Shown here one piece after another: positions 1-39,981 of a stretch of 39,981 bases of DNA; within the stretch, counting starts at the first letter, position 1; the number at the start of each line of letters is the position of its first letter. The position numbers were made by a program, and so were the translations under genes. A model generated the notes under the pieces. It saw nothing but the letters and a program-made list of their open reading frames with translations, was not told where the DNA came from and made no database searches. The DNA comes from Flavobacteriales bacterium (GTDB taxonomy: Bacteria > Bacteroidota > Bacteroidia > Flavobacteriales_D > Sanyastnellaceae), in the NCBI GenBank assembly GCA_002862785.1, contig PKDZ01000056.1, positions 1 through 39,981 of the forward strand, given 5' to 3'.

Positions 1-375
1 GGTGTCCAGGAAGGTGGCCACACAATCGAGAGCATCGGAAATGGCGAGGTAACGGGCGGGGAGACAGAGGACATTGGCGTTGTTGTGCTCCCGGGCCAGA
101 CGAGCGATGTCCGGTCGCCAAGCAATGGCTGCCCGCACTTCCGGGTGCTTGTTGGCGGTCATCGCCACGCCGTTCGCGCTGCCACAGATCAAAATGCCCA
201 TGGTGCCTTCTGCCGCAACGCCTTCTGCAAGCGGGTGAGCATGATCCGGGTAGTCGACACTGGAGCCGTCTGGTGTGCCATGGTCGACGACTTCGATGCC
301 GCGATCGTTCAACCACGCCATCAGAGCAACCCTCAAGTCCCCAGCAGCATGGTCGTTTGCCAAGTGAATCCTCAT
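1..375 (-). CDS. rpiB: Ribose-5-phosphate isomerase B, 3' end cut by the window
   Basis: The first 125 residues can be read from an ATG at 375 down to the window edge with no stop. RpiB interconverts ribose 5-phosphate and ribulose 5-phosphate in the cytoplasmic pentose phosphate pathway. The start is diagnostic: N-terminal IHLANDHAAG with the Asp8-His9 phosphate-binding pair, then VDYPDHA, then ICGSANGVAMTANK carrying the family's active-site cysteine (Cys64), then REHNNANVLCLPAR. The family is normally about 145-150 residues, so only some 20-25 are missing. The common CGTGIG loop reads CGSANG here, a conservative variant. The gene points away from the candidate origin region to its right. 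Family identification is confident; RpiB-like sugar isomerases such as LacAB are less likely because the DHAAG and NNANVL motifs match RpiB. Confidence 0.93.
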   Translation of the reverse strand, partial: MRIHLANDHAAGDLRVALMAWLNDRGIEVVDHGTPDGSSVDYPDHAHPLAEGVAAEGTMGILICGSANGVAMTANKHPEVRAAIAWRPDIARLAREHNNANVLCLPARYLAISDALDCVATFLDT

Positions 376-826
376 GGTTGCAAGTTGCCTCTCGAACCCG
401 GATTTCGCGATACACAATCCATTGTGGATTCGCACCGATTTCTGTGCGTAACCCAAGCACAAAAAAATTTGGTGGTTTGGCCCTCTTGCCGGCTTGTCAA
501 AACGGACCGAAAATCTCGTTTGAAAACCCGTCCTGTTCTCCGATTCATCCCCACAGGATTTTCGTGGATGTCCACAGCCCATCCGCTCATCACTTGCTCC
601 ATCACCAGCTCATCCACAGTGGGAAACAAACCGTGGATATCCTCTTCATGTGTTTGAAGCCCACGCTTTTCCAATCGTGAACAATGCGTTCAAGAATCAT
701 CAAATTGTGTGGATGGACATCCACTCCAAATTCAGCGTGACCATCTTTTCCCCCGTTTCCACATCCCGATGACTATGATGGTTTCTTTTTTAGAAAAGAG
801 ATAGAGATATCGGTGCGGGGAAAATC
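376..826. other. Candidate replication origin: cluster of DnaA-box-like sites
   Basis: This 451-base stretch between divergent genes holds no convincing gene. It is dense in words resembling the DnaA box TTATCCACA on both strands: TGTGGATTC (423-431), CGTGGATGT (563-571), ATGTCCACA (568-576), TCATCCACA (610-618, eight of nine), CGTGGATAT (632-640), TGTGGATGG (708-716) and GTTTCCACA (755-763). Two are in inverted repeats: GTGGA-TG-TCCAC (564-575) and GTGGATG-GA-CATCCAC (709-724). An AT-rich patch at about 774-810 could be an unwinding element. By hand count C exceeds G over 361-780 (about 122 to 80), while the plus strand is G-rich in the genes further right, as expected at a skew switch. In Bacteroidota the origin need not lie beside dnaA. 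The alternative is a regulatory region for the MORN gene. Confidence 0.5.
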
Positions 827-2392
827 ATGATTTGGTCCCCTTTGCCGTTGGGATCGGTGTGGCAACTTGCAAGCATGTTCTGGCTCCGGATTTTTCCTCT
901 CGTCCTGCTCCTTTTCGTGGGAGTCTGCCAGGTGGCTGGACAGGATTCGACCCGGGTTCAATATCGCTTTCCTTCGGGTGAGGTGAGCAGTGAAGGCTGG
1001 CTTGTCAATGGCATCCCAGAGGGGTTCTGGCAATCGTATCACGAAGATGGTACTCGAAAGAGCGAGGGAAATCGCAGGCAGGGCCAGCTGGAAGGAGAAT
1101 GGATTTTCTACGATGAGCAGGGGCGTGTGGAGACGACCCTGCGGTACGAACAGGGGGTCAAGGAGGGCGAGGAGATCCGGTGGGACACCACGGGCGTGCA
1201 ACGGAGGATTCGGCCTTGGAACGCCGATGTCCTGGAGGGGGAGGAGCGGGTGTTGGATGACCGCGGCATAGTGGTGGCCACGATTCCTTGGACGAATGGT
1301 GTGAAGGAGGGTGTGGCCTTGGATTTTGCCCAGGACGAAGAGGAAGGTCCCGGTCGAATCATCCAACGATCAGGATACCGGGATGATTTGCTGCGTTGGG
1401 TGGAAGAGGTCAACCGTTTCGACGATCAAGGGAGGAAAACAGGAAAGTGGATGACGTTCTGGTCCAATGGTCGGATCCGGGAAGAAGGTCCATGGGAACG
1501 GGGATTGAAGGAAGGGGTGTTCAAACGATTTTCAAGACAAGGGGATTTGGAATCCACAGAAACATGGCACCGGGGTGAGCTGGTAGAGGATGCGCCAGAG
1601 GCTGTGGTGTTGGATGTGAGGAAGACGTTTCATTCCAATGGTGAGGTTTCTCGATCTGGACCTTGGCGGGAGGACACACCCATGGGCACTCACCGGTTTT
1701 ACGATGAGACGGGGCATTTGGTGGAGGTCAAGGTCTTTCGTGACGGCGTGTTGACCGCGACGGGCATGCTGGATAGCCTTGGTCGACGAACGGGTCCGTG
1801 GACAGAGTTTTGGCCGGAAGGAGAGTTGAAGGCGTCAGGGCCATATGCGGAAGGATTGCGCAACGGAGAATGGCAGTTTTTTGCCCGGGATGGTCGGCTG
1901 GAACAGGAGGGAGGGTACCGGGCAGGCCAGTGGCATGGCCGGTGGATCTGGTATCACCTGGATGGGGCCAAGCACCGCGACGAGCGCTATCGGAAAGGCA
2001 GAGAAGACGGAGAATTCACGGAATGGTCGGCCTCCGGAGAGGTCTTGGCCATCGGCTTGTATGAGCGTGGACGGAAGCAGGGCCCTTGGGTTGAACACGT
2101 CAACGATGATCGGCGTGAAGGTGCTTATGTGGAGGGTGAGCGGGATGGCCAATGGGTCCATCGGAATTCGGAGGACCAGGTGGTGTTTGAAGGTGCTTTC
2201 GTTGCGGGGATTCCAAGCGGTGAGCATGTGGGGTATTGGCCGACGGGCATCCGAGAATGGGTGGGATCGTACAAGGGTGGTCTTCGCGACGGCAATTGGC
2301 GATATTTCGACGGTTCTGGGAATGTGACACTGATTCGGCAGTATGACGCCGGTCGGATTGTCAAGGTGAACGGAACCAAAACCGATCGATGA
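827..2392 (+). CDS. Secreted MORN-repeat (YwqK-like) protein
   Basis: A 521-residue protein with an N-terminal signal sequence followed by about a dozen or more imperfect repeats of roughly 23 residues of the type G-x-W-x-x-[YF]-x-x-[DN]-G-x-x-x-x-x-G-x-Y-x-x-G-x-x-x-G. This is the MORN_2/YwqK repeat typical of exported Bacteroidota proteins; repeats of this type form an elongated beta sheet, and no enzymatic motif is visible. The ATG at 827 is the longest start; the internal ATG at 875 would begin directly with MFWLRIFPLVLLLFVGV and gives a more typical signal peptide, so it is a credible alternative. The stop lies one base before the start of the next gene, a PAS histidine kinase, suggesting translational coupling. 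The YwqK 'antitoxin' label found in databases should not be taken as a function here. Confidence 0.82.
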   Translation: MIWSPLPLGSVWQLASMFWLRIFPLVLLLFVGVCQVAGQDSTRVQYRFPSGEVSSEGWLVNGIPEGFWQSYHEDGTRKSEGNRRQGQLEGEWIFYDEQGRVETTLRYEQGVKEGEEIRWDTTGVQRRIRPWNADVLEGEERVLDDRGIVVATIPWTNGVKEGVALDFAQDEEEGPGRIIQRSGYRDDLLRWVEEVNRFDDQGRKTGKWMTFWSNGRIREEGPWERGLKEGVFKRFSRQGDLESTETWHRGELVEDAPEAVVLDVRKTFHSNGEVSRSGPWREDTPMGTHRFYDETGHLVEVKVFRDGVLTATGMLDSLGRRTGPWTEFWPEGELKASGPYAEGLRNGEWQFFARDGRLEQEGGYRAGQWHGRWIWYHLDGAKHRDERYRKGREDGEFTEWSASGEVLAIGLYERGRKQGPWVEHVNDDRREGAYVEGERDGQWVHRNSEDQVVFEGAFVAGIPSGEHVGYWPTGIREWVGSYKGGLRDGNWRYFDGSGNVTLIRQYDAGRIVKVNGTKTDR

Positions 2393-2393
2393 G

Positions 2394-4634
2394 ATGAGCC
2401 GCGACAACGCGAGAGGAGTAGAGGGGTGGCCGGACGGCTGGATGGACCGGCTTCCGTCGGCGATTGTCCTGGTGCGCGATGGCCGGGCAATTCGGGCCAA
2501 CCGACACGCCATCTTTTTGTTTGGATGGAAAGGGGGTCTTCCTGAAAACCCGGACTGGTTCGAGGGTGGGTGGCTTCAATGGAGAGAGGAGGACCGCACG
2601 TATCTCGATGTCCGGTGGGAGTGTGTTCCCGTGGTGGATCGAAGGGTTCTGCGTCTAGAGCTGCAGGCCATGCGGTCAGCTGGGGAACCGTTTCATGTGG
2701 AATTGCGGCTGTCGCCTGGTCCGGATGCCACAGATCTCGTGCAGATCTCGGACATCAGTGAATCGAGATACCGTCAACAAGCTCTGCAGGATCGGGAAGC
2801 ACACTATCGCAGGCTCAATGACATCGCGCAGGAGGCCATCGTCCAAGTCAAGGATGATGTGGTTCTCGACGTCAATTCCCGTTTTCTGGCCATGATCGGA
2901 GTGGACCACCGCGAGGAGGTCATCGGCGATCCGGTGACGCAACTGGGCCTGAAGAGAATTGGAAACTTGGAGCCCATCGACGGCAGCGGCGTCTTTGATC
3001 GCGGTGACTGGATGATGCAGAACCGCAATGGAGAGGTGTTGAATCTCGACATTGGAAAGGGTCGCCTGGAGGATGGTTCTGAGGTGTGGATGATGTACGA
3101 CATCTCGGATCGGAAACGCATCGAATACGACTTGATTCAGGAACGGGAGCGGTTCCGTTTGCTCGTGCAGAGCTCCCCCAATGGCATTCTGATCTTGGTC
3201 GATGATCTCGTGCGGTATGCCAACCCTGTGGCGGCATCGCTTTTCAAAGGGGTGTCCCCCGCCTTGGAAGGAGTGAGGTTTGAATCGATGTTCCCCGATG
3301 AACATCGAAAGCGGATTCTGCACAGCTCTACAGAAGCCCGGCAGGGCCGGAATGTGGAAGAATGGGAGCTGGAATTGCCAGGCAATGGGAAGCGGATTAC
3401 ACTGAAGTGGAGGTTGACGATTTTCGATGGGCAGCCCGCAGTTCAGGTCAACCTCTCAGACGTCACGGACCGCCACTCGCTTATGCAGGAGCGGATTCGG
3501 GCGGAGGTCGCGGAGGAAGCCAACCAGCAATTGACCCAGCAGATTGAACAGCGGATTGCAGCTGAGGCGGCCTTGCACAGCGCAACGGCGAGGATGCGGA
3601 GCATCGTGGAATCCGGAGAAGACTTCATCATTTGGACGGAAACGGCGGACCATGTCGTGACCAGCGCCAACCGCAATTTCATGACGTGGTTGGGAGAGTC
3701 GGGAAGTGGTGGGGAGAACCTGCCGGAATTGAGTCGACTGCTCGCAGGGCAGGTGGACCAGAGCCAGGAGTGGAATGGATTTGATCTCGGTGACCGCTTC
3801 ACACGCGCCCTGAATGGGACCCCCCAACGCTTTGAATGGGCCATGGGTCCTGACCGGGAAGAAGGGGAGAGGCGGTGGCTTCAATTGTTCCTCAACCCCA
3901 TCGAGATGGTTGAAGGAACACCGGAAATCAGCGCCATAGCGTACGACATCACCGAGCGCAAACGCATCGACCGGGCGATTCGGGGCGCATTGAAGGAGAA
4001 GGAAATCCTGCTCCAGGAGGTTCACCACCGGGTCAAGAACAACCTGCAGATTATCAACTCCATCCTGAACCTCCAGAAGAAATTTGTGCAGGACAAGAAT
4101 GCCATCGTGGGTTTGGAGGAAATCCAGAACCGGGTGTCCACGATGAGCATCATCCATGAGACGCTCTATCAGAACACGGATGTATCGAACATCGGCTTCC
4201 CGTCGTATCTCACCCGCATTGCCGGCAACATCATTCAGGGATATCAGTCCGAGACGCGGGTGGAGTTGATCACCGACCTCGATGACGTCCAGGCTCCATT
4301 GGATCAGGCCATTCCGTGTGGACTCATTTTGAATGAGTGGGTGTCGAATGCGATGAAATACGCGTTTGAAGGCCGAGAGAGCGGGACGATTTCAGTTGGA
4401 TTGAAAGCGGTAGAGGTCGAAGGAAAGCCCGATGAGGAGGAGATTCAAATCGAGGTGAAAGACGATGGTGTTGGGCTTCCGGAAGGCTTTGATTGGAGTG
4501 GGCGGGACTCGCTGGGGTTGTACCTCGTGCAGGCGCTAAGCGAGCAGCTGGACGCCGAACTCTTGGCGGAAAGTGACGGAGGAACGCGCTTTTTGGTTAG
4601 CTTTCGGCGGCCAAAAAGCCTGTTTGACGGTTGA
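2394..4634 (+). CDS. Cytoplasmic multi-PAS sensor histidine kinase (HisKA_2 type)
   Basis: A 746-residue kinase with no membrane segment. Reading from the N-terminus, four PAS-like segments can be seen, beginning near residues 20 (LPSAIVLVRDG), 140 (REAHYRRLNDIAQEA), 250 (ERFRLLVQSSPNGIL) and 400 (ARMRSIVESGEDFIIW), with a predicted coiled coil at about 360-400 before the last. The dimerisation and phosphoacceptor segment EVHHRVKNNLQIINS is HisKA_2, with the phosphoacceptor at His544 (or 545). The ATPase domain carries LNEWVSNAMKYAF (N box), DDGVGLPEGF (G1) and SLGLYLVQAL (G2). It presumably autophosphorylates in response to a cytoplasmic signal read by the PAS domains, with the LytTR regulator 60 bases downstream as its likely partner. 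The start codon follows the MORN stop by one base. The ligand is unknown. Confidence 0.92.
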   Translation: MSRDNARGVEGWPDGWMDRLPSAIVLVRDGRAIRANRHAIFLFGWKGGLPENPDWFEGGWLQWREEDRTYLDVRWECVPVVDRRVLRLELQAMRSAGEPFHVELRLSPGPDATDLVQISDISESRYRQQALQDREAHYRRLNDIAQEAIVQVKDDVVLDVNSRFLAMIGVDHREEVIGDPVTQLGLKRIGNLEPIDGSGVFDRGDWMMQNRNGEVLNLDIGKGRLEDGSEVWMMYDISDRKRIEYDLIQERERFRLLVQSSPNGILILVDDLVRYANPVAASLFKGVSPALEGVRFESMFPDEHRKRILHSSTEARQGRNVEEWELELPGNGKRITLKWRLTIFDGQPAVQVNLSDVTDRHSLMQERIRAEVAEEANQQLTQQIEQRIAAEAALHSATARMRSIVESGEDFIIWTETADHVVTSANRNFMTWLGESGSGGENLPELSRLLAGQVDQSQEWNGFDLGDRFTRALNGTPQRFEWAMGPDREEGERRWLQLFLNPIEMVEGTPEISAIAYDITERKRIDRAIRGALKEKEILLQEVHHRVKNNLQIINSILNLQKKFVQDKNAIVGLEEIQNRVSTMSIIHETLYQNTDVSNIGFPSYLTRIAGNIIQGYQSETRVELITDLDDVQAPLDQAIPCGLILNEWVSNAMKYAFEGRESGTISVGLKAVEVEGKPDEEEIQIEVKDDGVGLPEGFDWSGRDSLGLYLVQALSEQLDAELLAESDGGTRFLVSFRRPKSLFDG

Positions 4635-4694
4635 AGCTCGCGCTTCCATCGAACGATTCGACGGGTTGGCCCCAAACCTGAACCCACCTGAACC

Positions 4695-5444
4695 ATGTCG
4701 ATCAACATTTTGGTCACCGAGGACGAAAGCATCGTCCGGAAGGACATCGAGCAGACCCTCGAAAAGATTGGATACAATGTCGTTGCGACGGCGGACAACG
4801 GGGAGGACGCCATTGATTTGGCCGTCCGCCACCGACCCGATGTTGTCCTCATGGACATCATGTTGAAAGGAGACATGAACGGCATTGCGGCTGCCGAGGA
4901 AATCAAGCGCACCCTCGACGTGCCGATCATTTTCTTGACGGCTTACGCGGACCGCAGCACCCTGGGGGAGGCCAAGCTAGCGGAGCCCCACGGGTACATT
5001 CTCAAGCCGTTCAAGGACGTTGATTTGCAGACGAGCATTGAGATGGCCCTGCACAAGTTTGCCAAGGAGCAGGAGGCCCGGCTGGAGAACGAATTCCTCC
5101 GGAACATGGCCGAACACAAGGAAACGGCCGAGTACCTGTTTGTCAAGAACCGGAGCCGATTGATGAAGATCGACTACGATGAGCTGCTGTTCATCGAGGC
5201 CCTCAAGGATTATGTGGTCGTGCACACGCCCGAGCAGAGTTTCACGATCCACAGCACCATGAAAGACGTGGAGAACAAGCTCAATGAGCGCCGTTTCATG
5301 CGGGTCCACAGGAGTTACATCGTCAACCTCGACGCCATCCACAGCATCAAGTATTCCATGATCCAGGTCAAGGGCATGGAGAAGGAGATTCCGATTGGAG
5401 GCAGTTACAAGGACATCCTCGCGAGCCGGATCAACCTTCTGTGA
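4695..5444 (+). CDS. LytTR-family response regulator
   Basis: A 249-residue two-domain regulator. Residues 1-120 form a receiver domain with the acidic pair Glu9-Asp10, phosphoacceptor Asp54 in VLMDIML, switch Thr82 and conserved Lys104 in YILKPF. A helical linker follows (about 121-145), and residues 146-247 form a LytTR DNA-binding domain, recognisable from LFIEALKDYVVVHT, FMRVHRSYIVNLDAI and the closing IPIGGSYKD. LytTR proteins bind direct repeats in promoters through beta-strand contacts. The gene follows the PAS kinase by 60 bases on the same strand, and the HisKA_2 and LytTR pairing is common, so the two probably form a two-component system. Its target genes are not indicated; the upstream MORN gene is one guess. 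A strong terminator closes the unit. Confidence 0.94.
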   Translation: MSINILVTEDESIVRKDIEQTLEKIGYNVVATADNGEDAIDLAVRHRPDVVLMDIMLKGDMNGIAAAEEIKRTLDVPIIFLTAYADRSTLGEAKLAEPHGYILKPFKDVDLQTSIEMALHKFAKEQEARLENEFLRNMAEHKETAEYLFVKNRSRLMKIDYDELLFIEALKDYVVVHTPEQSFTIHSTMKDVENKLNERRFMRVHRSYIVNLDAIHSIKYSMIQVKGMEKEIPIGGSYKDILASRINLL

Positions 5445-5476
5445 ATCAGAAGGAAAACGAAGACACAGACAAAAAG

Positions 5477-5505
5477 AAACCCCGGGCCGAGACCCGGGGT
5501 TTTTT
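5477..5505. terminator. Bidirectional intrinsic terminator
   Basis: A perfect 10-base-pair stem (5477-5486 with 5493-5502, core CCCCGGG/CCCGGGG) with a six-base loop, overlapped and followed on the plus strand by six T (5500-5505). On the minus strand the same hairpin is followed by TTTCTTTTTG. It therefore ends both the MORN-kinase-regulator unit and the converging tRNA-Asn transcript. Confidence 0.92.
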
Positions 5506-5506
5506 G

Positions 5507-5583
5507 TGGCTCCCCCACCTGGACTTGAACCAGGGACCTACTGATTAACAGTCAGTCGCTCTAACCAGCTGAGCTATAGGGGA
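5507..5583 (-). tRNA. tRNA-Asn (anticodon GTT)
   Basis: Read on the minus strand the sequence folds as a cloverleaf: acceptor TCCCCTA pairing with TGGGGGA, D arm with AGCTCAGCTGGTTAGAGC, anticodon stem CTGA/TCAG around the loop CTGTTAA (anticodon GTT), and T arm CCTGG-TTCAAGT-CCAGG. The discriminator is G and the 3' CCA is encoded (5507-5509). The bidirectional terminator lies immediately downstream and a well-formed promoter upstream. A six-base-pair hairpin (5592-5597 with 5602-5607) sits in the 5' leader. Confidence 0.97.
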
Positions 5584-5611
5584 ATGCTCAACCCTTCTTT
5601 CGAAGGGAGCG

Positions 5612-5642
5612 CAAAGATACACGATGTTCCCATTTGGTGCAA
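5612..5642 (-). promoter_or_regulatory. Bacteroidota-type promoter of tRNA-Asn
   Basis: On the minus strand TTG (5642-5640), a 20-base gap and TATCTTTG (5619-5612) match the Flavobacterium promoter form TTG-N17-23-TAnnTTTG exactly. The predicted start site falls near 5605, about 22 bases before the mature tRNA. Confidence 0.85.
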
Positions 5643-5668
5643 TGGACAGGGGGGCGCAGCACGTCCTG

Positions 5669-5676
5669 TACCTTTG
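5669..5676 (+). promoter_or_regulatory. -7 promoter element of the sugar kinase gene
   Basis: TACCTTTG matches TAnnTTTG exactly and ends 17 bases before the ATG at 5694. No TTG is present at the right upstream distance, so only the -7 element can be supported. Its position argues against the longer reading frame starting at 5634. Confidence 0.65.
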
Positions 5677-5693
5677 CGGCCTTCATTCGCATC

Positions 5694-6656
5694 ATGAGCT
5701 GGAATTCTTCCTCCATCGTGGCCGTCGGGACGGTCGCTTTCGACTCCATCAAAACCCCATTCGGTGAGCGTGAGCGCATCGTAGGCGGTGCAGGAACCTA
5801 CATTGGATGGTCGGCCACTCGCCTTGGTGTGGGGGCGGGCTTGGTCAGTGTCATCGGGGAGGACTTCCCGAAGGCAGAATTGGAGGCCATGACGTCAGCG
5901 GGCATGGGCCTCGACGGCGTGGAATGTCCAGAAGGGGGAAAGAGCTTTTTCTGGGCTGGATCCTACCACGAGGACATGAATGGCCGCGACACGTTGGCCA
6001 CGGAGCTCAATGTGCTTGCGGATTTCAAGCCGGTCATCCCAGCGGCTTGGCGTCAAGCGAAGTGGCTCATGCTCGGCAACATTGACCCAACTTTACAAGC
6101 ATCCGTCCTCGATCAAATGGAGGCGCGCCCTGAGCTCGTCGTGCTGGACACCATGAACTTCTGGATGGACATCGCCCTCGAGCCGCTCAAGGCGGTCATC
6201 GCCCGAGTGGATGTGCTGACCATCAACGATGAGGAAGCGCGTCAACTGAGTGGAGAACGCAGCCTCGTTCGCGCGGCCAAGGCGATTCTCGCCATGGGCC
6301 CTCGCTATTTGATCATCAAGAAGGGGGAGCACGGCGCGTTGCTGTTCCATCACCAGGACGGGGAGTTGGTCACGTTCTTCTGTCCAGCTCTGCCGCTGGA
6401 GGATGTGGTGGATCCGACGGGCGCGGGAGACACGTTTGCCGGGGGCTTCATTGCCCATGTGGCGCGGATCGGCTCGACAGATTTTGAGACCCTCAAGGAG
6501 GGTGTCGTTGTGGGCAGTGCCTTGGCGAGCTTTACCTGCGAATCCTTTGGAACCGAAGGCATTCGTGCAGTGACCGGAGACCGGCTCGAGCAGCGCGTGA
6601 AGGCGTTTCGGAACATGATGTCTTGGACGGCCTCCGCCGTGGTCACGACGACCTGA
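5694..6656 (+). CDS. PfkB/ribokinase-family sugar kinase
   Basis: A 320-residue cytoplasmic kinase of the ribokinase fold. It begins with the family's first strand (VAVGTVAFDSIKTPFG) and the GGAGTY substrate-binding motif, and carries the C-terminal signature DPTGAGDTFAGGF with catalytic base Asp246. It probably transfers the gamma phosphate of ATP to a sugar or nucleoside hydroxyl; the exact substrate cannot be read from sequence. This N-terminal pattern is a conserved, uncharacterised Bacteroidota subfamily. The reading frame extends upstream to 5634, but the ATG at 5694 is preferred because homology begins there and a TACCTTTG promoter element lies between the two. The 3' end abuts the converging M23 peptidase gene with no gap. 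Confidence 0.9.
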   Translation: MSWNSSSIVAVGTVAFDSIKTPFGERERIVGGAGTYIGWSATRLGVGAGLVSVIGEDFPKAELEAMTSAGMGLDGVECPEGGKSFFWAGSYHEDMNGRDTLATELNVLADFKPVIPAAWRQAKWLMLGNIDPTLQASVLDQMEARPELVVLDTMNFWMDIALEPLKAVIARVDVLTINDEEARQLSGERSLVRAAKAILAMGPRYLIIKKGEHGALLFHHQDGELVTFFCPALPLEDVVDPTGAGDTFAGGFIAHVARIGSTDFETLKEGVVVGSALASFTCESFGTEGIRAVTGDRLEQRVKAFRNMMSWTASAVVTTT

Positions 6657-7523
6657 TCAATTTTGGAGTCGGATTCGGAGGGCCGGATTGACAGCGGCTC
6701 CGGATTCCCACCACTCGAAGTGGAGGTGGGGGCCCGAACTGTGGTCTCCGGTGTTGCCGATGATGGCGATGGGCTCACCCTGTGCGACCCGGTCCCCCGA
6801 GGCGACCAGGGTCCGGTTGTTGTGCATGTAGACGGAAACACGGTTGCGTTCGTGTTGCACCATGACGGTGTGGCCTCCACCGGAGGTGAACCCCGCGAAA
6901 ACCACGGTGCCACCTCCCACGGCTTTGACAGGCGTGTTTTCCGGTGCCACGAGATCCACTCCCCAGTGGCCGATGCCGGGGTTCCATTCTGAGGAGATGG
7001 TGCCCTCGACTGGGGGCATCCAAAGACCGGATTCGCTGAGGGCGTTGGGACGGTTGACTGCGAAAGCGTCTTCCTCTTCGACTCGTTCGCGGAGGCCGTC
7101 CAAAGCGGTCGTTGGTGGGGCGTCGAGTTGGTCGGAGGCATCGGCATCAGGAACGGCGAGGTCTGGGGTGACGGCCAGAGCGCCTGCTGGAAGGTCGCCG
7201 GAGAGAATGGCCCGCAGGTTGTCGAGATAGCGGGACTGGCGGTCGAGGATGGTGGTCAGTGAGTCGGCGGCCCGCCAGGAGTCCGCCTGCATGGCTCGGG
7301 TCTCGGAGGCGACATATCCAGGCACGACCCGCTCCTTCAATGGGGTTAGGGCCACCAGCGCGTAAGTGATGAGGGAGACGGTCAGGATGGACAGCGCGGC
7401 GAGGAACCGGAGTTGGTTCGGCTGGACGCGCATGGACCAGTACTCCGCGAAGGTGCCCTCCTCCTGCAGGATGAGCTTGAACCGTTTGGGCGGTGTGGGT
7501 TCGGACGGGGGGACCTTGGACAT
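6657..7523 (-). CDS. M23-family membrane-anchored peptidase
   Basis: A 288-residue protein with a short cytoplasmic N-terminus (FKLILQEEGTFAEYWSMRV), one transmembrane helix at about residues 38-60, a variable linker and a C-terminal LytM/M23 metallopeptidase domain. The zinc ligands are visible: His186 and Asp190 in HWGVDLVAP and His268 in GPHLHFEW, with His234 and His266 as catalytic histidines. Such enzymes cut peptide cross-links in peptidoglycan in the periplasm. A longer start at 7559 is possible, but a CATCTTTG promoter-like element at 7551-7544 lies inside that extension, so 7523 is preferred. The gene is divergent from porW, an arrangement familiar in Flavobacteriales. Confidence 0.9.
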   Translation of the reverse strand: MSKVPPSEPTPPKRFKLILQEEGTFAEYWSMRVQPNQLRFLAALSILTVSLITYALVALTPLKERVVPGYVASETRAMQADSWRAADSLTTILDRQSRYLDNLRAILSGDLPAGALAVTPDLAVPDADASDQLDAPPTTALDGLRERVEEEDAFAVNRPNALSESGLWMPPVEGTISSEWNPGIGHWGVDLVAPENTPVKAVGGGTVVFAGFTSGGGHTVMVQHERNRVSVYMHNNRTLVASGDRVAQGEPIAIIGNTGDHSSGPHLHFEWWESGAAVNPALRIRLQN

Positions 7524-7543
7524 CCTCTCTCGGATTGGTTGCC

Positions 7544-7551
7544 CAAAGATG
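7544..7551 (-). promoter_or_regulatory. -7-like element of the M23 peptidase gene
   Basis: CATCTTTG on the minus strand matches TAnnTTTG in all but the first position and ends 20 bases before the ATG at 7523. No TTG at the right spacing was found, so support is moderate. Confidence 0.4.
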
Positions 7552-7578
7552 GACGACAACGAAAGGATGCGCCATGAA

Positions 7579-7613
7579 TTTGTCTTCGGGGCGGCCGGAT
7601 TGCAATATTTTCG
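7579..7613 (+). promoter_or_regulatory. Promoter of porW
   Basis: TTTG (7579-7582), a 23-base gap and TATTTTCG (7606-7613) fit TTG-N17-23-TAnnTTTG with one mismatch (C for T). The predicted start near 7620 lies between two candidate start codons of porW and favours the downstream one at 7652. Confidence 0.6.
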
Positions 7614-7651
7614 CGGCTTCCGAGTTGGTCGCTCGGAACCCCGAGTCGAAC

Positions 7652-10360
7652 ATGTCCCTCACACCGACCCCACCCCGGCGAGCCTCAAGAAGGATCACTC
7701 TTTTGTGGGGTGCGGTGCCGTTGATGCTCTTGCTGGGGTCGATCGGATGCACAACGCAGCGGGACGGCCGATTCTATCGGGCCTACCACAACACGACGTC
7801 GCGGTTCAATGGGTTTCATTTTGCCCGGCTTGCCATGGAGGAGGCCGACCAGAAGCTTGCCGAAACCCATGAGGAGAACTGGGACGAGGTGATTCCCTTG
7901 TTCATCTATGGCTCCGAGGACCAGGCGGATTTCTTGTATCCCCTGATGGAGCGGGCCATTGAGAAGTGTTCGCGCGTGGTGGATCGACATGCGATGACGC
8001 CGCCGCGGAGCGTTCAGAAGGACTTCAAGCGCCCGCAGTTGAACCGGTGGATCGACGACAACTACACGCTCATCGGCAAGGGCCACTTCTACAAGGGAGA
8101 CCTTGCGAAGGCGGAAGAGGTGTTCAAATACCTCCAACGGAAGCACAAGGAGCCGGACAGCCAAGTGGCCGCCGGGGCTTGGCTCGCTCGGACCTACATG
8201 GCCATGGAGAACATGCCGAAGGCGAACTCGGCGCTGCTCAAGGCGGTGGGCGAGCGGGATGCTTCGGACGAGCTTCGGGCGGATGCCTTCCTCGTCCAAG
8301 CGGCCTTTCTCCTGACCCAAAACAACATCGACGAAGCGATGCGTTCCATCGAGCGGGCCATTCCGATGATCAAACCGAAGCGGGATCGAGCGCGCCCCTT
8401 GTTCGTTCTCGCGCAACTCAAGCGGGAATACGGAAGCAACCGCGAGGCCATCGACCTGTTCGAAGAGGTGGTCAAGTTGAAGACCCCTTACGAGATGGAG
8501 TTCCAGGCTCGCATGCAGCAGGCCCTGGCGTTTGACCGGCGGCGGGGGGACAGCATGGAGATCAAGGAGTTGTTCTTCGACATGCTGGAGGAGGACAAGA
8601 ACGAGGACTACCGCGATCAGATCTACTATGCCTTGGCCCAAATCGAGCTCGAGGAGCTGAACCGTGAGCAGGGCATGGATTACCTGCGGGACGCTCTGGC
8701 CGAGGACTCCGGCAACCGCCGCCCGCGGATGAAGAGTTTCCTGTCCCTCGCCGACCTCCACCTGGAGGACCGTGAATACGAATTGGCGCAGGCGTATTAC
8801 GACAGCACCCTGGCCAACATGGACGAGGACCATCCCCGTTTCCAGGAGGTCAGCAACAATGCCAAGAGCCTCACGGAACTGGTGGAGCAGCTGATGGTCA
8901 TCGTGCGGAACGACAGTCTCCGCGACATCTGCAACCTGGACGAGGACGCCCGGTATGCGCGGATGGAGGAGATCATTGACGGCCTCCGGATCGCCCAGGA
9001 AGAGGCGGCGGCCGAGGCCGAACGCCTCGCCGAGGTGGCGCTGGCGGAAAGCATGGCGGTGCCTGGAGCCGCGACGGCGTTCTGGCCCTACAACCCTACG
9101 CTGCGGGACAAGGGTCGGACCGACTTCCTGAATCAATGGGGAGATCGACCCCTTGAAGATCACTGGCGCCGGAGCCGCAAGCTGGCGGCTGGGTTCGGGA
9201 CCATTGAAGAGGTGGCCGAGGAGGTCGCCTCCATGGACTTGTTGGCTGCTGGCGGAGAGTTGCCGACGCCGGAGGAGCTGCTCGAGACCCTGCCATGCGC
9301 GGAAGAGCAGCGTGCCGCAGCCGACGTGGAGACGGCCACAGCGGTCTACCAGAGTGGAGTCATCTACAAGGAGAAGTTGGACGACACCGACAACGCCATC
9401 GAGGCATGGATTGACCTGCTGGACCGATTCACGGAAAGTGAGGAGCATCCGCTGGCCCATTACCAGCTGTACCGGACCTACCTCTTCCTCGAGGAGACCG
9501 AGAATTACCAGAACCCGTTCTGCGCGACCTGCAACTCCCAGTACTGGGCGGACCAGATTTCCCTGCTCTATCCCGACAGCGAATGGGCCCAACTCGTGGA
9601 GGACCCGGACTTCGTGGACTTCGAGGAGCAGCGTCGGGTCGACGAGTTGGCGGCCTATGAGGCGCACCTGATCCGGTATTACGCCCAGAAGGATTACCAG
9701 GACTTGCTGACGGAGATCAATGCGGTGCTCGACACCGTGCCGAACCACACGCAGGATTGCCGTTACCGTTTCCTGCGCGCCCAATGCATCGGATGGCTGG
9801 ACGGCAAGGTGAGGGGACGGGACAACTACATCGCGGCACTGCAACAGGTGACCGCGTCCTGCGATTCTTCGGACCAGGCGATCGCGGCGCGGGAGATTTT
9901 GGAGGGCCTTGGCGTCGGCGGCGAGGGCAAGAAGGAGAAAAAGGACAAGAAAAAATCTGATGCCGTGCCGCAGATGCCGGACTTCGGCAACTTCACCGAC
10001 AAGCCGGTGCTTGAGCACTATTTCGCGGTCGTGATTCCGGTCAGCGAAGGCGGGTCGGACAAAACCAAGGCGGATCTGGCCGACTTCAACCGCCAGTTCT
10101 TCGCCAGCGCCAACCTCAAAGTCACCAGCAACCTGCTCGACCGCGAGAACCAACTCGTGCTGGTGAAGGCGTTCCCTCGGAAAGACCGGGCCATGGACTA
10201 TTACAAGGTCCTGACCGCGAACCGGGAGTCCATGATCGACCTGAACACGAGCGGATTCCGCATGTTCGTCATCCACACGGAGAATTATGTGGAGCTGTTC
10301 AAGGGCAAGGACATCGAGGGATACGGGCAATTCTTCGATGCGCTTTACCTTCGGGACTGA
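7652..10360 (+). CDS. porW: PorW/SprE-like TPR lipoprotein of the type IX secretion system
   Basis: A 902-residue protein with a lipoprotein signal (lipobox LGSIGC, Cys33) followed by FYRAYHNTTSRFNGF, a hallmark of the PorW/SprE family, and by many TPR-like helical pairs. PorW is an outer-membrane-associated lipoprotein needed for type IX secretion and, in gliding relatives, for motility. Near the C-terminus is a charged lysine-rich stretch (about residues 760-775) and a final globular segment (YFAVVIPVSEG to QFFDALYLRD). The frame is open upstream to 7493 and 7574, but 7652 gives a normal lipoprotein signal and lies downstream of the predicted promoter. Bactofilin and the ATP synthase genes follow on the same strand, a gene order seen elsewhere in the phylum. 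Consistent with this, a type IX cargo-like protein is encoded at 38576. Confidence 0.88.
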   Translation: MSLTPTPPRRASRRITLLWGAVPLMLLLGSIGCTTQRDGRFYRAYHNTTSRFNGFHFARLAMEEADQKLAETHEENWDEVIPLFIYGSEDQADFLYPLMERAIEKCSRVVDRHAMTPPRSVQKDFKRPQLNRWIDDNYTLIGKGHFYKGDLAKAEEVFKYLQRKHKEPDSQVAAGAWLARTYMAMENMPKANSALLKAVGERDASDELRADAFLVQAAFLLTQNNIDEAMRSIERAIPMIKPKRDRARPLFVLAQLKREYGSNREAIDLFEEVVKLKTPYEMEFQARMQQALAFDRRRGDSMEIKELFFDMLEEDKNEDYRDQIYYALAQIELEELNREQGMDYLRDALAEDSGNRRPRMKSFLSLADLHLEDREYELAQAYYDSTLANMDEDHPRFQEVSNNAKSLTELVEQLMVIVRNDSLRDICNLDEDARYARMEEIIDGLRIAQEEAAAEAERLAEVALAESMAVPGAATAFWPYNPTLRDKGRTDFLNQWGDRPLEDHWRRSRKLAAGFGTIEEVAEEVASMDLLAAGGELPTPEELLETLPCAEEQRAAADVETATAVYQSGVIYKEKLDDTDNAIEAWIDLLDRFTESEEHPLAHYQLYRTYLFLEETENYQNPFCATCNSQYWADQISLLYPDSEWAQLVEDPDFVDFEEQRRVDELAAYEAHLIRYYAQKDYQDLLTEINAVLDTVPNHTQDCRYRFLRAQCIGWLDGKVRGRDNYIAALQQVTASCDSSDQAIAAREILEGLGVGGEGKKEKKDKKKSDAVPQMPDFGNFTDKPVLEHYFAVVIPVSEGGSDKTKADLADFNRQFFASANLKVTSNLLDRENQLVLVKAFPRKDRAMDYYKVLTANRESMIDLNTSGFRMFVIHTENYVELFKGKDIEGYGQFFDALYLRD

Positions 10361-10382
10361 AGCACCGCGAGAACTGAGCACC

Positions 10383-10811
10383 ATGGCACGCAACCGCAAC
10401 CGCGACGTTGGCATCGACCAAGGCATCAACCGCATTGTAGAGGGCACCCTCGTAGAAGGGTCCATCCGCAGCGAGGGCAGCATCCGCATTGACGGACATT
10501 TCGTTGGCGACATCCACACGACGGCCCGCCTCGTCATCGGGGCCCAGGGCCGGGTGGAAGGCAACGTGGATTGTCAGGACTGTGAGTCGCAAGGCGTGGT
10601 GACGGGCAACCTCCGCGTGGTCGGGCTCTTGACGCTGAAGGCGTCGAGTGCCGTGAGCGGGGAAATCCGCTATGGGCGCATGGCCGTCGAGGCGGGTGCT
10701 CGGATCGAAGGGGTCTGCAAGCTGGACGACGTGAGCGTGGAGGCAAAAACGCCAGACCCCGCTGTCAAGAACCTGGACCATGCCGGACAGGCCCTCCAGC
10801 AAAGCGCCTGA
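10383..10811 (+). CDS. Bactofilin (polymer-forming cytoskeletal protein)
   Basis: A 142-residue protein made almost entirely of a bactofilin (DUF583) beta-helix, seen as repeated six-residue steps such as VEGTLVEGSIRSEGSIRIDGHFVGDI and ARLVIGAQGRVEGNV split over about residues 18-120, with short disordered ends. Bactofilins polymerise without nucleotide at the inner membrane and scaffold envelope enzymes, often M23 peptidases; one is encoded next to porW here. The frame is open upstream from 10287, inside porW, but the ATG at 10383 follows the porW stop by 22 bases and begins the conserved domain. The last 32 bases overlap atpZ. Confidence 0.93.
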   Translation: MARNRNRDVGIDQGINRIVEGTLVEGSIRSEGSIRIDGHFVGDIHTTARLVIGAQGRVEGNVDCQDCESQGVVTGNLRVVGLLTLKASSAVSGEIRYGRMAVEAGARIEGVCKLDDVSVEAKTPDPAVKNLDHAGQALQQSA

Positions 10812-11001
10812 TTCCAATCGAAGTGTGATGCGCCATGCGGGCATGGCGTCCACCTTGTTCGCTGCCATCGGGGGCGGGGCTTGGCTTGGCCGTCGGTGGG
10901 ACCTCAGCGCCGGACACGAGATGGCGTGGGGCACGGCCTTGGGCGCCTTGCTCGGATTGGCGGCCGCCTTGGTGATGGTCATCCGTGACGTCAACCGATG
11001 A
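10780..11001 (+). CDS. atpZ: AtpZ/AtpI-family ATP synthase accessory protein
   Basis: A 73-residue membrane protein with two hydrophobic helices (about residues 22-37 and 48-67) flanking the glycine-rich, GAWLGRRWDL-containing turn of the AtpZ family. Members sit at the head of atp operons and are thought to help c-ring assembly or ion supply. It starts inside the bactofilin gene (32-base overlap) and its stop overlaps the next start in ATGA, pointing to translational coupling through the operon. Confidence 0.85.
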   Translation: MPDRPSSKAPDSNRSVMRHAGMASTLFAAIGGGAWLGRRWDLSAGHEMAWGTALGALLGLAAALVMVIRDVNR

Positions 11002-11378
11002 AATTTCTCGCACTCAATCTCCTGACGGCGCTGGGCGCCCTGTTGCTCATCCGGACGCTGGGTGCCCCCTTCATGACGGAGGCGGCCAGGGACCCGCTGT
11101 CCGGCGTGGTGGTCTTCCTGGCTGTGCTGACCCCCTTGTTGGAGCGGTGGCTCCGTCCGCGAGAGGGGGCGACTCCGGGCAGCCATGTCCGCAAAGTGAT
11201 GGCCACGACGATGATCAAGATGTTCGCTATGCTCATCCTGATTCTCGTCTACCTCTTCCTCGGTGGCCCGGATCCCAAGGTGTTCGGCCTCGCGGCCTAC
11301 CTTGTCTACGCGGCCTTCACCGGCATTCTCGTCGCTGAGACGATGCGCCACTCTGTTCCGCCCACGGACCCGCGTTGA
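10998..11378 (+). CDS. Four-helix membrane protein of the atp operon (DUF6168/AtpI-like)
   Basis: A 126-residue protein with four predicted transmembrane helices (about residues 4-22, 35-50, 70-90 and 95-115) and no catalytic motif. Its place between atpZ and atpB and its topology match the DUF6168 group, which occupies this slot in many Flavobacteriia and resembles AtpI. A role as an ATP synthase assembly factor is inferred from position only. It overlaps atpZ by four bases. Confidence 0.75.
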   Translation: MKFLALNLLTALGALLLIRTLGAPFMTEAARDPLSGVVVFLAVLTPLLERWLRPREGATPGSHVRKVMATTMIKMFAMLILILVYLFLGGPDPKVFGLAAYLVYAAFTGILVAETMRHSVPPTDPR

Positions 11379-11431
11379 AACTTCTTTCCGGGAGTTCGTG
11401 CCCGGGGTGAAACGGGAAGGATTTCGGGCAC

Positions 11432-11439
11432 TATCTTCG
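11432..11439 (+). promoter_or_regulatory. -7-like element before atpB
   Basis: TATCTTCG matches TAnnTTTG with one mismatch and ends 24 bases before the atpB start. The 85-base gap between the preceding gene and atpB is the longest in the operon, so an internal promoter for the F-type subunits is plausible. No upstream TTG at the right distance was seen. Confidence 0.45.
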
Positions 11440-11463
11440 CACCCAAATTCGCAGGACGCGATC

Positions 11464-12624
11464 ATGATTTCCCTCCTCTCCCGTTTCAAGCGGTGCATGT
11501 TCAAAGGCCTGACCCTTGGCTTTGTTTTCGGGGCAATCGGAACGGCTTCCGCCTCTGGGGCGGACCACAGCGAGGCTGGGTTCAATCCGAGCGAATTCAT
11601 CATCCACCACATTCAGGACGCGCACGAAATCCATATCATCGGGGACGTGCACATTCCGCTTCCGGTGATTGCGTATGCACCGGAATCCGGGCAGTTCGAT
11701 ATTTTTTTGAGCAGCGCCTTGCACCATGGCGCCCACCACGGGTCTTCCGGTTTGTGGTACACCATGGACCACGGAACTTTGGCCGCCTATGACCATGACC
11801 CCTCCGGTCACGATCACGGTGCCCACGACCACGGCGACCACGGTGCCGACCATGCTGAGGAGGACCATGTTGGACATGACCACGAGACCCACCATGCTGG
11901 TGGTGTTGAAATCGTGGACCTGTCCATCACCAAGAGCATCTTTGGTATGCTCCTCATGATGGGCCTTGTCCTTGTGCTCTTTGCCTCTGCTGCTCGAGGA
12001 TACGCCAAGCGCAAAGGCCAGGCCCCAAAAGGACTGCAGAACGCCCTCGAGCCGATGGTGCTGTTCATCCGCGATGAGGTGGCCATCCCGAGCATCGGCG
12101 AGAAGAAGGCGGAGCGCTATCTGCCCTTTCTGTTGACGGTGTTCTTCTTCATCTTCTTCAGCAACTTGCTGGGCCTCATTCCGTTCGTCGGAGGCTTCAA
12201 CATCACGGGCACGCTCGGCATCACGGCCGTGCTGGCCACGCTCGTCTTCGTGATCACGACGGTGTCGGGCAACAAGCATTACTGGAGCCACATCCTCTGG
12301 CCGGCGGGTGTGCCACTTCCCATCAAGTTCATCCTCGTTCCGATTGAGATCGCCAGCATCTTCATCAAGCCGTTCGTTCTGATGGTCCGCTTGACGGCCA
12401 ACATCACGGCTGGACACATCATCATTCTGGCCTTCACCTCGCTCATCTTCATTTTGGGAGAGCAGTTCGGAGGCGGTGTCGGCATCGGCACGGGCGTGTT
12501 CAGTACGCTCTTCATGATCTTCATGTACATGATCGAATTCCTGGTGGCGTTCCTCCAGGCTTACGTTTTCACGCTCCTCGCTGCCCTCTACTTCGGTGAG
12601 GCCACGCATGAAGCACACCACTAA
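11464..12624 (+). CDS. atpB: F0F1 ATP synthase subunit a, with histidine-rich N-terminal region
   Basis: A 386-residue subunit a, the proton-channel stator of the membrane F0 sector. The conserved channel arginine is Arg309 in LMVRLTANITAGH, and the typical PLPIKFILVPIE and YVFTLLAALYFGEA segments are present. Before the first of the core helices lies a signal-like segment (residues 1-31) and a periplasmic region of about 130 residues with 17 histidines between residues 87 and 144, many as HDHG or HDH. N-terminal extensions of this kind are known in Bacteroidota AtpB. The frame is open upstream to 11263, but 11464 starts the signal-like sequence and follows a promoter-like element. Confidence 0.96.
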   Translation: MISLLSRFKRCMFKGLTLGFVFGAIGTASASGADHSEAGFNPSEFIIHHIQDAHEIHIIGDVHIPLPVIAYAPESGQFDIFLSSALHHGAHHGSSGLWYTMDHGTLAAYDHDPSGHDHGAHDHGDHGADHAEEDHVGHDHETHHAGGVEIVDLSITKSIFGMLLMMGLVLVLFASAARGYAKRKGQAPKGLQNALEPMVLFIRDEVAIPSIGEKKAERYLPFLLTVFFFIFFSNLLGLIPFVGGFNITGTLGITAVLATLVFVITTVSGNKHYWSHILWPAGVPLPIKFILVPIEIASIFIKPFVLMVRLTANITAGHIIILAFTSLIFILGEQFGGGVGIGTGVFSTLFMIFMYMIEFLVAFLQAYVFTLLAALYFGEATHEAHH

Positions 12625-12654
12625 GACAACACAACCAACCCAAATCCATACACC

Positions 12655-12897
12655 ATGGAACTCGCAATGATCCTTCTGGAATCCATGAATCAAGGTCTCG
12701 CCGGTCTCGGCGCAGGCGTGGCTGCCATCGGCGCCGGCATCGGTGTGGGCCGCATTGGCGGATCCGCTCTCGAAGCCATGGCCCGTCAGCCTGAAATGAG
12801 TGGTGACCTCCGGGCCAACATGATCGTCGCAGCCGCTCTCGTTGAGGGTGTCGCTCTGTTCGCGGTCATCGTCTGTCTGCTGGTCGTCTTCGCCTAA
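12655..12897 (+). CDS. atpE: F0F1 ATP synthase subunit c
   Basis: An 80-residue two-helix hairpin forming the rotating c ring. Helix 1 has the GxGxGxG packing pattern (GAGIGVGRIGG), the polar loop is ARQPEMSGD, and the ion-carrying carboxylate is Glu64 in AALVEGVAL. Helix 1 lacks the glutamine, and Glu64 is followed by Gly rather than Ser or Thr, so proton rather than sodium coupling is expected. It lies 30 bases after atpB and 18 before atpF. Confidence 0.97.
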   Translation: MELAMILLESMNQGLAGLGAGVAAIGAGIGVGRIGGSALEAMARQPEMSGDLRANMIVAAALVEGVALFAVIVCLLVVFA

Positions 12898-12915
12898 TCC
12901 CCAGCGCACTCCGAC

Positions 12916-13413
12916 ATGGATGCGTTGTTGAACCCCGCTTTCGGGTCTGTCGTTTGGGCGACGGTCTCCTTTTTGGTGGTCCTCTTCTTGCTGCGCAAGA
13001 TGGCATGGGGCCCCATCCTCCAAGGTCTGAAGGACCGTGAAGAGGAAATTGAGGGAGCGCTGAATGCCGCCAAGGAGGCGCGCGCCGAAATCCAGAACCT
13101 GCAGTCCGACAATGAGCGGTTGTTGCAGGAGGCCCGGGCCGAGCGTGACGGCATGCTTCGCGATGCGCGGGACATGGCAGACAAGTTGGTGGCCGACGCC
13201 AAGCAGACCGCCAAGGACGAGGGCGAGCGCATGATCGATCAGGCCAAGCAGGCCATCGATGGTGAGCGCGCCGCGGCTGTGGCCGAGTTGAAGGCGGAAG
13301 TCGCGAAGCTGAGCCTCGAGATTGCGGAGAAGCTGGTTCGCCAGGAGCTCAAGGATGGTGGTGCTCAACAGGAGCTCATCGGCCGCATGATCTCAGATTC
13401 CAAATTGAACTGA
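12916..13413 (+). CDS. atpF: F0F1 ATP synthase subunit b
   Basis: A 165-residue peripheral-stalk protein. One N-terminal transmembrane helix (about residues 10-27) leads into FLLRKMAWGPIL and then a long charged, alanine-rich coiled coil with an 11-residue-like pattern to the C-terminus. It links subunit a to F1 through delta. It sits between atpE and atpH, four bases before the latter. Confidence 0.96.
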   Translation: MDALLNPAFGSVVWATVSFLVVLFLLRKMAWGPILQGLKDREEEIEGALNAAKEARAEIQNLQSDNERLLQEARAERDGMLRDARDMADKLVADAKQTAKDEGERMIDQAKQAIDGERAAAVAELKAEVAKLSLEIAEKLVRQELKDGGAQQELIGRMISDSKLN

Positions 13414-13417
13414 ACGC

Positions 13418-13972
13418 ATGTCTGCTACCACAGTCGCCCGCCGCTATGGAAAATCCCTGCTCAGCCTGAGCAAGGACCAGAACGCAGTGGACGCCGTTGA
13501 GCAGGATATGCGTGCATTGATTCAGGCCGCGAAGGAGAACCGGGAGCTCTCGGTCATCCTCGCCAGCCCGGTTGTCCGTCCTGAAAAGAAGGAAGCGATT
13601 GTGCGGTCCGTCTTTTCCGGAGCCAATGAGCTGACCGTGTCCTTTCTGGCCCTTCTGGCCAAGAAGGGGCGTGCCGGACTCATTGCGGACATGGCTGAAG
13701 CCTTCGTTTCCCTCGTGCGCGAGGAGCGGGGTGTCGTGCTGGCGGAAGTCGTGACGGCCGTGCCGCTTGACGAGGCCCGCCGCGCGGAAATCAATGCCCT
13801 GATCGGCAAGGTCCACGAGGGAGGCGTGGAATTGTCGGAAACAGTCGATCCCCACCTGATTGGCGGCTTCAAGCTGCGGGTCGGTGACCGGATGATCGAC
13901 GCCTCGGTGTTCCAGTCCTTGAGGACGATGCACCGCAACCTCACCAACAACCCCTACGAACCGGCTTACTGA
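13418..13972 (+). CDS. atpH: F0F1 ATP synthase subunit delta
   Basis: A 184-residue delta subunit, the cap joining the b stalk to the alpha subunits. The N-terminal helical domain starts with [11 protein letters not shown], and the C-terminal domain has the family signature [21 protein letters not shown]. Position between atpF and atpA is canonical. Confidence 0.95.
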
Positions 13973-13988
13973 GCGTACTCCAGACCTC

Positions 13989-15569
<1,581 letters not shown>

Positions 15570-15577
15570 TCTGATCC

Positions 15578-16462
15578 ATGGCTGGTCTCAAAGAAGTACG
15601 CAACAGGATCGCCTCGGTCGGGAGCACCCGGCAAATCACGCAGGCGATGAAGCTGGTGTCCGCGGCGAAGCTTCGTCGCGCGCAAGACGCCGTAACCCAG
15701 ATGCGTCCTTATGCCGAGAAGCTGCAGGAGATCCTGGTCAATGTGAGCGCGTCCCTGGATGCGTCAGAGAACCCCTATGCCGTCGAGCGGGAGACCAAGC
15801 GGGTCCTGCTGGTGGCGGTGACCTCGAACCGTGGCCTCTGCGGACCGTTCAACAACAACATCATCAAACTCGCCAACCAACGTCTGAAGGAGCTGGCCGG
15901 TAAAGAGGTGCACATCCTCTGCCTCGGCAAGAAGGCGGCCGATGTGTTCCGCCGGACGGAGCACTTCACGACGCTCGACCTGGGCGATGAGCCGCACTCC
16001 GTCTTCGACGATCTGAATTTCGAAGGTGCGGCGAAGGCGGCATCTCAAGTGATGGAGGCTTTCCGTTCCGGCCAGTACGATCGGGTGGAAATCCTGTACA
16101 ACCGGTTCGTCAATGCGGCGGTGCAGGATGTGATGTGCGAGCAGATGCTTCCCATTGAGCAGACCCCGATTGAGGAGACGGCCGAGACGGTGGCCACGTC
16201 GTTGGACTACATCTTCGAGCCGAGCCGAGAGGAAATCGCCGAGAACATCGTGCCGAATACGCTGAAGATCCAGTTGTACAAGGCGCTCCTCGACAGCCAC
16301 GCTTCCGAGCATGGCGCCCGGATGACGGCGATGCACAAAGCCACGGAGAACGCCGGCGAACTGCTGCGCGACCTCAAGTTGAGCTACAACAAGGCCCGTC
16401 AGGCGGCCATTACCGCAGAAATTCTCGAGATTGTGGGCGGCGCAGAAGCGCTTGAAGGTTGA
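15578..16462 (+). CDS. atpG: F0F1 ATP synthase subunit gamma
   Basis: A 294-residue central-stalk subunit. The N-terminal helix carries RIASVGSTRQITQAMKLVS, the central Rossmann-like region has TSNRGLCGPFN, and the C-terminal helix ends with YNKARQAAITAEILEIVGGAEAL. Rotation of gamma couples the c ring to catalysis. The next gene, a sensor kinase, may start 32 bases before this stop. No atpD or atpC follows; these two are commonly at a separate locus in Bacteroidota. Confidence 0.97.
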   Translation: MAGLKEVRNRIASVGSTRQITQAMKLVSAAKLRRAQDAVTQMRPYAEKLQEILVNVSASLDASENPYAVERETKRVLLVAVTSNRGLCGPFNNNIIKLANQRLKELAGKEVHILCLGKKAADVFRRTEHFTTLDLGDEPHSVFDDLNFEGAAKAASQVMEAFRSGQYDRVEILYNRFVNAAVQDVMCEQMLPIEQTPIEETAETVATSLDYIFEPSREEIAENIVPNTLKIQLYKALLDSHASEHGARMTAMHKATENAGELLRDLKLSYNKARQAAITAEILEIVGGAEALEG

Positions 16463-17933
16463 TCCCACAAGCTTGATTCGACTCTCCTTACGAAGACGAC
16501 TGCTGCTGGCGATGCTGGCGGTGACCGCGTTGGGTTTCATCCTGACGGGTGCAGCTACGCTCATTGGCTTTGCCCGGCTGGACGCCGACTACAATGCGGC
16601 GCGACTTGTGCGGAAGGAAGCGGCTGTGGCGAAGAGCCTGGGGTTTGTCTTGCGGGGCGCCATCGGAGACACGGTGGAGGCCACATCCTTGAGTTGGACC
16701 GTGATGCCGGGGATCTTCGCAGATCGAATCGTGGAGATTGAGGCTGTACAGGGATTGCCGTTGGCTGTCTATCGCCTGGACGGCAGCTTGTTTGTGACCT
16801 CGTCCGTCAGTCACTCGGAAAACGCGGGGTTCCCGACAGAGGTCGACCCCGACGTGTTGATTGCATTGGCCCAGGGCGTGGAACGGCTGGAAGTGCCAAC
16901 GGGCGACGGGGACTACCTCGCCTACTGGTATCAGTTGAACTCAGCGGAACGCCCCGTGGCCCTCGTGGCCTTGAGGTACGCATCGCGGAGCCTGGAAGCC
17001 TCTGGCCGTTTGGATTTTGTCCGCAATCTGGGCGCGGTTTTCGCCTTGGTGTTTGCAGCTGCGATTGCCCTCGCCTTCCTGTTGACCCGGTCTATCACGC
17101 AACCCTTGGCGCGACTTGGCGGACTCATGGACCGCATGGAGGTGGGGCCGGAGGTGCCGGTGGAGCCCTTGCGGTATTCCGCGGCCGCAGGCGATGAGAT
17201 TGGTGTTCTTGTGGAGCGGTACAACCGGATGGTGGAGAATGTGCGCCGGTCTGCTCTCGCGTTGGCCCGGTCGGAGCGGGAGAGTGCGTGGCAGGAGATG
17301 GCCATGCAGGTAGCGCATGAAATCAAGAATCCATTGACGCCGATGAAATTGGGCATCCAGCAACTGGAAAGAAGGGCGCTGGATGGCGAGTCCGACCCGG
17401 TGGAGCTGAGGGAGCGCATCGTGGCGTTGTCGAGCACACTGCAGGGCCAGATTGACTTGTTGTCCCGCATTGCGGACGAATTCAGCACGCTGGCTCGCTT
17501 GCCGCAAGGCGAGATGAAACCTATGTCGATGCGGTCCCTTCTGGAGGAGGTGGTCCTGTTGCACGGCGTAGACGGTGTGGGCCCCACTTTGGATGGCGGG
17601 CCCGACATCGAAGTGGTGGGGGATGCCGACCAATTGAAACGGCTGTTCGCCAACCTTGTCCTCAACGCCCAGCAGGCCATTGGGGACGGAGAGGGCCGGG
17701 TGTGGATTGAGTTGGACGTGGATTCCGGTGTGGTTTCGGTCGAGGACTCGGGCCCGGGGATGTCCCCCGAGGTGGCTGCACGGGCGTTTGAACCGCGTTT
17801 CACGACGCGCGGATCGGGTTCAGGCTTGGGTTTGGCCATGGTGAAGGCCATTGTCGAGCGCCATTCTTGGAGGGTGGAATTCGACTCGAAACTTGGGGAT
17901 GGTGCGGCATTCCGGGTTCTCTTGAACGGCTGA
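16431..17933 (+). CDS. NtrY-like membrane sensor histidine kinase
   Basis: About 500 residues: transmembrane helix 1 (about 24-46), a periplasmic sensor region without recognised fold (47-200), transmembrane helix 2 (about 202-222), HAMP (about 223-275), HisKA with phosphoacceptor His296 in VAHEIKNPLTPMK, and an HATPase domain with LFANLVLNAQQAI, VEDSGPGM and GSGSGLGLAMV. The NPLTPMKLGIQ form is typical of NtrY-like kinases. The ATG at 16431 lies inside atpG; TTG at 16473 is an alternative start just after the atpG stop. No response regulator is adjacent. The overlap suggests it is made with the ATP synthase, at least in part, though a functional tie to energy status is only inference. Confidence 0.9.
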   Translation: MWAAQKRLKVDPTSLIRLSLRRRLLLAMLAVTALGFILTGAATLIGFARLDADYNAARLVRKEAAVAKSLGFVLRGAIGDTVEATSLSWTVMPGIFADRIVEIEAVQGLPLAVYRLDGSLFVTSSVSHSENAGFPTEVDPDVLIALAQGVERLEVPTGDGDYLAYWYQLNSAERPVALVALRYASRSLEASGRLDFVRNLGAVFALVFAAAIALAFLLTRSITQPLARLGGLMDRMEVGPEVPVEPLRYSAAAGDEIGVLVERYNRMVENVRRSALALARSERESAWQEMAMQVAHEIKNPLTPMKLGIQQLERRALDGESDPVELRERIVALSSTLQGQIDLLSRIADEFSTLARLPQGEMKPMSMRSLLEEVVLLHGVDGVGPTLDGGPDIEVVGDADQLKRLFANLVLNAQQAIGDGEGRVWIELDVDSGVVSVEDSGPGMSPEVAARAFEPRFTTRGSGSGLGLAMVKAIVERHSWRVEFDSKLGDGAAFRVLLNG

Positions 17934-17984
17934 CCCTGTGTTTTCAAAACGACCGGAAAGGCCGGCCCACAAGGGTGGTCCTTT

Positions 17985-18761
17985 TCATTTGTGGGCCTCG
18001 ATGGTGGCCGGGAACCAGAGGGGTCGGGAGGGCGCCGCGTCATGAACGAAGGGGGCCACCTGCATGGCGAGCAGACCAGGGCCGGCTTGGAGACCGATAG
18101 GGACGCACAGAAGCTCTGAAATGGTTGCGCCCTCACGAGGTGACGAGACGGGCCCAAAAAAGGCGTGATGAGCCCTCAATTCACCCCCATCGACCTCGCG
18201 GTCTACGCTGGGCAGATCGAGGAGCAGATGTTGGACGCCTTGAGCCACCAATTCCTCTGCGAATCCGGCGTCCAAATAGGGTGGATTTGTCTGACTCCAA
18301 TCTCGTTGGACGTCTCCATGGGTGCAGCGAAGGATCACGGCGGAGGGCTGATGGGTCCGCATCCATGGAGCATGTCGCGCCAATGCGCTTAGTGGCACGA
18401 CCCAGTCATCTTCGACGGATTCGGGATGGGCATCGATGAGCAGGCTCGGAACAAGGAAGGGGAGGGCGCCAGAGCGGGCGAGGGCGTCGACGGGGTGGAA
18501 TTCATCCCGCACGTGCTCTCGGGTCTCCGTGTGGGTGCCATGGGCGTGAGGGTTGAACGCCACGTCACGAAAGTTGACGCTGCCTCCTTCCGCGACGGAA
18601 CCGACCCACCCATTCGATCGAACAGGTTCGGCCGTGGCGGGTCCCCGGTACCAGGCACAGGGAAGGCCGGAATGGGGATTGACCGGTACGCTCAGGTCGA
18701 CGCCATTGCCCGTGGAGCGCCAGACGTGGCTGGCGTGGTCGAGTTCGATGCGCAGTGCCAT
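17985..18761 (-). CDS. Cyclase-family (kynurenine formamidase-like) metal hydrolase
   Basis: A 258-residue protein of the PF04199 cyclase fold. The metal-binding signature HxGTHxxxxxxH is seen as HAHGTHTETREH, and the second conserved block as LLLDLPSVDREVDGG followed by AHHAFFG. Family members hydrolyse N-formylkynurenine, isatin or similar amides, usually with Zn or Mn; the usual acidic residue after GTH is Glu rather than Asp here. No tryptophan-degradation gene is nearby, so the substrate is open. It lies downstream of the outer-membrane protein gene on the minus strand but is separated from it by a terminator. A hairpin (17964-17972 with 17989-17997) overlaps its 3' end without a T run. 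Confidence 0.82.
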   Translation of the reverse strand: MALRIELDHASHVWRSTGNGVDLSVPVNPHSGLPCAWYRGPATAEPVRSNGWVGSVAEGGSVNFRDVAFNPHAHGTHTETREHVRDEFHPVDALARSGALPFLVPSLLIDAHPESVEDDWVVPLSALARHAPWMRTHQPSAVILRCTHGDVQRDWSQTNPPYLDAGFAEELVAQGVQHLLLDLPSVDREVDGGELRAHHAFFGPVSSPREGATISELLCVPIGLQAGPGLLAMQVAPFVHDAAPSRPLWFPATIEAHK

Positions 18762-18811
18762 TGGACCAAATTGAGGAGAGTGGATGTCCCATCCAATTTC
18801 AGGGCAAAAGA

Positions 18812-18839
18812 AAAGCCCCGCCGGTGAGGGCGGGGCTTT
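18812..18839 (-). terminator. Intrinsic terminator of the outer-membrane protein gene
   Basis: A perfect 11-base-pair stem (18812-18822 with 18829-18839, GC core GCCCCGCC) with a six-base loop. On the minus strand it lies just after the stop of the gene at 18861 and is followed by TTTTCTTTTG. Confidence 0.92.
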
Positions 18840-18860
18840 CCGAATAAGGTTGATTTCCGA

Positions 18861-19805
18861 TTACTGGAAGAGGTAGCCGAGGCGGAGCTGGGCCTGGAAC
18901 TGGGTTCCGAGGGCACCACCTTGCTGTGTACCGGTCCAGAAGGGACGGTCGTTGATGTTGGCCGGGTGCTGACCGCTGTAGGCGTGGCCCACGAGGTCGA
19001 CGCTGCCCTGGATGGGAGCGGGCATCTCGGTGAGGTCGCTCGGGTCGACGGCGTTCTGCGTTCCCCAGAAGAGGTTGTACGCGACGTTGTCGGTGGCGGC
19101 GATTTCCATGTCGTTGACCCTGGAGCTCATGAAGCCGAGGCCGGCCTCAGCACCCACGTAGAGGTAGTCCGTGAGGTAGGCGTCGAAACCGGTCACGAGG
19201 CCGAGTTTGAACATGCTGGCGCTCTGGCTGATGGTCTGGGTCCAGACGATGTACTGGTCCTGGTCACCGACCTGGTTCTCGTCGTCTGCGCTCCAGAACT
19301 CCTGCTCGAAGGAGGAGTTGGTCACACCGTAGCCAATCTCGAAGCCGATGTACGGGCTGAGCTTGTCGCCTCCGGCATCGAAGTGCTTCTCGTAACCCGG
19401 GGCGACCATCCAGGTGCTCTGGCTGAACGTGTCGTAAAGATCCGGGCTGGGAATCTCGTCGTCACCGGAGGTTATGTAGGCGCCTGCGATGGCCGGGATG
19501 CCACCTTCGATGACCGTACCGTCGGGCATGATGCTGAAGTAGGGCTCGGGGCGACCGACACCGTTAAAGTCGAACTCGCGGAAGCCGATGGACTTGGAGT
19601 TCGTGCTGTTGAGCGTGAGGCTCAGACGGAAGGCGGACTCTTCGTCCGTGAAGTTCCGGTACTTGATGGTGGTGCCGTCAACGGGGCTGTCACCAAGCGG
19701 AGTGAATTGGAGCTCGATGTTGTGCTCGCCGCCGAATTGCTTCTGGGCGTTGGCCGTGACTGCGAAAAGGGCAACCAAGGCGAGGGCAGACAGGATGTGC
19801 TTCAT
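18861..19805 (-). CDS. Outer-membrane beta-barrel protein
   Basis: A 314-residue exported protein. The signal peptide is clear (MKHILSALALVALFAVTANA, cut before QKQ) and the mature part alternates hydrophobic and polar residues in strand-like segments, with aromatic girdle positions and an aromatic C-terminal residue (LRLGYLFQ), as in small Bacteroidota barrels of the OmpW/PorT-like type. Segments such as SPYIGFEIGYGV and YVGAEAGLGFMSS are typical barrel strands. No specific ligand or role can be read. The ATG at 19805 begins the signal peptide; the frame upstream to 19964 is not supported. It is divergent from the PLP decarboxylase and has its own strong terminator, so it is probably an abundant single-gene transcript. 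Confidence 0.82.
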   Translation of the reverse strand: MKHILSALALVALFAVTANAQKQFGGEHNIELQFTPLGDSPVDGTTIKYRNFTDEESAFRLSLTLNSTNSKSIGFREFDFNGVGRPEPYFSIMPDGTVIEGGIPAIAGAYITSGDDEIPSPDLYDTFSQSTWMVAPGYEKHFDAGGDKLSPYIGFEIGYGVTNSSFEQEFWSADDENQVGDQDQYIVWTQTISQSASMFKLGLVTGFDAYLTDYLYVGAEAGLGFMSSRVNDMEIAATDNVAYNLFWGTQNAVDPSDLTEMPAPIQGSVDLVGHAYSGQHPANINDRPFWTGTQQGGALGTQFQAQLRLGYLFQ

Positions 19806-19974
19806 CTTGAGGTTCTGAAAATGATTTCCGGCCGCAAGAAAAGCAATTCCGTCGAAGCACCCGGGGATATACACGCTTTTTCCACAACTCCCAATGTGGA
19901 CGCCCAGAGCACGCGACCTGTTCTGGTGACCCTGACCTCCTGATTTCCCTTGAATTGGTGCCAATTTTGTCCTG

Positions 19975-21435
19975 ATGAACGCACTGCACCCTCTCTTGCG
20001 AAAGGCCTATGATCCAGACCGGTTCGGGAAGTTGGCGCGGGACATTGTGGCGGACTTGGAGCAGCACCTGCGCGAGGTCCAGTCGCGCCATACCCAGCGG
20101 TCCATGCCGTGGACACCACCCGACGATGAACGGGGTTTCTGGGAAGGCAGGCTCAACCGCCCTGAGGGTTTGGTGGAGTTGATGCGGCTGGTGGTCGAGC
20201 GGTCCAACCGGCTTCAGGACCCCCGCTACATGGGTCATCAGGTGGCGGTGCCGTTCCCTGACGGGGCCTTGGTTGGAATGGTGACCGACATGTTGAACAA
20301 CGGAGGGGCCATATACGAGATGGGGCCGACCAATTCGGCAATGGAAGAAGTTCTGATGAGCCGAATTGGCCGCATGATGGGGTTGCCGGATGGGTGCGGT
20401 GGCGTCATGTGCCATGGGGGAACGCTGGCGAACCTTGTGGCCCTTCTTGCTGCGCGAGGCTGGAAGGCCGGGCCCGATGCGGATCCTTGGACGCAAGGAG
20501 ATGATGGTTTGGGCGCAGTGCTGGTGTCTGATCAAGCGCACTATTGTGTGGATCGAGCGGTTCGCATCATGGGGTGGGGCGCTGAGGGCGTTGGCCTGGT
20601 GGCCACGGACGCGCGACACAAGATGACAGGCGAAGGACTGACCGAGGCCCTCCGGGACATGGAAGCCAGAGGCCGGCGTGTGGTGTCCGTGGTGGGCAGC
20701 GCCTGCACCACCAGCAGTGGGGCCTATGATGACCTGAACCTACTGGCGGATTTTGCAGAAGAGCACGGTTTGTGGTTCCATGTGGATGGCGCTCATGGGG
20801 CGCCTGCCGTCTTCAGTGAGCGATACGCTCATCTGGTGGCGGGCTTGGGGCGGGCGCACAGCGTGGCCATGGACTTTCACAAGGTCATGGGTGTGCCGGC
20901 TTTGTGCACGGGGCTTTGGTACGGCCGCCACGACCACAGTTTCTTGCCCTTTACTCAAGCGGCGGAATACCTCTGGAGCGATGCTGAAGAACCTGAGTGG
21001 TGGAACTTCGGAAAGCGGACCTTTGAATGCACGAAGCGGATGTTGAGCACCCGCGTGGCTGCCGTCCTAGAGGAATATGGGGCCGAGATCTGGGGACATT
21101 TGATTGACCGCTTGTTTGACCTTGGTCGGGAACTGGCTGATCAGGTGGAGCGTCGTCCGGATTTTGAGTCGGCCATGCCGCCCGAGGCCAACATCGTCTG
21201 TTTCCGGCATGTGCCGGAGTCGATGAATTCGACCTCATCGGAGGAGCTCAACGCCTTCACGGCCGCCTTGCGCAAGAAGCACTTGGAGGAAGGACCACAG
21301 TACGTGGTGATGACCAGGTTTGGTGGAGAAACTTGGTTGCGGTGCACGTTGATGAACCCCTTGACCGAGGCGGAAGATCTTGAGGCCATGCTGGACCGCA
21401 TCGCCTTTTTGGCCCAGGACCTCACTCTACAGTGA
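19975..21435 (+). CDS. Group II PLP-dependent amino-acid decarboxylase
   Basis: A 486-residue enzyme of the aromatic-amino-acid/glutamate/diaminobutyrate decarboxylase family. The cofactor lysine is Lys303 in AMDFHKVMG, the aspartate contacting the pyridine nitrogen is Asp271 in HVDGAHGAP, and the ring-stacking histidine is in SDQAHYCVDRA. GGVMCHGGTLANL and SACTTSSGAYDDL bind the cofactor phosphate and substrate side. It removes the alpha-carboxyl group of an amino acid in the cytoplasm; the substrate cannot be assigned. The usual DPHK motif reads DFHK. A CAATTTTG element at 19962-19969 resembles a -7 box but lies only five bases before the start. The 3' end overlaps glmS tail to tail by 14 bases. 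Confidence 0.88.
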   Translation: MNALHPLLRKAYDPDRFGKLARDIVADLEQHLREVQSRHTQRSMPWTPPDDERGFWEGRLNRPEGLVELMRLVVERSNRLQDPRYMGHQVAVPFPDGALVGMVTDMLNNGGAIYEMGPTNSAMEEVLMSRIGRMMGLPDGCGGVMCHGGTLANLVALLAARGWKAGPDADPWTQGDDGLGAVLVSDQAHYCVDRAVRIMGWGAEGVGLVATDARHKMTGEGLTEALRDMEARGRRVVSVVGSACTTSSGAYDDLNLLADFAEEHGLWFHVDGAHGAPAVFSERYAHLVAGLGRAHSVAMDFHKVMGVPALCTGLWYGRHDHSFLPFTQAAEYLWSDAEEPEWWNFGKRTFECTKRMLSTRVAAVLEEYGAEIWGHLIDRLFDLGRELADQVERRPDFESAMPPEANIVCFRHVPESMNSTSSEELNAFTAALRKKHLEEGPQYVVMTRFGGETWLRCTLMNPLTEAEDLEAMLDRIAFLAQDLTLQ

Positions 21436-23269
21436 CGCTTTTGGCCAGGTTCCGAGGCTGGTCCACGTTGCGGTCGAGCATGACGGCGATGTGGTAGCTC
21501 AGGAGTTGGAACGGAATGGTGCTCAGGATGGGAACCAGCGCATCTTGGGCAGGGAGGACTTCGATGGTGTGGTCTGCCATGCGGGCCACTTCGGTGTCGC
21601 CGGCGGTCACGACGGCGATGATCTTTCCGCCTCGGGCTTTCACCTCCTGGATGTTGGAGAGCACCTTTTCGTAGTGGGCATCCTGTGTGGCGACGATGAA
21701 CACCGGCATGTTCTCGTCGATGAGGGCGATGGGGCCGTGCTTCATTTCCGCGGCGGGGTATCCCTCCGCATGGATGTAGCTGATCTCCTTGAGCTTGAGG
21801 GCGCCTTCCAGGGCAACAGGGAAGTTGTACCCACGGCCGAGGAACAACGCGTTGGGTGCTGCTTTGTACGCTTCGGCAATGGCTTTGAAGTCCGACTCCT
21901 TCTTGAGCAGGGCCTCCACCTTTTCGGGAACTCCGTCGAGACCGACCATCAGCCGGTTCAGTTGCTGGGGATCCATGGTGCCGCGCAATTGGCCGACCCG
22001 CATCGCCACCAGGGCGAGGACCGTGAGCTGCGCCGTGAATGCCTTGGTGGACGCCACGCCGATTTCGGGACCAGCATGGGTGTAGGCACCGCTGTCGGAC
22101 TCCCGAGAAATGCTCGACCCGACAACATTGCAGATGCCGAAGACGTGAGCTCCGCGTTCCTTCGCCATTCGGATGGCGGCGAGCGTGTCGGCGGTCTCAC
22201 CGGATTGGCTGATGGCGATCAGGATGTCCCCTTCTCCCAGCACGGGGTTCCGGTAACGGAATTCACTCGCGTACTCCACCTCGACCGGGATGCGGACGAA
22301 ATCCTCGAACATATACTCGGCGACGAGGCCGGCATGCCAGCTGGTTCCGCACGCCACGATGATGAGGCGCTTGGCTTCGGTCCACATGGATTCGTGGTCG
22401 TCGATTCCGGCCATGCGGATTGTGCCGTGTCCGAGCCGGAGGCGGCCACGAAGGCAGTCCGCAATCGACTTGGGTTGCTCGTGGATTTCCTTGAGCATGA
22501 AATGCTCGTACCCGCCTTTTTCAATGGACTCGAGGGCCATTTCGAGTTCGGTGATGACCGGGGTGACCCTGTGGTTCTTGATGGTCCGGATTTTCAACCC
22601 AGCGGACAGAGAGACGCGGGCCACCTCCTCGTCTTCGAGGTAGACCACATTCTTCGTGTACTCGATGATGGGGGTGGCGTCGGAGGCGACGAAATACTCG
22701 CATTCACCGATGCCGATGACGAGGGGGCTCGACTTGCGGGCGAGAATCAGCTCATCGGGTCGGGCGATGTCCACGACGGCAATGGCGTACGCCCCGACGA
22801 CTTCATTGAGGGCGACACGGGTGGCTTCGAACAAGTCCAGTTCCTCGCTGCTCTTCATGACCTCTGCGATGAGGTGGACGAGGACTTCGGTGTCGGTGTC
22901 GCTGTAGAAGGAATGCCCCCGAGCAATCAGGGTCTCCTTCAGGGCGTGGTAGTTCTCGATGATGCCGTTGTGGATCAGCGCCAGCTGGCCGTCCCCGCTG
23001 AGGTGCGGGTGTGCGTTGACATCGTTGGGGGGACCATGGGTGGCCCAGCGGGTATGCCCAATGCCGAGGTGGCCGGTGGGCACATCGTCGCCGACATGGG
23101 CAAGCAAATCGTCCACCTTGCCCTTCTTGCGGTGGTGAGTGAGGCTGCCTTTCGTGTCGATGACGGCGACCCCTGCGCTGTCATACCCTCGGTATTCGAG
23201 GCGCTTGAGCCCTTTGATGATCAAGGGAAAGGCGGGTTGTTCACCGAGGTATCCGACGATTCCACACAT
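21422..23269 (-). CDS. glmS: Glutamine:fructose-6-phosphate aminotransferase (isomerising)
   Basis: A complete 615-residue GlmS. The start MCGIVGYLG exposes the nucleophile Cys2 after Met removal, and the glutaminase domain has LEYRGYDSAGVAV and THGPPNDVNAHPH. Two SIS domains follow (about residues 290-430 and 460-600), with CGTSWHAG and SQSGETADT in the first and EGALKLKEISY in the second, and the protein ends in the conserved LAKSVTVE. It makes glucosamine 6-phosphate for peptidoglycan and lipopolysaccharide. It lies 33 bases after the DUF4270 gene on the same strand. No glmS ribozyme is expected or seen upstream. Confidence 0.98.
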   Translation of the reverse strand: MCGIVGYLGEQPAFPLIIKGLKRLEYRGYDSAGVAVIDTKGSLTHHRKKGKVDDLLAHVGDDVPTGHLGIGHTRWATHGPPNDVNAHPHLSGDGQLALIHNGIIENYHALKETLIARGHSFYSDTDTEVLVHLIAEVMKSSEELDLFEATRVALNEVVGAYAIAVVDIARPDELILARKSSPLVIGIGECEYFVASDATPIIEYTKNVVYLEDEEVARVSLSAGLKIRTIKNHRVTPVITELEMALESIEKGGYEHFMLKEIHEQPKSIADCLRGRLRLGHGTIRMAGIDDHESMWTEAKRLIIVACGTSWHAGLVAEYMFEDFVRIPVEVEYASEFRYRNPVLGEGDILIAISQSGETADTLAAIRMAKERGAHVFGICNVVGSSISRESDSGAYTHAGPEIGVASTKAFTAQLTVLALVAMRVGQLRGTMDPQQLNRLMVGLDGVPEKVEALLKKESDFKAIAEAYKAAPNALFLGRGYNFPVALEGALKLKEISYIHAEGYPAAEMKHGPIALIDENMPVFIVATQDAHYEKVLSNIQEVKARGGKIIAVVTAGDTEVARMADHTIEVLPAQDALVPILSTIPFQLLSYHIAVMLDRNVDQPRNLAKSVTVE

Positions 23270-23302
23270 GGTTCTAAAGGTAGATTGAAGCGTCTGCTCG
23301 GT

Positions 23303-24574
23303 TCATTCCGACCGGGTGACGATGAACGCGGCGTCGGGGGATGAGATCGTGGTGTAGAACACCACTTGCTCCAAGGCCACGGAGGAGAGCTCAGAGTAGA
23401 GGTAGACGTAGGGCCTGGTTTCCTCTCCATTCAGGCGTCGCTGTGCGTAGACCGGAAGATTGAGCACGTAGGCGTTTCGTTCGGGGTCGAAAGTGCCACC
23501 GTACGTGACCCCTGGCGCCGCCGCCTCCGGAGTTAGTTCGAGGCCGCCATTGATTCCTTTCATGAAGGCGGTGAGGGTGGACGGACGGGGCAGCTTCGAA
23601 GGGAGGTCCTCCACCGGCAACACGATTTCAGCCCGGTTGATGATGGTTCCGTCGGCGGCGTCCAGGCTGTCCAATCCGCTCAGGTCGAGTCTGAGATATG
23701 ACCCGGCGGCCCCGACAAGGGCGACACGCTCGGCCATTTCCGTGGCGAGGCTGTCGTTCAGGCGGCCGAATTCTGGCGGCCAGCTGTGTTGGAAGTGGCC
23801 CACGCGGGCCGCATTGCTGTTGATGATGAAATTGTAGCTCGTCGTGTCCTCCGTGTTGTGGTAGTGAAGGGTCATGTACGAGATGCCGGCATTGGGTTCG
23901 AGACAGACAATGCCGCCGCCACCGGATTGCGAACGGACTTGGAGCCCCTTGAAATGTGCACGCCAAGCTTCATTCGTGGCGTAGACTGATGAGTCCGCAT
24001 CGATTAGGCTTTGTCCGAAGGCGGGGTCGAGCGGAATGTGGACCCGGGCGGACAGCGTATCGGATCCGACGATGACCGATTGGGACGGGTGCATCTGGAC
24101 AGGCTGATCTTCGGGGATGGCGAGGTTCACGGGTACCGTGGCGGGCAGGTCCCGGGCATAATAGGCGCTGTCAATGGACAGTGTGTCAGCGAGCTGTTCG
24201 ACACTCAGGTATTGGTCGAAATTGAAGCCGTAGGCGGGCCCATTGAACCTCAGGGTGAAGATGACGCTGTCACAGACTGGATCCGTGCCAAAGTCGATGG
24301 AGGTTTGGGACAGGCGGAGTTCCGTTGAAAAGAAAGCGGAGGTGAGCCCGCTGATTGGATCCAGGGTGTTGCCGAGTAGCAATCGGCTCCGTTCATCGGT
24401 TCGAAGAGAGTCCACCGGCACCATCTCCACGGAGAAGCTCAGGGTGTCTGTTCGGAGGTCGAGCAACTCTCCTTCCGGTTGGAGGCCGAGGCCGAGGTCG
24501 CTGTCGGGCTTTCTGCAGCCGATCAGGCTGAGCAAGGCAACCAGGAACAGGAAGGGGGTGCGTACGGAACGCAT
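23303..24574 (-). CDS. DUF4270 family lipoprotein
   Basis: A 423-residue exported protein with a lipoprotein signal (MRSVRTPFLFLVALLSLIGC, Cys20) and a DUF4270 body, recognisable from SDLGLGLQPEGE near the start and the repeated beta-rich domains. DUF4270 is almost limited to Bacteroidota and is often encoded next to the short glycogen-synthase-like gene, as here; its function is not known. The frame continues upstream to 24751, overlapping its neighbour, but the ATG at 24574 begins the signal. A 106-base gap upstream contains an inverted repeat (24625-24632 with 24645-24652) without a T run. Confidence 0.87.
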   Translation of the reverse strand: MRSVRTPFLFLVALLSLIGCRKPDSDLGLGLQPEGELLDLRTDTLSFSVEMVPVDSLRTDERSRLLLGNTLDPISGLTSAFFSTELRLSQTSIDFGTDPVCDSVIFTLRFNGPAYGFNFDQYLSVEQLADTLSIDSAYYARDLPATVPVNLAIPEDQPVQMHPSQSVIVGSDTLSARVHIPLDPAFGQSLIDADSSVYATNEAWRAHFKGLQVRSQSGGGGIVCLEPNAGISYMTLHYHNTEDTTSYNFIINSNAARVGHFQHSWPPEFGRLNDSLATEMAERVALVGAAGSYLRLDLSGLDSLDAADGTIINRAEIVLPVEDLPSKLPRPSTLTAFMKGINGGLELTPEAAAPGVTYGGTFDPERNAYVLNLPVYAQRRLNGEETRPYVYLYSELSSVALEQVVFYTTISSPDAAFIVTRSE

Positions 24575-24680
24575 GGGTGAATCGGATTGGGCACGCAAGT
24601 TCGTGCAGAATGGCCGTCGGGGAACGCCGTCGTCAACCGATGGTCGACGGCGCTGAATTCCAGACGAAAAGGAAGCAGGC

Positions 24681-25511
24681 TTACTCCTCAACGGCCACCT
24701 CCTTTCCCTCGAGGATGGTGTCGTAAAAGTTGGCCACCTCGGCAGCACCAAGGCTGGCTTCGGCGTACGGCATCTTGGGCAGGTCCGAGGACTGGAAGAG
24801 CGCAGCGGTCTTTCCGGTCAGTTCTTCAGAACCAGCGATGAGGGCGTCCGAGTGGAGGATGGCCATGTCGTTGAGGGCATCGAATGTGGGAATCTGAATG
24901 GATTCCACAGCCTCGGCTCCGATTCCATCGAAGGAAATCTTTTCGTGGAGGCTGCCATTGAGGGTGCCGTCGAAGCCTTCGCCATACAGGCTGGTGACGA
25001 TTTTGGTGTTCTCGAAGTGGGCATCGTCCTTGAAGAGCTCTTTGAGGTAGAGCGGAACGAGGGAAGCCATCCAACCATGGCAGTGGATGATGTCCGGAGC
25101 CCAAGACAGCTTGCGGACCGTTTCGAGGACACCACGGGCAAAGAAAATGGCGCGTTCGTCGTTGTCTCCAACCAGCTTGTCCTTGGCATCCAGCCAGGTG
25201 ACCTTCTTCTTGAAGTAGTGCTCGTTGTCGATGAAGTACACCTGCATCCGGGCGGTTGGAATCGAGGCGACCTTGATGATGAGCGGATGATCGGTGTCGT
25301 TGATGTTGAGGTTCATGCCGCTCAGGCGAATGACCTCGTGGAGTTGGTGGCGGCGCTCATTGATGACGCCGTAACGGGGCATGAACACACGGATTTCACG
25401 ACCGCGTTCGTGGATGCCTTGGGGGATTTGCCTGGCTGCCTTGCTGATGTCGCTCTCCGGGAGAAAAGGTTGAATTGCTTGACTGACGTAGAGGATGCGG
25501 GTCTTGCTCAT
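24681..25511 (-). CDS. Stand-alone glycogen/starch synthase N-terminal domain protein
   Basis: A 276-residue protein resembling the N-terminal GT5 half of glycogen synthase: ILYVSQAIQPFLPESD at the start, VFMPRYGVINER, and HCHGWMASLVPLYLKEL, which corresponds to the conserved HxHDW region. The C-terminal half of the GT-B fold is absent, and the N-terminal KxGGL substrate loop of true synthases is replaced by DISKAARQIP. Short proteins of this kind, next to panC and DUF4270, are a regular Bacteroidota feature, so the length is not a truncation event. Catalytic activity is doubtful; the real role is unknown. A near-perfect promoter precedes it, and DUF4270 and glmS follow on the same strand. 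Confidence 0.85.
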   Translation of the reverse strand: MSKTRILYVSQAIQPFLPESDISKAARQIPQGIHERGREIRVFMPRYGVINERRHQLHEVIRLSGMNLNINDTDHPLIIKVASIPTARMQVYFIDNEHYFKKKVTWLDAKDKLVGDNDERAIFFARGVLETVRKLSWAPDIIHCHGWMASLVPLYLKELFKDDAHFENTKIVTSLYGEGFDGTLNGSLHEKISFDGIGAEAVESIQIPTFDALNDMAILHSDALIAGSEELTGKTAALFQSSDLPKMPYAEASLGAAEVANFYDTILEGKEVAVEE

Positions 25512-25537
25512 GAATCTTCCGAAATAACAGGCTCACT

Positions 25538-25568
25538 CAAATATAGCTCGAAAACCGCGGAAATTCAA
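25538..25568 (-). promoter_or_regulatory. Bacteroidota-type promoter of the glycogen-synthase-like gene
   Basis: On the minus strand TTG (25568-25566), a 20-base gap and TATATTTG (25545-25538) match TTG-N17-23-TAnnTTTG exactly. The predicted start site is near 25531, giving a leader of about 20 bases. Confidence 0.87.
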
Positions 25569-25681
25569 GCGGTTCGGCTACTTTCAGCGCCTCAAATTCG
25601 TGTTCGTTGACACAGATTAACGGCCCATGGGACCGCTTCTGGGCGACGAATCGAAGGCAACGGACTGGAAGGCAGAAGTCA

Positions 25682-26530
25682 ATGGCACTTGAGGTTTATG
25701 ATGCATTCGGTGATTGGAAGCGGGCCAGACAGGGCGCGGACCCGACCGCTCATGTGGCCTTTGTTCCCACCATGGGGGCTTTGCACCGAGGACATGCTGA
25801 CCTCATCCGGAGAGCCCAGCAAGAGGTCGGCCCTTCGGGTCATGTGGTGGTGAGCATCTACGTGAACCCGACCCAATTCAACGACGCAGCGGACTTCGAG
25901 GCCTATCCCAATACCCGGGAAGTGGACCTCCGGATGGCCGAGTCTGCTGGTGCGGATGCGGTGGTCTTTCCGCAGCCACACGAGTTGTATCCGGGCGGCG
26001 TTCCGCAGCGCGTTCCGCCGGTAGACTATGGTGGTTTGACGGCGTTGTGGGAAGCAGCGCATCGCCCAGGGCATTTCGATGGCGTTGTGGCTGTGGTCCG
26101 GGCCCTGTTCCGGCAGGTGGAGCCAAATCGCGCCTACTTCGGGGAGAAGGATTGGCAACAGCTGGCTGTGGTGTCCGAGTTGGTTCGACGTGAGTTTCCG
26201 GATCTGACCATTGTGCCTGTGCCGACTCGCAGGGAAGAGGATGGCTTGGCGATGAGCTCGCGGAATGTCCGCTTGGATGAAAGGGAGAGGGGGGGTGCGT
26301 CCATGTTGCATGCCGCATTGAAAGCGGTGGCTGCGGCGACAGAGACGGTGACGGAGGTCCGGAGGCAATCGAGCTTGCTCGAGCAGGCCGGGTGGTCCGT
26401 CGAATACTTGGCCGTGGTCGACTCCGTCACGCTCGATACGCATTGGGAATTGGGGCGGGAGCTCCGGGCGATTGGAGCGGCTCACTTCGGAGGCGTCAGG
26501 TTCATTGACAACGTCCCCGTTCCCAATTGA
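25682..26530 (+). CDS. panC: Pantothenate synthetase
   Basis: A 282-residue enzyme that joins pantoate and beta-alanine with ATP in coenzyme A synthesis. Motifs are PTMGALHRGH (HIGH-like, ATP binding), YVNPTQFN, GEKDWQQL and AMSSRNVRL (KMSKS-like). The frame is open upstream to 25607, but the ATG at 25682 begins the conserved part. It is divergent from the glycogen-synthase-like gene, a common Bacteroidota arrangement; panD, which often follows, is absent. Confidence 0.96.
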   Translation: MALEVYDAFGDWKRARQGADPTAHVAFVPTMGALHRGHADLIRRAQQEVGPSGHVVVSIYVNPTQFNDAADFEAYPNTREVDLRMAESAGADAVVFPQPHELYPGGVPQRVPPVDYGGLTALWEAAHRPGHFDGVVAVVRALFRQVEPNRAYFGEKDWQQLAVVSELVRREFPDLTIVPVPTRREEDGLAMSSRNVRLDERERGGASMLHAALKAVAAATETVTEVRRQSSLLEQAGWSVEYLAVVDSVTLDTHWELGRELRAIGAAHFGGVRFIDNVPVPN

Positions 26531-26588
26531 TTCCCCGGAATGGGGATGACGGCTTGTTTTCTCCGAACTTCGCCCCAAAATCCATCGC

Positions 26589-26759
26589 ATGGGAGCCATC
26601 GGACCCACTCAAGTCATCCTGATCGTTCTGGTCGTCCTCCTTCTGTTCGGAGGCCGGAAGATTCCTGAGCTCATGCGCGGTCTCGGCCGCGGCGTGAAGG
26701 AATTCAAGGACGCCACGCAGGACGACGGCAAGGCCGAGGATGACGCGGACAAGGCCTGA
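26589..26759 (+). CDS. tatA: Twin-arginine translocase subunit TatA
   Basis: A 56-residue protein: a short N-terminus, one hydrophobic helix (residues 7-20) ending in the FG motif (Phe20-Gly21), then the amphipathic helix [20 protein letters not shown] and an acidic tail. TatA forms the pore that moves folded proteins across the inner membrane. It lies 58 bases after panC, and its last 20 bases overlap the lytic transglycosylase gene. The superoxide dismutase at 32895 carries a Tat-like signal and may be a client. tatC is not in the window. Confidence 0.93.
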
Positions 26760-28068
26760 CGGCTGGTTCCGTCGACCAGGGCGATGTGCCCTCTGGTTGG
26801 CCTTTGCACTTCACTGTCTGCCGACCGCATCGGCACAAGGGGATGTCCTGACTTTGGTCGCGGACAGCGTCCACTCGGTGGTGGTGCTTGATTCTGACTC
26901 CAGCACATTGGTCCCAACCCTCGATTCTGCTTGGGTTCACCGGGTGGACTCGCTGTGGTGGGCGTGGTGTGCGGAAGCCCATTGTGTGAGCACGGACAGC
27001 GCCATCTGGTATGCTGGGACGGACAGCAAGGCCTTGGCTGCGGATCTCGATACGGCGGCCATCCTGAGGGACTTGGCGGATCTCGACCGCAGGTCTACCC
27101 TTGACCTGGCGCCCCATGGAGCGGTGCTCGATCGCATTGCGTTCATGATGCGGCGCCGGCCCATATTCCTCGGCCGGATGATGGGCCGGGCACCCCAGTA
27201 TTTTCCTCTGTTCGAAGAAGCATTGGACCGGCACGGCCTTCCCTTGGAGTTGAAGTATGTCCCTGTCCTCGAAAGCGGACTGAACCCGTTGGCGCGCAGT
27301 GGCGCCGGGGCCACGGGATTGTGGCAGTTCATGTACAATACGGCGCGCCGGCAGGATTTGGAGATTAACAGTTGGGTCGACCAACGCCGGGATCCGATCG
27401 CGGCGACCGATGCGGCGTGTCGCTTTCTGAAGCGGCTTCATGAGATCTACGACGGGGATTGGCACCTCGCCCTTGCGGCCTACAACGCCGGCCCAGGCAA
27501 TGTGAACAAGGCCATCCGGCGCGCCGGATCGCGCGACTTCTGGAAGGTCCGGAGGTTCCTGCCGAGGGAAACGGCGCGATACGTCCCCTCGATCGTGGCG
27601 TTGGCCTACCTCTTCGCCCACCCGGTGGAGGCGGGCCTGGTGCCCAGCGACCCGGCCATACCCGCTTTCACTTTGGATACGGTGGTCGTCCACCGCAATG
27701 TGCGGTTCGACCAGGTGGCGCATGTGACCGGGCGTCCCGTGTCGGAAATTGCCCAACTGAATCCCCAATACCGCAAGGAGGTGGTGCCGGGCGCCATCGG
27801 TGGTGGGTGGCCCCTCGTGCTCCCGCAAGCGTCGGTCGGCGTGTTCATCGACCGCATGCCGGAGGCATTGGCCTGGGAACCGCACCGCACGCCCGAGGTC
27901 ACGTTCGAGCCCGAAGTGACGGTGTACCGTGTGCGGAATGGGGACGTGCTTGGGACCATTGCCCGACGTCATGGGGTTTCGGTACGGGATTTGAGGCAAT
28001 GGAATGGACTGCGCGGCGACATGATTGGCGTAGGCCAGAAACTCTACATCCATGCTGACCCTCGTTGA
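26740..28068 (+). CDS. MltD-like lytic transglycosylase with LysM domain
   Basis: A 442-residue secreted protein. A signal peptide (about residues 15-32) precedes a poorly conserved segment, then an SLT domain (about 160-290) with catalytic Glu178 in [17 protein letters not shown], the companion motif GLWQFM and [11 protein letters not shown] degenerate LysM-like segment at about 310-360 and a clear LysM domain at about 393-437 ([17 protein letters not shown]) bind peptidoglycan. It cleaves the glycan strand of the cell wall. The gene overlaps tatA by 20 bases and the DUF4837 gene by 17, so the three are probably co-translated; this trio is conserved in Bacteroidota. Confidence 0.92.
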
Positions 28069-29155
28069 CCGCCTCGTTCGATCCGCCCTCAAATCTGGCT
28101 TGCTCTGTGTGTTGGGCTTGTCTCTTATTCTGGTTTCCTGTGTCGGGGGCGCTTCCGACGGAAAGCCGGATGCGGCCTCACGGGCCGCATTGCTCCCAGG
28201 GAAGGTGGGTCCGAGCGGGGAGGTGGTGATGGTGGTGTCGGAGTCAGCGTGGAGCCGGGGCATCGGGGCGGCGGTTGACAGCGTCTTTCTGCGGCCGGTC
28301 CGGGTCCTGCCGCAATACGAGCCCCGCTTCGATGTCATTCGGCTTGACCCAGAGGAGTTCGACCGCTTTTGGAAACCCCACCGCAACCTCGTGGTGTTCG
28401 ACATCGCTGATCGCATTGACACACAGGAGCCATCGATGCGGGTCCTGCGCTCCCGGTATGCCAAGGGCCAGATCTACGTGGAAGTCAAGGCGAGGACGGC
28501 GAAGGCGGCGGCTGACTTGTTGCTGAACCCGGCGGAAGGAGAGATGCTGGCCGACTTGCTCGAGCAGGAAGAGGCCGCCCGCTATGGCCAGTGGATTGGC
28601 CTCGACCGGAATGAGGTCCTTGAACAAACGATTCGCGAGAAGCATGGATTGTCCTGCCTCCTGCCCAGGGATGCTCAACTGGTCCAATCGGCCGGCGGAT
28701 TCGCTTGGATTGAACGCAACCTGACACGGATGAAGGGGGGGCGAAACCACGATGTTCAACTGGGCATTGTGGTCCATCGCACGCCCTATGTCGGGCCGGA
28801 GGATTTCTCGATGGCCAGAATGTTGGTGCGTCGAGACTCCCTGTTCAAGGCGCGCGTCTCTGGGTCGAATCCCGGAAGTTGGATGACGACCGAATACCGG
28901 TTGCCACCCCGCTACGAGGAGGTCTTGTTTCGGGGAGGATTTGCCGCCACCCTTCGCGGCCTTTGGAAGATGGAGGGGGACTTCATGGGAGGGCCTTGGA
29001 CCTCGATCGCTTGGGTGGACCAGGCTCGGGGACAATTGGTCACCGTGGATGGTTATGTCTATGCCCCCTATTTCGGAAAACGGGAATACCTGAGGGAGGT
29101 TGAGGCCATCGTGCGGTCCTTTGCCCCCCTTGCCACGCAGAATACAACACCATGA
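28052..29155 (+). CDS. DUF4837 family lipoprotein
   Basis: A 367-residue protein with a lipoprotein signal (lipobox LVSC, Cys30) and a DUF4837 body: VMVVSESAWSRGIGAAVDSVF near the start, a central helical part, and WKMEGDFMGGPWTS near the end. The domain is characteristic of Bacteroidota and regularly follows a LysM transglycosylase gene, so an envelope role is likely but unproven. Its stop overlaps the next start in an ATGA arrangement. Confidence 0.87.
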   Translation: MLTLVDRLVRSALKSGLLCVLGLSLILVSCVGGASDGKPDAASRAALLPGKVGPSGEVVMVVSESAWSRGIGAAVDSVFLRPVRVLPQYEPRFDVIRLDPEEFDRFWKPHRNLVVFDIADRIDTQEPSMRVLRSRYAKGQIYVEVKARTAKAAADLLLNPAEGEMLADLLEQEEAARYGQWIGLDRNEVLEQTIREKHGLSCLLPRDAQLVQSAGGFAWIERNLTRMKGGRNHDVQLGIVVHRTPYVGPEDFSMARMLVRRDSLFKARVSGSNPGSWMTTEYRLPPRYEEVLFRGGFAATLRGLWKMEGDFMGGPWTSIAWVDQARGQLVTVDGYVYAPYFGKREYLREVEAIVRSFAPLATQNTTP

Positions 29156-29586
29156 AATACACGATTCATTACACCCTTCGGGCTGACGGTCCGGACGGAG
29201 AGGTCATCGAGGCCACGGTTCCCGAGGAGCCTTTCACGTTCGCGGCCGGTGCGGATGAAATTCTGGAGGACCTCGAGGCCGCGGTCCGATCCGCCGGTGT
29301 GGGGGATCAATTCGAACTGACGATTCCTGCCGACAAGGCTTACGGTCCGGAGATGGAGGGAGCATTTGCTGTGCTGCCCAAGACGCAGTTCGTGGATGAG
29401 GAAGGCCTGGACGAATCCGTGATGGCCGAAGGAGAGGTCGTCGTCATGCGGGACGAGATGGGAGAGGAGCTCCACGGCGTGGTCATCGGGGTGTCCGAGG
29501 AGGAGGTTGAGGTGGATTTCAACCATCCGCTCGCCGGCATCGACCTGCATTTCACCGTGCAGCTCATGGGTACAGAGGAGGGTTGA
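29152..29586 (+). CDS. SlyD-like FKBP-type peptidyl-prolyl isomerase
   Basis: A 144-residue cytoplasmic protein with the SlyD layout: a split FKBP domain (HYTLRADGPDGEVIEAT, PFTFAAGADEILEDLE and, at the end, NHPLAGIDLHFTVQL) with an inserted flap domain at about residues 65-120. It catalyses proline isomerisation and acts as a chaperone. The histidine- and cysteine-rich metal-binding tail of Escherichia coli SlyD is missing. It is translationally coupled to the DUF4837 gene by a four-base overlap. Confidence 0.88.
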   Translation: MKYTIHYTLRADGPDGEVIEATVPEEPFTFAAGADEILEDLEAAVRSAGVGDQFELTIPADKAYGPEMEGAFAVLPKTQFVDEEGLDESVMAEGEVVVMRDEMGEELHGVVIGVSEEEVEVDFNHPLAGIDLHFTVQLMGTEEG

Positions 29587-29657
29587 CGCAACCGTAACGA
29601 TTCCGCGACATTCAACGGAGCGAGACCACAGCATCTTCGGGTTCATCGCACAAGGAC

Positions 29658-30383
29658 ATGAATCCTGGACGCCTCTCCACGCCCTTTGTGGTGTTTGACC
29701 TGGCTGGCATGGTGGTGAATCATGCCAATGCCGTCTATGTGGGCATTTCGGCGGCATTTCGGGTCTACGGATTCAAGGTGGACCGAGAGGTGGCGACGCT
29801 GGCCCTTGGGGTTTCCTGTGAGCAGGGTGTGCGTGTCGTCCTCAGGGAACTCCACCCGCACAGGGAATTCGATCAGGAAGAAGTCGACCGCATCAGCACG
29901 AGTTACCGGAAGGAACTCACGCGGTTCTTTCGTTTCAGTCCTGGCCTGGCCCCCATGCCCGGTTTCCTGACGGCCGTGTCGCGCCTTCGTTCGCGTGGCG
30001 CGCGCATCGCAGTCTGCAGCGACTTGGATTGCACCACACTGGACCTTGTGATGGAACGCTTGGGATGGAGGGATTGTGAGTTGTTTGATGCGGTTGGCTG
30101 TTCTGATGTTGGCGCCTCGGCCGGGACCAAAGCGGATTTGATTGCCCACCTCATGGTGCAGTCCGGCGCGAAGGATGGTCGCGACACGGTGTATGTGGGC
30201 ACAACGCCGGGAGATGTGGCAGCCGGCAGGCAAGCAAATTGCGCCAAGGTGTTCCTCTTGGATGTGGGCCTGTCCGCTTTCCGGGACGTGGAAATGGATG
30301 CTGCGGATGCCGTGTTGGGTTTTGCGGATGAGCTCGTGCACCACCTTGGGGCAGGACGCCCAACTCCTGTCGGGGACGATTAA
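29658..30383 (+). CDS. HAD-superfamily hydrolase, phosphonatase-like
   Basis: A 241-residue HAD protein. Motif I is FDLAGM with nucleophile Asp14 and alanine in place of the usual second aspartate, as in phosphonoacetaldehyde hydrolase (DxAG). A helical cap follows (about residues 25-95), then motif II VCSDLD and motif IV VGTTPGDVAAGRQA, where the first acidic residue is Thr. Family members with this pattern act on phosphonates or phosphate esters; no phosphonate-uptake or transaminase gene is nearby, and a lysine for Schiff-base chemistry was not identified. Function unassigned beyond family. It lies 71 bases after the SlyD gene and 13 before ftsX. Confidence 0.8.
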   Translation: MNPGRLSTPFVVFDLAGMVVNHANAVYVGISAAFRVYGFKVDREVATLALGVSCEQGVRVVLRELHPHREFDQEEVDRISTSYRKELTRFFRFSPGLAPMPGFLTAVSRLRSRGARIAVCSDLDCTTLDLVMERLGWRDCELFDAVGCSDVGASAGTKADLIAHLMVQSGAKDGRDTVYVGTTPGDVAAGRQANCAKVFLLDVGLSAFRDVEMDAADAVLGFADELVHHLGAGRPTPVGDD

Positions 30384-30396
30384 CTTCGTCCGGTCC

Positions 30397-31266
30397 ATGA
30401 GCCGACCACGATCCACACGCAGCAAGGCCCACGGGTTTTCCGCCTTTTCGACCGCCTTGGGTGTGGCGCTGACGCTCGGCGTGTTGGGGACGCTGGTGGT
30501 CGGGGCTTTGGTCGTCCGCGAATTGAGGACAGACTGGTTGGCGTCCATGACCGTGCAGGTCGTTTTGGAGGATGGGGTCGAAGGCGGCCGGATGGCCGCA
30601 GAATGGCTTGGCGAAGACGGCGTCCAATCGGCGCTTTACATCGACGCTGACTCTGCTTCGGCTGAGATGGAGCGCGAGCTGGGCGAGCCGTTCATGGATT
30701 TCTTGGGCGATTCTCCCCTGCCTTCCTTGATTGAGTTGAAGCTCGATCCGGAGTGGATTGAGCGCGAGGGGGTGGCCGGTTTGGCGACACTGGCTTCGAG
30801 TTGGGAAGGCCGAGATGGGGTGACCCGTGTAGCGTATCCGCACAGGATTCTGGAGCGGCTGGAGCGTGGATTTTCGGATTGGACCACTCCACTGGTCTTG
30901 TTGCTGGCGATTTTCATGGTGGTGGCCGTGGCGCAGATTTTCAATGTGGTTCGATTGAGTGTCTTTGGCCGGCGCCAGCTCATCCGAAGCATGGACTTGG
31001 TGGGAGCGCCTCCGTCGCGAATCCGGCAGCCCTTCATTGCGGAAGCGATGGGCTATGGATTGGTGGGAGCCACGTTGGCCTATGCCGCTGTGGTCGGTCT
31101 GCTCGGTCTGCTCAAGCCCTTCCTGTCCGTGTTGGAGGGGTGGGGTCAGGAGAAGCTGGGCCTGCTGTTCGCCCTGCAAGTGGGCATGGGGTTGCTGATG
31201 ACGGGGTTGAGCGCCCGTTGGGCGGTGGCGCGTTACCTGGGTGCCCGGCTCGACAAACTGGTCTGA
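30397..31266 (+). CDS. ftsX: Cell-division protein FtsX
   Basis: A 289-residue ABC-type permease-like protein: a first transmembrane helix at about residues 15-40, a periplasmic domain (about 45-160) and three C-terminal helices (from about 165), with the signature RLSVFGRRQLIRSMDLVGAPPS of FtsX/FtsX-like loops. With FtsE it activates peptidoglycan hydrolases during division. ftsE is not adjacent, which is usual in this phylum. The frame is open upstream to 30142 inside the HAD gene, but 30397 begins the homology. A TAACTTCG element sits at 30381-30388. Confidence 0.92.
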   Translation: MSRPRSTRSKAHGFSAFSTALGVALTLGVLGTLVVGALVVRELRTDWLASMTVQVVLEDGVEGGRMAAEWLGEDGVQSALYIDADSASAEMERELGEPFMDFLGDSPLPSLIELKLDPEWIEREGVAGLATLASSWEGRDGVTRVAYPHRILERLERGFSDWTTPLVLLLAIFMVVAVAQIFNVVRLSVFGRRQLIRSMDLVGAPPSRIRQPFIAEAMGYGLVGATLAYAAVVGLLGLLKPFLSVLEGWGQEKLGLLFALQVGMGLLMTGLSARWAVARYLGARLDKLV

Positions 31267-31300
31267 ACTTCGGGCACCGCGCAACGCTTACTTTCGTGCC

Positions 31301-31567
31301 ATGAGCAGTCCCACGCCCGCCAACGAAGGCCGCAACGCGTTTCCGTTTGAACGCCGGAACTACCTCTTCTTCCTCTTGGGTCTGGGGCTGTTGGCTGCAG
31401 GATACCTGTTGATGAGCGGAGGGGGCGTGGAAGACCCCAATGAGTTCAGCGAGGCCATTTTCAGCACGCGGCGCATCACGATCGCGCCCTTGACTGTGCT
31501 GCTCGGGTACGGCGTCATTTTTTACAGCATCCTGAAGCGCTTCCCGGCGGAAGCCGGCCAGGATTGA
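31301..31567 (+). CDS. DUF3098 family membrane protein
   Basis: An 88-residue protein with two transmembrane helices (about residues 20-38 and 60-78) and the DUF3098 pattern FPFERRNYLFFLLGLGLL, then FSTRRITIAPLTVLLGY. The family is found in Bacteroidota between ftsX and uppP, exactly as here; its function is unknown. The longer frame from 31241 is rejected because homology starts at the ATG at 31301. Confidence 0.92.
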   Translation: MSSPTPANEGRNAFPFERRNYLFFLLGLGLLAAGYLLMSGGGVEDPNEFSEAIFSTRRITIAPLTVLLGYGVIFYSILKRFPAEAGQD

Positions 31568-31571
31568 GCGC

Positions 31572-32366
31572 ATGGGTGCACTGGAGGCGTTCCTCCTCGG
31601 GTTGGTTCAGGGTCTGACCGAATTCCTTCCTGTCAGCAGTTCCGGCCACCTTGAATTGGGCAAGGCCCTGCTGGGTGTCCACGATGGTGGCCTCGCCTTC
31701 AGCGTTGTGGTCCATGGCGCGACGGCGCTCAGCACCATTGTGGTGTTCCGACGGGACATCGTCTCGCTGGTGCGAGGGGTGTTCCTGTTGGGAAACGAGG
31801 GCAGGACAGCCCGGGGATTCGCGGGGCTCATTCTGCTGTCCATGGTGCCTGTTGGTGTGGTGGGTCTGCTGTTCAAGGACTCGATTGAAGCCCGGTTGGA
31901 TGGACACCTCGGGGCGGTGGGGGCCGCTCTCCTCGTCACGGCGGCCCTGCTGTTCTGGGCGCAGCGTCGGGACCGTGAGGGTGGCCGAGTCGGCGCATTG
32001 GAGGCGGGGATCATCGGATGCGCTCAGGCCGTGGCCGTGCTCCCGGGAATCAGCCGGAGCGGGGCGACGATTTCTGCAGCGCTTCTCTTGGGCGTCGACC
32101 GGGAAGAGGCGGCCCGCTTCAGTTTTCTGATGGTGTTGCCGCCGATTCTGGGCGCAACGCTGCTCGAGGTCAAGGACTTGCTGGACCCCGCCGTGGAGGT
32201 GGGGGGTGCCCCAACGTCCGCCCTCGTTATCGGCGCCGTCGCCGCCTTCCTGAGTGGATGGTGGGCTTGCACGGCCATGATGTCCCTGGTGAAGCGCAAT
32301 GGATTTCGCGGCTTTGCCGTTTACTGTGCGGTGGTCGGATTGGCCGCCCTGATGATCGGATCATGA
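31572..32366 (+). CDS. uppP: Undecaprenyl-diphosphatase
   Basis: A 264-residue polytopic membrane enzyme that dephosphorylates undecaprenyl pyrophosphate to recycle the lipid carrier of cell-wall synthesis. The active-site motifs are QGLTEFLPVSSSGHL (Glu17 and the serine cluster) and GISRSGATI. It starts four bases after the DUF3098 stop, and its own stop overlaps the next start (ATGA). The truB gene that often follows in this phylum is replaced here by an unknown lipoprotein. Confidence 0.96.
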   Translation: MGALEAFLLGLVQGLTEFLPVSSSGHLELGKALLGVHDGGLAFSVVVHGATALSTIVVFRRDIVSLVRGVFLLGNEGRTARGFAGLILLSMVPVGVVGLLFKDSIEARLDGHLGAVGAALLVTAALLFWAQRRDREGGRVGALEAGIIGCAQAVAVLPGISRSGATISAALLLGVDREEAARFSFLMVLPPILGATLLEVKDLLDPAVEVGGAPTSALVIGAVAAFLSGWWACTAMMSLVKRNGFRGFAVYCAVVGLAALMIGS

Positions 32367-32929
32367 CGAAACTCTCCCTGCCGACCGTGTTGCTCATGGC
32401 GGTCCTCACCTTGTTGACATCCTGCAATCCCAAGGTGCAGTTCAATGAGCCCATGCCCCCTGGGCGGTACAACCTTCCCAACATTCCGAAGGCCTTTCGC
32501 GGCGAGATCGTGGATGGTGATGAGGTGTGGTCCATCGGAAAGGACACGGTCTGGATTGATGATGAGGTGATGGTCAATGGGGAGGATTTCCTTCTCCGTC
32601 GCATGGCGGGCCACGTGGTGATGAGCCAGCCCGTGGCGGAAACCGGTCATTGGGAGGTCTTTTTGTTGAAGCGGGAAGGAGACGTTTTCCGGACGGCCTC
32701 GTTCGAAGACGATGAGAGTTGGCTGAGGCAGACGGCGACCTTCATGGAGAGCCCGCGCGAGCGGAAAAAGTCAGGGGGCAAGCCAGGATACTCCTATTGG
32801 CTCCTCAGTCCGACGGCCAAGGAGTTTCGAACCGTGCTCAAGCAGGGACTCTACGAGATGGCCGAGGGCGTGTCTTTGCCGCGCGGGGGCCAGGTCAGGC
32901 CATCAGCGCCGCCACCTCCGACCAATTGA
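32363..32929 (+). CDS. Uncharacterised lipoprotein downstream of uppP
   Basis: A 188-residue protein with a lipoprotein signal (MTKLSLPTVLLMAVLTLLTSC, split so that Cys21 is the lipidation site) and a mature part rich in beta-forming residues and ending in a proline-rich tail (PSAPPPPTN). No domain is recognised. The start overlaps the uppP stop by four bases, so it is probably co-translated and acts in the envelope. A longer frame from 32018 lies inside uppP and is not supported. Its last 35 bases overlap the converging superoxide dismutase gene. Confidence 0.78.
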   Translation: MTKLSLPTVLLMAVLTLLTSCNPKVQFNEPMPPGRYNLPNIPKAFRGEIVDGDEVWSIGKDTVWIDDEVMVNGEDFLLRRMAGHVVMSQPVAETGHWEVFLLKREGDVFRTASFEDDESWLRQTATFMESPRERKKSGGKPGYSYWLLSPTAKEFRTVLKQGLYEMAEGVSLPRGGQVRPSAPPPPTN

Positions 32930-33650
32930 TGCGGTCGAGCACAGCCGCGACGTAATCGGTCCGCCGGTTCTGGTAGTTCAGATAGTAGGCGTGTTCCCAG
33001 ACGTCGATGCCGAGGAGCGGACGGCCTTGGAGGTGGGTGTCCACGACGCCCTTCATCAGGGGGTTGTCTTGGTTGGCGGTCGAACACACGAAGAGTCGAT
33101 TCGGCTGGCTTTCGTCCTGGACCAACCAGGCCCAACCAGAGCCGAATCGAGACCCGGCCGCTTGCGACAGGGCAGTCAGGAGGGTCTCCTGATTTCCGAA
33201 AGACGCTGTGATGCGGTCGGCGAGAACGCCGCTTGGTTGGGAAGGCTCTGACGAGGGAGTCAGGACCTTCCAGAACAAGGCGTGGTTGAAGTGTCCGCCG
33301 CCGTTGTTCCGCAGCCCGGTATCGTCCGGTCCCAAGCCAGCGAGCAGGGCCTCGAGTGACATTCCCCCCATGGCGTGCCCTTCGAGCGCGGCATTGAGCT
33401 TGCGCACATATCCGGCGTGGTGCCGTTCGTGGTGGATTTTCATCGTCTGGCGGTCGATGGCGGGCTCCAGGGCATCATGCGCATATCCGAGTTCGGGGAG
33501 GGTGAAGCCGGTTGTGGCCGCATTCTCTGCGGCGGGGGTTCCCGGGTCGACTGGCGCGTTGCCGCAGCCGATGAGACCGGAGACGAGGGGGGCGGCGACG
33601 AGGCCGGCTCCGGCCATTCCGCTCAGTTTGATGAAGGTGCGCTTGTCCAT
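32895..33650 (-). CDS. Exported Fe/Mn-family superoxide dismutase, Mn type
   Basis: A 251-residue protein: an export signal followed by a full SOD domain (residues 50-249). The metal ligands are His73 (KIHHERHH), His123 (GGGHFNHALFW), Asp216 and His220 (GIDVWEHAYYLNYQ). The glycine-rich GGGH before His123 and Gln194 in STANQDNPLM are features of manganese enzymes. The N-terminus KRTFIKLSGMAGAG resembles a Tat signal with KR for RR, and LIGC (Cys29) looks like a lipobox. It thus probably detoxifies superoxide on the outer side of the inner membrane, folded before export. SOD is usually cytoplasmic, although exported forms are known. A nested inverted repeat lies upstream. Confidence 0.92.
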   Translation of the reverse strand: MDKRTFIKLSGMAGAGLVAAPLVSGLIGCGNAPVDPGTPAAENAATTGFTLPELGYAHDALEPAIDRQTMKIHHERHHAGYVRKLNAALEGHAMGGMSLEALLAGLGPDDTGLRNNGGGHFNHALFWKVLTPSSEPSQPSGVLADRITASFGNQETLLTALSQAAGSRFGSGWAWLVQDESQPNRLFVCSTANQDNPLMKGVVDTHLQGRPLLGIDVWEHAYYLNYQNRRTDYVAAVLDRINWSEVAALMA

Positions 33651-33693
33651 GGTGCAGGTTTGCCGGCAGAATTTCTTTCCGGATGTTCATAAT

Positions 33694-33716
33694 CCAACCT
33701 CCAACGTTGGCGTTGG
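33694..33716. promoter_or_regulatory. Nested inverted repeat between divergent SOD and AsmA genes
   Basis: CCAAC occurs at 33694-33698 and 33701-33705, and GTTGG at 33706-33710 and 33712-33716, so an exact 10-base palindrome (CCAACGTTGG) sits inside an outer repeat. It lies 44 bases before the SOD start and 58 before the AsmA start and looks like an operator for a dimeric regulator. No T run follows, so it is not a terminator. Confidence 0.45.
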
Positions 33717-33773
33717 TTCAACCACCCCCTGTGGAGGGGAGCACAGGCCCCCAATCTTTGTGGGCGGAACAGC

Positions 33774-36380
33774 ATGGAGGAGCAACACAAGACGAGCCCA
33801 CAGGAAGCCCCGGAGGCCCAGCGGACTGCCCGGAGGGGCTGGCGTTGGGTGCTGGCGTTGGCGCTGGTTCTGCTCGTTGCGTTTTCTGCCGGCATGGCGT
33901 GGATGTCGAGGGGGTTGGAGGCTCGGGTCATCGAGGCGGTCCGTCCGCATTTGGCCACGGATGTTGCGGTGGGATCGGTGTCCCTGTCGCTGTGGTCCGC
34001 ATGGCCGGACGTGGAGGTCATCCTCCAGGACGTGCGGGTAGAGGACGCCATCGAGCGGGGACAGGACTTCGTGCAGTTGAAGGAGCTGGGGTTCCGCATG
34101 GGGTGGTGGCCCTTGCTGGAGGACCGTCTGGACGTCCGAGCGCTTCGGCTTCAAGGGGGACGCTTGCGTGTTCACCGCACCCGCTCCGGACAGGAGAACT
34201 GGGTGTTCTGGACGGCTGGATTGGGAGAGTCCGAGGGTCTCGAAAGCTGGAGCATTGAACGGTTCATGCTGCGGGATGTGGAATTGGAAGGGGAATGGAA
34301 TGGGGAAGGGGAACCGGTTTCTTGGTCCGGCATGGTGTCGGTTGCCAACATGGCCCTCACGTCATTGGAGGAAGGGATTGAGTGGCAAGGTGAGGCCAAT
34401 GTGCAGCGGCTGTTGCTGGAGACAGGGGACGACCGGTGGTTGGATGGCCGAACGGTCCGGTGCGTCCTCGATGGTCGCTTGGAAGGAGGCGACGTGCGGA
34501 TGAACCTGACGGAGGCCGCACTGGGTGACGGACGGATCGAGGTGCCGCTTTCGGGGCAATTGACGTCGGATGTTGACGGCTTCAGCTTGGCGTTGACGTC
34601 GGAGCGGTATGCTGTGTCGGCGGCGAAAGCCACACTGCCTCCAGCTGTGTATGCCTCATTGGAGCCTGTGTTGCGCGGAATGGAGGGGCAGGTGGCATTG
34701 GACGTGGAGATTGGTCGTCTTCCAGAAAGCCGCCATTGGACCGGTCCCGAGGACGGAGATTGGAATGGCGAGTGGGCCGCACGGGTGGAGCCGAAGGGCT
34801 TGACCCGTGCCGAGGAGGCGGGTCGGATCGATTGGACCGCAGGACGACTCGAGGCGTTCAGTGTGGCCAAAGGGTGGAGGGCCAATGCCCCCGCTTTGGC
34901 CTTGTCGTTGGCCGGCGGAGAGTTCGCCGGCGGCGCAGAGGCCCGGGAAACAGAGGGAAGAGTGGAGTTGGTGGTGCAAGGCCGAGGGGTGTTTCGCCCG
35001 GCGGGCCTTTGGTCGTGGTTGCCCATTCCGGCGGATGCGCCTTGGACCGCTTTGGAGGTACAAGCTGGTGGCCGCATCAATGTTAACGGATCGGTTGACC
35101 TGACGTTCGAGGATGGCACCTTGACCTCGTGGGCGGCGGCCCCGGAGTCTCAGATTTTGGTGACCGGATTGGCGGTGAACCAGGCGGAAAGCGCCCTTGG
35201 TTTGGACCGATTTGTCGCTCAGACGGACCCCGGAGGGACAGGGTGGAATGGGCGATTGGAAGGGGTGACGTTGCCTGGGGCATCAGGAGATTTGGAGGCC
35301 GCGTGGACGGGGGAAGAAGGCCGTGTGAACGTGGCCTTGGACCGTGTGGATGTGGATGCGGTGCTCCCTGTCGTTCAACCATGGATCGAAGGGCCGGAGG
35401 GAGAAGCGGGTGCGCTGGGCGGCGTGTGGGCCGTAGAGGTGCAAACGGGGCCCTTGACGCAGGGCGACCTGGAGCTGGACCAGATGGCGTTGCAAGCAGA
35501 ATGGCGTGGAGGAGAGTTGGAGATCAAATCGTTGGATGCTGCAGGAATGGGGGGCAGGGTCGAGGCGACCGGGAAGATCAATGGTCGGCTTGCCCGATTC
35601 GACGGGGCCCTGATGGATGCCGATTTGGCGCAGGTGCTCGAAGGAACTTCCGGATTGGGTCAGGAGACCCTGCTGCCGCGCCATGTGAGGGGACGGGTCT
35701 GGGCCGAAGGCACGGTGTCTTACGAGTTTGATCGGCAGGGAACCCCGCCGTGGGATTCAGATGTCCGTGTTCGGATGGAACAACTGGAGCTCATCGGGTT
35801 CGAGTTACTGCAGGAGATTCCCGAGGTGCTCGAATCCGAGAGGAAGTACCGCCTCATTGCTGACGCCCAGGATTTGAGGCGTCGGTTGAAGCGGGTTCGC
35901 TTCGAGCCAGTGGATGCGCAGGTGGAGTTGGAACGCGGATTGATCACGCTGGCCCCCGCGGAGGTTCGGTCCGATGCGATGGACGTCGGGGTGAAAGGAT
36001 GGTACCGCATGGAGGGACCGATGGATTTCACCTTGGACTTTGCCCTGCGGGACCTGAAGTCGGGAGAGGGCGAATTCGGGCCGATGGAAGAGGATGGCCT
36101 CGGCCACCGGTTCTTCCTGGCCATTGGGGGAACACTGGAGAACCCGAAATTCGGGTATGACCGTCGGGCGCACCAAGAGCACCGACGCGAAGAGCGTCAG
36201 GGGGCGTGGGACCGGTTGCGCGGCGCCATCACGGGAGACTCGGTGCCACCAGAGGAGGAGCCGTCTGGTTCTCTGGATGCAGGGACATCGACCATCCCCA
36301 TGGTGACGGAAGGGCCGGAACCGCAACCGGACGCCGCTAAGAAGCCGCCTTCCGTGCTGGACGACGACGACGATTGGTGA
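33774..36380 (+). CDS. AsmA-family envelope protein
   Basis: An 868-residue protein with one N-terminal transmembrane helix (about residues 22-43) and a long periplasmic part. The AsmA pattern is seen just after the helix (SRGLEARVIEAV, then VAVGSVSLSLWSAWPDVEV) and in the C-terminal half (DMDVGVKGWYRMEGPMDFTLDF-like segments at about 720-760). AsmA-like proteins are thought to form lipid-conducting grooves between the membranes. The C-terminus is highly charged and proline-rich and ends DDDDDW. It is divergent from the SOD gene. An AATCTTTG element at 33753-33760 resembles a -7 box. Confidence 0.85.
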   Translation: MEEQHKTSPQEAPEAQRTARRGWRWVLALALVLLVAFSAGMAWMSRGLEARVIEAVRPHLATDVAVGSVSLSLWSAWPDVEVILQDVRVEDAIERGQDFVQLKELGFRMGWWPLLEDRLDVRALRLQGGRLRVHRTRSGQENWVFWTAGLGESEGLESWSIERFMLRDVELEGEWNGEGEPVSWSGMVSVANMALTSLEEGIEWQGEANVQRLLLETGDDRWLDGRTVRCVLDGRLEGGDVRMNLTEAALGDGRIEVPLSGQLTSDVDGFSLALTSERYAVSAAKATLPPAVYASLEPVLRGMEGQVALDVEIGRLPESRHWTGPEDGDWNGEWAARVEPKGLTRAEEAGRIDWTAGRLEAFSVAKGWRANAPALALSLAGGEFAGGAEARETEGRVELVVQGRGVFRPAGLWSWLPIPADAPWTALEVQAGGRINVNGSVDLTFEDGTLTSWAAAPESQILVTGLAVNQAESALGLDRFVAQTDPGGTGWNGRLEGVTLPGASGDLEAAWTGEEGRVNVALDRVDVDAVLPVVQPWIEGPEGEAGALGGVWAVEVQTGPLTQGDLELDQMALQAEWRGGELEIKSLDAAGMGGRVEATGKINGRLARFDGALMDADLAQVLEGTSGLGQETLLPRHVRGRVWAEGTVSYEFDRQGTPPWDSDVRVRMEQLELIGFELLQEIPEVLESERKYRLIADAQDLRRRLKRVRFEPVDAQVELERGLITLAPAEVRSDAMDVGVKGWYRMEGPMDFTLDFALRDLKSGEGEFGPMEEDGLGHRFFLAIGGTLENPKFGYDRRAHQEHRREERQGAWDRLRGAITGDSVPPEEEPSGSLDAGTSTIPMVTEGPEPQPDAAKKPPSVLDDDDDW

Positions 36381-36401
36381 TGGGATTCAAGACCAAGCAG
36401 C

Positions 36402-36429
36402 TTGATGTATCGACAAGCGTTAATATTTG
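36402..36429 (+). promoter_or_regulatory. Promoter of the candidate small RNA
   Basis: TTG (36402-36404), a 17-base gap and AATATTTG (36422-36429) fit TTG-N17-23-TAnnTTTG with one mismatch. The predicted start is near 36436, directly before the first hairpin. A second, weaker candidate, TATATTGA, lies at 36431-36438. Confidence 0.5.
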
Positions 36430-36435
36430 GTATAT

Positions 36436-36533
36436 TGAACCCCCCGCCGCGAAATGAACCTCGCCGGGGAGCTTAACCAAATTGACTTGGGACCTCCCAA
36501 GGGTGAAGACGTCGGCTTTGAGCCGGCGTTTTT
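36436..36533 (+). ncRNA. Candidate three-hairpin small RNA or leader attenuator
   Basis: About 98 bases folding into three consecutive hairpins. Hairpin 1 pairs 36442-36446 with 36465-36469 and 36449-36452 with 36461-36464, with a two-base bulge. Hairpin 2 is a perfect seven-base-pair stem (36486-36492 with 36495-36501). Hairpin 3 is an intrinsic terminator. A promoter-like sequence lies just upstream. This layout is that of a free small RNA, but the kinase gene begins 98 bases downstream, so a leader with premature termination is the alternative. It does not resemble 6S, SRP, RNase P or tmRNA. Confidence 0.5.
36510..36533 (+). terminator. Intrinsic terminator upstream of the second kinase gene
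   Basis: An eight-base-pair stem (36510-36517 with 36521-36528, one G-T pair) with a three-base loop, followed by five T (36529-36533). It stands 98 bases before a start codon and 130 after the AsmA stop, so it ends a short separate transcript or readthrough from AsmA. Confidence 0.78.
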
Positions 36534-36588
36534 GCATTTCGAGCCCAACGGAGACGGGGACTCGTGTCGGGTCCAGAGTGGGCCTGCA

Positions 36589-36596
36589 TACCTTTT
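36589..36596 (+). promoter_or_regulatory. -7-like element of the second kinase gene
   Basis: TACCTTTT matches TAnnTTTG in all but the last position and lies 34 bases before the ATG at 36631 and downstream of the terminator, so the kinase could have its own promoter. No TTG at the proper distance was found. Confidence 0.4.
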
Positions 36597-36630
36597 CGCA
36601 TCGGTTCGCGTTTGACCCCCGACTTCAACC

Positions 36631-38124
36631 ATGGCCCTCCGCAACAAGCAGACTTCCCGCATTGTCCTCCTTCTCGGGGCGACGGCCATCGTGACGTTGA
36701 CCCTGTGGTCCAGCGGACGCATCGCGCGCACGCTCCGGGCGGAGGAGCAACGGAAGGTGGAGTTGTGGTCGGAAGCCATCGTCCAACGGGCGGAGCTGGT
36801 CCGGTACACGGATGCCCTCTTCGCCTCGCTGAGGACGGAGGAGCGGGACAAGGCCGACTTGATGGGCGAGGCCTACCGGATCATCCAGGAGGCTGAGCCG
36901 GGCGCCCCCATTGACCTGACCTTCATCACCCGCTTCATCCAGGGAAACCGGACGATTCCTGTGCTCGTCTACAAGGATGGCAAGCTTCAGGCGGACATCC
37001 ATGTGCCGGAGCCGTTGCGGACCCCGGAACGTCTCGACTCGATGCGGGTCACCCTCGAGGCCAAAGGGTCGGTGATCGAGTTCGAAGAGGGCCTCATGGT
37101 CTACTACGACCAGAGCAACCGGTTCCGGGAATTGCGCTCGGTGATGGACGACATCATCCACTCCTTCATCTCGGAGACGGTGATCAATTCGGCGTCGATT
37201 CCGGTGCTGTTGGCCGACTCCTCGCTCCAACGTGTGCTGCAGGCGGACCGCTTCGCTGAGGCCGACCTCGCGGACACGACGGCGCTCATCCAGCGGTTGG
37301 CCGCGACCAACCCACCGATTGCGCTGGATCTGCCGGAGACGGGTCGTCGCTGGATCCTCTACGATGAGTCCATTGTGCTGAAGCAGCTCCGGTTCTTTCC
37401 GGTCGTCCAGTTGTTGATCATCGGGGGCTTTTTGCTGCTCGCCTATTCGACGTTCAGTGCCTTTCGCCGGTCGGAGCAGAACCGGGTTTGGGTCGGCATG
37501 GCCAAGGAGACGGCCCATCAGCTTGGCACACCGCTGTCGGCCCTCTTGGCCTGGGTCGAGGTGCTGCGTGGCGAGGGGGTTTCCGAAGAGGTACTGGGTG
37601 AACTCGGCAAGGATTTGGATCGCTTGAGGACCGTCACCGACCGCTTCTCCAAGATTGGTTCTGACCCGGAGTTGGGGGTGGACAATCTGGGCGCCTTTGT
37701 CACCGAAACGATGGGCTATCTCGGGCGCCGCATGCCGCGCGCGGTGACCTTCCAAGTGGCGGTGCCGGACGTTGCGGTGTCTGTGGCCTACAACCCCGCT
37801 CTGTTTGGATGGGTACTCGAAAACCTGACCAAGAATGCGGTGGACGCCATGGAAGGATCCGGTTCGCTTGGGGTCACTTTGACCGTCGAACAAGGAAAGG
37901 CCCAATTGGATGTGGAGGACAACGGAAAGGGCATGCCGCGCCGAATTCAACGGCAGATTTTTGACCCCGGCTTCAGTACGAAGGCCCGCGGGTGGGGGCT
38001 GGGTCTGAGCTTGGTCAAGCGCATTGTCAAGGAATACCACGGTGGGCAGATCGTCATTCACCGGAGCGAGGAAGGGGTTGGCACCACCTTCCGGGTCACC
38101 CTTCCGGTGGATTCCGGCAGTTGA
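36631..38124 (+). CDS. Membrane sensor histidine kinase, orphan
   Basis: A 497-residue kinase: transmembrane helix 1 (about 10-28), a periplasmic or extracytoplasmic sensor domain of about 230 residues, transmembrane helix 2 (about 258-276), and directly after it the phosphoacceptor segment with His296 in ETAHQLGTPLSALLAW. The ATPase domain has LENLTKNAVDAM, VEDNGKGMP and GFSTKARGWGLGLSLV. The AHQLGTPLS and RGWGLGLSL forms mark a Bacteroidota-specific subgroup; no HAMP domain is seen. No response regulator is adjacent, and the sensed signal is unknown. tRNA-Leu follows on the same strand. Confidence 0.92.
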   Translation: MALRNKQTSRIVLLLGATAIVTLTLWSSGRIARTLRAEEQRKVELWSEAIVQRAELVRYTDALFASLRTEERDKADLMGEAYRIIQEAEPGAPIDLTFITRFIQGNRTIPVLVYKDGKLQADIHVPEPLRTPERLDSMRVTLEAKGSVIEFEEGLMVYYDQSNRFRELRSVMDDIIHSFISETVINSASIPVLLADSSLQRVLQADRFAEADLADTTALIQRLAATNPPIALDLPETGRRWILYDESIVLKQLRFFPVVQLLIIGGFLLLAYSTFSAFRRSEQNRVWVGMAKETAHQLGTPLSALLAWVEVLRGEGVSEEVLGELGKDLDRLRTVTDRFSKIGSDPELGVDNLGAFVTETMGYLGRRMPRAVTFQVAVPDVAVSVAYNPALFGWVLENLTKNAVDAMEGSGSLGVTLTVEQGKAQLDVEDNGKGMPRRIQRQIFDPGFSTKARGWGLGLSLVKRIVKEYHGGQIVIHRSEEGVGTTFRVTLPVDSGS

Positions 38125-38128
38125 GGGC

Positions 38129-38136
38129 TAAATTCG
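38129..38136 (+). promoter_or_regulatory. -7-like element of tRNA-Leu
   Basis: TAAATTCG matches TAnnTTTG with one mismatch and ends 11 bases before the mature tRNA. No upstream TTG at the right distance was found. Confidence 0.4.
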
Positions 38137-38147
38137 CCGTCCTCCTT

Positions 38148-38228
38148 GCCCGGATGGCGGAATTGGTAGACGCGCTCGACTCAAACTCGAGTTCCATTGG
38201 AGTGTGGGTTCGAGTCCCACTCCGGGTA
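38148..38228 (+). tRNA. tRNA-Leu (anticodon CAA)
   Basis: A cloverleaf can be drawn: acceptor GCCCGGA with TCCGGGT, D arm with TGGCGGAATTGGTAGACG, anticodon stem CTCGA/TCGAG around CTCAAAC (anticodon CAA, codon TTG), the long variable arm typical of leucine tRNA, and T arm GTGGG-TTCGAGT-CCCAC. The first acceptor pair is G-U, and CCA is not encoded (CAC follows the discriminator A). Confidence 0.95.
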
Positions 38229-38258
38229 CACACAGCTTCTCGAAGTCGGGGAGAAGCC

Positions 38259-38310
38259 ATGAGGCCACGAGAGTACTCGTCGTCCGAGTTCCTGCTTAGT
38301 TTGGCCTCAT
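38259..38310 (+). repeat. Inverted repeat abutting the start of a small gene
   Basis: ATGAGGCCA (38259-38267) and TGGCCTCAT (38302-38310) are exact inverted copies, with a small inner hairpin (CGAG/CTCG). The right arm ends one base before the ATG at 38312. In RNA it would fold the start region into a stem. A shorter hairpin precedes it (38237-38242 with 38251-38256 approximately), which could belong to the end of the tRNA transcript. Confidence 0.5.
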
Positions 38311-38311
38311 C

Positions 38312-38530
38312 ATGAGGCACTTGGTCATCATCGTTCTATTCTTATGGGTCATCGTCGCTGTCCACCTTTTCTACAAGATGCTGGCCGACAAGCCCTTTCC
38401 CAAGCGCTATCAATTTGAGTCCCGCGCGGAGTGGTTCGAGGCTTGGAGGGTGGAGTTCTTCTCTTGGGTTCATTTGGCCTCGGCCGTGGGCCTCTACGCG
38501 CTCATTTGGATGGTGGACCAAGGGCTCTGA
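38312..38530 (+). CDS. Small two-helix membrane protein, unknown
   Basis: A 72-residue protein with hydrophobic helices at about residues 3-20 and 50-67 joined by a charged loop (KPFPKRYQFESRAEWFEAW). No family is recognised. It sits alone between tRNA-Leu and a type IX cargo gene, with an inverted repeat directly before the start. Codon use looks like the neighbours, and the regular membrane topology supports a real gene, but expression is unproven. Confidence 0.6.
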   Translation: MRHLVIIVLFLWVIVAVHLFYKMLADKPFPKRYQFESRAEWFEAWRVEFFSWVHLASAVGLYALIWMVDQGL

Positions 38531-38575
38531 TCGTCGAATTACGCGCCGCTGGGCGGCGTCCCTATCTTGGGATTC

Positions 38576-39577
38576 ATGCGATTCCCTCTCCTTAATCTCC
38601 TTCTTCTGGGGTGTTCAGGCGTCTTGGGCCAACCGGTGTTGCAGCCGTTTGACTTGAACCCGCTTGGATACACGGCTGATGTCATTGCGGCCGAGTTCAT
38701 CGCGCCGACGCCCGCCAGTGATCAGCCCCAGACCTGGGATTTCAGTGGGGTGTCCGGGTCGGCCGTGGCGCTGTTTGCCTTGGAGCCCTCGACCCTGTCA
38801 CCATTCAATGATGCTTTTTCGGGGGCGGAGTGGACCAACACCGTGGGAGATCAGGTCGGGTTTTGGGCGTTGCAGGAAGGCAACTTCACCATTTTGGGCA
38901 GTGCGAATGCGGCCAATGGGGTGACCATTCCCTTCGTCGACCCGCTGGTCCAGTGGACCCTTCCGATGGAGTTTGGTGAAGTTGTGGAGGATACATTTTC
39001 GGCGGACATGATGTTGTTTGGTCAACCGTATTCCCTCGTCGGAGAAGCGACCACGGAGGTGGACGCGTGGGGCGCTTTGGTGATGCCGGACGGAACGGAG
39101 ATCGAGGAGGTGTTGCGGGCGAATTATGCGCAGACCTATGAGGAGGCCTACGCTGGGGACACGAACACATGGGTCTTGAATCAGGTGTTCTACTTCGCGC
39201 AGGACTCCATCATGCCGGTGTTCTTTCACGAAGACCTGGTGGTGTTGGATGTGGACAGCAATCAGATTTTGGCCGTGACGGATGTGGCGTGGTACGCCAA
39301 TCATCTGTTGTCGCTGCCTGAGGTGGAGATGGAGGTGGTGTCGTTGCCGTATCCGAACCCTGTGGACCGGGGGCAGGATGTGCAATGGGAACTGCCCCGA
39401 GGGTGGTCCTGGGAGGCCGTCGCTGCGGACGGTCGTCGCCTTGCCGAGGGGAGGGCGGGTGGTTTTGGCCCGGTGTCAATCCCGACGGGCAAATGGGACA
39501 CAGGCATCGTCTTGCTCGTTCCCCGATCGTCCGATGGTCGGGCGGTGGGCCAACCCCATCGGGTGTTCGTGCGTTAA
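38576..39577 (+). CDS. Secreted protein with type IX C-terminal sorting domain
   Basis: A 333-residue protein with an N-terminal signal (MRFPLLNLLLLGCSGVLG, cut before QPV) and a beta-rich body of unknown fold. The last 80 residues look like a type A sorting domain: SLPYPNPVDRGQDVQWELP, then a G-rich turn, GKWDTGIVLLV and the final HRVFVR. Such tails direct export by the type IX system, of which PorW (7652) is a part. LLLGC could also be read as a poor lipobox. The ATG at 38576 is preferred to the TTG at 38567, which falls within a TATCTTGG promoter-like element. Confidence 0.8.
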   Translation: MRFPLLNLLLLGCSGVLGQPVLQPFDLNPLGYTADVIAAEFIAPTPASDQPQTWDFSGVSGSAVALFALEPSTLSPFNDAFSGAEWTNTVGDQVGFWALQEGNFTILGSANAANGVTIPFVDPLVQWTLPMEFGEVVEDTFSADMMLFGQPYSLVGEATTEVDAWGALVMPDGTEIEEVLRANYAQTYEEAYAGDTNTWVLNQVFYFAQDSIMPVFFHEDLVVLDVDSNQILAVTDVAWYANHLLSLPEVEMEVVSLPYPNPVDRGQDVQWELPRGWSWEAVAADGRRLAEGRAGGFGPVSIPTGKWDTGIVLLVPRSSDGRAVGQPHRVFVR

Positions 39578-39613
39578 CCCCATGCCCGACTCGGGCGTGA
39601 AGAACCAAGGAGC

Positions 39614-39981
39614 ATGTTGACGAAGAAGGCACAATACGCATTCCGGGCCCTGACCGTGTTGGCGAAGCGCCAGGCACAGGAAGAGGACGCCACGCTGTGG
39701 ACCAGCGCACGGGACATTGTGGCCGCTTCGCCGATGAGCCTCAAGTTCCTTGAGCAGATTTTGGTCGACCTCAAGGCGGGCGGCATCATCAAGAGTCGGA
39801 GGGGCCCCACGGGAGGGCACGCCCTGAGTGGTCCGGCGGAAGACATCTTGCTGGCCAAGGTGATTCGGCTCATGGACGGACCGATTGCGCCGCTGTCTTG
39901 CGTGAGCCTGCACTTCTATGAGCGGTGCGAGGATTGTGTCGAAGAGGACTGCGGGCTGCACCGGATGATGGTGGAGGTCCG
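39614..39981 (+). CDS. Rrf2-family transcriptional regulator, 3' end cut by the window
   Basis: The first 122 residues of an Rrf2/IscR-type regulator. The N-terminal winged helix-turn-helix is clear (KKAQYAFRALTVLA, SPMSLKFLEQILVDLKAGGIIKSRRGPTGGHAL). Cysteines at residues 96, 105, 108 and 113 lie in the dimerisation-helix region where IscR and relatives bind an iron-sulfur cluster, so a redox or iron-sulfur sensing role is possible; the spacing differs from the C-x5-C-x5-C of IscR. The target is unknown. Confidence 0.9.
   Translation, partial: MLTKKAQYAFRALTVLAKRQAQEEDATLWTSARDIVAASPMSLKFLEQILVDLKAGGIIKSRRGPTGGHALSGPAEDILLAKVIRLMDGPIAPLSCVSLHFYERCEDCVEEDCGLHRMMVEV

Follow-up and report, generated by a model that had tools for sequence, protein, structure and literature searches.

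A conserved RNA behind asmA in a Flavobacteriales genus carries an exposed anti-seed and is a candidate sponge for sRNA-like elements that share one seed

Introduction

An uncultured member of the Flavobacteriales has a structured stretch between an asmA-like gene and a gene for a sensor histidine kinase. Does it encode a leader through which termination would control the kinase, or a free small RNA, and with what would such an RNA pair? The locus lies within a window of 39,981 nucleotides, by which we mean the whole stretch of DNA that was analyzed (contig PKDZ01000056.1, forward strand). The host genome, G000, comprises 2.4 Mb and is 98.5% complete; among the named relatives found, MAG contigs (UBA1995, for example) come closest. 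An earlier note on this DNA, made from the letters and their open reading frames, had described a structured RNA at 36402-36540 that it could not match to a common RNA and that it suggested might be either a free small RNA or a leader of the kinase gene. Most known sponges of small RNAs (sRNAs) come from Pseudomonadota that possess Hfq or ProQ.

Results

A structured RNA is conserved between asmA and a histidine kinase gene

The features of the locus, with the evidence for each in brackets, are as follows.

33774..36380, + strand: asmA-like gene, 868 aa (open reading frame and Pfam AsmA, E 2.8e-12); the RNA lies 3' of this gene
36419..36427, + strand: GTTAATATT, conserved element just 5' of the -7 box (alignment)
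36431..36437, + strand: TATATTG, -7-type promoter box (alignment of relatives)
36442..36469, + strand: hairpin 1 (folds and covariation)
36442-36446/36465-36469, + strand: outer stem of hairpin 1, followed by a 2-nt bulge
36449-36452/36461-36464, + strand: inner stem of hairpin 1, closing a loop with UGAA
36471..36484, + strand: GCUUAACCAAAUUG, unpaired 14-mer anti-seed, complement of UUUGGUUAAG in other sRNA-like elements
36486..36501, + strand: hairpin 2, CUUGGG/CCCAAG (folds; varies among relatives)
36506..36533, + strand: hairpin 3 with U-run, an intrinsic terminator (folds and covariation)
36589..36596, + strand: TACCTTTT, which may be the kinase gene's own promoter box (TA[CT]NTT box in relatives)
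36631..38124, + strand: sensor histidine kinase, 497 aa (open reading frame and Pfam HATPase_c, E 2.1e-23)

The + strand of the stretch folds with an energy of -53.8 kcal/mol (z -3.97), which none of 200 shuffles matched (0/200). The - strand of the same stretch likewise outdid 200/200 shuffles (z -3.63), and therefore folding alone gives no direction. We confirmed that the structured element of three hairpins and a U-run is real, which we judge from its conservation in all 17 genomes of the genus and from changes on both sides of base pairs in all four helices. A search with a covariance model of the RNA, R1, located it between asmA and the kinase gene in 17/17 genus genomes (E 1e-16 to 3e-7), always next to the kinase gene, with asmA sharing the contig. 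The training set of R1 did not include G011, the 17th genome. Two rows of the 17-row alignment are identical, which by their equal scores are G011 and G016, and G011 is therefore a copy of a training sequence that provides no independent test of the model.

Sixteen genomes align over the promoter element, hairpin 1, the anti-seed, hairpin 2 and the terminator. Using a structure written from the folds, we found that 20 of the 26 pairs had changed on both sides in these genomes, and none of 500 shuffles of the sequence-only alignment reached the real covariation on any of five measures. Paired cells made up 81.6% of this alignment, a share that fell to 37-48% when the partner strand was slid. 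A model-fitted alignment of 17 rows, which leans to the structure, gave 87.2% paired cells; on one of the five measures, 10/500 shuffles did as well. Changes on both sides affected 11/12 pairs of hairpin 1 and 4/4 pairs of hairpin 2 (helix 3), so that the covariance check on the aligned intergenic region that had been proposed for this locus came out in favor of an RNA; the terminator stem (helix 4) is paired in 99.4% of cells. The stems of hairpin 1 are paired in only 67% of cells in the sequence-only alignment because the stem register shifts among relatives, and in 76-80% of cells in the model-fitted one. Between hairpins 1 and 2, CUUAACCA.AU (in DNA, CTTAACCA.AT) is invariant in 16/16 genomes and is the sole long invariant unpaired stretch of the RNA in this alignment, with a median unpaired probability of the anti-seed of 0.83 over the 16 genomes. 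This core, which is complementary to other sRNA-like elements, had been left out of the earlier reading of the locus.

Rfam returned no match to the RNA at the gathering threshold. At E up to 10, the sole match listed was sroD (RF00370), which scored 14.2 bits (E 3.6) against a gathering score of 50 bits, fitted mainly via the terminator and is at chance level. The 6S-Flavo model (RF01685) matched nothing in the window and 0/60 genomes, although control genomes gave no match either, and a search of a plasmid collection returned no match. Together with the covarying stems and the conservation throughout the genus, the lack of an Rfam match bears out the description of an undescribed structured RNA and supports the suggestion that it may be a free small RNA.

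The RNA is predicted to have its own promoter and to end at the terminator

Promoters of the Bacteroidota type carry TAnnTTTG near -7. At the RNA, TA[TC][AC]TT occupies the position of the -7 box in 16/16 aligned genomes, and GTTAATATT is exact in 14/16, with one mismatch in L015 and more in L012, while no clear -33 box was seen at this promoter. A sigma-70 scan, whose object is not the Bacteroidota promoter type, found no promoter at the RNA, and the list from a generic terminator scan does not contain its U-run terminator. With the start placed from the -7 box, the transcript is likely to span ~36443-36533, or about 90 nt, and 36402-36430 is therefore probably promoter region rather than RNA. 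The promoter-like sequence and the three hairpins ending in a U-run terminator, as first described, are all present; of the extent first given, 36402-36540, the part at about 36443-36533 is the likely RNA, and 36402-36430 probably lies outside it. Given the same start, a stem at 36402-36423 and a UAUUUGG/CCAAAUU pairing that ViennaRNA draws probably lie outside the RNA.

The stop codon of asmA lies about 50 nt before the -7 box, a distance that would also suit an element with no transcript of its own. Such an element would be either conserved DNA or nothing more than the asmA terminator. However, hairpins 1 and 2 covary and would be superfluous for an asmA terminator, and the promoter box is conserved, which makes this explanation extremely unlikely.

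The kinase gene is probably not the target of the RNA

The second possibility raised for the locus was control of the kinase by termination, with the RNA as its 5' leader or attenuator. The RNA ends 97 nt before the start of the kinase gene on the same strand and adjoins it in 17/17 genus genomes, as a leader would. A TA[CT]NTT box follows the terminator in 10/16 genomes, 42-51 nt before the kinase match, which speaks against a leader, and its absence from the other 6/16 speaks for one. The terminator stem is almost fully paired, and no competing antiterminator stem was seen in the folds of 16 relatives. A query with the kinase matched 60/60 relatives, with the matches in G047, G048 and G055 probably representing another kinase, as indicated by their weak scores. 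When the DNA upstream of 30 kinase loci was considered, the RNA was present in 16 genomes of the genus and absent from 14 of other genera of the family (L025-L038), where R1 found no match; a kinase that does without the RNA in other genera argues against a leader, which would, moreover, leave the invariant anti-seed unexplained. Separately, two records titled Alphaproteobacteria and Verrucomicrobia (L074 and L105) encode this Bacteroidota-type kinase at about 40% identity and are probably misassigned MAG contigs.

Further evidence against a leader comes from G028, the one genome of genus g13, in which an anti-seed element with a terminator lies directly 3' of an asmA homologue. Another gene start follows this element, the contig ends soon after, and the kinase match is on another contig. 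The hairpins of the element differ from those of the RNA and R1 misses it, so that its kinship is judged from its place and its anti-seed. Because this element lies behind asmA without the kinase, the RNA seems to go with asmA and the kinase link seems to be a matter of the genus, as far as one genome can indicate. No CTTAACCAA was found around or behind asmA in 53 of the 85 asmA-matching genomes outside the genus (L400-L452, one of which is cut to 195 nt). Taken together, these observations make a leader very improbable, and the kinase is probably not the RNA's target.

The complement of the anti-seed is shared by several types of sRNA-like elements

In G000, UUUGGUUAAG occurs at six sites, which are the RNA read backwards and five sRNA-like elements of four types. 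We searched the 17 genus genomes for exact sites of TTTGGTTAAG, the complement of the anti-seed core, and found 94 sites, of which 15 are the RNA itself and 79 are others. The RNAs of G002 and G004 are not among the 15 because they carry CTTAACCAGAT. Sixty-five of the 79 other sites are sRNA-like elements, and the remaining 14 look like chance occurrences. The 65 elements fall into types X (19), Z (16), W (13), Y (10), Y2 (3), Y3 (2) and V (2), with at least one seed element in each of the 17 genomes. In every sRNA-like element, the seed UUUGGUUAAG sits directly 5' of a terminator-like hairpin, which nearly always has an AACG loop; many of the U-runs are short or broken, and V has none. The seed is constant among these elements by construction, because they were found by the exact seed word. 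The five elements of G000, the genome in which their place was read, lie between genes, and Rfam gave no match for four partner loci.

The reversed control word of TTTGGTTAAG occurs at 71 sites over the 17 genomes and at none in G000, and the 8-mer TTAACCAA occurs at 8 sites in G000 versus 30 for its control word; GC-rich genomes contain little TA, which makes such a control imperfect. The eight TTAACCAA sites are the five seed elements, the RNA, one further sRNA-like element and the end of one suhB-like gene.

Several elements have features of their own. Type X forms a tandem pair in several genomes, which in G000 lies between genes that we named by eye as glutamate dehydrogenase and methylmalonyl-CoA epimerase. 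At this locus (L182, G000:C42, 1983-2434), two tandem X elements stand behind the glutamate dehydrogenase-like gene, and a third, weaker match to R2, a model of the seed and hairpin used with a threshold of E up to 1e-3, covers 1983-2034. A type Y element at ~1490-1640 of L187 (G000:C1:16500-19500) is preceded by TTGGCACG-N4-TTGC, which we take to resemble a sigma-54 (-24/-12) promoter; the Y copies in L192 and L198 keep TTGGCACG, with an incomplete -12 part. A sigma-54-driven sRNA in Bacteroidota would merit a look. Near 34397 of G000:C4 (L378), an sRNA-like stretch carries UUUUGGUUAAA, with a terminator-like AACG-loop hairpin about 45 nt further on. Type Z, at 1233-1322 of L188 (G000:C3), consists of UUUAAGUGAG, a variable hairpin, GCAUCAAGUGAUAAUUUGGUUAAG and a terminator (alignment A5). 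The alignment behind the type Z model, R3, holds 21 sequences from three genera that were picked by an exact 20-mer containing the seed, so that the constancy of the seed within it is also by construction. Type Z is possibly a strong sRNA family of its own, without an Rfam match.

Seed elements appear to reach wider than the RNA

Matches to R2 were found in 91/114 genomes of the family and in 19/21 genera; at the weak end, some of these matches may be mere AACG-loop terminators. R3 matched 64/399 genomes of the order, all in one family and in 7/70 genera, including 14/17 genomes of this genus; 6 of the 7 genera with type Z have no convincing R1 match to the RNA. Elsewhere in the family (97 genomes), R1 with stricter filters found nothing better than E 1.1e-3, and of 13 loci read among its matches outside the genus (best E 1.1e-3), most fit via the terminator and were set aside. 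From these distributions of R2 and R3 versus R1, the partners appear to reach wider than the RNA within these searches.

In two loci of genus g3, L141 and L142, TTAACCAAACG precedes a strong terminator at another place in the genome. The conserved stretch reads CACTTAACCAAACG in L141 and CATTTAACCAAACG in L142, and similar DNA occurs in 3/11 genomes, with no TTAACC in the third locus, L151. An independent anti-seed RNA at another place is possible for L141 and L142.

The anti-seed is predicted to pair with the seeds

In predicted duplexes, the anti-seed makes 14 pairs with X, of which one is G-U; 14 with Z, of which two are G-U; 12 with Y, again with one G-U; and 10 with W. When duplex energies were calculated without opening costs, shuffles did as well in 18/300 cases for X1, 17/300 for X2, 39/300 for Y, 15/300 for W and 0/300 for Z. 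These energies separated Z alone from shuffles and were replaced by a scan with opening costs, which covered all 13-nt windows. In G000, the seed and anti-seed formed the best site for 5/5 partners, with totals of -8.1 to -12.3 kcal/mol. We shuffled the RNA against X2, Y, Z and W. With X2, Y and Z, all 60 shuffles fell short of the real pair; with W, the best of them (-9.0) beat it (-8.1). Across 16 genomes, the seed and anti-seed formed the best site, with both ends within 6 nt, in 54/63 pairs, which are the 65 elements less two, of which one contains an N and the other comes from G011: X 18/19, Y 9/9, Y2 3/3, Y3 2/2, Z 14/16, W 7/12 and V 1/2. Median unpaired probabilities of the seed range from 0.37 for Z, where it is partly paired in its own fold, to 0.71 for Y2. 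No compensatory change was seen between seed and anti-seed; in G002 and G004, an A-to-G change in the anti-seed leaves a G-U pair.

The RNA therefore has, by sequence and prediction, the mark of a sponge-type RNA, which is a conserved, unpaired stretch that complements a sequence common to other sRNA-like elements. Because the exposed stretch is the exact complement of a stretch common to these elements, we consider it most likely, with a probability of about two in three, that the RNA is a free sRNA and works as a sponge, or anti-seed RNA, on sRNAs with a common seed, rather than as a switch of the kinase. Conservation, covariation, the shared seed, complementarity and predicted accessibility are all read from the sequences themselves, which cannot tell which RNA regulates which. 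As a sponge, the RNA would be made from its own predicted promoter, and hairpin 1, hairpin 2 and the terminator would hold out the unpaired GCUUAACCAAAUUG. This stretch would form a duplex of 10-14 nt with UUUGGUUAAG and the bases around it in at least four otherwise dissimilar types (X, Y, Z and W), which would be blocked or destabilized whenever the RNA is made. For this scheme we infer that the RNA and its partners are transcribed, that they pair in the cell and that the partners are thereby titrated or decay, rather than themselves regulating the RNA.

Hairpin, unpaired conserved stretch, hairpin and terminator are also the typical build of an ordinary trans-acting sRNA, in which CUUAACCAAAUU would be a seed for mRNAs and the sRNA-like elements would be decoys or a by-product. 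However, G000 has no mRNA with the exact complementary 10-mer, and among its genes the 8-mer is found at a single gene end. Moreover, the seed types occur in genera where the RNA was not found and are thus unlikely to have arisen as its decoys. We therefore regard an ordinary trans-acting sRNA as unlikely. A protein could also account for the conservation, if the core were its binding site or if the seed marked RNAs for a common RNA-binding protein, as might fit a common ligand given the AACG-loop hairpin of nearly all seed elements. The complementarity would then be a coincidence, yet a perfect complement of at least 10 nt to the stretch of four types is roughly a one-in-a-million event per register (4^10), which renders this explanation highly unlikely.

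The seed may also precede secreted-protein genes

For the sRNAs that we propose as partners of the sponge, we considered possible mRNA targets. In 24 genomes of other genera, CTTAACCAAAT occurs at 66 sites, of which 59 were read and the other 7 coincide with R2 or R3 matches. Among sites not flagged as terminators, an open reading frame starts within 40 nt in 14/50 versus 7/50 on the other strand, a weakly supported difference given that the flag missed some seed elements. Six sites resemble 5' UTRs by eye, 3-31 nt before start codons, and for five of these the protein looks secreted by eye; G000 has no 5' UTR site of this type. Because six sites precede starts, five of them of secreted-looking proteins, as with FopS on susC, these weak statistics suggest that the seed may serve to repress mRNAs of secreted proteins.

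Discussion

We propose that the RNA behind asmA is a sponge for sRNAs with a common seed. The closest parallel is QrrX of Vibrio cholerae, which is described as a sponge RNA for Qrr1-4 (PMC9732341). As described there, QrrX is an independent RNA, as predicted here, with a conserved stretch complementary to a sequence shared by several sRNAs; the stretch with which Qrr1-4 pair is their shared target-pairing sequence; and QrrX likewise has a conserved promoter element and is limited to some species (PMC9732341). Unlike QrrX as it appears in that account, the RNA belongs to another phylum, would have at least four dissimilar types of partner with the seed and a terminator-like hairpin in common, and is known from sequence alone.

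In Bacteroides, FopS is described as repressing susC mRNAs, and FopS/GibS as multicopy Bacteroidota sRNAs that share one seed (PMC11697453). FopS/GibS would thus be analogues of partners X to W and not of the RNA. By the same description, FopS uses its 5' end for pairing, and the protein RbpB counteracts it (PMC11697453), whereas here the seed adjoins the terminator and an RNA is the candidate for the role of antagonist. In a literature search on RNA sponges and on Bacteroides or Bacteroidetes sRNAs, no Bacteroidota sponge was named in the titles or the opening parts of the abstracts.

A broader reading, which we offer as tentative and consider doubtful, is a family-wide network of RNA acting on RNA. 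Dissimilar sRNA types would carry a common seed that abuts the terminator. In one genus, and perhaps in a second, a master anti-seed RNA would have been placed behind asmA, the sole exact complement of the 10-nt seed found in the genome, so that the word would be a private code between sRNAs. If the sponge reading is true, this locus adds a candidate sponge for Bacteroidota and a set of candidate partners that sequence alone defines, and it would also yield the sRNA-like type Z, which spans 7 genera and has no Rfam match.
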